Shown piece by piece: positions 1 to 64,000 of a DNA stretch of 64,000 nucleotides. Every line of letters starts with the position of its first letter. The first letter of the stretch is position 1. The translations under genes and the position numbers were made by a program. The notes below the pieces were generated by a model. That model worked only from the letters and a program-made list of their open reading frames with translations, was not told the DNA's origin and did no database searches. Source of the stretch: Bactericera cockerelli (Eukaryota; Arthropoda; Insecta; Hemiptera; Triozidae); assembly GCA_024516035.1 (NCBI GenBank), contig CM044961.1, positions 8,167,537 through 8,231,536 on the forward strand. Direction: 5' to 3'.

Positions 1-365
1 GTAAAGTATCTGCTGTTTCATGGCTACGTCTACAGTAGCTTCTGTTTCATGGCTATGAAGTAACCCGAGGCATGGTCATATAATATTTTTTTTTCTTCAT
101 AAATATAATACACTACACGCAATGAGGCATTGTCTTACATCGTTTTGGACTGAGGAACAAGAAGAAAGCATTGAATAGAATCCCTCAGCTTTGAGAGAGA
201 AAGAACGATAAAGAATAAATTGGTAAAGATGTCTGTCACCCTCTTTCATGAAAGATTCATTCTAGTTTAGAAAAACAGGAACAATATGGGAACTGTAGGA
301 TGCTGAGTAACCCATTCTTCTCTAGTCCTTTTCACTACCAGGGTGATGTTTATGAGGGTCTGTTT
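1..365. other. no gene seen
   Basis: AT-rich sequence with no coding potential. The only structure is a short direct duplication of a ctgtttcatggcta motif in the first 55 bases. Confidence 0.5.
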
Positions 366-600
366 TTAATTTACCGTCGCTTTCAACACCAATGACTATA
401 TCCAAGACGGGATTTCACCCTCCAATTGCTTAAAGAAACGCACAAACTAGTTCCTCAAATTAAATTCACCAAGCCTGGGTGGGGCCGGGAATTGCCACCT
501 TTCCAAATCCTAACCTCAATGGATGTCCAAATTTTAGTGAAGGAATGAGCACTGGTTCAGTCAAAGTCCCATCAACGCTGGCTATAAGGCTGGCTTATAA
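366..600 (-). repeat. diverged 5S-derived SINE copy
   Basis: It aligns by eye, with many changes, to the better preserved 5S-derived SINE at 32631-32904. Shared blocks are cgtcgctttcaac, the accctcc block, gtggggccggga, taacctc..tggatgtcc and catcaacgctggc. The 5S-like head lies at the right edge, so the element reads on the minus strand. It looks old. Confidence 0.6.
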
Positions 601-1329
601 GGGTCTGTTTCCTGGTATATAGAATAGACATAATATATAGTCATATACCTACATAGACATACCTACATAATTTGGTATCGTTATTTTTATGCTGTTGTTA
701 GGTGTTATGAAAGGAGAAATTATTAGAAATAAGAAAGAATGGTAGACAAAATAATAATTCATCTTTTAACAATGATTTTTTTGTAATTTTTTTTGGACCG
801 AAAGGGCACCTAGAGAAAAAAGAATAAATTTAATTAAATGATCAAACATGGCTGCCCCCCCCCCTTCCTCCCCCATCTTCTATTGAGAAATATTTAATAG
901 ATCGCGCTTTATGAAATTAAAAGCAATTTATAAACATCCATCCGGGGTCCAGAATTTCAAAATTTTGCTTCCATACTGTTCTTTAGATTATATTTTCACT
1001 CATTTAATTTATTTCAATCTTGATTTATTATTTAATAGTTTTTTCGTTCTTCCATTTTTGTATTAAATTTCATAGGTATTGGTAGCATGCATGGGTGAGG
1101 TGCTGAGAGATTGGTAATAATATTTTTGTTATTTGATGAGGGTGTTTCTTTAGAACAATATGATACATACATATATATTTATATTAATTCGATTCTTGGA
1201 TTCCATGATTTTCATGATTTCATGATGATATTTTTATTATTAAAAATACACACACATATGAAATAGGGGCAAGATTATTGCTCAATTATTGCTCATGGCA
1301 ATCTCTTCCAACCAACCCTTTTTATATTG
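601..1329. other. no gene seen
   Basis: AT-rich DNA with homopolymer runs and no recognisable coding or repeat structure. Bases 1265-1320 contain a partial match to the family-E block (ttgctc..caatctcttcca). Confidence 0.4.
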
Positions 1330-1490
1330 ATATTGTTAACAATGTGCATTGGTAGTAAAGTGGTTCACGAAATTTTTCTCATTTAGTTGAGTTTGTCACC
1401 ACATTATAATAAGACTCTGAGGGTTAGGTGGTATAGAAAATGCTTTGAGAATTAACTTTGCCTGGTGGTTACCTATTTGTGGCTATTTTT
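1330..1490 (+). repeat. SINE family F, partial copy
   Basis: It shares the block gagtttgt.accacat.ataataagactctgagggttaggtgg and the ending gcctggtggttacc with copies at 10905-11035 and, reversed, 36860-37065. The tRNA-like head is not clear in this copy. Confidence 0.6.
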
Positions 1491-1729
1491 CGATGGTCAC
1501 AAAATTTCTTCTTTAAAATCATTCACATCGTGATTCCATAATTATTCACAGAGTTAAGATATGGTTTCTAATTTATTACTGCAGTGCTAATATCGTGACA
1601 AACAACTTTGCAGGCACACACAGTAACCTCACCCAACCTGAATGGAGGTGGAATCCAAACACGTATTACCACTTTTATTCTACGGATGGGCTCAAAACCA
1701 AGATTCGATACTTCCCTATCGGGAAATCG

Positions 1730-1915
1730 ACCTCATTAGTTTGATCGATAAGGCGGCGGACTTGTAACCTGGAGGTCGGTGCTTTAAGTCCCGGTTACAC
1801 CGTATTAGATTTAGTAAAGCGAGTTTGAGTAGTTGTGATATCACGCAAGTGATTAACACAAATATAATTACTATTAGGACATCGATGTCGCTAATGATGT
1901 CCAATATCTTGTTCA
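1730..1915 (+). repeat. SINE family A (tRNA-derived), target of the hAT insertion
   Basis: The tRNA-like head (ttgatcgataaggcggcgg, cttgtaacctggaggtcgg, a degraded B box gctttaagtccc) is followed by the family tail with gtttgagtagttgtgatatcac and gattaacacaaat. Similar copies occur at 23238, 60982 and 61161 and reversed at 25141 and 58978. The hAT element at 1924 follows directly. Confidence 0.75.
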
Positions 1916-2034
1916 CGGACCAACATGCGCGGATATAGGGGGGGGGTACGGGGGGCACGTGCCCCCCCAGATTTTTTCGGTAAGCGGTGTTTCTCAAATT
2001 TCATTATACCTAACCCCGTATAAAAAATGAGTAA

Positions 2035-2590
2035 GGGGGGCACGGGCCCCAAAATAATGCCCAATTCTAAGACTAATCCCGTAAAAAAGAGATCTCAATA
2101 AGATAGGGGGGCACGGGCCCCAAAATAATTCCCAATTCTAAGACTAATCCCCTAAAAAAAAGATCTCAATAAGTTAGGGGGGCACGGGACCCAAAATAAT
2201 TCTCAATTCTAAGCCTAATCCCGTAAAAAAAATCTCAATAAGTTAGGGGGGCACGGGACCCAAAATAGTTCCCAATTCTAAGACTAATTCCGTTAAAAAA
2301 AAAAGATCTCAATAAGCTAGGGGGCACGTGACCCAAAATAATTCCCAATTCTAAAACTAATCCCGTTAAAAAGAAGATCTCAATAAGTTAGGGGGGCACG
2401 GGACCCAAAATAATTCCCAATTCTAAAACTAATCCCGTTAAAAAGAAGATCTCAATAAGTTAGGGGGGCACGGGACCCAAAATAATTCCCAATTCTAAGA
2501 CTAATCCCGTTTAAAAAAAAGATCTCAATAAGTTAGGGAGGCACGGGACCCAAAATAATTCCCAATTCTAAGACTAATAAGAAATAACTA
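2035..2590. repeat. 72-bp minisatellite inside the hAT element
   Basis: About eight units with starts spaced 69-73 bp (cacggg at 2041, 2112, 2183, 2252, 2325, 2397, 2469, 2542). Each unit holds a G-run plus cacggg(a/c)ccc, aataattcccaattctaag, actaatcccgt and agatctcaataagt. Units differ mainly in the A-run length and a few substitutions. Confidence 0.9.
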
Positions 2591-2689
2591 AATAATAAAG
2601 TTGTCAAATTCACACAGATTGTCCGAGAAACCTGAAATTTTACCTATAGGTCCATTTGGATCAGGGAATTTATCTCTAATCTCTAGGGT

Positions 2690-3115
2690 TCAGCTACACG
2701 GGGTAAGGACAAAAAATGAATGGGTGACACAAAAAAATCACATCTTTCGACCGAAATTAAATTTTTTTTCTCAAAATTTATCGTGACGGCGCCACGGCGG
2801 CGGCGTATCAACTCAAAAAGAGAAAGTTTTAAGCAAAAGTTCAAGTTTTTATTTGAGATATCAATCACGAAATTCTGATGAGCCGTTTTTGAGCTACGTT
2901 GAGTAAGGACATAAAATGGATGGGTCAACAAAAAGTATTTATGTTTTTTGACCTGAATGACATTTTTCTCGAAATTTGCCCTGACGACCTATCAACTCAA
3001 AGCGAGAATGTTTTTGCAAGGGTTGGAGTCTTCATTTGACATATTGATCGCGAAATTCTGATGAGCCATTCTTGAGCTCCAGTAAGGACAAGAAATGGAT
3101 GGGTGACACGAAAAA
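2690..3115. repeat. tandem repeat of about 190 bp inside the hAT element
   Basis: The marker taaggac..aaaatg.atgggt recurs near 2704, 2903 and 3082, giving spacings of about 200 and 179 bp. Other shared blocks are tatcaactcaaa, cgaaattctgatgagcc and ttgagct. The first unit holds an extra GC-rich stretch near 2788-2808. Confidence 0.75.
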
Positions 3116-3121
3116 TATTGA

Positions 3122-3190
3122 CATTTGTGTGTATGTGGGCGTGTGTGTGTTTGTGTGTGTGGGTGTGTGTGTATGTGTGTGTGTGCGTGC
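3122..3190. repeat. (GT)n microsatellite
   Basis: Imperfect gtgtgt run close to the right end of the hAT element. Confidence 0.85.
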
Positions 3191-3349
3191 TTGCTAGTTA
3201 GGCATACTGTGCGATTGTGCCCCCCCAGTACAAGAGGGCTATATCCGCGCATGCGGACCAATGGCAGTTTTTTTCTATTATTTTTGTATTTATATTTTAT
3301 TTAACTTAAAAATTGTCTTCTCCTTTTTTCTCTCTTTTATCTTTTTTTT

Positions 3350-3400
3350 ATCAAGGGTGGTGCGGAAGAGAATGCCGTTGGCATTAGCACCGCCCTTGAT
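3350..3400 (+). other. strong nested hairpin in a probable LINE 3' region
   Basis: Bases 3350-3363 (atcaagggtggtgc) pair with 3387-3400 (gcaccgcccttgat), 14 pairs with one G-U. The loop holds a second small stem, aatgcc/ggcatt. About 100 bases downstream lies a taaataaac block and an (aat)n run ending near 3510, so the hairpin may sit in the 3' untranslated part of a truncated non-LTR element. The retroelement identity is inference. Confidence 0.55.
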
Positions 3401-3649
3401 CAAGTTTAGTTTTATTAATTTCAATTTCTAATGTAGTATATTTGTATATATTATATTCTATGTCATTTGTAAATAAACTTTGATCCAACATGATTAATAA
3501 TAATAATAACAACTTTTTTGGTATCCTGAGGCTATATGATTCGTCCAGAAATGTGAAAAACTGGATAGGTCAAATTTTCGACGAATCCAATACTTTTCTT
3601 TATTATAGGATAATCTAGGAAAGTAAAAGTAGAAAGTTATCTATCAACT

Positions 3650-3777
3650 TGTGGTTATCACTATATTCACTATAGTGATATTCGTCATCATTCAATCAAA
3701 CTCGCTCTACTAAATTTTTGTTCAACACGAGACTCGAACCACGGACGTCCGGTTACGAGACACTATCGATCGAGCTA
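3650..3777 (-). repeat. SINE family A-like copy
   Basis: Read on the minus strand: a tRNA-like head with agctcgatcgatag and a good B box ggttcgagtctcg, then the tail block gagcgagtttga. The mariner-like element begins at its head, so the SINE was there first. Confidence 0.6.
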
Positions 3778-4414
3778 TACAGGGTGGACCAAAAAAACGT
3801 TTACACCCGTTAATGGTAGATTACTGACGACATTTCTAGGACGGATCTGCAATCCGTTTTTTCGGATTCGCCTTTATAACTGCACAAAGTGATTTTTTGC
3901 AACTTTCTGAAAAAGTCCGACTTTGGCTTATTCTTCAGGTCAGAACTTTTTTCCTATTTAAGATGAGTTGATTCTGAACATTTCTGCAGAAAGCCAACAA
4001 AATTTCGATGTTTCTAGCTACACTACTTTGTTTTTTACGATTTGGTTTGTCATATTTTTTTACACCTGAACAGAAAAAAAAACACCCAAAAAACTTTTTT
4101 ACTAAATAAAACACTCGACATTTGTCCGAACAAATGTTGGCACAGACATGGGCAAGTTTGATAAAAGTTGGCGGCCGCCCCGAGGATGCTAAAAAATAAT
4201 TTTTCGATTTTTTATCACGTGATCTTCTGGGAAAAATGATTAGATGTTTGCCAAAAACTATTCAAAAATCCTAAGAGTTTTCTAGCTGTAGACTGTGTAA
4301 GGGCGTCTTGTATTGTTTACATAAATTGTTTACATTGCTTTTTTTGAATACCGCGGTCTCACATGCCTCAAAATTCAAATGATAAATTTCGTGCTTCTCA
4401 GATTGTCAGTGGTG

Positions 4415-4480
4415 TTAGCTAGATGTGGTAGTGCTAAGAGTGTAAGATACATGACCGAGGTTCAATTCTCGACGGTGAAT
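4415..4480 (+). repeat. tRNA-like module within mariner copy 1
   Basis: It contains tagctagatgtgg (A-box-like) and ggttcaattctc (B-box-like) at normal tRNA spacing. The same module is in copy 2 near 8928-8995. It could give the element an internal Pol III promoter; it does not look like a working tRNA. Confidence 0.45.
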
Positions 4481-4984
4481 AATATTTTAATTATCAAAAA
4501 AATCTGATGAAATATTTTATTCATACCTGTATCTGACCTGTTGTAACACCAAAAACTTATGGTTTTTTTGGCGGTAATACCATCTGTAAATTGAGTTATC
4601 TCAGATACTATTGGTATCACAATACACATAATTATTATTCATGTAAGCCCCTGAGAGACTGCCTTGATAATGTAAGGATGGTTTTTCTTATGCTTCCCTA
4701 CGAGAGAAAAAAAAAAACTAGCGAATTTTCCAAACGAAAATAGAGGTTATGAAATAAATCCAGGTAAATATGTAGGTAGGTTCTTCTATCATAAACAATA
4801 CAATTAAATAACAAATATTTACCGATAGCCAACTCTTAATAGAAGTCTTGAAAAAAAAAAGATAATATTTTGAAAATTAATAAACTTTTGCAGTCTTTAT
4901 TATGTTTTATACTATTTTGATATAAACAAAAAGGTATTTGAAAAAACATTTTGTGTTAGTAGTTCAATGAGAAACGATTAGACG

Positions 4985-5040
4985 CGCACGATTAGCTCAG
5001 TGAAAAGCTAGTCCACCCGGTCCGAACGCCAGAGCCAGCA
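4985..5040 (+). repeat. second tRNA-like module within mariner copy 1
   Basis: It has gattagctcagtg (A box) followed by ggtccgaacgcc (weak B box). Copy 2 at 9498-9552 keeps the fuller gctcagtggtaagc form. The module is tRNA-derived, not a functional tRNA. Confidence 0.45.
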
Positions 5041-5187
5041 AAAAATTCATGACTACAAAATAAAAAAGACTGTTGCCATTTTTTATTTAGCCATAGTACA
5101 CACTATGGATTCTCCTCACACAAATTTTTGAAACCAATGGTGACTTTAGTACCTTAGTTCTAACTCAGAACTGTCCCTCTACCTTCT

Positions 5188-5220
5188 TGCCTTTCTCTCT
5201 CTCTCTCTTTCGCTCTCTGC

Positions 5221-5291
<71 letters not shown>
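5188..5291. repeat. (CT)n microsatellite
   Basis: Interrupted ctctct tract of about 100 bp next to the transposase relic. Copy 2 has a shorter version at 9707-9773. Confidence 0.9.
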
Positions 5292-5294
<3 letters not shown>

Positions 5295-5307
5295 TCTCAA
5301 TTCCCTT

Positions 5308-5525
5308 AGAGGAACTGTTGGAAGTGGCGTCCACCTTCCTGGTTGCAAAAGTTGAACCTCTTCTTCATGTTCCGTCGAATGTTGCGGAAGATTCCAGATT
5401 TTTCTGTCAGATCATCGAATGCCAACAGGATTCTTGCTACCAGATTCTGCTACTCTTGTGTCTCCACTGGTATTTCGTAAACTATGTTTTTCACGTGATC
5501 CCAAATGTTCCTGTTGGCAGCTCCA
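5308..5525 (-). pseudogene. transposase C-terminal relic (mariner-like), copy 1
   Basis: Read on the minus strand, about 70 codons run to a TAA just before the CT tract. The visible pattern is IWDHV..IVYEIPVE, then NLVARILLAFDDL, then RRNMKKRFNFCNQEGGRHFQQFL at the end (spread over about 50 residues). This matches the typical end of IS630/mariner-type transposases: an amphipathic 'L..RI..AF' helix followed by 'R...C...GG.H....L'. One TAG codon interrupts the frame just before NLVAR, and the catalytic DDE/D core is absent. Copy 2 has the same stop, so the break predates duplication of the family. It has no function now; family assignment rests on motif resemblance. Confidence 0.6.
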
Positions 5526-6489
5526 TATGCTAAAAATGCATATCCAAATAATAATAATTATGTAACTTGTACTAAAGAAACTCAAGAAGTTTAAAGATAA
5601 TATTTCATAGAATGCAGAAAAATATGCTTGAAAACTATCATCGAGAAACAAAAAATCATTCATTTGACTGGCCTTTAATTAATTCCAAGGAAAATAATTA
5701 TCAGACATAAATAGCTAATTACTCTTTCAGTACAAGACGACCCTACACGGTCAACACTTTTAAGATTTTGAACATCATTTTTTGAGACTTACCTGGTTTG
5801 TTTACCCAGAAGATCACGTGATAAAAAATCGTAAAATTATTTTTTTAGCATCCATGGGTTGGCCGCCAACTTTTATCAAACTTGCCCATGTCTGTGCCAA
5901 ATTTTGCTCGGGCAAATCTTGAGTGTTTCAAAGTGTAAAAAATTTACATGAGAATTTTTTTTCTATTCAGGTGTCAAAAAAGATGCCAAACCAAACCGTA
6001 AAAAACAAAGTAGTGTAGCAAGAAACATCGAAATTTTGTTGGCTTTCTGCAGAAATGTTCAGAATCAACTCATCTTAAACAGGAAAAAAGTTCTGATCTG
6101 AAGAATAAGCCAAAGTCGGACTTTTTCAGAAATTTGCAAAAAATCACTTTGTGCAGTTATAAAGGCGAATCCGAAAAAACGGATTGCAGATCCGTCCTAG
6201 AAATGTCGTCAGTAATCTACCATTAACGGGTGTAAACGTTTTTTTGGTCCACCCTGTATATACTGAATCGATATACATGCATACCTAAGTATACGAATTA
6301 AAAAATTATACCACATCTAAATATTGATAATATTCAACATAAAATGTGTTTCTTTGTGTTATTACATCACAGTTTTAGTGGATAGCGCAGAATTATAGGA
6401 CTTTACCGTATATCTTTGCTACCCTAATAATATCTTATTGTTGCCTATAATTCCGCCACTGCTCGCTGCACACATTAAAGCACTTAGTC

Positions 6490-6628
6490 ATTTTTCCTCA
6501 CGAGGTATGAGTGGACCCCGGAATACCCAAGTACAGAGCAGAAAAAATCTTGCCCCACCGGGGATCGAACCCAGGTCACCATGCATGCAATGCCTAGCGC
6601 GCTAACTCACTCGGCCACAGTGACTACT
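6490..6628 (-). repeat. SINE family B (tRNA-derived)
   Basis: The minus strand reads gtagtcactgtggccgagtg, a tRNA-like head with B box gggttcgatccccgg, then a tail with ttttttctgctctgtacttggg and ggggtccactcatacctcgtg. Related copies are at 8667, 16535 (reversed), 22449 and 24700. Confidence 0.8.
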
Positions 6629-6777
6629 GATTTAGAAAGTAGATAACGAAGTATTGATAATATTAGAAAATAATTTCACTCTGAAAGGTTAGACTAGAAT
6701 ACTAGATGAAGAAATGAACCCCTCGATCCCCTTCTTAACAAACGCGCCTGACTTCCCAACTACCTTCACAATGGTTT

Positions 6778-6972
6778 CACGTGTTACTATGGCAACCAAT
6801 CAATAACTTCCTTCAAGAATAATTTTAAACATGGCCGCGTAGAAATGAACCAATGAGAACGTATTATTATCAGCTGCTGAGCAGAGCAGGATATTCTGTG
6901 TTTTCTTCTAACCAATAGTGTTATAGACCACGCCCCTCGATAGTATGGAGGGTCAACTGTTGCCATGACAAC
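6778..6972. promoter_or_regulatory. CCAAT/X-box cluster, candidate host promoter
   Basis: Within 195 bp lie an E-box cacgtg (6778-6783), an RFX X-box-like gttactatggcaac (6783-6796), three CCAAT boxes (6796-6800, 6850-6854, 6912-6916), a GC-box-like ccacgcccc (6928-6936) and a near-ideal X-box gttgccatgacaac (6959-6972). X-boxes bound by RFX factors are typical of ciliary gene promoters, and CCAAT boxes are common in TATA-less promoters. An ATG follows at 6992 on the plus strand with a short open stretch and a possible donor site (agggtacg), but I recognise no protein. Promoter function is inference. Confidence 0.4.
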
Positions 6973-7142
6973 GTAATATATTTCTATTTCCATGTTGTTT
7001 CAAAATATCAGGGCTGCAATTAATGGAATTTGGATAAAGGGTACGATAGTTTTTTCTTTAACAGTAGCCAGATCCAGAAGCACTTTCTACTCTCCAAATC
7101 TCCGTTTCAACCGTGACACAACAAACTTTGATATTATTGCGT

Positions 7143-7200
7143 TCAATTTTTTTTTTTTTTTTTTAATGAACATTTATTTAAAGAGAGGTCTATAACAATC
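7143..7200 (-). repeat. poly(A)-tailed retroposon 3' end (family G)
   Basis: The minus strand gives gattgttatagacctctc, tttaaataaat and an A-run. The same block with an A-run is at 35290-35335 on the plus strand. It is probably the 3' tail of a LINE or SINE; the body is not identified. Confidence 0.5.
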
Positions 7201-7700
7201 GAAGTCCTTGCCCCTCTAACTGTAATTTTTTTTTTTTTAATTGTGATATTATTATTGATAAACCAAAATTGGTTGAAAATTACAGTATTTCTAAAAGGTA
7301 ACATAATAAATAAATAAATGAGATTAATCTGTAAAGTTTATGGAGGTGATTTAGATAATAACCAAAGTACAATGAAAAAGTAAAATAATAATAAAATAAA
7401 AATATAGAATGGTTAAATTGAATTTAAAAGGGCAAAGGCTCTGATTAAAAATATAGGATACAAATATACAGTGTAAAAAGGTAAAAGTAAAAGGTAAAAT
7501 GCATAGTGAGAGGGTATCAGGAAACTAAATCTTGCTGTAAAGCTTGGAAATTCTCAAGAAATATAGAATGGTTTTCAAATTTTTACCAATGAGAGTGCGT
7601 TGTGTGAAAGTTGAAAGGGAGATTCGGGTATTTGGAGAGTGGAAAGTGTTTCTGGAATGGGCTACAGGCATTTAACAGTTTTGTTATTTAATTATTCCTA
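7201..7700. other. no gene seen
   Basis: AT-rich sequence with T/A runs and (aataa)-type repeats. No coding or recognised repeat structure. Confidence 0.4.
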
Positions 7701-8267
7701 CCTATACAGGGTGGACCAAAAAAACGTTTACACCCGTTAATGGTAGATTATTGACGACATTTCCAGGCCGGATCTGCAATCCGTTTTTTCGGATTCGCCT
7801 TCGTAACTGCACAAAGTGATTTTTTGCAACTTTCCGAAAAAGTCCGACTTTGGCTTATTCTTCAGGTCAGTACTTTTTTCCTGTTTAAGATGAGTTGATT
7901 CTGAACAATTTTGCAGAAAGCCAACAAAATTTCGATGTTTCTAGCTACACTACTTTGTTTTTTACGATTTGGTTTGTCATATTTTTTTACACCTGAACAG
8001 AAAAAAAACACCCAAAAAAACTTTTTTACTAAATAAAACACTCGACATTTGTCCGAACAAATTTTGGCACAGACATGGGCAAGTTTGATAAAAGTTGGCG
8101 GCCGCCCCGAGGATGCTAAAAAATAATTTTACGATTTTTTATCACGTGATCTTCTCGGAGAAATTATTAGATGTTTGGCAAAAACTCTTCAAAAATCCTA
8201 GGAGTTTTCTAGCTGTAGACTGTGTAAGGGCGTCTTGTATTGTTTACAAAAATTGTTTACATTGCTT

Positions 8268-8832
8268 TTGACATTTTCATGTCTTTGCTCTGGCACATAA
8301 CCAAAATTATGTGACGAAATTATGTAACGAAATTATGTAACGATATTATGTAACGATATTATGTAACGATATTATGTAACGATATTATGTAACGAAATAT
8401 CGAATTGTAAAGGGAGAGAAGTCTTCTAATATCGGATATCGATATTATGGTTTCGATATTATCGATATACCTAATATCGATATTTTCGTTTCGATATTGC
8501 AACCCTAAGAGAAGAGGGAAAGTGTGTGTCATGCGCACAAATTTGGTCAGTTGGGTTTTGGACCTTGAATAGTAAAGATGAAAATGTCGAAATGGTTGCA
8601 GACTCGTATGCAAGCGTTTTTTTAAACAAAAATTTAACATCGCTTTCAACTGCATGGTCATATCAGTAGTCACCGTGGCAGAGGCATTGTACGCATGGTG
8701 ACCTGGGTTCGATTCCCAGCGGGGCAGGAATTTTTTCCTTTAGTCCTATATCACAGTATTTCAAAATGTTTTGGGGTAAGTTTCCATCTCTTACACATAC
8801 ACAAGTTATGGCAATTCTAATGTAATGTTTGC
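8268..8832. repeat. composite insertion inside mariner copy 2
   Basis: This block is absent from copy 1, which runs straight from ttacattgctttt into the T-run before gaataccgcgg. It holds a 13-bp array (taacgatattatg, about 8305-8400), a stretch rich in atatcgatat, a fragment matching the tail of the 5S SINE (cgctttcaactg.catggtcatatca near 8643) and a SINE-B head. Confidence 0.7.
8667..8760 (+). repeat. SINE family B, truncated
   Basis: The head gtagtcaccgtggc, tgtacgcatggtgacctggg and B box gggttcgattcccagc are followed by ggcaggaattttttcc. It joins the 5S-SINE tail fragment directly on its left. Confidence 0.75.
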
Positions 8833-9706
8833 CTTTTTTTTTTGAATACCGCGGTCTCACATGCCTTCATCAGCCAGTTTAGGAAAATTCAAATGATAAA
8901 TTTCGTGCTTCTCAGATTGTCAGTGGTGATAGCTAGATGTGGTAGTGCTAAGAGTGTAAGACGCATGACCGAGGTTCAATTCTCGACGGTCAATATTATT
9001 TTAATTATCAAAAAAATCTGATGGAATATTTTATTCATACCTGTATCTGACCTGTTGTAACACCAACAACTTATGGTTTTTTTTGGGGGTAATACCATCT
9101 GTAAATTGAATTATATCAGATACTATTGGTATCACAATACACATAATTATTATTCATGTAAGCCCCTGAGAGACTGCCTTGATAATGTAAGGATGGTTTT
9201 TCTTATGCTTCCCTACGAGAGAAAAAAAAACTAGCGAATTTTCCAAACGAAAATAGAGTTTATGAGATAAATCCAGGTAAATATGTAGGTAGGTTCTTCT
9301 ATCATAAACAATACTAATTAAATAACAAATATTTACCGATTGCCAACTCTTAATAGAAGTCTTGAAAAAAACAAGATAATATTTTGTAAAATTAATAAAC
9401 TTTTGCAGTCTTTATTATGTTTTATACTATTTTGATATAAACAAACAGGTAAAAAAAAACATTTTGTGTTAGTATGTTCAATGAGAAACGATTAGAAGCG
9501 CACGATTAGCTCAGTGGTAAGCTAGTCCACCCGGTCCGAACGCCAGAGCCAGCAAACAATTCATGACTACAAAATAAAAAAGACTGTTGCCATTTTTTAT
9601 TTAGCCATAGTACACACCATGGATTCTCCTCACACAATTTTTTGAAACCGATGGTGACTTTAGTACCTTAGTTCTTACTCAGAACTGTCCCTCTACCTTC
9701 TTGCCT

Positions 9707-9736
9707 TTCTCTCTCTCTCTCTCTTTCGCTCTCTGC

Positions 9737-9767
<31 letters not shown>

Positions 9768-9773
9768 CCTCCC
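9707..9773. repeat. (CT)n microsatellite
   Basis: Shorter counterpart of the tract at 5188-5291. Confidence 0.9.
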
Positions 9774-9784
9774 TTCTTAATTCC

Positions 9785-10005
9785 CTTAGAGGAACTGTTG
9801 GAAGTGGCGTCCACCTTCCTGGATGCAAAGGTTGAACCTCTTCATCATGTTCCGTCAAATGTTGCGGAAGATTCCAGGTTTTTCTGTCAGGTCATCGAAT
9901 GCCAACAGGATTCTTGCTACCAGATTCTGCTACTCTTGCGTCTCCACTGGTATTTCGTAAACTATGTTTTTCACGTGATCCCAAATGTTCCTGTTCGCAA
10001 CTCCA
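9785..10005 (-). pseudogene. transposase C-terminal relic (mariner-like), copy 2
   Basis: Same relic as at 5308-5525, with a few substitutions. On the minus strand the 'NLVARILLAF' helix and the final cysteine/glycine-rich pattern are preserved, and the same TAG codon precedes the helix. No catalytic domain is present. Conservation of the stop in both copies points to a common, already inactive source element. Confidence 0.6.
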
Positions 10006-10800
10006 TATGCTAAATGCGTATCTGCCATTTCAGCATCCGAATTATAATAATGTAACTTGTACTAAAAAAACTCAAGAAGTTTAAAGATAATACTTCATGG
10101 AATGCAGAAAAATATGCTTGAAAACTATCATCGAGAAACAAACAATCATTCATTTGACTGGCCTTTAATTAATTTAAAGGAAAATAATTATCAGACATAA
10201 ATAGCTAATTACTCTTTCAGTACAAGACGACCCTACACGGTGAACACTTTTAAGAATTTGAACATCATTTTTTGAGACTTACCTGGTTTGTTTACCTAGA
10301 AGATCACGTGATAAAAAATCGTAAAATTAGTTTTTAGCATCCTTGGGTTAGCCGCCAACTTTTATCAAACTTGCCCATGTCTGTGCCAAAGCTCGGGCAA
10401 ATCTTGAGTGTTTCAAAGTGTAAAAAATTTACATGAGAATTTTTTTTCTATTCAGGTGTCAAAAAAGATGCCAAACCAAACCGTAAAAAACAAAGTAGTG
10501 TAACTAGAAACATCGAAATTTTGTTGGCTTTCTGCACAATTGTTCAGAATCAACTCATCTTAAACAGGAAAAAAGTTCTGACCTGAAGAATAAGCCAAAG
10601 TCGGACTTTTTCAGAAAGTTGCAAAAAATCACTTTGTGCAGTTATAAAGGCGAATCCGAAAAAACGGATTGCAGATCCGTCCTAGAAATGTCGTCAGTAA
10701 TCTACCATTAACGGGTGTAAACGTTTTTTTGGTCCACCCTGTATAAGTATATGTAGTGCTTTATTTAGACTGTCAGCGCAAGACAGGTAGTCCCATTATG

Positions 10801-10900
10801 NNNNNNNNNNNNNNNNNNNNNNNNNNNNNNNNNNNNNNNNNNNNNNNNNNNNNNNNNNNNNNNNNNNNNNNNNNNNNNNNNNNNNNNNNNNNNNNNNNNN
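10801..10900. other. assembly gap (100 N)
   Basis: Exactly 100 unknown bases, a conventional gap of unknown size. The flanks (end of the mariner element; start of a SINE-F copy) may not be adjacent in the genome. Confidence 1.
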
Positions 10901-10904
10901 CGAA

Positions 10905-11035
10905 TTCCACACAGTGCATGAATTTCTCTTCATTTATTTGAGTTTGTGACCACATAATAATAAGACTCTGAGGGTTAGGTGGTAGAAAATGCTTTGAGCA
11001 TCAACCTCGCCTGGTGGTCACCTTCCACTAAAGAG
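10905..11035 (+). repeat. SINE family F, partial copy
   Basis: It shares cacagtgcatgaattt, gagtttgtgaccacataata, agactctgagggttaggtgg and gcctggtggtcacc with the copies at 1330 and 36860. The head is lost in the gap. Confidence 0.7.
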
Positions 11036-11644
11036 TATTATTATTAGATATCATTACTTCCTATTCAGGTGCTCGGTCAACATTAGCGCATTTTTTTTAT
11101 ATACATAAGAACCACTCTGTATATAGATTATTTGAAAGCATTTGCAATGATGATGATCAATACATAGAAATCCATATACTACATATTACATGCATACTAA
11201 TAAAAGCTAATAGGTACCTACCTATATAAAAATGGAATTTATAAATTATACATACAAATAATAATCATAAACTAATCGGTAATACGGCTAAAACATTTCC
11301 AGTAATGCTTTAGGATATAAAAACTACGTTAAAGGTACACATAAATACTGATACGATAGCTGATATTAGCAATTTTATGAAAGTCAAGGACACAGAAGGA
11401 AAAAAAAACACAGGGCTGCACAAAGAATGGTCGCTTTAGGGGCCGAATTTTAATATTACATCAGAGATAAGAAATACTTTAGGTCAGACTTTAAAGTTTT
11501 AACAGCCGTATTTGTGAACAGAAAGTGCCGTCGGAGCAATATCTCAAGAATGATTTCCTTTAACATTATTGGCCAATACCTTGCTTGAGACATTGCTTAG
11601 ACAAAATTCTCTATTTATAAATACGACCCTAAGTTTAATTTAAT
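11036..11644. other. no gene seen
   Basis: AT-rich, with stop codons in all frames. No repeat family recognised. Confidence 0.4.
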
Positions 11645-12225
11645 CAATTAAACCTCCACCTATAATGTACATTTCACCAATAATATAAAGCTTTACCACA
11701 CAATAAAAAACTGGAGCAGATTGCATTTCTTGTACAAAAGGCACCTCCACTAATAATTCATTGTCCTACTACAGAGATGTACTAAACAGTAAATTTTTCA
11801 CTGAATACAGTATCTAGATTACATTATCGTAGATCGTAGGACTAGATTACATTTCTTTTTGTGCTACTACAGAAATGTACTAAACAGTAAATTTTTCACT
11901 GATTACATTATCGTAGATCGTTGGACTAGATTACACTATCGTTAAAAAGGCACCTCCACCAATAATTCATTGTCCTACTACAAAGATGTACTAAACAATA
12001 ATATTGTCACTCGACTAGGTTGCATCTCTTGTACAAAAGACACTTCTACCAATAAATATTTATTATTCTACTACAAATCTGTCCCAAAAAGTAAAGAGTT
12101 TTCATTGGACTAAATTGAATTTTTGTTGAAAAGGCACATCCACCAATAATTTATTGTCTTACTACAAAGCTGTACCAAACAACAAAACAGTCACTGGACT
12201 TGATTTCATTTTTTATAAAAGAAAA
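11645..12225. repeat. diverged tandem repeat of about 94 bp
   Basis: Copies of ggcacctccaccaataat.cattgtcctactaca..g.tgtactaaacag are anchored near 11741, 11949, 12039 and 12133, with degraded copies near 11650 and 11862. Intervals are about 90-104 bp. Copies differ by substitutions and small indels, so the array is old. Confidence 0.75.
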
Positions 12226-12739
12226 AGACAGTTTGTACGGCAAAGAATGGCCTCGACAAAATCATTCTCATTCCGTCTCGATTCAATCGCTAGCTAAGAA
12301 AATGTTATGCACCCAGTATGTTCAACATGATTGTAACACCACCCTGTTTAATTTGGAAGCTTTTGCAAAGTATTATTAGGGTGATTGATGTCATGCAACT
12401 TGAAGTGATTGACATTGAGCTCTGTGGAAGTATACATACTTATAATAAAGGCACATTAAATATGTAATTTGTACGATCTGTACATAATGTCCTTATGTAA
12501 TATTGATTGTATATATGAAGGAAATACATTATGTATGTACAATTTTATTAAAATAGGTATATGTACATAGTTATAAGTAAATATGAAATGTATTATTTTT
12601 AAGCAATTGCCTCATAACCGTTTTTGTGAGTGAATTAGCATTCTTGTATCAAGATTCCATATTAGCCTCCTTGAATTATAATATGGACAATCCTCTTTCT
12701 TAGTCTCCATCTATTTATTTTGACAGTGCAGTGTTGAAT
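12226..12739. other. no gene seen
   Basis: No coding or repeat structure recognised. Confidence 0.4.
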
Positions 12740-12870
12740 GGAAGAGATTTCCATAGGCAATTACCCTGCCCTTTAGTTAGGACATAATTATGTTTATGTA
12801 TATTTTTCTATTTTTTTCCTTTTTATTGTATACATGTAATAATAATATAGTGAATAATAATAATTATATT
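12740..12870 (+). repeat. dispersed repeat family E
   Basis: It shares gaatggaagagatttccatag, gccctttagttaggacata and the following AT-rich block (tttttctatttttttccttt) with an inverted pair at 37745-38120. It is possibly a LINE 3' region. Confidence 0.55.
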
Positions 12871-13616
12871 CATAATAAAAGAGATCTCCTTTGTCCTTTG
12901 CGATTACTAAATACTGAAACGTAATTTAGGTCATATTCTAGACACCGAAACATGTAGTTCATTTTAAAAAAAAATACACAGATGTTATAATGACACGAAA
13001 AATTAACAAAAAAGTACTGCTACAATTTTTTTAGGCTTTAATGCCAGGATTCTCAAATTACTTAACCCTTTCACTGAATTTGTCCTTGCTCAGGGACATC
13101 AATTGATTTTGCAAATACTAGTGCTGCATTCTATGATTTTGTTTCTGTACTTTTTGGAATTGTTTCTTTGTTCTCTTATCTCTCGATTTTTTCAGTAAAA
13201 ACTGTTTAGTCTATAGTTTGAACTTCTGTTTGTAAACAAAAGATTTTTCAGTTTTGAAGATTTGAAAATTTAGAAAAATTGACTGTTTTGAAAGTTTAAT
13301 TTGAGGTCGAAAATAGTGCAAAGGCTGGCTTTAGAAGTTCATTTAGGTAAGTAAAAGAGTTATATTTCACGTAATTACATTGCTTTTTTAGGGGAAAAAA
13401 AATTACAAGTCCGTAAATTGACTGTAAAGTTGGGTGTCCCTCAGCAGGGACTAATACACTGGGAGGATTTTTCTGGTACAGATGAGTTTATTTATTTTTT
13501 CTACTAAATAGCTGTACTTAGGGTAGTAAATTCAAGGAAACAGTAAAGTGAGTACATATTTATTGTATTTGGGTCGGCATTTGTTCCATGAATCCTTTCT
13601 TTCCATACCTCATCCA

Positions 13617-13806
13617 CACACATCCACACAAACCCACACCCACACACCCCCACACACACACCACCCCCACACACACACAAACACACACCCCCCACACATA
13701 CACACCCCTCCACACACACACCCCCCCCACACACACACACCCCCCCCCACACACACACACCCCCCCCCACACACACACCCACCCCCCCACACACAAACAC
13801 ACACAT
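13617..13806. repeat. (CA)n/C-run microsatellite
   Basis: cacacaccccc repeats on the plus strand. Open frames here in both directions are low-complexity products of the repeat. Confidence 0.95.
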
Positions 13807-13922
13807 ATTTTCTATTTTTTTTAGTTAAAAAAATTAAGTAAAACAAAAAAAGCCAAGTTTTTTCTATCTTCAAATTATTTCGATGTTTATTTGTTTTATA
13901 AACCAAGTGTTGTGTGTAATTA

Positions 13923-14433
13923 TCCCCCAAAAAACACTACGTGTAAAAATAGTCGTCAAGTGTTGGAATGATCAAAAAGAACTGATATCAAAAACGTCAA
14001 TTTTCTATGTTTGAAGGAATTATTTTTCACGTAATTAGTCTCTTGATAATTCAACCAAAATAATAGCCTCACAACAACAATACACCTTTGAGCAAACTTC
14101 GATTTGGTATTTTGAGAATTTAACCAAAAAAAAGCCACACGACAAAACAATGCTCTTGTAAGAACAATGGCTCTGTAATTATGCAACATTGTTCTTACAA
14201 GAACATTGTTTTGTCGTGTGGCTTTTTTTTGGTTAAATTCTCAAAATACCAAATCGAAGTTTGCTCAAAGGTGTATTGTTGTTGTGAGGCTATTATTTTG
14301 GTTGAATTATCAAGAGACTAATTACGTGAAAAATAATTCCTTCAAACATAGAAAATTGACGTTTTTGATATCAGTTCTTTTTGATCATTCCAACACTTGA
14401 CGACTATTTTTACACGTAGTGTTTTTTGGGGGA
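13923..14433. mobile_element. 511-bp almost perfect palindromic (foldback) MITE
   Basis: The arms run about 13923-14168 and 14188-14433 and match along the whole length I compared, with one mismatch (gctcttg against gttcttg near the centre). The centre is at about 14178, with a loop under 20 bases. Ends are tccccc...ggggga, flanked by TA on both sides (13921-13922 and 14434-14435), fitting a Tc1/mariner-type foldback MITE. There is no coding content beyond the same meaningless frame in both arms. Arms this similar mean recent origin or ongoing gene conversion. Confidence 0.85.
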
Positions 14434-14879
14434 TATCACTACTTTTTGATTTAATTGATTTTCCTCTGATAGATGAAATAAAACTAATCAACAATCAACA
14501 TATAAAAGACTTTTAATTTAAGGATGTTGCGATACGCAGTAATATTATAAGACTATCATGTAAAATGTTGGGTAGTTGATATTGAACTAGTGAGGTGACA
14601 CTACTTTGTTTAAGGAAAAAAGTTATAATGAGTTGCATGCTCGAAAATTATATTGTGACCCAAGTACTATTCTGTAAATAATTACAATTGCAAGGAGAAA
14701 AAAATGATAGAAAAAAAACATTGAAGAGATACTGAAAGAAAATTTCACAGTACTTGCTGAAGAGAGGGGAAATCTTGAGATAACAGGTGTGATCCTTATT
14801 TGAGTGACACTAGATAGCGCCCAGAATATTTTTTGAACTTTTCAAATTTTGAAACCCACTACCGAGGTTCACTAACAGA

Positions 14880-15290
14880 AAACTACCCCGTTTCATTATT
14901 TTTGGCAATAATTAGGGTGATATCGAGTATTTCATGGAACTGGTACTTCAGTAATCGATTACTTAAAAGTACCGAGTATTTATCCAATTACTTTTGTACT
15001 TGGTTTTTGAGGTTATGAGAGAGGATGTAAATGGAATAATGAATTCGAGTAATCACTCAAGAACCAAGTGCAAAAGCACCGGCTCTTTCATTATTCAGTA
15101 CACTAACTGAATCTCACAATTTTGCATTCAGAACGTTTACAGGAGATGAATCTCGGTTCACAAAATTTGTTGGGTGTTTTAGTTTCAAGTGTTTCAATAG
15201 ATTAGAAGCTCCACCTCCTATTTTATAAACTGAATTACATAATGTACATTTCCCTAAACCGATTGTTTGACAAATAAGTTTCAAATAGAA
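14880..15290 (-). pseudogene. hAT transposase BED-finger relic
   Basis: On the minus strand near 15120-15260 a frame reads GKCTLCNSVYK, then SNLLKHLKLKH. This is the C-x2-C...H-x5-H spacing and NL.KHL motif of BED zinc fingers found at the N-terminus of hAT transposases. A TGA follows about 20 codons later and no catalytic part is seen. The left part holds tcagtaatcgattactt and ccaattacttttgtac, repeats typical of the terminal regions of hAT elements. Boundaries and duplications were not found. A cellular ZBED gene fragment is less likely. Confidence 0.6.
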
Positions 15291-15754
15291 GACTTGTTTC
15301 TACGAGACAACGAGAAAAATATTAGGACACCGACAGCCTGAATATTATTCATAGATAATATCGGAACAATTAAGTACCTCTCGCTGCTGTACCCAGTTCT
15401 AGAAATAAAGAAACCAATATTCCTTTATTTTTAAGAGGATTAATTTTCAGCCAAAAAAAAAAAAAAATCTGCCTACACGGCCCCAGTCAGGCTGAACATG
15501 GACCAGCTTTAAAATATTAAATACATTGGTGTGTCTTGTGGTATATTGTTTTAAAGGTGTCTTAAAAATAAAGAAATACGGGTTTTTGCGTTTTTTGATA
15601 TTTTGAGTCGTTTTCGAGAAACCCAGGCTTGGGTGAGACTTTATGGATGTACTGTATATGTAGGTAGATATTTGTAAATTTTGAATGAGATCTACGTAAT
15701 TTACGATTCAAAATACAAAAGTATTAATTCAAATAAATGCTTTATTTAGACTGC

Positions 15755-15840
15755 CAGTGGCCAGCATCCGTGGCGTAATGGTTGTAACTACTGCCCGTAG
15801 TTTAGACATTTCGAGTTCCATTCCTGGTTGTTGCATACTT
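15755..15840 (+). repeat. tRNA-like SINE fragment
   Basis: tccgtggcgtaatggttgta (A-box region) and gagttccattcctgg (B-box region) stand at tRNA spacing, then a T-run. It does not fold as a complete tRNA. Confidence 0.45.
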
Positions 15841-16254
15841 TTCTAATGTTTTTTTTTTTTAAAACCAAATACAATCAACTGGTCACAATCGTTTTAAAAT
15901 GAGGTTGGTTGTGATAATTGGTGCTCATACCTATTTAATCTTAAAATCCATTAACATTATTTCATTAATAATCAACTAGTGTTTTAACCTTGTATTGAAA
16001 AATTAGTAATGAACTCGTTAAAAAACGGACAGCTCGGTTTCGTGGTTTTGTTTATAATACAATTTTAATTATATTATGTACCTACGTACATGGTAGGTAG
16101 ATGGAAATTCGATCTTGGCAAAATAAAGAGGGAAATGAAAGTGCCGAGTATTATTGTATGTTCCGAAAGTGCCTCTTACTATGGCTCTAAGAAATGTTGA
16201 CCCATATATTTGCCTAACTTCGAGTTGCTAAACATGGTGTCATTTCAGCATAAT

Positions 16255-16301
16255 CAGTAGATATAAACAGAAGAAGTGAGAAATTATACTAGATATACAA
16301 T
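16255..16301 (+). repeat. fragment related to the hammerhead-ribozyme element
   Basis: cagtagatataaacagaag, aagtgagaaattatactag and atatacaat resemble the ends of the 144-bp unit at 58712-58855. The ribozyme core is absent. Confidence 0.45.
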
Positions 16302-16529
16302 TAATAATTATAAATTAATAAGCAAGCATTATATTCATGGAATATACCCTGAAAATTTCAGCTCGATTGGACAAAACATGCAACTTATATCATGTTACAA
16401 ACATAGGTTACATGTTACAAATTAGATTGTGACAAATCAATGTTGATCGAGAACTATAGGTACTCACTTCGTTCGAAATTAAACGGTCATAGGAGGTTGA
16501 CTCAAACTACCAACTACTGTTTTTTTTTT

Positions 16530-16650
16530 CTCACGAGAAAACCGGACATCCAAAGTACAGAGTAAAAAAAAATTCTACCTAGCCGGGATTCGAACCCAGG
16601 CCACCTTGCAAACTTTGTGTTTTACCTACACCAGTCGACGACCACAGAGA
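16530..16650 (-). repeat. SINE family B, diverged
   Basis: Minus strand: gcagtctctgtggtcgtcg, B box gggttcgaatcccggc, then ttttttttactctgtactttgg, matching the other B copies. Confidence 0.65.
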
Positions 16651-17838
16651 CTGCTCAATACATAATATTTTATTATAATTTATCATTGTTTTGATCTACA
16701 TGAATATTTTACTTCTTACTGGCCAATATTTTATACACTTCTAATAATATAGACCTAGTTTACATCTTGATGTAGAAATCTTTGATTGAAGTTATAGAAC
16801 GTTATTGTTCCCACCCTGATAAAACGGTCTGCTGGCAGCTTGGATGAAACAATGACGATTGACTCCCACCCGTATTTTCAGTTATATGTGAGGCGAAGAT
16901 TTTTTGTTACTCTCATAAATCTAAATTTAGTTTTTTCTTTTTATGTCTCACACTGTCACTGATTTTTCTAAATTTTTATTTACATCGTAGTATAATTCTG
17001 CGTAATTAGACCTTTAGAAAGAACCTTCAGTCATCAACTTGGGATAACTAGGCGTGGCTCCAGGGTTCATTATAGATATTTCTTTAGAGTGCTTTAAAGA
17101 CTTTTCTACTTGTTTCAACCATCTGAAATTAAGTGATCTCATTCCCATTGACGAGACCCTTCTAAAAACACCAGAAATACATCTCTAGGATAACAATAGA
17201 CGGCTCTGGGCTCCAAAATAAGTATTCCTTTCAAAGGCTATAACTCAAGTTTGGTCCAGTGTAATAATTTGGTTATATTTTTATATTTTTTCCTATGATA
17301 AGGCCTTTCGAAAAATACCAGAATCGCAGCTCCAAGATAACCAGGGGCGGCTCTGTGCAACTTTCCGCTTTTATTTTAGAAGGCTATATCTCCTATCCTA
17401 TAAAAAATAAATACTTGAAACTATAAAAGGTATGCAGAGATAAAAATTCCCTATTCAAAAACGTAGATCACGTCTTTCCACGACAAGCACACATTGCTGT
17501 ACGCTTGACAGAAAATTGGTCTGAAAAAAAAAACCTGTATGAATAATTTCATGAAATTCAAGATTTTACGCGTGGCCAGAAAACGACTTTAACTGATCGT
17601 AGGAACCTCGCGCTTTCGTGAAACACAATCTATTTTCGCGTCTAATTACGAATTTGAAATAAAATTCGATAAAAGTTAGCGGGAGGTGTGCGAAAACAAT
17701 AAAACAAAATACATATAAACTCTGTTTCGTGTTAATATAGGCCGGTTGGCTGGCGCTACTTGACGAGCGCTCGCCTGCCGGCGAGCTTGATAAGTTTTTC
17801 CTGAGAACTAATAAATTTAATTTTTTTTCTCTGCACTG
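16651..17838. other. no gene seen
   Basis: Mixed AT-rich DNA. A 91-codon minus-strand frame at 17566-17841 has no recognised motif and no supporting context. Confidence 0.4.
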
Positions 17839-17997
17839 CATTTGTCCTTTCTCAGGGACATCTCATATCTTGGGGTTCGAACCACTTTTAAGAATTTTTT
17901 TTTTTGGTAACATCATCTATGGACTCCAACAAACTCAAAAAAACATGGTTCATATTTTTCTTCCAACTAATTCATGGATGTACAGTGAAAGGGTTAA

Positions 17998-19170
17998 GCT
18001 CCTCCTCTCAACCATTATTTAAGGACAAGTAGGTACCCATCTTAGGTAGACACACGTGGACTCATCAATATCATTATCAAACTTAACGGTATTATTCTGT
18101 ACACTTGTACAGCATATTCCGTCTTGACTACAGAGAGGTGAGGCACAGGTGAATAAAAATGTGGGAAATCGTGCTTCCCATAAAAAAATAAAGCTTGTAA
18201 AAAAATGGTCTCGACAAAAAAGCTTTCGACTTCGCTATCGATACAAATATCCTTAAACGATTGAAGATGAAAGGAAGCATTCAGCCAGGATGATGCAGAG
18301 TCGTCAGACGAAACAAATTCATCGAAGCGTGACCAGTGCTTGATCGGCTCTTTTGTAGGTCCTTAAAAACTGAAAGATTTCCTCAAATTTGAAGAGCCGG
18401 AAAAAGAAAGAAATTTTCCTTTGATCTCAAAAATTAGAAGAAAAAAAAAAGTTATTTCTTCGAACTTTTCCGACCTCAACATTTCCCGAAGTGATCTTCA
18501 TGGGGTGAAGAGAAGAAAAAATTAGATGAGAAAACATCGTAAGAATTCGAGAATTTGAAAACTTCTGAACTTTTGCTGTGGCTTAATTAAAAAGTTTTCC
18601 GTGTTTGGCCATCAGTCAGATACACCCCCCCCTTGTCTCCCCCTTCCTCCCCCTCTCTCCCCTTTCCTCCCCCTTTCTCCCCCTACCTCCCCCTCTCCTT
18701 CTCGCCTCCAGGAAACGCAAATAATGTACAAAAAAAAGAACTTGAATTATTTCATTCGCGTCGTATTTGAATAGCCAGGGATAGTTTCTGATGGTGTAAC
18801 CTAACCAGTTAGCACACAGTTGAGAAGTTTCTCTTTGTTGCGATTTTATCAATTGTTAATGCTAAAATATCATGACCGAAGTTTTTAACCGGGAAAACAA
18901 GTGAGCTGTTCAAATAAAACTCAGTCAGCCTGTGTTGGGCCGGGAACAGCTAGCAGATCATGAACCATGGTCATCATCCATGGAAACCAGTTTGGTCACC
19001 AATCCATGTTGTTCTTTTCTTAAATAAAAATCTGTGACCAGTTTAAGACACCGGTGAAAATGTTTGTCATAATACAGAATAAGGATGCTTTCAAGTTAAG
19101 AATTTTGATTTTTTTTTCTAATATTTATTCATATCAAATAGAATAGAATAGAATAGAATACTCGTATACC
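17998..19170. other. no gene seen
   Basis: It contains a C-rich imperfect repeat (about 18621-18705, cccc-tctcc type) and a short fragment like the 5S SINE body (tgggccgggaac near 18936). A (gaata)n run is at 19138-19162. Confidence 0.4.
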
Positions 19171-19385
19171 TTGTTTATACTGCCGAGGTAAGACTGAAAA
19201 GTCCCTTTACTCCAGCAGTGAAACAGGTCTTATATATTTTATGGGATGAATATTTTACATAAAAAAAACCATATTTATTTTAAAAAAGTGTCCGTTTTCA
19301 CAGAACTTGGGTACTCGAACTCCCGACTTTCATAATCAAGTTTCAAGCGCCCCGCCCCTTCCTACTAATCTAGCCACTTAGGTCG
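19171..19385 (-). repeat. SINE family C-like copy
   Basis: The right part on the minus strand is a tRNA-like head with B box gggagttcgagtaccc. The left part matches the family-C tail (tttatactgcc, ctccagcagtg, gtcttata). Diverged. Confidence 0.5.
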
Positions 19386-21221
19386 GTGAGCAGTAATTTT
19401 ACATTTTATAACCTAAATTCTTTGCAACAGATTATGCTCACAAAATTTCAATTAAAATTTAGACCCTCAGGTAATTGACTCCTGACCCCCCCCCCTCCCC
19501 CCTAATTATCACTCCTGCTGGGGTTTGGATTTTGTCAAAAGCCACTCTCAGCAATTTGTTTAAAGGAAACTTTTTTATGGAGTTCTCGAGTTTCTCACAT
19601 TAATTATGAAAACCAACCCCTGGCGTCCCAGGCCCCACTCCTTTTCCCCCCACTCTCTGATATTAGTTCTATCCCACACTTCTCAAAAAATTCCCACAAG
19701 AGTGGGACTTTTTTATTACGAGTGTGTCAGTTTGTCAGTAAATTAGTGTTGTCACGTAGAGTATGAAGTTGAATATCATGCGAGTGGGTTTGTAACTGAA
19801 AAAAGAAAGTTTGAAAACAAAGTTTTTTTTTTCCTGAAGATGAATATTTTTTTCATCTTCAGATATTCTCGGCAGTACATAATTAGGTATATGTCACAAC
19901 ACCTACCTATCTAGAATAAAATAATTAATCTAAGTATGACCCCCAAAATAGCGGTAAATTGAGGACGGGTTTTTAAAATTTTAAAATATCAAAAAAAGTT
20001 TTCGAAGTAGACCCTTTTTTAATGTAAGACAAACTTGTTCTCTAAAACTCGTAAAATCATGTCTGCCACCAAAAGGCGATCGCTAGGCCACCACTGGCGG
20101 CACCGATTTCAACGAGATATTTTGTGTAATATGAGGTCTAATCAAATTTCAAATCACCAATGGCTGAGACTGTGGATAAAAGCTTTGAGGGTCCCAAAAC
20201 GTGTATTAGCTTTGGAAACTGGGCTTCCACTTTTTTTAGCTACCTATAAAATACCAAAAAACATAATGAAAGTAAAATTCTTTTTAATTTCTATATTTTT
20301 ATTAAATGGGGCTTTCTAGGGGTAGACTTATCTGGCTGGGGGACATTAAACAGGGAGAAGACCAGTGTCTAGCTAGAAGAATATAAACTAGCCAACACTT
20401 ACAAGCCAGGCAAGCTTGCAGTTTTCTAAGGTTTCAATAGCTTACTACAAAGAATAAGTCCAAGTCCTCAGGGTGGTTTATCGCACATAGAAATATGTGG
20501 TACAGGACGAGCCAACTTTGAAATAAAGTTGTCTGGACACCATCACTCCCCCTCAAGCTGTAGCCAAGCTGGTTACAACAACAACAACTCTTATAACTTA
20601 CTTTCCTCAACCTAGCCTAGCTTGTGTGAACATGATTATAATAAATACATATTATACAAAACTTTATGCTATATTATGTACATACTACGGAGTAAAAAAA
20701 ATGCAAATGAAGCAAAAAGTAAGTTTCCATGTAATAACATACCAACTTACTCGGTACATTATTTTTGCGTGAGGAGGTACATTATTCTAATGAAATTCCG
20801 GGTGGGTAAAAAAAAGACGGAAGAAAATATTGATAAATTAGGGAGATGCTTGATTACAAGCTTACTCCATTTAAATTAATCATCTAGTTGTGATTTCTTT
20901 TATTCCGAGCTATTACCTAACTTTATAGAATACCTATTGAAAACTTTTTGCAAATAGAAATACTATGTAGAGATACATCTTTATTTTTGTTGTCATATAC
21001 TTGGGACTCGAACCTCGAACCAGACTACAATTTTGCCAACTTATTGATCAAGCCACTGAAGACATAAAAGCTTTGCCAGTAAAAAGTACAAAGAAAATGA
21101 GGTTTCCCTTTGATCCACCCGCTTCATACCTCCGTATTATGTAGGAGCATGTACCTATTCTTTATGTAAAGTAATTTTCCACTATGACTTTTCCTAGCGC
21201 CAAATTCTCATTACACGAGTT
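19386..21221. other. no recognised gene
   Basis: A 94-codon frame at 20035-20319 (plus) resembles no family I know. Bases 20327-20370 match the start of SINE-like family D (tctggctgg.ggac.ttaaac). Bases 20997-21060 hold a tRNA-like minus-strand fragment with gggactcgaacctcgaac. Confidence 0.35.
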
Positions 21222-22258
21222 TCTGGAGTGAGGGGAGTGAGTGAGAGAAGTAAGTAAGGGAAGTGGTGAGGACTACTGACGGAAGTGAGTGAGGGAAGTG
21301 GTGGGGACTACTGATGGAAGTGAGTGAGGGAAGTGGTGGGGACTACTGACGCAAGTGAGTGAGGGAAGTGGTGGGGACTACTGACGCAAGTGAGTGAGGG
21401 AAGTGGTGGGGACTACTGACGCAAGTGAGTGAGAGAAGTGGTGCTGGGGACTACTGACGGAAGTGAGTGAGGGAAGTGGTGGGGACTACTGACGGAAGTG
21501 AGGGAGGGAAGTGGTGGGGACTACTGACGGAAGTGAGTGAGGGAAGTGGTGTTGACTACTGACGGAAGTGAGTGAGGGAAGTGGTGGGGACTACTGACGC
21601 AAGTGAGTGAGGGAAGTTGTGGGGACTACTGACGCAAGTGAGTGAGGGAAGTGGTGGGGACTACTGACACAAGTGAGGGAGGGAAGTGGTGGGGACTACT
21701 GATGGAAGTTAGTGAGGAAAGTGGTGGGGACTACTGATGCATGTGAGTGAGGGAAGTGGTGGGCACTACTGACGCAAGTGAGTGAGGGAAGTGGTGGGGA
21801 CTACTGACGCAAGTGAGTGAGGGAAGTGGTGGGGACTACTGACGGAAGTGAGTGAGGGAAGTGGTGGGGACTACTGACGGAAGTGAGTGAGGAAAGTGGT
21901 GGGGACTACTTACGGGAGTAAGTGAGGAAAGTGGTGGGGACTACTGACGCAAGTGAGTGAGGGAAGTGGTGGGGACTACTGACGGAAGTGAGTGAGGGAA
22001 GTGGTGGGGACTACTGACGCAAGTGAGTGAGGGAAGTGGTGGGGACTACTGACGGAAGTGAGTGAGGGAAGTGGTGGGGACTACTGACGGAAGTGAGTGA
22101 GGGAAGTGGTGGGGACTACTGACGCAAGTGAGTGAGGGAAGTGGTGGGGACTACTGACGGAAGTGAGTGAGGGAAGTGGTGGGGACTACTGACGGAAGTG
22201 AGTGAGAGAAGTGGTGGGGATCACTGACATAAGTGAGTGATTGAAGTGGGGACTACTG
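21222..22258. repeat. 35-bp minisatellite, about 29 units
   Basis: The unit contains gtgagtgagggaagtggtgg then ggactactgac, with a g/c alternation after gac (gacgg or gacgc). It is highly regular at 35 bp, with few single-base variants and one unit lengthened by ctgggg near 21440. The first and last units are degraded. Non-coding. Confidence 0.95.
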
Positions 22259-22448
22259 ACTTACATACATCTTGCCATCCCGTCTGATGGTAAGATAAAA
22301 TTATGACATTTTTATTTCATATCAACAAGGTGATAACATTTTTAAATAAAAGATTTCCTTCATCGGGACAGCATCCGGTACTGAACCACTGAACCAAGGA
22401 TGTTGGCCGCATTTCCCCCCCTGGATGTCCAGTAAATTGTAACTAACT

Positions 22449-22545
22449 AGTCACCGTGGCCGAGTGGAAGAGCGCACTGGTTTGTACGCATGGTGACCTG
22501 GGTTCGATTCCCAGCAGCGCCAGCGAAGAAATTTTTTGCTCTGTA
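22449..22545 (+). repeat. SINE family B
   Basis: gtcaccgtggccgagtgg, tgtacgcatggtgacctggg and B box ggttcgattcccagc, then ttttttgctctgtacttgg. Confidence 0.8.
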
Positions 22546-22559
22546 CTTGGATGCCCCAG

Positions 22560-22662
22560 TCAAAATCCCAGTCGGATAAGTTGTCAAGTCCCGACTGGGG
22601 TTCGAAACAGCAAAATCCAGATTACCAGACTGACGCCTTGACCATCGAGCTACCGGGACCGA
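22560..22662 (-). repeat. SINE family C head, opposite orientation
   Basis: Minus strand: tcggtcccggtagctcgatg, ggtaatctgg, B box gtttcgaaccccagtcgggac. It stands tail-to-tail with the family-B copy on its left. Confidence 0.7.
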
Positions 22663-22823
22663 GATAAAATAGAACGGAAGAGAAAGGAGCAAATACGGAA
22701 TACAAGGACCCTACTCATAAGCGGTAGAGAGAGATAGTTAAGACGGGAAAGTAGAGAACTGCTTTCTGGGATAGGATGGGAAACGGAGAAGATAAGGATG
22801 TGGAAGAGATAGATATATAAAGG

Positions 22824-22855
<32 letters not shown>

Positions 22856-23090
22856 TAAAAGAACAAGAATGTAAAGGTACCTATATGAGAAAATAGAGCA
22901 GAGGAGACTAACCATAAGCGGCAAAGACTGAATTTGGATCGAAAAGTGAAGAATTGCTTTTTCGGAGCTTGGAAAAGGATAGGGAATGGACAAGATAAGG
23001 ATATGAAGGAAACAGGAAGCAATGAGAGAGAGAGAGAGCGAGGGAAAAAGAGGGCAGTAAGAGAGAAGGGAGTGGTATACCGGATGATCA
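22663..23090. repeat. polypurine (GA-rich) tract with a (GA)n run
   Basis: The plus strand is strongly purine-rich, with an internal duplication (gaattgcttt.ggga.. versus gaactgctttctggga). The repeated gagaga frames are not genes. Confidence 0.85.
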
Positions 23091-23235
23091 CTCTTTCAAC
23101 TCTAACTTTTTGTCTAAACATTAGGGAGCCCAATTCAATGTCACACGAGTAATCTATACTCAAGCTTGAGACTATTTATTCTGAACAGTAATATTTTTAT
23201 AGAAGAACAAAAATACAAGTATTAATATTACTATA

Positions 23236-23335
23236 ACAGCTTGATCGATAAGGCGGCGGACTTGTAACTTGGAGGTCGGTGGTTCAAGTCTCAAGTTCAG
23301 CATAGATTTAGTAAAGCTAGATTAATTTGCAATCG
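23236..23335 (+). repeat. SINE family A
   Basis: agcttgatcgataaggcggc, cttgtaacttggaggtcgg and B box ggttcaagtctc, then the start of the family tail. Confidence 0.8.
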
Positions 23336-23547
23336 TCTTGGATCCCCCCTTGCATTCGTCTTGGATCACCCTGTATAGAAATGAATAAATTGTAATATTG
23401 TGTATAGATAGTATATAAGTTTCTATGTAATATCTACATAGACGAAGAACTTAGTATTAATAGCCCGAGGGCTATCTTAGGAAAATCTCATTTCATGTTG
23501 TATCCTCAATGTTCCAGAAATATCCCTTTTATAGCTCTTATGACTCT

Positions 23548-23549
23548 TA

Positions 23550-23603
<54 letters not shown>

Positions 23604-24045
23604 TCTCTATATCTCTTTATCGCCTTTTCTCCCTCCCACTAGAATATTATGTTGTTTCTGCGTCTCTTTCCTTCTCTGTCCCTCACTTTTTTCTCTTTTT
23701 TTCTGCCCCATGCCAAGATTATTGATAGATCATGTATTGTGTGTCTTTCTCTCTCTCTCTCTCTTTCACTCTCCCCCCTCTCTTCTCTCTTTACCTCTCT
23801 CTCTCTCTTTTTCTCCCCCCTCTCTTTACCTCTCTATTCTCTCTTTACCTCTCTCTCTCTTTCTGTCTTCATTCTCTCCCCTGTTTTTTCTTCATTTCTA
23901 TCTTCTCTTTCCATCTCACTTCTTTTTATCCTTTCTGCCCTCTTTTTCTATCTCCCTCTCTCTCTCTCTCTCTCTCTTTCTCTCACTCTCTCTCACTTTC
24001 TCTCTCTCTCTCCCCCTTTCTCTCTCTTCTTCACTCTCTCAATGA
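23548..24045. repeat. polypyrimidine (CT)n tract
   Basis: About 500 bp of ctctct with T-rich interruptions. Leu/Ser-rich open frames here are repeat artefacts. Confidence 0.95.
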
Positions 24046-24110
24046 GATTCGAACTCAAAACCCCCGCTTGGAAACCAGTATGGCCAATGGCCAGGGTGAC
24101 TACCAATAAC
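24046..24110 (-). repeat. tRNA-like fragment
   Basis: Minus strand: tagtcaccctggccattggc, ccagcgggggttttgagttc, a degraded SINE head related to families B/C. Confidence 0.4.
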
Positions 24111-24695
24111 TTTCTGTTGTTGTATAATGAGAGAAATCCTGTTTTCAAGCGCGCCTTATGGGTTTTGATGTTGCCAAGAAGTAGAAAGCAGCTGAAACAT
24201 TTTATACATGATGTGAAACAAACATTCTAAGTGAAAGACATTTAGAATAATATAATTGTGACTTCATCGTTTGCATATATTTTTACATAATTTAGAAGGA
24301 AAACACTTGGCATTTCTTGTTTAAATGAATTTAATAATACGAAATTGCTATAGGTTTTTTTTTAATCTAAAGTATTTTGTAAAAATACTAATCCTCAAAT
24401 TTATTTGACTTATTGTTCTGTGCCAACCTTGTTCAGCCAAAATTGACATGTTTTTACAAAATGACAAATATGTCAAGTTTAGCTCTGTTCCAGGACAATG
24501 ATAATCCCATAAGATATACATTGAAATAAAAGCCTTTTAGGGGTTTTGTACAGAAACTTTTCACATCTTTCAAAACCCCTATAGGGGTTTATAGTACCAG
24601 TCAATGAAATCAATAAAGCCCCCATGTGTGGGATTTCGGTACCAGCTCTATTTCTAAAAAAGCCCCCATATGGGTCTACGGCGCTGAACGTGTTA
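24111..24695. other. no gene seen
   Basis: AT-rich, no recognised element. Confidence 0.4.
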
Positions 24696-24698
24696 ATC

Positions 24699-24835
24699 TA
24701 GTCACCGTGCCCAAGGGGAGTACCGCAAGCACGGTGACCTGGGTTCGATCCCCAGTAGGGCAGGATATTTTTTTTCCTGTACTTGAGTGTCCGGGGTCCA
24801 CTCATACCTCGTGAGGAACACTATCTTTGCGTGTT
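24699..24835 (+). repeat. SINE family B
   Basis: tagtcaccgtgcccaagggg, cacggtgacctgggttcgat and ccccagtagggcaggatatt, then cctgtacttgagtgtccggg and tccactcatacctcgtgagg. This is one of the more complete B copies. Confidence 0.8.
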
Positions 24836-25140
24836 CCTAACTGTTTGTGAATGATGGAAGGATCAGGTGATGTATTTTTATTTTTTAAATACATGACAAG
24901 TAAAATGGTTCAAATTTATATAACAATGACAGTTTACATAATTCATACTATTTTTAACTGGACTTATGCTAGTTTCTTTTGGCTGTTGTATATTTTTAAC
25001 TGGACTTTGACACTAAGTGCCACAGGCCACACCTATGAAGTATGGTCCTTGTGTCGTGGGATGCTAGTGGAGTTAGAATTTTACCAAAAATAATGATAAA
25101 TATATTTCTACTTTCTAATATCTGTAAGGTATAGAAAGTA

Positions 25141-25263
25141 TTGTTATCATATTTGTGTTAATCACCTTCGTGATATCACAACTAGTTGAACTAGTTTTAC
25201 TAAATCTACGCTGAAACCGGGACTTGAAGCACCGACCTCCAGGTTACAAGTCCGTGGCCTTAT
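25141..25263 (-). repeat. SINE family A, 3' part (interrupted by Bel/Pao)
   Basis: The minus strand carries the family tail and the tRNA-like head up to ggccttat. The head resumes at 30687-30711 (cgatcaagctaccgaggtcgg complement) on the far side of the retrotransposon, so the Pao element split this SINE. Confidence 0.85.
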
Positions 25264-25583
25264 TGTTGGAATTTCTATTCCCTTAATCAATAGTTCAGAT
25301 TTGAAACAGAGACAACACGGATGAATACTTCTTTATACAACTTGAACTTTACATTTATTAATGTGAAATAATACAATTATGTACAATACAATCAATAAGA
25401 TACAAGAACATTTCCATTTTCCTACATTTTTCTCTTAAGTTTTCCACGGTTCATCGGAAAAGCACATTTTTCAACAACAATTCAAAAACTCGCGGGTTAT
25501 AAATATTTCTTTAAAAGACCTTGAAGTCGAGACACGACGCGTTCACACGATATACAAAATTAACCCTCAATCCGTTTCCGACA
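25264..25583 (-). repeat. 3' LTR of the Bel/Pao element
   Basis: 320 bp, starting tgttggaatttctattccc and ending cgtttccgaca on the plus strand. Its sequence matches the other LTR base for base as far as I can read. Confidence 0.95.
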
Positions 25584-25598
25584 TACTCCCACCAAAAA
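25584..25598 (-). promoter_or_regulatory. polypurine tract for plus-strand priming
   Basis: On the minus strand tttttggtgggagta abuts the 3' LTR, in the expected position for a polypurine tract. Confidence 0.7.
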
Positions 25599-26098
25599 TT
25601 GTGTAATCTTTGGAACAATTTTTTCCACCAAAGACGGAAATAGCTAAAACACAAGAATACAAGATATATACAATAAAATATGACATGTTTCGTATCAAAA
25701 GAAAGGGAAAAAAATAAATGACCTAGAAAAAATATGATATTCAAAATCGAACCCGTTTTGATCAAGTTATCAAAGAAAAGCATTTGAAAATTAACCGTAA
25801 ATACCATATTTTCATTTACAACATATAAAATAGTCTAAAATTTACCCTTAAACATAACAACAAGAATAACTATTAACCAAACATGTTATACACTAATTAA
25901 AATGTCAATTATTCCTAAATAGCTCATCTAGGAAACCCAAAACCTTGGATCATTTAGTATCTCAATCTTGAACATAAAATAAGTGAGTACCCATTTCAAG
26001 TAAAAAATTAACCTTAACAAAATAGGTACCTAAACAAACCAAATTTTCCTTAACAATATAAAACAACAATAAAGTATGTACATTAATGAGGGATGCAA

Positions 26099-29000
26099 CT
26101 AGACAAATCTAGATGGTTTACGAATACATCTCCCTCTTCTAGTAACCTGATTAATAGTAGGTTTTATCTCACCAATTTTATCATTGGGATCTTTATCATT
26201 GCCTGTCAATACATCAGATACAGGCTCATTGGATGACACAGACACATCAGCTATATTGTCACTATGCACAAACATAATCATTCTTTGAACAACTGGGTGC
26301 TCACTTGGCAGTACAATTGGGTAACAAAAATCATTGTCATCCTCACGGTTTGATATCTTGGTTTTGATTCGGATGACATCATTTTGTTCAAATGTCATTA
26401 GGTGTTTCAATTTACTCATATCTTTGAAACTTTCTTTTTGAACCAACATGAATACTTTTTGTTCAGCCAAAATAATCTCACTAGCTGACAAGTTTTGTAA
26501 TGAGCGTTCTTCTCTTTTCAGCTTACAATTCTTAATGAAACGCATCATCCAAGCAATCATTCTTATAATCTTTGGATACTGAGAAAAGTATTCATACCAT
26601 TTCAGGGGTTCCTCTTCTTGGACCAACATAGATGACACAACTGTCCGTTTTCTCTCCTTCAAAATCTCAGCTTCGTCATATGTAACTGCAGGTTGAGGCC
26701 ATTGTTCTGGATTTTCTTTCAGCCACACAGGACCCTCCCACCATCTACACTGGAGAAGCTTCTTAACACTGCTTCCTCTTGATGGAAGATCTGCTGGATT
26801 TAAATTTCCAGGCACATGACGCCACTCACAACCTTGTGTCAAAGAGCGAATTTCTTTTACTCTATTCATGACGTAAACGTCCCATGGATCATCACGATGA
26901 ATCCATGCAAGTACAGTTGAGGCATCTGTCCAAAAGTATGTCTTCATATCAGACAACTTATAATCATTAATCACAGTCTGGTACAATCTAGCGGCAATTG
27001 AAGCGGCTAGCAGTTCAAGTCTTGGAATTGTCATGTCCTTGCCTGCTTTGGGCACAGGAGCTACTTTAGCTTTAGAAGCTAACAGTCTCAGTGTCACTCC
27101 ATTTTTGTGTTCTATACGTAAGAATACACAGCTAGCATAGGAAAACTTACATGCATCTGAAAACACATGAATTTGACACTCAGCATCCTCAAGCTCACAG
27201 TCAGCAATCCATCTTGGTATACATACTTCAGCAAGAAGTGGGACTTCACTCAGCCATTGATAAAACTTATGCTTTGTGTCCTCTGCAACTTCTTCATTCC
27301 ATGATAGGTTCTGACGCCATGTCTCTTGTACAAGTAGCTTAGGTATGAGTGCTACACTGCTGACAATTCCAATAGGATCGAACAATCTGTGGGCGGCACT
27401 CAATAACACTTTCTTAGTCACAATATCAAATTTCATTGACAACAGGCGGTCAAGGTTAATAGTCAAAGTGTCATTAAATTTGTTCCACAAAAGTCCTAAT
27501 ACATTGGTAGGCTTATCATGATCATCTCCAGTTTGTTCCCAGCCTCTGAGGTCAAAACCTCTTTCCATCATGACGTTAGATGCCATATGGATAAAATCTT
27601 TGGCTTGGACTTCACTATGAACACTAACTAGGCAGTTGTCAACATAAAAACTGTCACTCAATATTTCTACTTCAGGTAGTGACCAATCAAGTTTACCTTC
27701 TTGACATAATTTCATCGTATCTTCTAAATGAAGCTTTAGGCATGACTCTAATAGGAATGGACTGGATGACACTCCAAATACTACTCGACAATGTCGGTAG
27801 GTCTTAATCTGTCCATTGGATTGCCATAAGAACCGTAAGTAATCTCTATCTTTAGGATTAACACTTATCTGTAGAAATGCCTTGGCGATATCACCAGAAA
27901 TACCAATTTTATTCTTTCTGAACTTAGCAAGTGCTGCTGGTATTTTCTCAATAAGGTTAGGACCTTTCTCTAAGCAATCATTTAATGAATGACTTCCTAC
28001 CTCCTTAGAAGAAGCGTCAAATACAGGTCTTACCGGAGTCGTAGATCCTTCCTTAATCACATGACGGTGAGGTAAGTAATGTGCAGGGTTGCCAATTTCA
28101 CTTATAGGGACTTCTTCAATAATGCCCTGTTGCTCCCACCCTGACAATACTTCTTCATAGGAATCTAGATATCCATCAGCTTTTAGCTTCTTCACGGTAG
28201 ACTGTAGTCTTAACTTGGCAACACTGTAGTTGGATGACAAAGGAGGGTGATCATTAGTAAATGGTAAACGAATTTCAAAATGATTATCTTTATTCAATTG
28301 CACAGTAGATCTAAAATGTTCTTCTGTGGCACGGTCAATTTCTGTCCTAAGCTTACGTTCCATGGGGTCAGTAATACCCAACACATCAAGACTCCAAAGA
28401 TCTGATATTTTAGCATCTTTCAATAGCAGGGAAGTAACAATTGATGCTACTGATTTATCTCTCTTGGGGGCACCTGGCACTTTCCCTGATAAAGTCCACC
28501 CAAGTTTGGTCTCCATGGCAACAAGACCATTATTCAAATCAAAATTGTCACCTGTCCACAACTTGGCGGCAACATCTGAACCAACCAGTACCTCTATTTC
28601 ACTTTGGTTATTGACATCACTAAGGGTAATGGATTTTGCCTTAAGCTGTCCAATCCAAGGACCAGTAGGTACAGAGGGTATATCAGCACAAATTTTATCC
28701 TGTTCTAATACTTCAAAATCACAGGTAAATGACTTGTCAATGTTAGCTAATCTAAGCTGATAAATATTGTGCTCTGCTGCCTCTGTTACTTTGCCTCCAA
28801 ATAAGCCATGCTGTATACGTTCCTTGCCTTTAGGATTATAACCCATCTCTCTTGCTAGACTACTTAACATGTATGACCGTTGTGAACCGGTGTCAAATAA
28901 TAATCTAGTCTCTTTTGTTCTGCCATTCTTACCACACACTTTTATGACTAATGTCTGCATCAGAACATTACTATAAGTGGCAGAGGTCATAGAGGCATTT

Positions 29001-30289
29001 TGAGAAGGCTTAAACTTAATATTATCTGTACCTGTTTCCTGTGAGTTACTCAAACCTGGGTCACACAACAGCATGTAATGGCCACGTCCACACTTATTAC
29101 ATTTTGGCCGGCGTCTACATCGGGCAGCATGATGACCAGTCCTGAGGCATGAAAAACACACTTTTTTCTTCTTCACTATGTCGATACGTGCTTGAAGTGG
29201 CATATCTACTTTACAATCTTGGGGCTTGTGCTCAGCCTGACAAAAAATACATTCTATATTAACATGTGTATTAAACAATCCTGAAGCAGTGGGTGTGTAA
29301 CTACTTTTCTCTTGGCTGGGTTTCATATGGGGTTTCACATTGCCTTTAGGGCTAGGGGTACTTAAACCAAACCCTGACTTAACTAACGCCAACTTTTGAG
29401 AACTTTCAACCTCACGTTTAAGGAATGTCAATAGACTCTCTAGTTTGTCAGTAGAACTGCTATCATCACGGGTAACCCTCTCCCACATCTGCATGATGTC
29501 CTCAGGTAAACATGAGGAAACAAGGGGCATAAGAATAGGACCGCAATTTTTAGTGGTCACACCAAGTGATTCTAGGTTACGGATATGACACAACAACTTA
29601 TCATGCAGAGATACTATATCCAACTTTTGCTTACTATTCTCTAGTACCAACTTTAACATTTCTCTGATATAGTATTCTGTCAACAGGTCCTCTCGACCAT
29701 ACCTCTGTTTCAAAGTTTTGACAACTTTGTCATACATTTCTCCAGTGGCAGGGTAACTGTCTACAAGCTGCCTTGCTGGAGAATCAGCAGTCATGGACAT
29801 AGTTAGATAACCTAACTTATCACTAGGATTCATTTTGGGATCTGAATCTATCTTCTCAAACTGAGACCAGAACGGTAACCAGTCACTCAAATTCCCACTA
29901 AATTCTCTTAACTTCAATGTAGGCAATTTGCACTGATAATTGGTTGTTTCACATTTAACACTATCATAATGACTTGACTCACCTTCATTCTTAACCTGTA
30001 CTTTAGACTCAACTAAACTTTTACCTTGGTAGTACAGTACAGTGTACCTGTCAATGTCATCATGTTCTTTCTCCAAGTCTGCCTCTGACACTTCAGGGTC
30101 TTTAGACATAATACTAAAGATAGTATTATCCATAACAGTCAGTTCTTCAAATCTGAGCCTCATGCACTCGAGTAGTCCAGACATCTTGCTTGAATCTGCT
30201 TCATCTTCAATCTTCTTGAAACACTTAGTAAGGGACGTTCTAATGAGACCTCTTCCCTTCTTCAGACTGCTTAAGTCAGACTCACCCAT
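26099..30289 (-). CDS. Bel/Pao Gag-Pol polyprotein, lacking the integrase core
   Basis: A single 1396-residue ORF. Gag (DUF1759-like) covers roughly residues 120-300, with FSGNLSDWLPFW near 130-141. CCHC knuckles are at C378-C381-H386-C391 and C397-C400-H404-C409. The aspartic protease has LLFDTGS with Asp466. Reverse transcriptase has SGDIAKAF (Asp800) and FYVDN (Asp884). The Pao A17 region follows (HRLFDPIG near 968-974). RNase H has FSDA (Asp1045), RLELLAA and WTDAS (Asp1122). The integrase zinc finger begins (H331 to H342 of the 1300s, LPSEHPV..MFVH) but breaks off near residue 1342. The frame jumps to a C-terminal tail ending RGRCIRKPSRFV, so the rest of the HHCC finger and the whole DDE core are gone without a frameshift. 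Start at the first ATG after the leader (30289). It can probably make particles and cDNA but needs integrase in trans. Confidence 0.93.
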   Translation of the reverse strand: MGESDLSSLKKGRGLIRTSLTKCFKKIEDEADSSKMSGLLECMRLRFEELTVMDNTIFSIMSKDPEVSEADLEKEHDDIDRYTVLYYQGKSLVESKVQVKNEGESSHYDSVKCETTNYQCKLPTLKLREFSGNLSDWLPFWSQFEKIDSDPKMNPSDKLGYLTMSMTADSPARQLVDSYPATGEMYDKVVKTLKQRYGREDLLTEYYIREMLKLVLENSKQKLDIVSLHDKLLCHIRNLESLGVTTKNCGPILMPLVSSCLPEDIMQMWERVTRDDSSSTDKLESLLTFLKREVESSQKLALVKSGFGLSTPSPKGNVKPHMKPSQEKSSYTPTASGLFNTHVNIECIFCQAEHKPQDCKVDMPLQARIDIVKKKKVCFSCLRTGHHAARCRRRPKCNKCGRGHYMLLCDPGLSNSQETGTDNIKFKPSQNASMTSATYSNVLMQTLVIKVCGKNGRTKETRLLFDTGSQRSYMLSSLAREMGYNPKGKERIQHGLFGGKVTEAAEHNIYQLRLANIDKSFTCDFEVLEQDKICADIPSVPTGPWIGQLKAKSITLSDVNNQSEIEVLVGSDVAAKLWTGDNFDLNNGLVAMETKLGWTLSGKVPGAPKRDKSVASIVTSLLLKDAKISDLWSLDVLGITDPMERKLRTEIDRATEEHFRSTVQLNKDNHFEIRLPFTNDHPPLSSNYSVAKLRLQSTVKKLKADGYLDSYEEVLSGWEQQGIIEEVPISEIGNPAHYLPHRHVIKEGSTTPVRPVFDASSKEVGSHSLNDCLEKGPNLIEKIPAALAKFRKNKIGISGDIAKAFLQISVNPKDRDYLRFLWQSNGQIKTYRHCRVVFGVSSSPFLLESCLKLHLEDTMKLCQEGKLDWSLPEVEILSDSFYVDNCLVSVHSEVQAKDFIHMASNVMMERGFDLRGWEQTGDDHDKPTNVLGLLWNKFNDTLTINLDRLLSMKFDIVTKKVLLSAAHRLFDPIGIVSSVALIPKLLVQETWRQNLSWNEEVAEDTKHKFYQWLSEVPLLAEVCIPRWIADCELEDAECQIHVFSDACKFSYASCVFLRIEHKNGVTLRLLASKAKVAPVPKAGKDMTIPRLELLAASIAARLYQTVINDYKLSDMKTYFWTDASTVLAWIHRDDPWDVYVMNRVKEIRSLTQGCEWRHVPGNLNPADLPSRGSSVKKLLQCRWWEGPVWLKENPEQWPQPAVTYDEAEILKERKRTVVSSMLVQEEEPLKWYEYFSQYPKIIRMIAWMMRFIKNCKLKREERSLQNLSASEIILAEQKVFMLVQKESFKDMSKLKHLMTFEQNDVIRIKTKISNREDDNDFCYPIVLPSEHPVVQRMIMFVHSDNIADVSVSSNEPVSDVLTGNDKDPNDKIGEIKPTINQVTRRGRCIRKPSRFV

Positions 30290-30342
30290 GGCTTATTCTA
30301 GACCTCACTCGACGCGAAAACTTCTCAAAGACAGCTAAACTG

Positions 30343-30359
30343 TCCTGTCACGGTCGCCA
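30343..30359 (-). promoter_or_regulatory. primer-binding site, tRNA-Arg type
   Basis: On the minus strand tggcgaccgtgacagga lies two bases after the 5' LTR. Its complement ends in tcacggtcgcca, which fits the 3' end (with CCA) of insect tRNA-Arg(TCG) as I remember it. Confidence 0.75.
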
Positions 30360-30361
30360 GA

Positions 30362-30681
30362 TGTTGGAATTTCTATTCCCTTAATCAATAGTTCAGATTT
30401 GAAACAGAGACAACACGGATGAATACTTCTTTATACAACTTGAACTTTACATTTATTAATGTGAAATAATACAATTATGTACAATACAATCAATAAGATA
30501 CAAGAACATTTCCATTTTCCTACATTTTTCTCTTAAGTTTTCCACGGTTCATCGGAAAAGCACATTTTTCAACAACAATTCAAAAACTCGCGGGTTATAA
30601 ATATTTCTTTAAAAGACCTTGAAGTCGAGACACGACGCGTTCACACGATATACAAAATTAACCCTCAATCCGTTTCCGACA
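30362..30681 (-). repeat. 5' LTR of the Bel/Pao element
   Basis: 320 bp, identical in appearance to 25264-25583. It should hold the promoter for minus-strand transcription. Confidence 0.95.
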
Positions 30682-30686
30682 CTTAT

Positions 30687-30711
30687 CGATCAAGCTACCG
30701 AGGTCGGTAGA
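30687..30711 (-). repeat. SINE family A, 5' part beyond the Pao insertion
   Basis: cgatcaagctaccgaggtcgg is the tRNA-like start of the SINE whose remainder lies at 25141-25263. Confidence 0.75.
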
Positions 30712-30939
30712 AAGTATTGTTTAACCTTAGTGTGAATCAGTGCTAACACACATGAGAAATAAATGCTAGATATCGAATTTCATAGATAGTGGTTCTTATT
30801 TATTTCTATTTTTTTTTTGTAATAGATTTTTTTCTCTTTTCAAGAGCAGTGATGACGTACATTTGCTTTTCGCTTTCAAATTAAAATCTTTATGTTATTT
30901 TTACTCTATAAGATCTTTCCGCAGGTTGAATATAAATAT

Positions 30940-30950
30940 CTCTCTCTCTC

Positions 30951-31021
<71 letters not shown>

Positions 31022-31375
31022 CGTTCTCTAACGTATCTTCTCTCTTTCTCTCTCTATTTAGTTGTGTTTGTCGGGTTACCATTTCTTAGGAATAAGTATT
31101 TTTAGAAAAGAGGGAGGATGGGAAAAATGAGAGGGATAGAGAAATAGAAAGAGAGAGAGAGAATGAGAGTGTGTGAATGAGAAAGCAGAAATTGTAAATA
31201 GGTACTTGAAAATAAATTGCTCTTTTTTGAAAATAGCTTTTCTTTTGAGTATGCAATAGGTTTCTTCTTCTCTCTTCTCTGCTATTCTTCTTATCTTTCC
31301 TTTCTTATCAGTCTTTTTTCTTTCCATTCTTCTTATCTTTCTCCATTTCTCCTATCTTCTCTTTTCCTCCCCTTT

Positions 31376-31417
<42 letters not shown>

Positions 31418-31790
31418 GCTATTCTTCTTATCTTAACATTATTTTCCTTTCTCTCCTCATTCTTCCTATCTTTCTTCACCACTTATACCTTTTTATTTCT
31501 CTCTCTTTCTCTGTCTATTCTCCCTCTCTCTTTTTCTTCTCCCTACCTCAAATCTTTGTCCCTCTCTTCTTCTTATCTCTTTCTATCTTCTTCTATCTCC
31601 TTTGATTCCCATTTATTTTCTCCTCCTAAAGCTTTTTCTCTTCTCTCTTTCTATTTCTCTTTAACGTCTTTTAGCATGTCCTCTCAATCATCTGTTTACC
31701 TTCTCTATTCCTCTTCTCTTCAACACTTTTATATTTATTTCTTTCGCATCCTTCTTAATATTCCTTCATCAAATGTTAACAGAAGTCAAT
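30940..31790. repeat. polypyrimidine tracts, with a short GA interlude
   Basis: (CT)n at 30940-31050, a purine-rich patch at 31105-31185, then CT-rich DNA from 31260. Leu/Ser-rich frames here are not genes. Confidence 0.9.
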
Positions 31791-31795
31791 TGTAA

Positions 31796-32487
31796 ACATG
31801 TTTTCATTTATTTCTTTCTCTCCCTCTCCTATTGCTTTCCATATCTCCTCCCTATTCTTCTCATCCATGCCACGTGTGAACTTTTACCTCCTTTTTATCT
31901 CCCTCATTTCCAAGTTTTATCCTCCTTATCCTTCTCAGTTAAGCCACGTGCTAACTCACTAAGGATTCCCCAAGGATTATTACAATACACATTCAATTAA
32001 GTTTTATTTACATTAAATAGAAAAGGGGGTTAAACAAAAAGAAGGGGGGCTACACAATTTTACAAAATATACAACAAACAAAAATTATCTATCTTATGGC
32101 TTTACAACACATCGCAAAGTGAGAATGTAATAAGCTTGATCAGGAGATCTGATGGCAGTGATTGTCTGATCGCCAAAATTATCAGTACTTTAGCCGCATG
32201 TCAATGCGTTGCCCAGGGTGAACCACGAGGAGGCGTACTAACATTTCACCCCAATATATAATACAACGTATATGTATACAATATCACTGATCCAAGGCAA
32301 ACATGTGCAAAAGTCAAGGATCGCTGCAATTGGGTCACAATACATGTGCTAGAAGTGTTCAGGAATGAACTCCTTAACAATCTAAATTATGGAGTTATAG
32401 GTCCAATACTATAACGAGGCACACTCGGCCGCCAGTTGTCGAGGCTAACTGGACCAGAATAGCTCTTTCCTGGGCTGTTTGGAGCTC
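31796..32487. other. no recognised gene
   Basis: Pyrimidine-rich to about 31940, then more balanced sequence (32000-32480) that looks like unique or old repeat DNA. No ORF of note. Confidence 0.4.
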
Positions 32488-32932
32488 ATCATCATCATCA
32501 TAGGGTGGCGTCATCGTGAACGATGGCAGCCACACAGTGGAGGAATGACTCAGCACTTCTACCACTATCTTTACAAGGAGGCTAATTGACGAGGGCCCCC
32601 AGAATCAAACCAATGCTGGTCTACTCCCTGTTTTTTTTTTTTTTTTTTTTTTTTAAGTGGGGTTTAACGTCGCTTTCAACTGCCATGGTCATATCACGAC
32701 GGGGGTTTTACCCTCCATTCGCAGGAAACTCACAAACCTGCTACTCACATTGACCTCACCCAGCGTGAGTGGGGCCGGGAAAAGCCAGCGTCACGAGAAT
32801 TAGAATTTGAATGGTCACCCATCCAAGTCTTAACCTCGCTGGATGTCGCTTAACTTCGGTGTTCTGAAGGGAACCGGTGTATTCAACATGCCATCGACGC
32901 TGGCCTACTCCCTGTTTATAGTCAACCAACCA
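32488..32932 (-). repeat. SINE-like family D copy, interrupted by a 5S SINE
   Basis: Its complement matches 39782-39942: (atc)n tail, ataggGtggcgtcatcgtga, cagtggaggaatgact, aaggaggct, gggcccccagaa, then tctactccctgtttatagtc. The 5S-derived SINE sits in the ctactccctg segment, which is duplicated on both sides. Confidence 0.75.
32631..32904 (-). repeat. 5S rRNA-derived SINE (SINE3-type) with poly(A) tail
   Basis: On the minus strand the first 95 bases resemble 5S rRNA: a catgttgaatacaccggttc block, caccgaagttaagcgacatc and ggttaagacttggatgggtg. A body with gtgagtggggccgggaa, cgtgatatgacc and a poly(A) tail (T-run 32631-32655 on the plus strand) follows. The target duplication ctactccctg (32621-32630 and 32905-32914) flanks it. 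5S-headed retroposons are the SINE3 class; the internal Pol III promoter is the 5S type. Confidence 0.85.
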
Positions 32933-33279
32933 GCCTGTTTAGAGCTCTGAGAACAAATTTTCATACTATGAAGGCGGAATATAGATTTTCCGAAAGATAA
33001 CCTAAATAATATTTACCTTTGTTTCAAAGATAGGCCTTCAGCCTAAGTGTTCTTGTTTAAATACTATAAAATGTTGTAAAAAATAAACAGGCGGAAGAAG
33101 AAATTTAAATAAGAAGACTTTATCATTTATAGGTATTTTCCAACTCATTTTAATGTAATTTTAAGCCCATAATATTTTCATTGTAATTTATTTTCTTCAA
33201 AAAGGATACTTTATATAGTTAGGGTGGTATTTATCCAATTATAGTGGTATGAATTTGACTGAAGGTTATAAATATAGTG

Positions 33280-33695
33280 TGGGAGAGAGAGGATGGAAAT
33301 AGTACACGGGTTGGATAGAGAAGTAGATAAGAAACAATAATGAATAGGACAAACACTGGAGATGATGGAAAGTAGAAAGAGAGAGAAGAAAGAGTCAAAA
33401 GAGGAAGAAATAGGTTGGACAGAGAAGTAGAGAAGAAACATTGATGAATATGGATAGGACAAACACTGGAGATGATAGAAAGTAGAAAGAGAGAAAAGAA
33501 AGAGTCAAAAGAGGAAGAAATAGTGTGGGAGAGAGAAGGAAGAGAGACCGAAGATAGTACACGGGTTGGACAGAGAAGTAGAGAAGAAACATTGATGAAT
33601 ATGGATAGGACAAACACTGGAGATGATAGAAAGTAGAAAGAGAGAGAAGAAAGAGTCAAAAGAGGAAGAAATAGTGTGGGAGAGAGAGAGCGGAG

Positions 33696-33737
<42 letters not shown>

Positions 33738-33825
33738 AAGGAGCAATAATGATAAACAGATATAGCGAAAAAGCGAGAGAGAGAGAGAGAGAGAGAAAAG
33801 GGAGAGAAAGTTTGCCAATATAGCT
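33280..33825. repeat. polypurine tract with internal tandem duplications
   Basis: Blocks such as gatgaatatggataggacaa, acactggagatgatagaaag and gaaagagtcaaaagaggaag recur three times (about 33340, 33460, 33600), and (GA)n runs end the tract. Confidence 0.85.
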
Positions 33826-34870
33826 TTTCCATTTCCAACTTTGGCTCTCATCGTATCTGAAAACTCAATTAGATTACCGGTATACTGGGTGTCCGGAAAA
33901 TGAGCCACCTGGAAAAAGTAAAAAGTATTATTCATATAAGTAAAAAAGAATACATGTTTTATGTAAAAGGGACGACACTTTATTCGCAAAATGTTCTACT
34001 AAAAATCTGAAGGAAAAAATAATTTGAAAATATGGTACAAATAAACTCAGAAGACCTTTTTAAAAAAAAGGCCTATTCTAAGTCATTTCTGCCAATAATT
34101 GGGAATTATTGCTGAAAATGAAATTGAAAACTTTGAAGTGTTTCAAAGATTTGAGAGAGCGGATAGCGTGTGTGTGACAGGAGAGAAGAGAGCAAAGGCA
34201 TACCTAATGCAAAAGATCAGTTTGGCTGTCGGGAATGCGGCGAGTGTGTTGGTAACAATGAAGAGGACAGCGTATATGTGGGAAGTGTTATTTCTAAGAG
34301 TTTATGAATCTGTATTTATTTAATAAAAAATTTAAACTGTATTTAATTAATAACGGGAGAACAAGCAGTGAGTACCTTATTCATAACACAAATAGCCATT
34401 CCTGATCCTCCCTTAAGACGCACCAACAATACATTTTTCTACATCCCTAGTCAAGTCACCATTGATTTCAGCTATGAATACTTTTACTTCTCACACAGTA
34501 CATTAAAAAAAAAACAAAAAACTAGACAGTAGCATTAAAAAAATTTGATAATAATAATAATAAAAAAACTAAAAGTAAGATATCTCAGTTTGGTATTCAA
34601 GTGCCTTCTTCGAAGTCAAATCATCAATTAGCTTTCTTTACCAGTTTCTGCTTTACCATAGAAAGTAATATATTATGGTAAACTCTTTACCATAGAGAGT
34701 CTCAAGATCAAATACCTTGTTCCTCACAATAAATGTTACCAAACTTTTGTATACCCTGTAAGCTCCCCGCAAACATAACATAGAGATGTGATGCTTTCCT
34801 GTGGAAACTTTTAGACTTTTACCTTGAGACTGAATTACCTATCAAAACTATATCTGTGCGTATACTATGT
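33826..34870. other. no recognised gene
   Basis: An actgggtgtccggaaaatga motif near 33885 looks like one transposon terminus, but I found no partner. A 74-codon frame at 34099-34323 has no known motif. Confidence 0.35.
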
Positions 34871-34872
34871 TT

Positions 34873-35150
34873 GTAACTTATCTATGTCTATGCATTTACC
34901 TAGCAAAGAAGTCTACTAGTTTATTATAGAATTTATAGGTATCTATGAATGTAATGAAATGTCATCCTTTATTTACATTACCTGCCTATACCTATTTTAT
35001 AAATTATTTAAAATGTAACTTATCTATGCCTATGCGTATACCTAGCAAAAAGTCTACTAGTTTATTATAGAAATTATAGATAGGTATCTATGTATATCTA
35101 TGTATGTAATGAAATGTCATCCTTTATTTACATTACCTACCTACAAAAAG
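34873..35150. repeat. tandem duplication of about 155 bp
   Basis: gtaacttatctatg.ctatgc, cctagcaaa.aagtctacta, gtttattataga and gtaatgaaatgtcatccttt occur twice (from about 34889 and 35020). The second copy has an extra tatctatgtatatc. Confidence 0.8.
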
Positions 35151-35289
35151 AGATAGATAGTAGGTATATATAATGTTGTTATGTCATTTTATTCTTTGTA
35201 TCAATAAGTTGTAGTTGCAAGAATTTTGCAAAGTTCATCTCATACGTGTACAAAATAATGTATTATTAAATTTCACTATGCCAAGAAGA

Positions 35290-35335
35290 CTCTGATTGTT
35301 ACAGACCTCTCTTTAAATAAATATTAAAAAAAAAT
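35290..35335 (+). repeat. poly(A)-tailed retroposon 3' end (family G)
   Basis: gattgttacagacctctctt, taaataaatatt and an A-run, matching the reversed copy at 7143-7200. Confidence 0.5.
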
Positions 35336-36365
35336 CAATACAGGGTACCTACTTATTCTAAATTTTTATTCATTTTTCTTTTAACAAAATAGAGATTATT
35401 CATTTCAAAATATCCATACCATTTGGCAGAGAAAGCCACAGGCTTTAACCTCGCCCCTTGGTTCACTACATTTTCTATTGTGTTCTTTTTTTTCATGTCC
35501 CATTTTGTTGAACGTATGTAATTATAATAATAATAACATGTTTCAATAGTAGGTAAGAGTTTGTTCAAAAATAAAATAAATTATGGAATGTAAAATTCTG
35601 CAACAATTTAGTGATCATTTAATCTGGAACGCGTGTATGTTATTTTATATTTTTACAAAGGTGCAACAACGAACACTTGATAACAATGTTCACTCTTTAC
35701 TCAAGTGTCTGTCCATATTATTATTATAAAGCATTGTTATGAAAGTACCTCATAAGTTGAAGCTTTTAACATTTCGAATGAAAATTATGAGTGGTAATAT
35801 GTCCTCCTATTTACACCATAGATTTACAAACAATAAATAGACGAAGAACTCCCAATGCTCTGGACATCTTATGTGGATTATTTCCTCAATAGAAATGGCG
35901 GACACCATAATAATATGCTATTAGTGTGTGCGCCTTTTTCTATTGAGGCAGTCTATGCTATTTTCTATGCACCCCTTTCGAACAGAGTTCGTTATCTACT
36001 TTCTAAATCTATTTTTAGATACTTTTGTAAAAATAATATTCAAATTAAGCTAGTTTTTTAACAATCAAAGAGAATTTACTTTAATTTGGTAGCCTTAACA
36101 CTTTTTTAAGTTTGGTAGCCTTAACTCACTTTTTAAGTTCTTAACATGAATGAAGTTGATGAAATTTCGATCTTCTGAAATTTGAATTTGAAAAAAATTC
36201 GAACCCCTAGTTCGAAGATGATGAATTTAAAATATGTATTTCTCGAGGAAATAATAGGTTGTACGATGTAGTTATACCTATTAGGTGTAGCTTTTTCAAA
36301 TATATCTATTGTTGAGGGTCTTGTATTTGAGTCCTCTCAAGTTTGTAGATGGGAAATGGATATTG
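35336..36365. other. no recognised gene
   Basis: AT-rich. A ttggtagccttaac motif is repeated near 36088 and 36113. A 68-codon frame (35855-36061) shows no known domain. Confidence 0.35.
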
Positions 36366-36369
36366 TCTC

Positions 36370-36480
36370 AGGACGTAAATATTTGCAAGAGATTTGAGCG
36401 GGGAGATAGCAGGATATATTGAGAAGGAAAATATCCTGGTAACTTCAATAATCCAATAAAGCTCTTGTGTAGGGAATTTT
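36370..36480 (+). repeat. repeat tail, first copy
   Basis: agatttgagcggggagata, gttgagaaggaaaatatcc-like and aacttcaataatccaataaa reappear at 36725-36825, behind a 5S-like head. Confidence 0.6.
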
Positions 36481-36624
36481 GGTTTCTCTTTAGCCTTTGT
36501 TCTTCTTGAATTAATCAGATTATCTGAAGAGGTTTCAGTTATTTATCTATCTGAAAGATACATGAGTGTCTGATATTGTACAATATGTGAGCATGTTGTC
36601 TGTGTACACCAGACTCTACAGTGC

Positions 36625-36825
36625 AGTGTAGGCAGCCAGTTCTAATTGTAGCACTGGAGTTAAGCAACGTCCGGCGAGGTTAGGACTTTGATTGGAGATT
36701 ATTTAAACTCGAATCCTCGCTCGTGATGCAAAAGATTTGAGCGGGGAGATACATAGCAGTATATGTTGAGAAGGAAAATATCCCGGTAACTTCAATAATC
36801 CAATAAAGCTCTTGTGTTTCCATTG
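36625..36825 (+). repeat. 5S-derived retroposon, diverged
   Basis: ggagttaagcaacgtccggc, gaggttaggactttgattgg resembles the central part of 5S rRNA. The following tail (agatttgagcggggagata to aaagctcttgtgt) duplicates 36370-36480, so head plus tail may form one SINE family distinct from the copy at 32631. Confidence 0.55.
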
Positions 36826-36857
36826 TGTGATATTATTGTGTTATCTAAAAGAACACA

Positions 36858-37065
36858 CTTTAGTGGAGGGTAACCACCAGGCGAGGTTAAAGCTCAAAGC
36901 ATTTTCTACCACCTAACCCTCAGAGTCTTATTATTATGTGGTCACAAACTCCAATTATTGAGGAAAAAATCATGCACTGGGTGGGTTTCGATTCAAAGGA
37001 TCCCTACGCTACCTGGGTTACCACACTAGCCCGTTAACCACTTAACTACTAGTGCACGGTATATT
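36858..37065 (-). repeat. SINE family F, most complete copy
   Basis: On the minus strand a tRNA-like head (gtgcactagtagttaagtgg, gtggtaacccaggtagcg, B box gaatcgaaaccc) leads into the body shared with 1330 and 10905 (accacataataataagactc, cgcctggtggttaccc). Confidence 0.75.
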
Positions 37066-37496
37066 TTATTTAACTGACCATATATATTATATTTTAAAAA
37101 GCAACATTAAAATTCAAATATTTCATGAAGTCTCCACCTTTGAATGGCTATTGACAATATCTGCCAAAGATAAATTTCAGCCATCTTCTGTACAGCAGCT
37201 ATGTGAGTGAGGGTTATATTTTAATTACAAAATAAATGAAGGTTTATTCGAAAGGAGGTTTTACCCTCCTGGTCTGGACCCTCGCGTACCAGCATTAATT
37301 TATAAACATTCTCCCTTTTGAGTATTTTAAAAAGGTACTACAATCTACATTATAAACTCTTAATTTGAAACTGTATGATGCAATAAAACAAAATTCAAAT
37401 TAAAACATGGAAAATTAAAAGTTCAGTTAATAAAGTTTCACTTTATTTGTTCAAAGACTTGTTCTCATTTTATTTATGTCTTTTTCTTGATTGCAG

Positions 37497-37594
37497 GTAA
37501 ACACAATACACTTCGTTCGGATGGCAGTTTGGGTAGTATGGCAGATTCTCTCAAACATGCTAAGGAAGTAGAAAACAAAAATAATTATTATTAA
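37497..37594 (+). CDS. possible 3'-terminal exon of an unidentified gene
   Basis: A pyrimidine-rich run (37470-37490) ends in ttgcag. The open frame behind it encodes about 31 residues, including LRSDGSLGSMADSLKHAKE, then TAA at 37592-37594. Its composition is more protein-like than the rest of the window, and an AATAAA-like context is not clear. No other exon is identified and I recognise no family. Chance is quite possible. Confidence 0.2.
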
Positions 37595-37744
37595 ACAATT
37601 TCGATTAAACTTTATTTACATTTTTATATTGGTACAATTGAGTAAAAAGATATAATTATGACGTATTAGTAAACAAAGCATGAGCATGAAGGGTGGTGAT
37701 CATGGCTTTGGCATTTTATTCGATGTTATTATTATTATGAAACT

Positions 37745-38120
37745 CTTTATTAGAAGAACGTAATTATTATAATATACAAACAAATAATAGTAAAATTAAA
37801 TACAAAATTGACAATATAAATGAATATAGGTAAGCAGGAAAAATAAATAAAATATATACATATGTCCTAACTAAAGGACGGGGTTATTGCCTATGTCAAT
37901 CTCTTCCACTCAACCCTTAATGTTGGCAATAACCGGGTTATTCAGTGGTTATTGCCATAGGCATGATTTATGTGTTATAACATTTATGTGTTAGCCCTTT
38001 AGTTAGAACATTCATGTGTATTTATATTTATCTATTTTTTTCTTTTTTATTGCTTATATTGTTTCCATATTTTAATCTTTATAATAATAACTTGTTCTGT
38101 ACATTTTGTTTTTATATCTC
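37745..38120. repeat. inverted pair of family-E repeats
   Basis: 37862-37925 (tatgtcctaactaaaggacg ... ttattgcctatg) and 37945-38010 (ttattgccataggcat ... gccctttagttagaacatt) are inverted relatives, each like 12740-12870. The ttgttt/attatatt AT-rich arms extend outward on both sides. Confidence 0.6.
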
Positions 38121-39326
38121 ATAAAATATTTAATAGAAATAATAATAATAATTATCTAGTTATCTTTTAAATTACCTTGGTACTGAACTATTTTATTTAT
38201 TCAACTATAACTTTTCTGTTTACACTGGTTATACTGATTAGTTCCTCATTTTTTATGTTTTTTAAACTGCGAAATATCCTCTTACTTAGCCAGATTTATG
38301 CTATTGGTGTTGTAAAATATTACTGTTAAATGTATCGAAATTCCAATGTAACGACCACAAGGAACAAAATACGACACTACAGTTAAAGTTACTACAAGTA
38401 CGAAAATATAATTTCATTACATTGTATTTACTCTGACAGGTTTAATTTCGCATCCGTCAAAGATTTTTCGAGAAAATTCAATATTTCATTTTCGTGAATT
38501 CTAATATGATTTTCTATTTTTTCTGTCATACCAGACTTACCGAAAAGCTAACAATGTCAATTTTCTGTGTTGTAACTTCAAGCTCATTTCTTACATTTTT
38601 GGAAAACAAAGTTTCAAATTAAAACTTCAAAAGTTTGTGTCGTTGGCTTTCGAAATTCAAAACCAAGATGGCCACGTGACCCTAGCAGTCGGAAATCTTA
38701 CAAAAGTTCAGCAAGAGAAAAGTTCTAATAATTTTACGGAAACATTTGTTTTGTGAAGTCGTGTCATAAACATTTGTAAAATTATTAAATACAAGTGACA
38801 CTTGTCTTGTACCTGGCCTCTTGTGAAATTTAACCGAAAATACTACCGGGTGTACACAATTGTGCACTTTTTTTTTGTAGTTTGTGAATATTTATTCTGG
38901 AAGATAAGTTATTATTTTAATATAATTGTAAAACTCCCGCCAAATAGCTACGGTAGCTAATACCTCTGTGCGATAAGATCCGTTCCGTTTACGTTCCTAC
39001 ATCAATGGCTTAGGATGGGTCCTCGGTATACAAAAAAGAAATGAAAAATAAAACAAATGATTTATTATTATTATTACTATACAGCCTTGGATCTGATGTC
39101 CGAAACATGAAGTAACTAGATTAAGCTTTTCTATAGGAGACGAGGCACACAACTTGATGGTATGCACACAATAGGTAGATAGCTAATTTCTGAAACTGAC
39201 CCCGTACCAATATTTTGTAAAATTGACTAAACTTCTCTTCATCAAAGTTCATATGTTCATGTTGGTTTAATTGAGTTATTATTTCTTCCGAAAATCAGAT
39301 GATCAAAGGTTTGTCAATTTTGAACT
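38121..39326. other. no recognised gene; one promoter-like site
   Basis: Near 38667-38682 lies caagatggccacgtgacc, a YY1-like aagatggc fused to an E-box cacgtgac, as in some TATA-less promoters. Nothing else supports a gene here. Confidence 0.3.
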
Positions 39327-39552
39327 TCAAAACCACTATGAAACAATTTTTAGAAACCGTAGGGGGTCCTTTAAAAAGGTCAAGCAAAGTAAAGTAGGTA
39401 AGTAGTTATGTATGTGGACTTTCTGGAGGATGTTAAACATCAAAACCACTGTGAAACATTTTTTAGAAACCGTAGGTGGTCCTTTAAAAAGGTCAATCTA
39501 AGTGAAGAAGGTAACTAGTTATGTATGTGGACTTTCTGGAGGACGTTAAACA
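39327..39552. repeat. tandem duplication of about 110 bp
   Basis: tcaaaaccact.tgaaaca, tttttagaaaccgtag.ggtc, ctttaaaaaggtcaa and tagttatgtatgtggacttt, ctggagga.gttaaac occur twice in tandem. Confidence 0.85.
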
Positions 39553-39589
39553 AATACAGCATCAAACTCTGTCAGGCCAAAAGACAATA

Positions 39590-40213
39590 CAGTAGATTCT
39601 GTAGAAGTCCGATAATCCGGCACGTTCGGGACCAGCTCGGTGCCGGACTATCTAAAATTCCAGTCTATCGGGCGGTACCCCTTCCTTTTAGTGTAGGCTT
39701 TGCCGTGAAACAAATCAAAGATTTTACGTTAGGTGGGAGCAGAGGAGCAACAATATTTCCAGAAGCTAACTGATCTAATAGTCTGGCTGGAGGACTATAA
39801 ACAGGGAGTAGACCAGCATTGGCTTGGTTCTGGGGGCCCTTGTCAATTATGAGCCTCCTTGTAAAGACAGTGGTAGAAGTGCTTAGTCATTCCTCCACTG
39901 TCTGGCTACGATCATTCACGATGACGCCACCCTATGATGATGAACTGATCTAATAGCGGTTGGGCTTTGCAAAAGTCCAAAAGAAGGATGGCTTTGGTAT
40001 CGTCTGGTTCTGGTAGACCAAAGCTTTGAAGGACTGCACCTACCGCTTCCGGATGATTCCGAGCTACCTGTAAAACTTCTGAATAGCTCTCGAGCGTTTT
40101 TGTTTGCTTTAAACACACACTTTTGGAGAAAACAATTTTTTTTACAATTTTCAGGAGCGATGCCGGACTATCGGCCATTCCGGACTGTTGGATGCCGGAC
40201 TGGACTTCTACTG
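39590..40213. mobile_element. pogo/Tigger-like non-autonomous DNA transposon
   Basis: TA flanks (39588-39589 and 40214-40215). The right end (complement) begins cagtagaagtccagtccggc. The left end begins cagtagattc then tgtagaagtccgataatccg, with the motif partly duplicated. Repeated 'tgccggactat' blocks inside both ends resemble Tigger termini. An 88-codon minus-strand frame (39912-40178) covers the right half but shows no transposase motif I recognise. A family-D element is inserted at 39782-39942. Confidence 0.7.
39782..39942 (+). repeat. SINE-like family D copy with 14-bp target duplication
   Basis: The duplication aactgatctaatag lies at 39768-39781 and 39943-39956. The 161-bp element starts tctggctggaggactataaa and ends in a short (atg)n tail, suggesting mobilisation by a LINE that recognises a microsatellite tail. 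It is the reverse of the copy at 32488-32932. Confidence 0.8.
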
Positions 40214-40659
40214 TAACACAAATTTTTGGTCCCCTAACAATGTTGGGGTTAGGAAAGGCATCCAGCCGTAAATTGTGGAGAAAGGAGAACCAACCAACCT
40301 AAACCATGAGGAAGAATAACCAATGCCAACCTAAATTTAGGAAAAGGCAAAGTGGAAGAAGAATGAGAAAGTGAAGTAATATGAAAAATCCATATTGGTG
40401 TCCTTGTGCCAAAACTAAGCACAGGACTTCACAGAAGGCTTTTTTGTTCCTCATGTCCTGTGTTACAACAAAAGGGTCTATTTTAGGGTTTCATTGGATT
40501 TATCCAGAATTAAACACACGAGGCCAGTTTTGGATTTCCGAAATAATGCTTCACAGAAGAGAGAAGGTTTTTCTCTGAAGTTCAAAGGTCGAAGGGACTA
40601 GGGCGAGACTCATGTACAGGCTTCTCACTTCCCACTTGTGCTTTCCACGAAATACTGGG

Positions 40660-40735
40660 TGCAACATCCGCAACTATCAAATACAGGGTGCAACATCTAG
40701 AACTGTCAAATACAGGGTGCAACATCTAGAACTGG
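40660..40735. repeat. 31-bp tandem repeat, about 2.5 units
   Basis: atacagggtgcaacatctag and aactgtcaa recur with a 31-bp period. Confidence 0.8.
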
Positions 40736-40739
40736 ATCC

Positions 40740-41454
40740 AGTGTTCACATCATGTCCTATTTATTTTTCCCGGAAAGACAAAAAGATTTAAGTAGGTGTG
40801 ATGTTCCTGGAATAGTTACGCAGAACATTACTGGCTTACAAAAACTGAGAACTTGTCTTACTTTTACCATAATTGGGGTAATTTTTACCGAGCTGCTGCT
40901 GTATCAATCGAGCTAGCGAAGAGGTCAATCTGATTACGTTAATTATACTTGATAAACACAAACAATACAAACATTAGTAAGTAAATTTGAATGTCTATGT
41001 GTTTTTTATTAACAAAATAAAGTTTTATTTTTATTTCGAACTGCTCATAATGAGCAAATCGCCCAAAGACACAGTATGCAGATCAGACAGTGTTGTTACT
41101 TTTTTTTAAGTAAAAGTTTTGAAAACTGAAAGTAAAAGTTTTCAAAAGTAAAAGTTTTTAGTACTAATACCTAACCACTTCACAAGAACTCGAACCCTCA
41201 ATGTTCCGATTAAAATTACTTTTCAGTAGACCTTGGCCACTTCATCTGCAAGCTCATGTCTTCACATTCCACTGAATTTTCTAACGCAAAGGTTATTTTT
41301 CACTCAAACTGTTGATTCATTTTTTACTTTCTTTTTCAAGGATAACATCCTGTAGCTGAAGAAAATTTTCATAGAAATGGGATTTTGGGTCACTCTAATA
41401 ATGTAGGAAAGAATATCCTTCTATACGAAGAAAATATATCAACTCTAAAGTCCG
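40740..41454. other. no gene seen
   Basis: Contains a tRNA-like minus-strand fragment near 41170-41245 (agggttcgagttcttgtg). Otherwise AT-rich. Confidence 0.4.
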
Positions 41455-42500
41455 GATATTGTCTTTTTGATGTTAGAAGGAGAGAGAGAAAGGGATACAG
41501 ATACGTACAACACTCACCGGAAGAAAGATAAAGAAAAGAAGTAGGTAAAGAGAGAAAGAAAATAAAATTATGTGTACATAAACCTGAGAAATAGGAAAGG
41601 TAAGAATGAGAAGGGGAGAGAATGAGATGGGAAAATATGAGAAATCGGAAAGAATGAGAAAGAGATGGAGAAATCTGAGAAATAGGAAAGAATGAGAAGG
41701 GGAGAGAATGAGATTGGGAAATATGAGAAATTGGAAAGAATAAGAAGAGGAGAGAATGAGAATGAGATGGGTAAACTTGAGAAATAGGAAAGAATGAGAA
41801 GGGGGAGAGAATGAGAATGAGATGGAAAAACCTGAGAAATAGGAAATAATTAGAAAAGTTACGAGAAAAAAGAGGAAGATAAAAAACTAGAAAGAAGAGA
41901 AGGGAGACTAAGGAAGGGACATTGAGAAGAGGAAAGAAGGGAGGAAGAAGTGAGGAGGAGAGAGAAGAGAATGAGATATTTAGAGGGGGTGATATAATTA
42001 CAGAGAAGGAAAAATTGGGAAGGATATTGGGAAGAGTGACATGGTGAGAAAAGCAAATAAAAGACCAATATTTATTGAATAGTAAATTTGACATGAAAGG
42101 ATAGAGTGAGAGAATAATTGGAAGAAAGGAATGGAAGTGAAGATAGAAAATTAGGAAAACAAAGAGAAAGACGGCGAATAAATGACAAAAGGAAGACTGA
42201 TTTATTTGTATTGCATCGCAAATTTGACATGAGAAGGGTAGTGAGAGAGGAAAAGAGAAAAATATGAGAGGAGAATACTGTGAGATAGAGACAATAGGTT
42301 TAGAAAATTTGACATGAAAGGTCAGTTTGAGAAAGGAAGAGAAAGAGAGGTATTTTTTATATGAAGGTTGAAAGGTAAACAAAGGATAACTAGTTATCCA
42401 TATGACGTGGGTCTAAGAGAGATGGATAATGGATATATCGAACCTGTATTGGAAGGAAGGAGGAGAAGACAGTAAAGAGAGAAAAATAATGCATATAGAA
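41455..42500. repeat. polypurine tract with imperfect 50-60 bp repeats
   Basis: gaaataggaaagaatgagaa, ggggagagaatgagat recur between 41590 and 41850. A 330-codon minus-strand frame is Phe/Ser/Leu-rich translation of this tract, not a gene. Confidence 0.9.
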
Positions 42501-43190
42501 GAGATAGTAAGGGACTCACCTATTTGAAATTTTGGCAGAAATTAGGAAAGCGTCATGTGATCAGAGATTTCTCTTTGATATGGAGATACTTGGGGACCTA
42601 GATTTGCAGGAAACTTACAGGTTCGAACTTGGGGGTCAGTTGCCAAGTCTCATCTCGCTTTCCGTTTCTGAACTTCAGAGATTTTACCAGAACATAATAC
42701 ATACCTAATATGTACGTATTGTGCGGGCCATTAACGCGCAACAGCGCAACACTGATTTATTCAACGATTGAACTACCCTTGGAAGGATAAAACCCATTTC
42801 TTAAAGGCTGAAACCCATATCAATGACCTCTAATGTGAAAGAAAAATTGAGCCAAAAGTGATTTCAAGAGGTCAATTACAGAACAAATCTTTTATATCAA
42901 AAAGCTTTCCTTCAAAATAGAGCTAAAGAACACAATATTCTATTTTACAAAATTTCAATAGTCAAACACAGGTACATTATAATAACTGGTATAGATGAAA
43001 GAGTGCTCAAAATATCCAGTAAAAAAATGTCGGTTTTATCATAATAATAAATACCTTCGAGACATCATTTTACTTATACACTCTATTCAACGTAACTTAC
43101 TATAAAAACAATAGTTCTCTATAAAAAGTGTTTTGTGTACAAAATCATTGAAAGTACAACAAAAAAATCAAACTCACTGAACAAATAAAA
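42501..43190. other. no gene seen
   Basis: No recognised element or coding sequence. Confidence 0.4.
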
Positions 43191-43850
43191 GCATGGGAAA
43201 ACAGAAAGTACAACAGTTTTTGAAAGTTAATATTGAAAAGAGAATAAAGGAGATAGCGATAAAATGAGAGAGAAAGAGAAAAAGAGACAGTGAGAGAGTT
43301 GGGAGGATAAAAACAATTGTAATAAAGAGAAATTAGGGTAAGCATAAAATTACAGTGGGAAAAGAAGTAAGCTAGAAAGAAAAGGAGTCAAAAATAGAAA
43401 ATGATGGACATTTAACAGAAAACACGATAGAAAGAGAGAGAGGTAAAAGTCTATTTATTTTCATTGAATTATTTTCACAGAATCGAGTAAATAGGGACCA
43501 AAAACTAAGGAAAGGATTTGCAGAATAAGATATACAGAGAACACAGAAGTACTGGTGAACGTTAGAAATATTTACTGGTAGGATAAATAAGAATAAGTGA
43601 TAGAGAAAAAAGAAAAACTATTGAAAAAGATAACAAAATAATGACTTCGCTTGATTGAAAACGGAAATAAGCAGTGATGGAAAAGAACATAAAAAGATAC
43701 AGAGTACAAAAACTGGAACAAACAGTTTAAAGCTACATGAAAAATAGTAACAACTTTAAGCTTATCTAACAAACAGTATACAACAAGAAGGAGAAGAAGA
43801 TGAGAGAGAAAAAGAAAAAAAAATCAAAAAGTAATTACTCACCCCTAACC
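43191..43850. repeat. purine-rich tract
   Basis: Loosely GA-rich plus strand with short gagagaaa runs. Confidence 0.7.
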
Positions 43851-43967
43851 AAACTCAATCCAATTTTCAAAAATACTTCAATGTTCATCTTGTTGTAACA
43901 CCATCAGGGGTGGCTTGGAATGAACCTGTGAATATAAACTGGAATGAACGTGAACATAGTTGTCCCG

Positions 43968-44170
43968 GTCCCGGTAGCTCAGTGGTAAAGGCGGCACTCT
44001 GTGAATCCAGAGGTCGCGGGTTCGAAACCCAGCCGGGACATGACAAGTTTTCCTCCCATTTGGGATTTTTACCACATAATAATATGTCTTGGGCTTACTG
44101 CTGGAATAATGAGACTTTAATAGTCTTAATCAGGCAGTATAAATAAGGCGATATTATTATTATTATTATA
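43968..44170 (+). repeat. SINE family C, best-preserved copy (tRNA-like head)
   Basis: Bases 43968-44040 resemble a tRNA: gtcccgg pairs perfectly with ccgggac (7 bp), gctcagtggtaaagg gives an A box, ctctg..cagag an anticodon-like stem, and gcgggttcgaaaccc a canonical B box. The D stem is poor and the anticodon loop is short, so this is a SINE head rather than a gene. The tail holds tttgggatttttaccacata, ataatatgtcttgggcttac and a (tta)n end. Related copies: 22560, 57849 and 58627. Confidence 0.85.
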
Positions 44171-44635
44171 GTTAAACAAACAAACCTTTTCATAGGAATT
44201 TGTAAAACACATGTTCAAATTGAAAGGAATAATCTATTTAGAATATGAAGTGGAATAAATTTAAAGAATTGCAGTAGCTGAACATATTTTCATTAGTTGA
44301 GAAAAGTATAAATTAAATTAGAATAAATCTGTTCAAAGGAATACAGAGACTTGTTGTCAAAGAGAATTGTAATCATGTTCAAAGTAATAGTTTGAAAATG
44401 TTGTTGTCACTTGTATCAATAGTTTGATCAATGGTACGCTTGATGAAAATGGACGTTTCTTGACATTGCAATACCATGAGTACTTTTTCAGCATGGTAAT
44501 CTCTCTCTATACATAGATTATGAATATACGTTAATGAAGACAAAGAAGAAAGAAATTGAGCGAGAAAGAGGAACAAATTCATTCGGAAATGACAGTCCCT
44601 GTTATTTCTAAATGTATCAGATTTCCTTTACAACG
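44171..44635. other. no gene seen
   Basis: AT-rich, no recognised structure. Confidence 0.4.
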
Positions 44636-45425
44636 TCATCTTTTTCTTTTATTTTCCTGCAAATCTCTTCTTCATGAATAGCTGCTTCTTATTTGTCGTC
44701 TACTTATTCTTCATTATATTTTTCTTCTACATTATATATTTAATTTCTTCAACATTGGCTATTCCTTCTTCATTAAGTTCCAGCACCAGTATTCATTCTA
44801 CTCTTCCTCTATCTCATAACTGACCTTGTACTTTTTCCTTGCTTTTTCTTCTCCTCCCCCCAACTCCTCCTTTCATTCCTCATGCTTCTTCTTATCTTTT
44901 TTTATTCTCCTAATTCTTCTCCTTCCTGCATTCTTCTCCTCTTCTCCATTCTTCGTTATTCTTTCTCATCCCTATTCTTTTACACTTTGTCTTCCTTTTC
45001 TTTTTAATTCTCCTCCTTTTCACTCGTGTTTTCTTCTCCTAATAATCTTTTCTCTTCTCTATTCTACTAAATATCCTCTCCCTTTTCCTCTTCTTTCTCT
45101 TACCTCAATCTCTAATTTCCTCAACAGCTTTATTTATTTACCTTCTGACATTTTTTGTCGTTGCTATTTTTTTTTTTTTTTTTTTTTTCACTTCTTTTTT
45201 ACATTTTTTTTTTGCAATTATTTTCTACAAATTACTGTTTCCTTCTTATCTCTCTCTGCTACTCACTCTCTCTCTCTCTCACTCCTAGTATATTTCTTCT
45301 TCTTTTAAATAAGTTTTTCTTTCTTTTTCTTATCTTCATGCAATCTCTGTTAGTATATATATTTTTTTTTTTTTCATTGGATTCATTGCTTTATCTCCCT
45401 GTTTCTCTGTTTTCTCTAACTCATG
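44636..45425. repeat. polypyrimidine tract
   Basis: T/C-rich plus strand with long T-runs near 45170-45210 and 45362-45375. Phe/Leu/Ser frames are artefacts. Confidence 0.85.
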
Positions 45426-45530
45426 TTTCAAGAATTCGAATATCTTACTACAGTAGAATGGAATGAAAATGACAGGAGCATAGACATTAGATCTGTCCAT
45501 ATAATCTCTTCACCACTGGGAGATGGGATC

Positions 45531-47405
45531 TTTTTTTTTTTTATTTATTTTTTTTTTTTTTTAAAGAAGAGGGGGAAATCTTCAAAAAGACGAACACTAT
45601 GCTGCTACATGCAGCAGCCTAGTGAACAGTGTGGGACTTGTGCTGGCGACGGTGCACACTTAACCACTAAAACCTTCCTCTCCCTCTAAGACATCTGCAT
45701 TCGGAACCGTTGAAGAAACATTACTTCAAATGTAGATGCTTATGTGGGCTTCACGTTCTGGCCCGTCTATCGTCTTGTGCCTTGATTCTCAGGATTTTGC
45801 GGATGAATTCTTCTATGATATTCCATTGAACTTCGTTTCTCAGCATTTCTTCTACAGTATTTTCAGGAGTAATTTGTTTTCCTAATTTTCTGAAACAAGC
45901 CTCTCTCTCTTGGTTGAATCGGTCGCAGTTATATACTGTGTGCTCCGGGTTGTCTTCGGGCCAGTTGCAGTAAGCACATTTTGCACTCGGTACTTTTTTT
46001 ATTTTGAATTGAAATTTTCTAAAACGCCCGTGTCCGGTTAAAAATTGGCAGAGTTCGTACGAAATATTTCCGTGCTTTCTATTTATCCATTTATTCATTC
46101 CTGTTTTATTTATTAACCTTTTCGTCCATTTTCCTTTTATATTTTCTGCATCCCATTTACTTTCCCATCTCTCTATCATCTCATTTTTTAATTCTTCGAT
46201 CATTTTATCTCTTTCCTCTTTATTTTCTTCTTGCTTATAAATCTCGTAGAGCCGTCTTTTCTCTTCCACCATAAGTTCTATGGGGAGTGACCCTGATATA
46301 ATCTGGAGTGCTGGTGTTGCCGCCGTTCTATATGCTCTGCAGAGCCTCAACATAATTTTTCTTTGGACTCTCTCGAGAAGGTTAATGTATTTCTTCCATT
46401 TTACTACTTTCCCCCATGCAGGTGCTCCGTATAATAAGGTGGAGTAAACAACGGAGGCCAGGATTTTTCTCTTTGGGTTGTCCGGACCTTTTAGATTTGG
46501 CATTATTCTGCTGAGCATTCCGCAGATCCTTTCCGATTTTGACACGACGTATTTAACGTGTTCACCCATCCTTAGGTTCTCGTCTAGCATCACACCGAGG
46601 TACTTTACGCATTTTTTTGACTTAATGTCCATGTCATTTACTCGGATTGTGATCTCGCGGCACTTCTTTTTGCTCACTAGTAGAACTACTTCAGTTTTTT
46701 AGGGAGCGATTTCTAACTGAGCGTTCCTCATCCACTCTATGATCTTTCTCATGGCAGAATTTGTTTCTTGTTGTATCTCTTCTTGTGTTTTCCCCTTTGT
46801 TATGATGACAAGATCGTCTGCATATGCCAGAACTTTAGAGTTTGAAGGTAGCTCGATTCTAAGGACGGGGTCATAATAAATGTTCCACAGTGTCGGCCCG
46901 GTTACGGATCCTTGTGCGGCGCCGCAGGACAATTCAAGTTCGGTTTTTTCGTCTATTTGAAGTCTCCTATCTTCAAAATAGCTGCACAATATCTTGGTGA
47001 GGTAATTTGATATATTTTTTCGCTTTATTTCATGCATTATTCCTCTCCAGGGCATTGAATTGAACGCGTTTTTTATGTCAACCATGGTCATTGCACAAAG
47101 CATTTTCTCTTTTTTAGCATCCTCTGCCATTTTTAAAACCTCTTTTATAGCATGTAGGGTTGATCTTCCCGCCCGGAACCCGTATTGTTTATCGGATAAA
47201 TCGCCTTTTTCTTCCATTTCTTTCAAAAGTCTGTTTTTAATGAGATGTTCCATCACTTTTCCTAATATATTTAAGAGGCAAATTGGTCTATACGACATAT
47301 TTCCCTGATCATCCTTTTTCCCTTTTTCTAAGAGGACCAGTTTTGCCAACTTCCAGTTTTTAGGGAAAACACCCGAGACCAGGACCTGGTTAAACATGTC
47401 TAATC
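45531..47405 (-). mobile_element. R1-like non-LTR retrotransposon, 5'-truncated
   Basis: The poly(A) tail is the T-run at 45531-45562 on the plus strand. The 3' untranslated region covers 45563-45750. The remaining reading frame (RT to C-terminal zinc knuckle) runs up to about 47405, where it meets a 20-bp tandem array. ORF1, the endonuclease and the N-terminal part of RT are missing. Confidence 0.85.
45751..47405 (-). pseudogene. R1-clade reverse transcriptase, C-terminal two thirds, one nonsense codon
   Basis: The frame begins in mid-RT at LDMFNQVLVSG. Visible RT motifs are SYRPICLLNILGKVMEHLI, QYGFRAGRST, MVDIKNAFNSMPW (catalytic Asp), GAAQGSVTGPTLWN and VLAYADDLVII (YADD). The thumb and C-terminal region have YLGVMLDENL, RTAATPALQIISGSLPIEL (characteristic of R1-type elements) and a CCHC knuckle CAYC..PEDNPEHTVYNC. 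A TAA at 46699-46701 interrupts after NAQLEIAP; the frame continues in register on both sides, so only a point mutation separates the halves. Truncation plus the stop make it inactive. The open stretch beyond 47405 belongs to the tandem array. Confidence 0.85.
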
Positions 47406-47665
47406 CCCAGGATACTGTACCTTTCTTCAGGACACAGTACCTTTCCACAGGACACTGTACCTATCCCCAGGGCACTGGACCTTTCCTCAGGACACTGTAC
47501 CTATCCCCAGGATACTGTACCTTTCTTCAGGACACTGTACCTTTCCACAGGACACTGTACCTATCCCCAGGATACTGTAAATTTCCTCAGGACACTGTAC
47601 CTTTCCATAGGACACTGTACCTATCCCCAGGATACTGTACCTTTCCTCAGGACACGGAATTATTT
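47406..47665. repeat. 20-bp tandem repeat with 60-bp higher order
   Basis: caggacactgtacctttcca units alternate with ..ctatcccc and ..ctttcctc variants in a three-unit cycle, about 13 units. It abuts the truncation point of the R1-like element. Confidence 0.9.
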
Positions 47666-48486
47666 CACCATACCCGAGCAGGAAAAATTCTCTAGGCTCA
47701 CTTTCAGTACTGCAGGAATTAATTTATGAGCAATTTAAATTAATGCAAAACATACATTTATGAGGACAGGAAAAACCGCCAAGTAATACAAAGGCCGTAT
47801 TTGTTTTCTCTGTACGCTGTTTTCATTAAAAATATAAACAGGTAATCAGTCACGGCCGGAGAGGAAATATTTGGGGGATGCTGCCACCTAATGGGATGTA
47901 TAAAATCGCGGTCATGGTACCTCAATTTTACCATGCAAATTATGATTATTATGAATTAAAATTTTAAGAATTGGCTAATGATTTCATTGTTTTTTAACTA
48001 AATTTTCAAGAATGAAAACCCTATCTCCAAATTCTTTTTCATCTAGGAGAGCTGCAGCTCCGGCCGCGACTTGTAATAAAGATTCAAGCCATTCCAGTTG
48101 CAATACACACGGACATGGAAACCACAACTATTATTCTGGAAATAATGTTCTTTTGCATTTCTCTACGCAAACTAAATAATTAAAAATCACTTTATTACAA
48201 GAGCTTTTAACATAAAGCAAGAGATATTGCCTTGTTGTCATTTTTATACCTAGTACCTAGTAGCAGTTTACAAAAGAACATCCGAGCAATAAAGTGATAA
48301 TCATTTTTATAGGCAACAACTACTATAGGTAACTACACTTCGTCTCATGGCAGTCTACAATAATGTAAAAAAAAAGTTTGATGTTGAATAAATAGTTAGC
48401 ACCTACCTAACCGTGAAATTTGCTTTAATTTTTCAATTTGAAACAGTTTATCATAAACTTCCTAGTAGGTTAGGTTAGGCCTAGCT
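47666..48486. other. no gene seen
   Basis: Unique-looking AT-rich sequence. Its right edge, 48466-48479, carries a short taggttaggttagg. Confidence 0.4.
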
Positions 48487-50378
48487 TATTGTCTAGTTCT
48501 AGTCTTTTCTCTAGCTCTAGTCTTTTGTCTAGTTCTAGTCTTTTCTCTAGCTCTAGTCTTTTGTCTAGTGCTAGTCTTTTGTCTAGCTCTAGTCTTTTCT
48601 CTAGCTCTAGTCTTTTGTCTAGTTCTAGTCTTTTCTCTAGCTCTAGTCTTTTCTCTAGCTCTAGTCTTTTGTCTAGTTCTAGTCTTTTGTCTAGTTCTAG
48701 TCTTTTCTCTAGCTCTAGTCTTTTGTCTAGTTCTAGTCTTTTGTCTAGTTCTAGTCTTTTCTCTAGCTCTAGTCTTTTGTCTAGTTCTAGTCTTTTCTCT
48801 AGCTCTAGTCTTTTGTCTAGTTCTAGTCTTTTGTCTAGCTCTAGTCTTTTGTCTAGTTCTAGTCTTTTCTCTAGCTCTAGTCTTTTGTCTAGTGCTAGTC
48901 TTTTGTCTAGCTCTAGTCTTTTCTCTAGCTCTAGTCTTTTGTCTAGTTCTAGTCTTTTGTCTAGCTCTAGTCTTTTGTCTAGTTCTAGTCTTTTGTCTAG
49001 CTCTAGTCTTTTGTCTAGTGCTAGTCTTTTGTCTAGCTCTAGTCTTTTCTCTAGCTCTAGTCTTTTGTCTAGTTCTAGTCTTTTGTCTAGCTCTAGTCTT
49101 TTGTCTAGTTCTAGTCTTTTCTCTAGCTCTAGTCTTTTGTCTAGTGCTAGTCTTTTGTCTAGCTCTAGTCTTTTCTCTAGCTCTAGTCTTTTGTCTAGTT
49201 CTAGTCTTTTGTCTAGCTCTAGTCTTTTGTCTAGTTCTAGTCTTTTGTCTAGCTCTAGTCTTTTGTCTAGCTCTAGTCTTTTGTCTAGCTCTAGTCTTTT
49301 GTCTAGTGCTAGTCTTTTGTCTAGCTCTAGTCTTTTCTCTAGCTCTAGTCTTTTGTCTAGTTCTAGTCTTTTGTCTAGCTCTAGTCTTTTGTCTAGTTCT
49401 AGTCTTTTGTCTAGTTCTAGTCTTTTCTCTAGCTCTAGTTTTTTGTCTAGTTCTAGTATTTTCTCTAGCTCTAGTCTTTTGTCTAGTTCTAGTCTTTTCT
49501 CTAGCTCTAGTCTTTTGTCTAGTTCTAGTCTTTTCTCTAGCTCTAGTCTTTTGTCTAGTTCTAGTCTTTTCTCTAGCTCTAGTCTTTTGTCTAGTTCTAG
49601 TCTTTTGTCTAGCTCTAGTCTTTTGTCTAGTTCTAGTCTTTTGTCTAGTTCTAGTCTTTTCTCTAGCTCTAGTTTTTTGTCTAGTTCTAGTCTTTTCTCT
49701 AGCTCTAGTCTTTTGTCTAGTTCTAGTCTTTTGTCTAGCTCTAGTCTTTTGTCTAGTTCTAGTCTTTTGTCTAGCTCTAGTCTTTTGTCTAGTTCTAGTC
49801 TTTTGTCTAGCTCTAGTCTTTTGTCTAGTGCTAGTCTTTTGTCTAGCTCTAGTCTTTTCTCTAGCTCTAGTCTTTTGTCTAGTTCTAGTCTTTTGTCTAG
49901 CTCTAGTCTTTTGTCTAGTTCTAGTCTTTTGTCTAGCTCTAGTCTTTTGTCTAGCTCTAGTCTTTTGTCTGGCTCTAGTCTTTTGTCTACTTCTAGTCTT
50001 TTTTCTAGCTCTAGTCTTTTGTCTAGCTCTATTCTTTTGTCTAGTTCTAGTCTTTTCTCTAGCTCTAGTCTTTTGTCTAGTTCTAGTCTTTTGTCTAGCT
50101 CTAGTCTTTTGTCTAGCTCTAGTCTTTTGTCTGGCTCTAGTCTTTTGTCTACTTCTAGTCTTTTTTCTAGCTCTAGTCTTTTGTCTAGCTCTATTCTTTT
50201 GTCTACTTCTAGTCTTTTTTCTAGCTCTAGTCTTTTGTCTAGCTCTATTCTTTTGTCTAGTTCTATTTTTTTGTCTAGCTATAGTCTTTTGTCTAGCTCT
50301 AGTCTTTTGTCTAGTTCTAGATTTTTGTCTAGCTCTATTCTTTTGTCTAGCTCTAGTCTTTTGTCTAGCTTACTAGCA
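48487..50378. repeat. 18-bp CTAG-rich satellite array, about 105 units
   Basis: The unit is gtctagttctagtctttt, with variants at fixed places (g/c at base 1, t/c/g at base 8, later g-to-a/t changes). Two ctag palindromes occur per unit. Because 18 is a multiple of three, two frames stay open for over 600 codons; these are not proteins. A 'gtgctag' variant recurs at spacings of 126 bp (7 units) and other multiples of 18, showing higher-order duplication. Variants cluster toward the right end (gtctggctc, gtctacttc), where the array decays. Confidence 0.97.
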
Positions 50379-50669
50379 ATCTAAATTTTGATCTTAACCG
50401 AACAGTAAAAGAAAACAGTTTGACCACATGAATAATATTGCTGAGAAAGCTATGATAGAAAAATTCTTTTCATAAAACAAACAGAATCACCTGTCTGTTT
50501 ATCCCCAAAGCATTTTTCAAAAGCTTTTGCTGCTAACAATTTCATTTTTCTTTTTTAACCCAGTTGACGTCATGTTTTCGGGTTCTGTCATTTTGTCACA
50601 TAATAGTCTTACATTTATCATGGCGAGCTTGGAAAATGGACATCACAACCTGGATTTGACCCTTCCGTC

Positions 50670-50756
50670 CTATTATGTGCTCTCTCTCTATTTCTCTCTT
50701 CTTCTCTCTCTCTCTTTCTCTCTTCTTCTCTCTCTCTTTTTTTTCTCTCTTCTTCT
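50670..50756. repeat. (CT)n microsatellite
   Basis: ctctctctatttctctcttc-type repeats. Confidence 0.85.
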
Positions 50757-51440
50757 CGTGGTGATCAGTCGATTGTTAAGACGCTCCTCTATTTTATAAA
50801 ATTTTAAAGTTAAAAGTGAAAGTAGAACATTCTAGTGTATTTTTTTAGACCTACACAAGTGTCATCTTTGATAGTTCACTGCGAATTGCACGCGAAATTC
50901 GTAAGTTAAACTTATATGAACATTTAAAAATTTATTATTGAAAATTTCTAACCAGAAACAGCCATTGTTGAAATTTAAATTTTTAAAAACAGCTGTGTTT
51001 AGAAACTGATAATCAGTAGAGAATCAGAGATAATTACCTTTAGATAAGGAATTACTGATTACAGTTCATTAACAGCTGATAAGACCACACTACCATTTCG
51101 AACACTTCTGAACTCAAGACCTAGAGAGCAGCACTTTTTGGTGGATTGGTTCAACCGTTTTCCAATTTCTTTGAAACCGGTAGCTACCGCTGGAACTTCA
51201 AACTTTCCAGTGTACCCAACTTTTCAATAAGTTCTCAGTACCGCCGCTAGATCACTGTACATAGAAAAGATAAACGAGAACTGATAACAACTGGAGGTCA
51301 TCACCTATCAGAGTGACGTCATCACCGCAGACGTTTGGAACCGAACTGTGAGGTAGCCCCACTACCTACCTACCTAGCTTCATACCTCTCTGCCTAGCAT
51401 CATACCTGCTACCTAGCTTCATACCTACTACTGTGTTACG

Positions 51441-52388
51441 ATGTCCGGCAGCTGTATTACTTGCACCGAGGATCTTCCTGGTGACGGGGATTATTTACTA
51501 TGCAGCTACTGTAAAGGAGGTCTGCACTGGATATGCGGAGGTTTGAAGGAGTCGTCTTGGCGTTCTATGTCAAATCCAACTAAGGCGAACTGGAAATGTC
51601 CAGTGTGCAGGGCCCCTAAGAGGCAGGGAAACCTACTAACCCAAGAGAGTGGTGACGAGCAGTTGACAATGGCGAACATTCGGAAAACTCTGGACAAGAT
51701 GTTCGGGGAGTTAAGAGGAAGTATGGAGACCAGGTTCACGGAGATAGAGAACAGCTTGGAGTTCAATGGTAAAATGTTAGAAGACCTACAAAAGTCGTTT
51801 AAGGAGACACAGCAGAAGATTATCGTCATGGAGAAAACCCAGGATAAACTCGAGAAACAGAATCAGGAGTTGCAAAAAAAAATAAAAAACCTGGAATGTT
51901 TTGTTCAAGATACCGTGCAAGAAGGAAACAAATGCAAAATAGAAATATCCGGTATTCCACAGTATATTGATTACAAGTCATTCACTGCCCAAGTTTTTGA
52001 GAAAATAAAAGTGAATAATTTTGTGAAACAAGATGAGTACACTATTGAGAAAACAACTATTAAAAAAAAGGATAACGAACCTCAAGTGAAATCTCTTGTG
52101 TTAACACTAAAAAATGAGGAAACCAGAGACAAAGTTTTGGAAACAATCAGAATCAACAAGCCGACCCTCAAATCAGAAGAGTTCAGCTCGCAGCATCCCT
52201 CGACAGTCATTTACATCAATGAGTATCTTTCGCCATACATGAAAAAACTTCTCTATGAAGTGAAAGCTTTAAAAAAGGACAAGAACTTTTCATATGTCTG
52301 GGTGAGAAACGGTAAGATCTTTGTTAAGGTAACAGAGGGGGCAAACCCCATACGGCTGAGGTCCTTGGACGATCTGTCCAAACTATAA
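51441..52388 (+). CDS. ORF1 protein: PHD finger, coiled coil, FP-like domain
   Basis: 315 residues. A complete C4HC3 PHD finger: C5, C8, C21, C24, H29, C32, C53, C56. A long coiled coil covers roughly residues 75-150 (FGELRGSMETRF, QDKLEKQNQELQKKIKNLE). The C-terminal part, about 160-315, contains KIEISGIPQ and ends in FSYVWVRNGKIFVKV then IRLRSLDDLSKL. This resembles the domain shared by baculovirus FP25K-type proteins and insect retrotransposon ORF1s. Expected role is RNA binding and RNP assembly, with trimerisation through the coiled coil. The ATG at 51441 sits just before the PHD finger. The gene is intact and is followed 103 bp later by ORF2. Roles are inferred from family knowledge. Confidence 0.88.
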   Translation: MSGSCITCTEDLPGDGDYLLCSYCKGGLHWICGGLKESSWRSMSNPTKANWKCPVCRAPKRQGNLLTQESGDEQLTMANIRKTLDKMFGELRGSMETRFTEIENSLEFNGKMLEDLQKSFKETQQKIIVMEKTQDKLEKQNQELQKKIKNLECFVQDTVQEGNKCKIEISGIPQYIDYKSFTAQVFEKIKVNNFVKQDEYTIEKTTIKKKDNEPQVKSLVLTLKNEETRDKVLETIRINKPTLKSEEFSSQHPSTVIYINEYLSPYMKKLLYEVKALKKDKNFSYVWVRNGKIFVKVTEGANPIRLRSLDDLSKL

Positions 52389-52491
52389 ATAAAATACTTA
52401 CTATGAATATACTTGTGTAAACTATTTAAATAAATCATGTCGAATAATCCTTATTTATATAAATAAAATAAAAAATATAAAATTTAAATCA

Positions 52492-55383
52492 ATGGAATAT
52501 GATTATTTAGAAGATTGGAAAAACAACTTAAAGAAAAATAATCATTTAACATGCATACATGTAAATATACGAAGCATTAGAAAAAATTGGGACTTATTTT
52601 TATTTGAATTAAAAAATATTTTCCATAAGATTGACTTAATCGTCCTTACAGAGGTAAATGTCCAAGAGGACGAAGCTTCACTTTATAAAATAAGAAATTA
52701 TAATCAGTTGGTCAAAACTCGAATAAATAGAAGAGGCGGAGGAATAATTATTTATTATAGAGATAATTATAGTGTTGATCTCATTGACTATAATTTCGAA
52801 GATTCAGAAAGTCTAAACTTCAAGTTATTAGACAAGAAACTGAAAACCGAATACACAATTTTGGCAGTTTATCGTCCTCCTAATGGAATCATCGCCTCCT
52901 TTCTCCAGGACTTTCAATGGTGGATCAATAATGCGACCAGAAGAACAGATAACATTGTATTAATAGGCGACATAAATATATGTACGTTGAAAAAAAATAA
53001 TATCAGTACTCATTATTTGAACACCCTGTATAGCAATGAGTTTTTACCTACAATAAGAACCATTACACGAGAAGAAATGTTGGCAGGTAAAATAACAGCT
53101 TCGTGTATTGATCATATTAATTTGAAACTTAAAAATAAAAATAAAATTTTCTCGTCAGTCATTAAAACAAAGCTATCTGACCATTACTTTGTCGCATTAC
53201 AAATATATCAGCAAGAAACAATAAGGGCTCAAAATCAAGGTGTCAACAAAAAATACGTCAATATTTTAATAACTTCAAAAATAGACAGGGGAATTTCTCA
53301 GTTCAACTGGGAGGAACTCCAAAATATAAAAGATGAAAAAGATCTTTATAATACTATAACGGGAAAGTTCCAGGAAATATACGAAAAATGTACCATAAAA
53401 AAAGAAAAAAGTTACAAAGACCAGCTCACCCCTTGGGTAAATGAAGAAACAAAAAAAATAATTAGAGAAAAAAATGATGTGTTAAAAAAATGGAGAAACA
53501 ATAAAAATAATGTGATTCTTTATGAAGAATATAAAATAAAAAGAAACCTAGCTACTAATGCTTTGAAAAAGCAAAAACGAATATACACTTTTAAACAGTT
53601 GAAAGATGCTAAAGGTGATATAAAAAAAATCTGGAATATACTGAACTTTTTACTGGACAGAAATTTTCGAGAAGACACGAAAACTCTTTTGTGCAAAAAT
53701 TTCGGAACGACAGAAATCGATAAGCTGGCTAATTCTTTCAACTGTAATTTTAAACAGCAAATAAAGGACCTGAAACAATTAAATAATGGACCAAAATTTC
53801 AGCTTAATATGAAGCCCTATGTACAACAAAAATCCCTCAGTACATTGTATATTAAACCCCCACGAAAAGAGGATGTCTATAAAATAATTAAAAATTTAAG
53901 AAATACAGGTCCTGGTTTAGATAAAGTAAGGCCTAGGGACGTTAAAATAAACGCGATTACTCTTACTCCTATAATTACGACACTGCTGGGCCAGATTTTA
54001 GTCAATAAAAATATTCCTAAGTCGCTAAAAATTTCGTGTATTACACCGCTATATAAGAAAGGTGAGGTCCATAATTTTGGCAATTATCGTCCAGTGGGTT
54101 CCATGTGTTTCATCGAAAAAATTCTCGAAAAATATATAGAAGAGCGCACAAAGAAATATTTAGATGAAAATAAAATTATTGCCAGCTTTCAGTATGGATT
54201 TCAGCCGAAAAAAAGCACCCTGACCCTGCTCGAGGACTTTGCGGAAATCATAAACTCGGCCCTGGATCGGCGAATGTTTGTGGTCATACTCTGGCTGGAC
54301 CTGACACGGGCCTTCGAAACGCTAGACCACTCCACCATACTCAAGAAATTTAAAGAAATAGGGTTGGAAAATAAAATATTCGCAAATTATTTCACAGATA
54401 GAACGCAAGTCACCAAGATCGGAGAATTCACAAGCGATAAAATAAATATCGAGGACGGTCTGGTAACCGGAGCAATAAACAGTCCTGGGTGGTACAACAT
54501 CTACACCTACGACATCCAGTACTTAGATCTGAAGAGTGAGATGAAAATGTTTGCCGACGATTCCTGCATTGTTTCGGTGCACAAAAATTTAGAAGTAGCC
54601 GTTAAGACAGCTCAAAATGACTTCATTAGCCTGCAGAAGTATTTCTACAACAACGAGATTTATATCAACCAAACAAAAACAGAAGCTATGGTCATGGGGG
54701 TATCTAAGGGAATGTCAGAAATCCAACATCACAAAATAAAATGTCATGATCGACCTTGTTTATATGCAGAACAGTACAAAAGTTATTGCCAATGTCCTTT
54801 TATTGAATACTCAGAATCATGTAAATATTTAGGGATTAACATAGATAGTTGTTTTAAAATGAAAACACATGTTAATACTTTAACTAAAAAACTGAGAATT
54901 TTGAATTATAGGTTACGTAAGGGTAATGCTAGTGTTTTACCGTTACATGCTAAAAAGCTGATTTATTTTTCACTCGTAGAATGTTTATTGAGATACGGGG
55001 CAACAATTTATTCCTACTCTCCGGCCTATGTTATAGATCCTTTGATTAGCATACAGAAGAAAATCCTTAACTATCTATTTTGGAAGGAACAAGAACTTGA
55101 GGTTCGGTCAAAATTCTTACACCCGTACCAACTTTCAAAGCTAATATTAGTACTTAATTATTTCCAAAAAGAAGAATATAAAAAGACAAAGATAACAAAA
55201 TACGACTTGAGAAGGCCAAATCTTGTAACTACAGTAGGGCACACAAAATATGGAGATAGAGTGCGTTCATCATTATTACCCAAGCTTTTCACTGATTATT
55301 GTAGAACTTTCCTAGAAGAAACCAATATGTCAATTGTTAAAAGAAAAATGTTAGCAATTTTACAAGAAGAACAGATAGAATAA
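52492..55383 (+). CDS. ORF2 protein: APE endonuclease and reverse transcriptase
   Basis: 963 residues. Endonuclease motifs in order: HVNIRS (Asn25), LTEVN (Glu54), YRPPNG (127-132), LIGDIN (Asp160, Asn162), SCIDHI (Asp207, His208) and LSDHY (229-232). The RT follows from about residue 490: NYRPVGSMCFIEKILEKYI, YGFQPKKSTLTLLEDF, WLDLTRAFETLDH (Asp603) and MFADDSC (FADD 687-690). The usual 'PQGS' motif is replaced by DGLVTGAINSPGWYNIY, keeping G and SP but lacking Gln. A Cys/His cluster follows the palm (CHDRP..CQC). Its function is target nicking and target-primed reverse transcription. No stop or frameshift interrupts it, so it could be active unless the altered motif is harmful. The start is the first ATG in frame after ORF1. 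Confidence 0.9.
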   Translation: MEYDYLEDWKNNLKKNNHLTCIHVNIRSIRKNWDLFLFELKNIFHKIDLIVLTEVNVQEDEASLYKIRNYNQLVKTRINRRGGGIIIYYRDNYSVDLIDYNFEDSESLNFKLLDKKLKTEYTILAVYRPPNGIIASFLQDFQWWINNATRRTDNIVLIGDINICTLKKNNISTHYLNTLYSNEFLPTIRTITREEMLAGKITASCIDHINLKLKNKNKIFSSVIKTKLSDHYFVALQIYQQETIRAQNQGVNKKYVNILITSKIDRGISQFNWEELQNIKDEKDLYNTITGKFQEIYEKCTIKKEKSYKDQLTPWVNEETKKIIREKNDVLKKWRNNKNNVILYEEYKIKRNLATNALKKQKRIYTFKQLKDAKGDIKKIWNILNFLLDRNFREDTKTLLCKNFGTTEIDKLANSFNCNFKQQIKDLKQLNNGPKFQLNMKPYVQQKSLSTLYIKPPRKEDVYKIIKNLRNTGPGLDKVRPRDVKINAITLTPIITTLLGQILVNKNIPKSLKISCITPLYKKGEVHNFGNYRPVGSMCFIEKILEKYIEERTKKYLDENKIIASFQYGFQPKKSTLTLLEDFAEIINSALDRRMFVVILWLDLTRAFETLDHSTILKKFKEIGLENKIFANYFTDRTQVTKIGEFTSDKINIEDGLVTGAINSPGWYNIYTYDIQYLDLKSEMKMFADDSCIVSVHKNLEVAVKTAQNDFISLQKYFYNNEIYINQTKTEAMVMGVSKGMSEIQHHKIKCHDRPCLYAEQYKSYCQCPFIEYSESCKYLGINIDSCFKMKTHVNTLTKKLRILNYRLRKGNASVLPLHAKKLIYFSLVECLLRYGATIYSYSPAYVIDPLISIQKKILNYLFWKEQELEVRSKFLHPYQLSKLILVLNYFQKEEYKKTKITKYDLRRPNLVTTVGHTKYGDRVRSSLLPKLFTDYCRTFLEETNMSIVKRKMLAILQEEQIE

Positions 55384-55659
55384 TTAATTTATTTACCTTT
55401 TATTTATTTGTTTATTTTTCATACCTTTTATTTATTTATGCATAATTTTTTCACTTTAACGTGTTCAATTGTTTATATTACCAATTTTCATTATATTTTA
55501 TTTTTATTTTTCACCATTTTTATTACTTACCTATTTTATAAATTTTACATAACCATACATTATCGCTTGTTATTTTTACTAATATTATTGATTTAAAGAG
55601 TTTATTTATTTAATAACAAATACTTATGAGATAATGAAATGAGAGCAAGAGGAAGAAAC

Positions 55660-55695
55660 AATCTCCTCAGAAGTTATCCTTTAGCTTAGGAGATT
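55660..55695 (+). other. 3' UTR stem-loop of the non-LTR element
   Basis: aatctcct (55660-55667) pairs fully with aggagatt (55688-55695) around a 20-base loop ending ttagctt. A related element's tail at 55976-56012 keeps the stem with different bases. Such hairpins are recognised by the RT in L2/CR1/RTE-type elements. Confidence 0.65.
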
Positions 55696-55755
55696 ATATA
55701 TGTTATTATTAATTTGTACAAAATAAAGTAACCAATATTCAATTCAATTCAATTC

Positions 55756-55905
55756 TCTCTCTCTTTCTCTCTTCTTCTCTCTCTTCCTCTCTTCTCTCTC
55801 TCTTCTTCTCTCTCTTTCTCTCTTCTCTCTTCTCTCTCTTCTTCTCTCTTCTCTTTTCTCTCTCTCTCTCTGTCCTCTCCCTATCTCTATATCCCTCCCT
55901 TTGGT
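55756..55905. repeat. (CT)n tract
   Basis: ctctctctttctctcttctt-type repeat directly after the retrotransposon tail. Confidence 0.9.
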
Positions 55906-56070
55906 ACCTATGAATATGTAGCTATCAGTAATCTATGTCATCTTTTGTATTTTATATAGATAATTTGGGAAGACAGATTCCCCATGATAAGTTAGCTCGT
56001 AGCTTAGGGGAAATGATGCAAATATGAAAAAACCAATAAAACAATTTATAATATTATTAATCAATCAATT
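55906..56070 (+). mobile_element. 3' tail of a second, related non-LTR element (5'-truncated)
   Basis: agacagattccccatgata, gtagcttaggggaaat, aaccaataaaaca and a final atcaatcaattc mirror the layout of 55650-55755 (stem-loop, AT-rich stretch, attc-type tail), then another CT tract. No coding part remains. Confidence 0.6.
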
Positions 56071-57005
56071 CTTTTTTTCTCTCTCTCTCTCTCTCTCTCC
56101 TTTCTCTACCATATCTCTCTACAACTCTTCTTCTTCTGCCAATCCAGATTTTCTCTAGCTTTATTTTCTCTCTCTCATTTATTTATCCTTTTCTATTCTG
56201 CCTGTATACTCCTCTGCATATTAATCTCTCTCACATCCTTTTCCACCTTCACATCTCTCCTCCTTCCCCATTTTCCTTATTTTCTCACTCTTCATTTTTT
56301 TCCTCCCACTCTATCTTCACCTTTTCCAGCTATCTCAACTCCTTCTTCCCTCCTTTTCCTTTACCTCCTCCTCTTTCGCTTTCTCCTGACCACCAAATTC
56401 TCCTTTCTTCCTTGTCCAATTGTCCATCCCTCCCCCCCTCTCTCTTTCTCTCTCTCTTCTCTCCATCCATTATTCCCTCTTGTCTTTCTCCCTCCTCATT
56501 ATCTCTTTTCCCCAGCTTATTCTTTTCAGTACTCTCTCATACTTCCTCTCTCCTTCTCTTCTTTCTCTTCTCGAAATGTATGCTGACCACGATCAGCTTG
56601 TTTTTTTTTTTTTTTTCCTCATTTACTGTTCCTTCATTCGTTCATCTTTTTTTTCTCCCTTTTCATACCGAATTTCCTCCCTTCATTATTTACTGACTTT
56701 CAAACCCTTCTCATTTCTCTTTCATACGTCCTTCTATCTTTTATCCTACACATTCTCTTCTTGTCGTCTAACCTAATTTTTTACATGTTCTTGTATCCTT
56801 TTTCTAAGTCCATACCTACTTGCAATTTTTCTCCTCTTCCTTTTTATCCTGCCATGTCTAAAAGCATGGTCCTTAATCCTTTGACAAATCAGTCCTTTGC
56901 TTTGGAATTCTGGACCTATCTCTCTCCCTTCCTTCTCCCCTCACTCCCTCTCTCCTTCCTTCCCTCTCTCTCGCTCCTTCCCTCTCTCTCTCTCTCGGTG
57001 GTTCA
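56071..57005. repeat. polypyrimidine tract of about 0.9 kb
   Basis: CT/T-rich plus strand. Leu/Ser/Phe frames are artefacts. Confidence 0.9.
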
Positions 57006-57848
57006 AGTCACAAATATGATAACTTGTTTATTAATTTATTTCTTCCTTTAAAATACGAGAACCTAACATGCCAATTTTGAAAGTAATATTTTAATGGACA
57101 CATCTACATAGTTATAGAAAATAATAAACTAAATAGTATTATCATACCATTAATATTAATACTTCGAAACTTCCTCTTTTCTCATACCTCTCACCATTCT
57201 TATTCCCTCCTCTCCTCTCCTATTTTCTTTCTCTCTTTAACCATTTTCATTTTTATTTCTTTTTCATCTCACTTACTTCCAGATTCTTAATGTCAAGATT
57301 TTAAGCAGAAATACATTTCATAAAAAAAAAGAAAGCAAACGGAGACATTTAAAAGCTTTCTATTTGAAACGTTTACTCTCACCAAGAACAATGAAATGTT
57401 GCTGTGTTGCTATCTCAAAGTAAGAGGGCTGGAGGGCGCACTCAGCCGCCTGAGTGTGGGGGCCAGTGGCGGCGCCCATTGAAGAGAAAACATTGTATAT
57501 ATATATATATAAATTAACATACATTGAAAGAGGACAAATGCTTGATAAAAAAAAAAATGTGGTCCGACACATGCATTTTTGCATAAAAGGACCACTTACC
57601 CATTTCATATAAACAAAAATCTTTGTGAATATGTGTCATAAAATAAATAAAGTACTTGAAAAAAAAAAATATTTAAGGAAATAATAATATCGCTTTATTC
57701 ATAGGTACTTGTATGAATAATAACCAGTGGCGGTATTACCAGAGTATAAACAATTATGTAAAATAATTTAGAAAAGTAATGGAGGCTCTTAATAATTATG
57801 CGCGACCCACAAAAATTGTGATGAGGCCTTGTGCTTCATCACAAAAAT
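57006..57848. other. no gene seen
   Basis: Includes an (at)n run near 57497-57511 and a GC-richer patch 57420-57480. Nothing recognised. Confidence 0.35.
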
Positions 57849-58028
57849 ATCATAGTACTTATTTATACTGCCTCATTAGGACTAATGAGTCTCATTTTTA
57901 TATCAGGTATGCCAAGACGTATTATTCTGTGATCAAACCAAATGGTCGGATAACTTTACTCGTGTGTCGTCTGGATTTCAAACCTGCGACCTCTGGATTA
58001 CCAGACCTACACGCAACCCCTTGACCAT
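57849..58028 (-). repeat. SINE family C, diverged
   Basis: On the minus strand the head (caaatggtcaaggggttgcg, ccagaggtcgcaggtttgaa) and the tail (tattattctg complement, atgagactcattagtcc, tgaggcagtataaata) align with 43968-44150. Confidence 0.6.
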
Positions 58029-58189
58029 TTGTTAGTTTCTCTCTTCAAGAGTACTGAGTTATTTCTCTCTTGCATTTATAAATTAAAAAATATTTCAAGA
58101 GCTGAAAACATACTTCCATGAACTTTTGCTTTTGAATGTGGGTACCACCGCTTGTGTTCTATTCTCTTCAACTGATGTAATCTCTGTCA

Positions 58190-58615
58190 TTTCAAAACCA
58201 TCCCTGTCTCTTCTCATTCTGTTTATCTCTTTCTTCTCCTCATCCTCTTCCATCAGTCTAACCTACTCTCCTCCTATCATGCTTCCTCCTCCATCGCTTG
58301 ATTTTATTTTTAACTTATCTATTTCTTTTTCCTTTTTTATTTTTTCCTCCCTTTCATACTGATCCTTACCTCCTCCTTTTCATACTCACATCTCCCTTCT
58401 TCCACTTTTTCTTTCTTGTCTTCTATCTCCTTATTGTACGTCTTATTTGCTTTATCATATTTGTCCTCTATTAGCGTACATTTTCTCCTTTCTCTTTATC
58501 AGTTACTCTTCTTCGCTTTTTTCTCCTCCTAATTCTACTTCACCTCTGTCATTACTTTTCCCTAACTAAATATTCTCTTTCCTTCTGCTTTATCTCCTTC
58601 ACTTGTTGTGGAGCT
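58190..58615. repeat. pyrimidine-rich tract
   Basis: T/C-rich plus strand, less regular than neighbouring CT tracts. Confidence 0.7.
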
Positions 58616-58704
58616 CAGTGTTATCGGTCCCGGTAGCTTAGTGGTCAAGATTTTGTCGGTCTTGTAATCGCGAGGTCGTGGTTTTGAAACCCAGCCGGGA
58701 CAAG

Positions 58705-58889
58705 TATCAGTATCAGTATAAACAGAAGAGTGAGAAGTTGTACTAGATGTACATGAATATCAGAACATACCTAGACAGCTGTTTCGAGCTTATTTGCTCT
58801 CATCAGCAGGTAATAATTCTGAATATCCATGCCATCATCTAACCTCTCTATTTTAATCAGTATAAACAGAAGAGTGAGAAGTTGTACTT
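58705..58889 (-). mobile_element. retrozyme-like hammerhead element inserted in a SINE
   Basis: The 185-bp insert is flanked by the duplication acaag (58700-58704 and 58890-58894). It holds one complete 144-bp unit starting atcagtataaacagaagag at 58712 and the first 34 bases of a second unit from 58856. The complete unit contains a hammerhead ribozyme on the minus strand. Tandem hammerhead-bearing units without coding capacity are the hallmark of animal retrozymes and of Penelope-type terminal repeats. No reverse transcriptase is present, so it must use enzymes in trans. Confidence 0.7.
58755..58828 (-). ncRNA. type I hammerhead ribozyme
   Basis: Reading the minus strand: helix I 5' strand ggatattcagaattattacc then tg; core CUGAUGA (58806-58800); helix II gagc-aaataa-gctc (58799-58786); GAAA (58785-58782); helix III acagctgt, a self-complementary 8-mer; then C (58774) and the expected cleavage before 58773; helix I 3' strand taggtatgttctgatattc. 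Helix I pairs as acctg/taggt, cagaa/ttctg and gatat-type outer pairs, with an internal loop as in natural type I ribozymes. All conserved core positions are present. The very short palindromic helix III suggests cleavage mainly as a dimer, as in retrozymes. Confidence 0.8.
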
Positions 58890-58977
58890 ACAAGTCTGTT
58901 ATCCTTACATTAGGGATTTTGACCACATAATAATACATGTAAGTCTTGGTCTTACATTTTTCATTTAAAATAATTAT

Positions 58978-59090
58978 TATTTTTTAATCACTTTCGTGAT
59001 ATGTAATCACAACTACTCAAACTCGCTTGACTAAATCTAGACTTGAACCACCGACCTCCTGGTTACAAGTTCTCTGCGTTATTGTAAATA
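58978..59090 (-). repeat. SINE family A
   Basis: Complement of gtaaccaggaggtcggtggt, tcaagtctagatttagtc and the tail aatcactttcgtgatat. The head is truncated at the right. Confidence 0.75.
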
Positions 59091-59143
59091 CTTCTTTGTA
59101 AATTGTAGGTTATTTTCCTATACACAAAACATCTACCATTTTT

Positions 59144-59410
59144 TTGTCCTTCTTCTGTTATCCTCTTTATCCATTCAAGTTCTTTCCTAACATCTTATTA
59201 AATTTTCTTGTCTTCCTTTCTCTACTTCACCTCCTCTCTCTCCTCCATCCTCTCTCTCCTTCATCATTGCCTCTTCTTTCTCCTCCTCTTTCCCTTCCAT
59301 CCTCTTCAACTCCTTTTTCTCCTCCATCCTCTTCACCTCATCTATCTCCTCCATCCTCTTCACCTCCTCTTTCTCCTCCATCCTCTCTTTCTGAAGAGGA
59401 GAATTAAGAC
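59144..59410. repeat. pyrimidine-rich tract with ctcctccatcctcttcacct repeats
   Basis: A 24-27 bp imperfect repeat dominates 59270-59390. Frames in both directions are low complexity. Confidence 0.8.
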
Positions 59411-59869
59411 GCGGAGGTGAAGACAGAAAGGAAGAGGGATTCTTTTCTGTCTCCTGTTTCATTTTAATTTAATTAAAAATGTCGTCAAAACATGCCATGA
59501 ACAATTCAAGAGGATATAACCCGTGGACAAAAGAAAGTGAGTATAATACCTATTGTACCAAGAGTTTTCAACTAGCTTTTTTTGTAAAACAGATAATACT
59601 ATTATAATGGTTTATACCACCATAGATATAAATTTTAAATATATAATATTATATACTCTAGTATACAGGGTCGATGTTTGGCAACGATGGTCCAAAAGAA
59701 GTTAAAGTTTAACAACAGTTGTTATCATATTTTCATGTTAACACAACTACTCAATTTTGTATATTAATTTGTAAATATTTTTTTTTTGAGTATTTTGACC
59801 TTACCTATTAATAAAGTGTTTAATGATAATAAGTATTTTCTGATACTTTTTTTCAATATGAAGTTTAAA

Positions 59870-59956
59870 TATCTCGCTTTCCTATTTTCGTATTTTCTGC
59901 TCTTTTTCTCTTTCTCTCTCCTTCACCTTTCTCTTTCCCTCTCTTTCTTTCTCTCG

Positions 59957-59988
<32 letters not shown>

Positions 59989-60253
59989 TTTTTCTATATT
60001 TTTCATTTCTTCTCTATTTATGTATTTCTTTCTCCACTATCCTTCTCTTTCAGCCTCATTACTTCTTCATTCTCTCTCTCTTGCCCTTTCTCGTTCTCTA
60101 TTTCACTCTCTTATTTCCTCTCTCTCTCACTTTCTCCTTAACTCTGAATTCGCGACTCTCAGCTTCTTGTTTTTACTCTCATGTCACCGTCATTCTTCAT
60201 TATCTTTACTCTTTCCCTCTCTCTCACACACACATTACCTCTCCTATTTACTA

Positions 60254-60286
<33 letters not shown>

Positions 60287-60340
60287 ACATATTACCTCTC
60301 CTATATATCATTGCTCCCTCTCCTCCTACTTAATTTACTA
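59870..60340. repeat. polypyrimidine tract with (CA)n patches
   Basis: ctctct runs and two cacacaca patches (60225 and 60271). Open frames here are artefacts. Confidence 0.9.
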
Positions 60341-60763
60341 AATGAAGCAAAGGTAATATTTTAATGAGAAGTTATAGTTGTGCCACACTACACAACAAGG
60401 TGTCTCCCTAGCTAAGCAGTAGTGATGATAATTAATAATAATATGCATTATGTATTAAACAAGAGCCTCTTGACAATTTTCGTGTGTAACTCAGCTCTAC
60501 TCAGGGCCTTTGCTGAGTAGAGAACAACAAAATTACATAAACCATAATAATTATGATGATATTCAATCTATTTGTCAGAATAAACATAAAAGTGAAACGT
60601 CCAGAAATATGAAAAAATTGAAATCGGAGCAAAAATAGTTTTTATACAAAAACGAACACAATATTTCCGATTTCTAATATTAGAAATTTTTATCCTCTCG
60701 GTAGTGAGTTCGTGGAAGTATTTTACCTTTGAAATAATATTTGATACTCTCCAGAAAAAAAAG
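60341..60763. other. no gene seen
   Basis: AT-rich, no recognised structure. Confidence 0.4.
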
Positions 60764-60897
60764 AGAAATTTGACTTGATGTACATGAATATCAGTATTAT
60801 GAGTACATATCTGGTTATCTGTTTCGAGATTGTATTTTACTCTCATCAGCAGGTAATAGTTCTGAATATCCATAACATTAGCTAACCTCCTTATTTT
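60764..60897 (-). repeat. decayed copy of the hammerhead element
   Basis: It matches 58737-58855 (gatgtacatgaatatcag, ctgtttcgag, ctctcatcagcaggtaat, ttctgaatatcca). Core CUGAUGA and GAAAC remain, but helix II is reduced to gag/ctc and the helix III/cleavage region reads acagataacc, so cleavage is unlikely. Confidence 0.65.
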
Positions 60898-60981
60898 TTT
60901 CAATAGAGGTACTTACATACATTGTCATAAAAACCTTCTTAATTCCTAATCCTGTAATATTAAATACCATCAGGCATCCGA

Positions 60982-61130
60982 CCTCAGTAGTTTGATTGAT
61001 AAGGCTGCGAATTTGTAACCTGGAGGTACGTGGTTCAAGTCCCGGTTTCAGCGTAAATATAGTAAAGCAAGTTTGAGTAGTTGTGATATTACGAAAGTGA
61101 TTAACACAAATATGATAACTTACCATCAGG
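60982..61130 (+). repeat. SINE family A
   Basis: cctcagtagtttgattgata, tttgtaacctggaggtacg, B box ggttcaagtcccgg, then the full tail gtttgagtagttgtgatatt and gattaacacaaatatgataa. Confidence 0.8.
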
Positions 61131-61160
61131 TATTGAAAAGTTATCATAACAGTGCCAATC

Positions 61161-61290
61161 TCGTAATTTGATCAATAAGGCGGTGGACTTGTAACTAGGA
61201 GGTCGGTGGTTCAAGTCCCAAGTTCATTAAAAATTAGATGAGGAAGTTTGAGTAGCTGTGACATCACGAATTAACACAAATATGAACTTA
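61161..61290 (+). repeat. SINE family A, second of a close pair
   Basis: taatttgatcaataaggcgg, cttgtaactaggaggtcggt, B box ggttcaagtccc, tail gtttgagtagctgtgacatc. It lies about 30 bp after the previous copy in the same orientation. Confidence 0.8.
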
Positions 61291-61539
61291 CACAAAAGAA
61301 AAAACAATACCGGACTCATCTTCCTATCTCAACTTATATTCCAACTACATAACATCACTATATCTCAACTAATATCTCAATTGCATTATATCTCAGCAAA
61401 CATCTCACATGCAATACATCTTTTTATACCTATCTCAACTGCTATCTCAATTCCCCATTCCATTACATATCTCTATCCCTTGTGAAACCGACTCCTATTG
61501 AACAACATAATAAAATAGACTTTGCAGAAAACATTTCCA

Positions 61540-62057
61540 TATGTATAAGAATAGAGAAGAGAAGAGAAGATTTTGGAGGGGATGGGAAATGAAGCAAAAG
61601 GAGAGATAGAGAGAAAGAAAGGGTTTAGGTTTAAAGAGAGAGAGAGAGAGAGATAAAGAAGATATGGGTAGTTGGGTACAGAAGAGGAAAGTAAGAGACT
61701 AGAAAAGGTATGAACGGAAGTGAGAGAATAATAGGGAGAAAGGAATAGAAATTTCAGATACAGAAAAGGGGAGAGAAAGAAGAAACAATAAAAAAAAAAA
61801 AAAAAAAAAAAAAAAATAGAGAGAAAAAAGAAAAAGAGAGAAAAGGAAAAGAAGGTTTAGATACCTTAAAGGGGTGGGGGGGGGTTGGAAGATAGATAGA
61901 GATAGAAAACAGAATGAGAGAAAGAGAGATAAAGTAAAAGAAGGTAGAAGAGATACTGATTTACAAGGAGAAAGATATTTGGACAATGATATAGATTATA
62001 CATGAAAAAAAGGATAGGGAGAACAACATGAGAAAAAGAAAGAAAGAGATAGGGGAG

Positions 62058-62089
<32 letters not shown>

Positions 62090-62290
62090 GAGAGAGTGCA
62101 ATGATAAAGAAAAAGTGAACGAGAGAGAAAGAAAACGAGAAAGGTAGATTTAGAGAGAGAGAGATGGAGGGAGGAATAAAAATAGAAAAAGCAGATACAG
62201 GAAGGGATAAAAGTATTAACAATGATAAAAGGAGATAAAAATACACAAAGAGGTATAAAAAGGGATAAAGGAATGAATGCTGGAAAGGTA
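61540..62290. repeat. polypurine tract
   Basis: GA/A-rich plus strand with a 30-base A-run near 61790 and a G-run near 61873. Confidence 0.9.
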
Positions 62291-62359
62291 TAAGTGGTTT
62301 TGATAGGGAATTCCCTCCTTAACAATAGTGAGCTCTTCATTATATTCCTTGTAAAGGGA

Positions 62360-62590
62360 AATGTATGCTTCGCTCCCTTTCTCTCTCTCTCCCTTTCCTT
62401 CCTCCTCTCTCTCTTTATTTCTCTCTCTCTCCCCCTCTTTTTCTCAATCTCTCTTCCTCCCTCTCTTTCTCTCTCTATCTCCCTCTCTCTCTCTTTCTCC
62501 CCCTCTCTCTCTCTCCCCCGCTCTCTTTCTCTCTCTATCTCCCTTCCTCTCTCTCTCTCTCTTTTTCTCTCTCTCTTCCACCCTCTTTCA
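62360..62590. repeat. polypyrimidine (CT)n tract
   Basis: About 230 bp of ctctct with cccc interruptions, only 70 bp after the opposite-sense purine tract. Confidence 0.93.
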
Positions 62591-62739
62591 TATGTTTACG
62601 AATACATACACGTGACAGGTCGAATAAAATAAGTTATGTGATTGCGAAAGAACTGGGGATTCTGGATAAAAGAAATACTGGGGATTCCTAGTCCCAACAG
62701 AAATACAAAGTTTGAAGTCCCTTAATTACAAATTATTCT

Positions 62740-63470
62740 TTTGTACCTACTCTAAGCACAAGTCCACCCAGTATATTTTAATTTTAGTACCTGTTATGAA
62801 ATATTTATGATATTTAAGCAGTTTGATAGGAAAGTTTACCCTGTATATTTTTATGTATTATGATATTTTAACTGATATGATAGGAACCCAGTGCACTTAC
62901 TTTAGGCACAAGGCCACCCAGTATATAGTTATGTATTATAATATTTCCACCAGTTTGATAGGAATAACAAAGCACTTACTCTAGGCACAAGACCATCCAG
63001 TATATAGTTATGTATTATGATATTTTCACCACTTTGATAGGAATAATAAAGTACGTGCTCTAGGCACAAGACCACCCAGTATGTAGTTATGTATTATAAT
63101 ATTTAGGTACACCAGTTTGATAGGAACACCAGTGCACTTACTCTAGGGACAAGGCCACCCAGTATATAGTTATATAGAATTATAAATATTTCCACCACTT
63201 TGATAGGAACACCAGTGCACGTTCTCTAGGCACAAGACCACACAGTTATTTTTTATTTACATATTATAATATTTCCACCACTTTGATAGGAATAACAAAG
63301 CACTTACTCTAGGCACAGGACCACACAGTATATTTTTATTTACATATTATAATATTTCCACCACTTTGATAGGAATAACAAAGCACTTACTCTAGGCACA
63401 AGACCACCCAGTATATAGTTATGTATTATGATATTTCCACCAGTTTGATAGGCACAACAATGCATGATTA
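62740..63470. repeat. tandem repeat of about 80 bp, 9 units
   Basis: Units share gcacttactctaggcacaag, accacccagtatatagttat, gtattataatatttccacca and tttgataggaataacaaa. Unit lengths run about 78-85 bp with moderate divergence. Confidence 0.9.
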
Positions 63471-63550
63471 AACTTGAAGAACTACAATAGAGAGAACACT
63501 ATCATGGCAATAATCTTCGTGAGGATGGAAACCATTCCACAAACAACATA

Positions 63551-63883
63551 CAGGGTGATACAAGATAGTGTGCACTTTTTCAGTACCCATTTTGAAATAG
63601 GTCCCAGAACCAAAATACAGTGAATAAGCTACGAACCTATCACTTGAAATAAGATATATTTAAGTATCATTTTATTGTAATTTCCATTGAAAAGAAATAA
63701 ATTCTCATTGTATTTCACGAGCGTATTTTAGTTCAAAAATATGAACTTTTTAGAAATCGTAGAAATTAAAAAAAAAAAAAAAAAAAACAATATTTCCGAC
63801 TTCTAATATTGAAAATTTACGCAAGACCAATATTTTCAGACGTAGTGATTTAGATAATCATACCTGGATTTCGTAACACCCTG
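63551..63883. mobile_element. TA-type MITE (IS630-Tc1-mariner-like)
   Basis: Starts cagggtgatacaag and ends cgtaacaccctg, flanked by TA (63549-63550 and 63884-63885). The 333 bp have no coding capacity and an A-run near 63767. Only the outer 7-10 bp match as inverted repeats, so this is less certain than the long-TIR elements. Confidence 0.5.
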
Positions 63884-64000
63884 TATTAATAGACTGCCAT
63901 TCCATTTCCAACAAAGCCTTTGTGCGATTCAACAATACAAACCTCCCTCACCCCTGCCTCCTTTACCCCCCCCCCCCCACACGCACACCACCACTCATAC

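Follow-up and report, generated by a model that had tools for sequence, protein, structure and literature searches.

Copy ends of a hammerhead retrozyme family in Bactericera cockerelli suggest a circular RNA template

An insertion with a hammerhead ribozyme inside a SINE

The window (the whole 64,000-nucleotide stretch of Bactericera cockerelli DNA that was analysed) carries a short element with a hammerhead ribozyme, inserted in a tRNA-type SINE, as well as a second, older copy and a related fragment. The features concerned, in window coordinates, are the following.

58705..58888, minus strand: retrozyme-like element, 184 bp or 1.28 units of 144 nt, bounded by comparison with other copies
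58712..58855, minus strand: complete 144-nt unit (35% GC), from the spacing of the direct repeat
58856..58888, minus strand: start of a second lap, the first 33 bp of the unit, 100% identical to 58712-58744
58705..58710, minus strand: extra TATCAG (CTGATA in RNA sense), a tail repeat of which other copies carry one, two or more
58753..58823, minus strand: type I hammerhead ribozyme with intact core, from Rfam HH9 (30.5 bits, E 1.2e-5) and the fold
58776..58781, minus strand: helix III hexamer CAGCUG (C-AGCU-G), a palindromic AGCU loop closed by a single pair
58773..58774, minus strand: site of predicted self-cleavage, following the C (58774) of GUC, from hammerhead anatomy
58627..58702, plus strand: tRNA-like head, belonging to the host SINE and not to the element (sub-threshold Rfam tRNA match, 18.3 bits, E 0.49)
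58700..58704, no strand: left ACAAG, more likely derived from ACATG of the SINE itself by a single T-to-A change
58890..58894, no strand: right ACAAG, part of the SINE body
60763..60905, minus strand: second, older copy, one unit at 76%, with the cut triplet GUC changed to AAC
16251..16306, minus strand: short related fragment inside a longer repeat, with similar flanks at the sampled locus L076:6352-6385

The RNA sense of the element is the minus strand, with the 3' end at 58705 and the 5' end at 58888. An insertion of 185 bp had been described in the first-pass annotation; the insertion is present, and consists of the 184-bp element proper (58705-58888) plus one T at 58889, which lies outside the unit sequence. 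An exact direct repeat of 33 bp at a spacing of 144 bp defines the 144-nt unit, so that the tandem arrangement described earlier amounts to 1.28 units with one ribozyme. No terminal repeat was found in the element beyond this 33-bp lap overlap, and no ORF of at least 150 amino acids overlaps the 184 bp. The internal unit junction reads TTTTAATCAG, compared with TATCAG(TATCAG) at the element's end; the tail therefore seems to have been added where copying starts, and TATCAG at 58705-58710 may mark the point at which reverse transcription starts and slips.

All elements of a type I hammerhead core are present on the minus strand, as initially reported: CUGAUGA at 58806-58800, GAAA at 58785-58782, a helix II of GAGC/GCUC closed by the loop AAAUAA, a long, interrupted helix I, and a helix III formed by the hexamer CAGCUG, whose palindromic character was likewise confirmed. 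The predicted cut between 58774 and 58773 agrees with hammerhead anatomy. The covariance-model check was divided, with no hammerhead match at Rfam gathering thresholds, whereas a search of a 601-base stretch with an E-value threshold matched Hammerhead_HH9 (RF02275) at 30.5 bits, below its gathering score of 52. The ribozyme region folded with a z-score of -4.27, and the 144-nt unit as a closed circle folded at -40.3 kcal/mol, a stability reached by none of 200 shuffles. In the window a loose hammerhead descriptor matched once; of 300 dinucleotide-shuffled windows, 8 had one match or more, which makes the motif alone about a 1-in-40 event. Since the same core recurs 2025 times in the genome (control 0), the ribozyme belongs to a repeat family. 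Judged by its letters, the CAGCUG helix III would be fit for pairing two ribozymes into a dimeric hammerhead.

The interruption of a SINE was borne out, in that the flanks, once joined, align across other copies of this SINE, two of which lie in the window at 43966-44098 and 57919-58011. The element is not itself a tRNA-derived SINE by these data, having no tRNA-like promoter head; the tRNA-like match sits in the host SINE, and ARAGORN reported no tRNA genes. The two ACAAG words had been taken for a 5-bp target duplication, a claim that is unsupported, as the 5-bp shorter site that it requires was seen in none of the five other SINE copies spanning the site. Four of the five have GGGACATG and, after it, ACAAG, TCAAG or AAAAG, so that both words have a counterpart there; the fifth copy has diverged further and has a greater length. 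The pair was therefore rejected as a target-site duplication and is probably not a product of the insertion. The window SINE has about 4 extra bases (TCTG) after the right ACAAG, with no counterpart in the other copies; it is thus somewhat rearranged there, and the five-copy comparison is imperfect.

Among 119 insertions, 26 had some spanning match, many of them same-insertion pairs or weak, and few were readable (the window, L095, L122 and L161). L161 is a second insertion of the element in the same SINE, a few bases away, with no duplication and two filler bases; the L095 insertion looks blunt, and that at L122 has a 3-bp duplication. Across 74 loci (two flank-sharing pairs included, loci reduced to the 3'-terminal 17-mer left out), flank matches of at least 6 nt occurred at 5 loci, compared with 0.95 expected for re-paired flanks, part of a weak family-wide excess of short matches that also shows at 4 nt or more (given below with the LINE alternative). 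Insertion of the element seems to leave short target duplications or none.

Several other features lie in the window. An HDV-like ribozyme at 32183-32252 (minus strand; 45.5 bits with Rfam HDV-F-prausnitzii, whose gathering score is 44) lies at the start of a family of dispersed repeats, and its 5' cut falls at query position 39; among the best 40 of 710 candidates, which were scored, 38 of the 39 other matches begin at query positions 28-41. HDV-like ribozymes are placed in the same way at LINE 5' ends. A 5S rRNA-like match was found at 32783-32904 (minus strand, 65 bits), another at L078:617-756 (minus strand, 37.9 bits, just under the cut-off of 38), and a similar 5S-like start after the element copy in L123, which suggests a 5S-derived repeat. 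An open frame of 1397 amino acids at 26099-30292 (minus strand) belongs to a BEL/Pao-type retrotransposon (Peptidase_A17, DUF1759, RVT_1), and a LINE at 51417-55383 (plus strand), which has an (AATTC)n tail, contains two long open frames (323 and 996 amino acids). For the window LINE's ORF, the initial 500 residues are nearest to a protein of Diaphorina citri (61% identity over 95%), with further protein matches in the psyllid Cyamophila willieti. At 48481-50370, a 36-bp tandem repeat of about 52 copies leaves several frames open on both strands.

The genomic family, its 3' ends and a candidate helper

Searches of the 565-Mb assembly (1032 contigs) returned 2025 hammerheads with the same core pattern including the CAGCUG hexamer (1018 + 1007; reversed-pattern control 0) and 1777 occurrences of the exact 3'-terminal 17-mer (910 + 867; control 0). 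At some loci two or three ribozymes follow each other 144 bp apart. A search with the 185-bp query, in which the best 40 of the 1149 candidates were scored, gave at least 62 matches; the majority reached 95% or higher along most of the query, and copies at 95-97% identity cover element positions 1-184. The ribozyme core is kept, with CAGCTGTC, in 18 of the 37 sampled independent copies that span it. Longer sampled loci hold 1.2-2.5 units, copy lengths reaching about 2.5 units. An alignment was made of 82 distinct sequences out of 96 ribozyme copies; these are young, near-neutral copies, from which no covariation claim is drawn. A general hammerhead pattern gave 4004 matches compared with 200 for its control, and bacterial and viral collections gave none, as expected for animal sequence.

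Within the window, the older copy at 60763..60905 is probably inactive, to judge by its altered cut triplet. The fragment at 16251 was considered as the trace of a partner LINE, a reading rejected in view of its position in a longer repeat with shared flanks; most simply, it is an old nested copy. At locus L019 (G000:C9:7306000-7311500), 12 pieces of the element are clustered, 11 in the same orientation and several spaced 412-414 bp apart, and the element appears to have been amplified there within a larger tandem array. A further hammerhead-like match, CTGATGAGTTCAAATAAGAACGAAACGATCGTC, at G000:C1:6591097-6591129, differs in the palindrome of its helix III (CGATCG) and perhaps represents a second retrozyme or Penelope-like element (PLE) family.

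The copies share a defined 3' end. In 12 of 12 ribozyme-anchored copies, taken from the list of 2025 pattern matches and excluding loci already sampled, the RNA 3' end lies 59-64 nt past the cut, and in most cases repeats (ACTGAT or TACTGA, for example) come next. The best-hit loci, a sample biased toward long copies, likewise have the RNA 3' end at a constant position in the unit and a variable 5' end, with a main piece of 175-337 bp. Many dispersed copies with fixed 3' and variable 5' ends support the original view of a small, non-coding, retrozyme-like mobile element.

No ORF for a reverse transcriptase with a GIY-YIG domain is present in the 184-bp element; both domains occur in a separate family in the same genome. 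A GIY-YIG search gave 25 matches above the cut-off, and the loci inspected belong to a young Penelope-like family with ORFs of 837-838 amino acids (one tested, with RVT_1 and GIY-YIG), in units of about 3.55-3.6 kb forming direct and inverted arrays, neighbouring units in L073 being 99.9% identical. The non-coding part of this PLE contains a hammerhead-like motif, TTCA-CUGACGA-U-GCC/GGC-GAAA-U-GGCC-A-UC-UGAA, in which a single pair closes a palindromic loop, and the core of the motif occurs 168 times in the genome. Three PLE stretches (L073, L075 and L078) gave no hammerhead match with Rfam at E values up to 1, and in the minimum-energy fold of the 65-nt motif helix II is present and helix I absent, so that the PLE ribozyme and its presumed cut are read from the core. 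Minimal hammerhead variants of PLEs, without helix III or tertiary contacts, have been described in a review (PMC7761336).

Relative to this presumed cut, the 3' ends of 20 PLE copies (roughly the first 45 of 100 listed, minus close pairs and arrays; L178 and L179 share flanks) fall at 60-66 nt in seven copies and at 129-141 nt in seven, the other six lying at 31, 47, 71, 74, 82 and 121 nt. Five PLE copies at array ends terminate 63-65 nt past the presumed cut, and two others near 127 nt or beyond. The element's own 3' distance, 62 nt, thus falls at the first PLE mode, a match with a chance of very roughly 1 in 10 by itself (144 positions, two PLE modes). When the last 25 nt before the 3' ends of element and PLE were compared, 15 were identical, a value equalled by 8 of 2000 shuffles for an anchor picked after the ends had been seen, and by 11 to 47 of 2000 for other lengths. 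A global alignment of the two cut-to-end stretches was reached by 58 of 1000 shuffles, and no overall sequence similarity was found between the element and the PLE of the same genome. As an observation on the PLE itself, 12 of the 20 solitary copies (L174-L193, two sharing flanks) are truncated 32-55 nt upstream of the presumed cut, in a search whose pattern itself requires 32 nt upstream of that cut, and the short solitary copies contain little beyond the hammerhead-like motif and the start region.

A lizard PLE studied in vitro begins reverse transcription at an internal position of its RNA, 111-118 bases into the ORF, and its ribozyme cuts 26 bases into the ORF (PMC11167929), which by subtraction places the start 85-92 nt past the ribozyme cut. 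Internal initiation of this kind has been called unique to PLEs, and a lizard PLE with a dead hammerhead inserts in vitro as well as the wild type (PMC11167929). A retrozyme model that runs through circular RNA, with PLEs as candidate helpers, was already set out in PMC7229834. On the present evidence the PLE is the leading, though unproven, source of the retrozyme's enzyme, and mobilisation by it is given a little under even odds; the reading is weakened by the failure of Rfam to recognise the PLE motif as a hammerhead.

A different donor would be a LINE with an (ACTGAT)n 3' tail, mobilising a retrozyme copied from the same circular template in the way that LINEs mobilise SINEs. The hexanucleotide tail repeats at the element's 3' ends speak for it, such tails being commoner among LINEs and none having been seen at the PLE ends inspected; so do the fixed 3' and variable 5' ends, a pattern typical of target-primed LINE copies, and the occurrence of LINEs in the window. 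The two LINEs of the window, however, end in (AATTC)n and in an A-rich stretch, with no (ACTGAT)n LINE there, target duplications are scarce (17 of 74 loci with at least 4 nt compared with 9.4 expected for re-paired flanks, none with 8 nt or more), and the point of initiation is internal to the RNA, at the distance seen for the PLE. A LINE donor is accordingly rated as a serious but unlikely alternative to the PLE.

The 5' ends of copies and the form of the template

The form of the template was approached through the 5' ends of copies. A set of 93 loci of any length was collected by means of the exact 3' 17-mer within the initial 36 Mb of a single contig; leaving out 17 that share either flank gave 76 independent loci (79 if both flanks must match). 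Four loci of length 17, consisting of the 17-mer only, were counted but excluded from the rates, and L168, which ran off its stretch, was counted at 341. Measured from the 3' end, 30 of the 76 5' ends lie at 17-63 nt, 9 at 64-138, 34 at 139-207, 1 at 208-282 and 2 beyond 282. The corresponding stop rates per nucleotide were 0.0092 (18-63), 0.0029 (64-138) and 0.0289 (139-207), that is, an approximately tenfold rise after one lap. With no other break assumed, the best single break in the stop rate was at 148, compared with a unit of 144. The Akaike criterion (AIC) was 811.5 with a constant rate and 815.3 when breaks were placed at the ribozyme cuts alone; a break after one lap lowered it to 772.1, and the two kinds of break combined lowered it to 760.3. 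An earlier pass with 79 loci gave the same picture, and in 20000 constant-rate simulations of 79 loci at most 25 ends fell in 139-207, compared with 35 observed. Second laps are not always cut short, as 12 of the 37 best-hit loci measured more than 207 nt.

A linear unit released by the ribozyme allows at most 62-63 nt from the start point, and a linear dimer runs out at 207. Neither linear form gives a rise right after 144, whereas a closed circle does, which suggests that circular RNA is the template for genomic copies. Circular templates have been proposed (PMC7229834, PMC7761336) to yield cDNA of more than one unit, in line with the present ends. A hard 5'-end limit at the ribozyme cut (63) was also considered, as the first 60 loci included none at 64-97; the next 33 weakened it, and by itself it brought no improvement in the model comparison.

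It is improbable, by the same measurements, that the template was instead a linear, partly cut multimer whose 5' ends reflect ribozyme cuts at 63 and 207. Such a multimer would account for first-lap ends lying mostly at or below 63 (30 of 76) and second-lap ends mostly below 207 (34 of 76), but the ends do not pile up at either position: those at 58-63 amount to 4 of 76 loci, and those of the second lap lie mostly at 149-183. Breaks at the cuts only fit no better than a constant rate, in contrast to the lap break, and the best break of 148 is again not a cut position.

A further alternative is a degenerate PLE fragment, a solo pLTR with a minimal hammerhead and no independent existence. The layout is shared, with a weak type I hammerhead, a palindromic helix III and a 3' end about 62-65 nt past the cut. 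Against this, the element has no sequence similarity to the genome's PLE, its period is 144 nt compared with about 3.6 kb, and its ribozyme copies are about twelve times as numerous as those of the PLE motif, so that this origin is held to be very improbable; a possible variant would derive the fragment from another, unseen PLE family. A satellite repeat without mobility, which local arrays (L019, and the runs of two or three ribozymes at 144 bp) might recall, can be dismissed, since copies with a fixed end sit at dozens of unrelated sites and unoccupied copies of some targets were seen.

A proposed cycle and comparison with known systems

Taken together, the element is best read as a metazoan non-LTR retrozyme with an RNA-circle cycle and a PLE as the likeliest donor of the enzyme (probability roughly 0.8). 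The family with its copy number, the fixed 3' end, the lap-linked 5' ends and the PLE with its ends are observed; cleavage, circularisation and the enzyme donor are steps that we infer. In the cycle proposed, tandem genomic copies would be transcribed, and weak type I hammerheads, pairing through the palindromic CAGCUG helix III, would cut the RNA into 144-nt units, which a host ligase would close into circles. Using the 3'-OH of cut target DNA as primer, a borrowed reverse transcriptase would begin copying at a fixed internal point about 62 nt past the ribozyme cut, and slippage there would give the TATCAG tail. The enzyme would then round the circle and mostly halt within about 60 nt after the first lap, where its own product must be displaced, the obstacle being its own RNA-DNA hybrid. 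The cDNA would be joined with little or no target duplication. The enzyme may come from the young PLE with the hammerhead-like motif, the 3' end of which lies at almost the same distance from its presumed cut.

A more general proposition, put forward tentatively, is that animal retrozymes relate to PLEs as SINEs do to LINEs, that the PLE enzyme starts about 62 nt past the cut in both RNAs, and that a closed-circle template gives cDNA counted in laps. If true, the genome preserves a record of circular RNA serving directly as a retrotransposition template. Whether the RNA circle itself templates new genomic copies, and which autonomous element provides the enzyme, become testable questions. A review of 2020 states that the repeats of animal retrozymes show no conserved motif pointing to a helper (PMC7761336); in the present family the 3' end is defined, the 5' ends are tied to the lap, and the PLE in the same genome has its start at a similar distance. 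The kind of element is already known, and what is new is the evidence on mechanism from copy ends. The same approach, in which copy ends are mapped against the cut position and the length of the unit, is applicable to any genome with retrozymes and PLEs.

The comparison with plant LTR retrozymes, drawn from PMC7229834, shows a general likeness, these being non-autonomous, hammerhead-bearing and thought to pass through circular RNA. They carry type III ribozymes in their LTRs, form circles of 600-800 nt and leave 4-bp duplications (PMC7229834), whereas the present element has type I topology and no LTRs. With PLEs, as described in PMC11167929, PMC3846280 and PMC7761336, it shares a hammerhead near an internal start of reverse transcription (PMC11167929) and partial tandems, and it differs from them in having no ORF, reverse transcriptase, GIY-YIG domain or similarity to the genome's PLE. 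Some PLE copies lack target duplications and others have ones of 8-10 bp, according to PMC3846280.

By the features tested, the element is a metazoan non-LTR retrozyme. As characterised in PMC7229834, such retrozymes are non-coding, without LTR, primer-binding site or polypurine tract, and their RNA cleaves itself and builds up as monomers, both linear and circular; insects in general are named there among the carriers of retrozyme-like repeats, and the open-licence papers listed in a literature search included none on a psyllid or hemipteran retrozyme. The element agrees with the same account (PMC7229834) in its type I hammerhead, its short unit without a long ORF, its thousands of copies, its one to several units per locus, a PLE in the same genome, and a GC content of 35% where values below 50% are given. 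It differs in that its unit of 144 nt is just under the 150-450 bp of the repeats and the approximately 170-400 nt of the RNAs, in that its sampled loci mostly hold 1-2.5 units rather than long arrays, and in having a defined 3' terminus with a TATCAG tail, no supported target duplication at the window site (those of metazoan retrozymes, when present, exceed 4 bp) and a psyllid-type host (published values from PMC7229834). In its helix III the element matches the description of the axolotl HHR_Amex1, in which this helix is also one pair with a palindromic tetraloop and which is far more active as a dimer (PMC7229834); the axolotl HHR_Amex1 and newt satellite ribozyme differ in having units of about 330 nt compared with 144.
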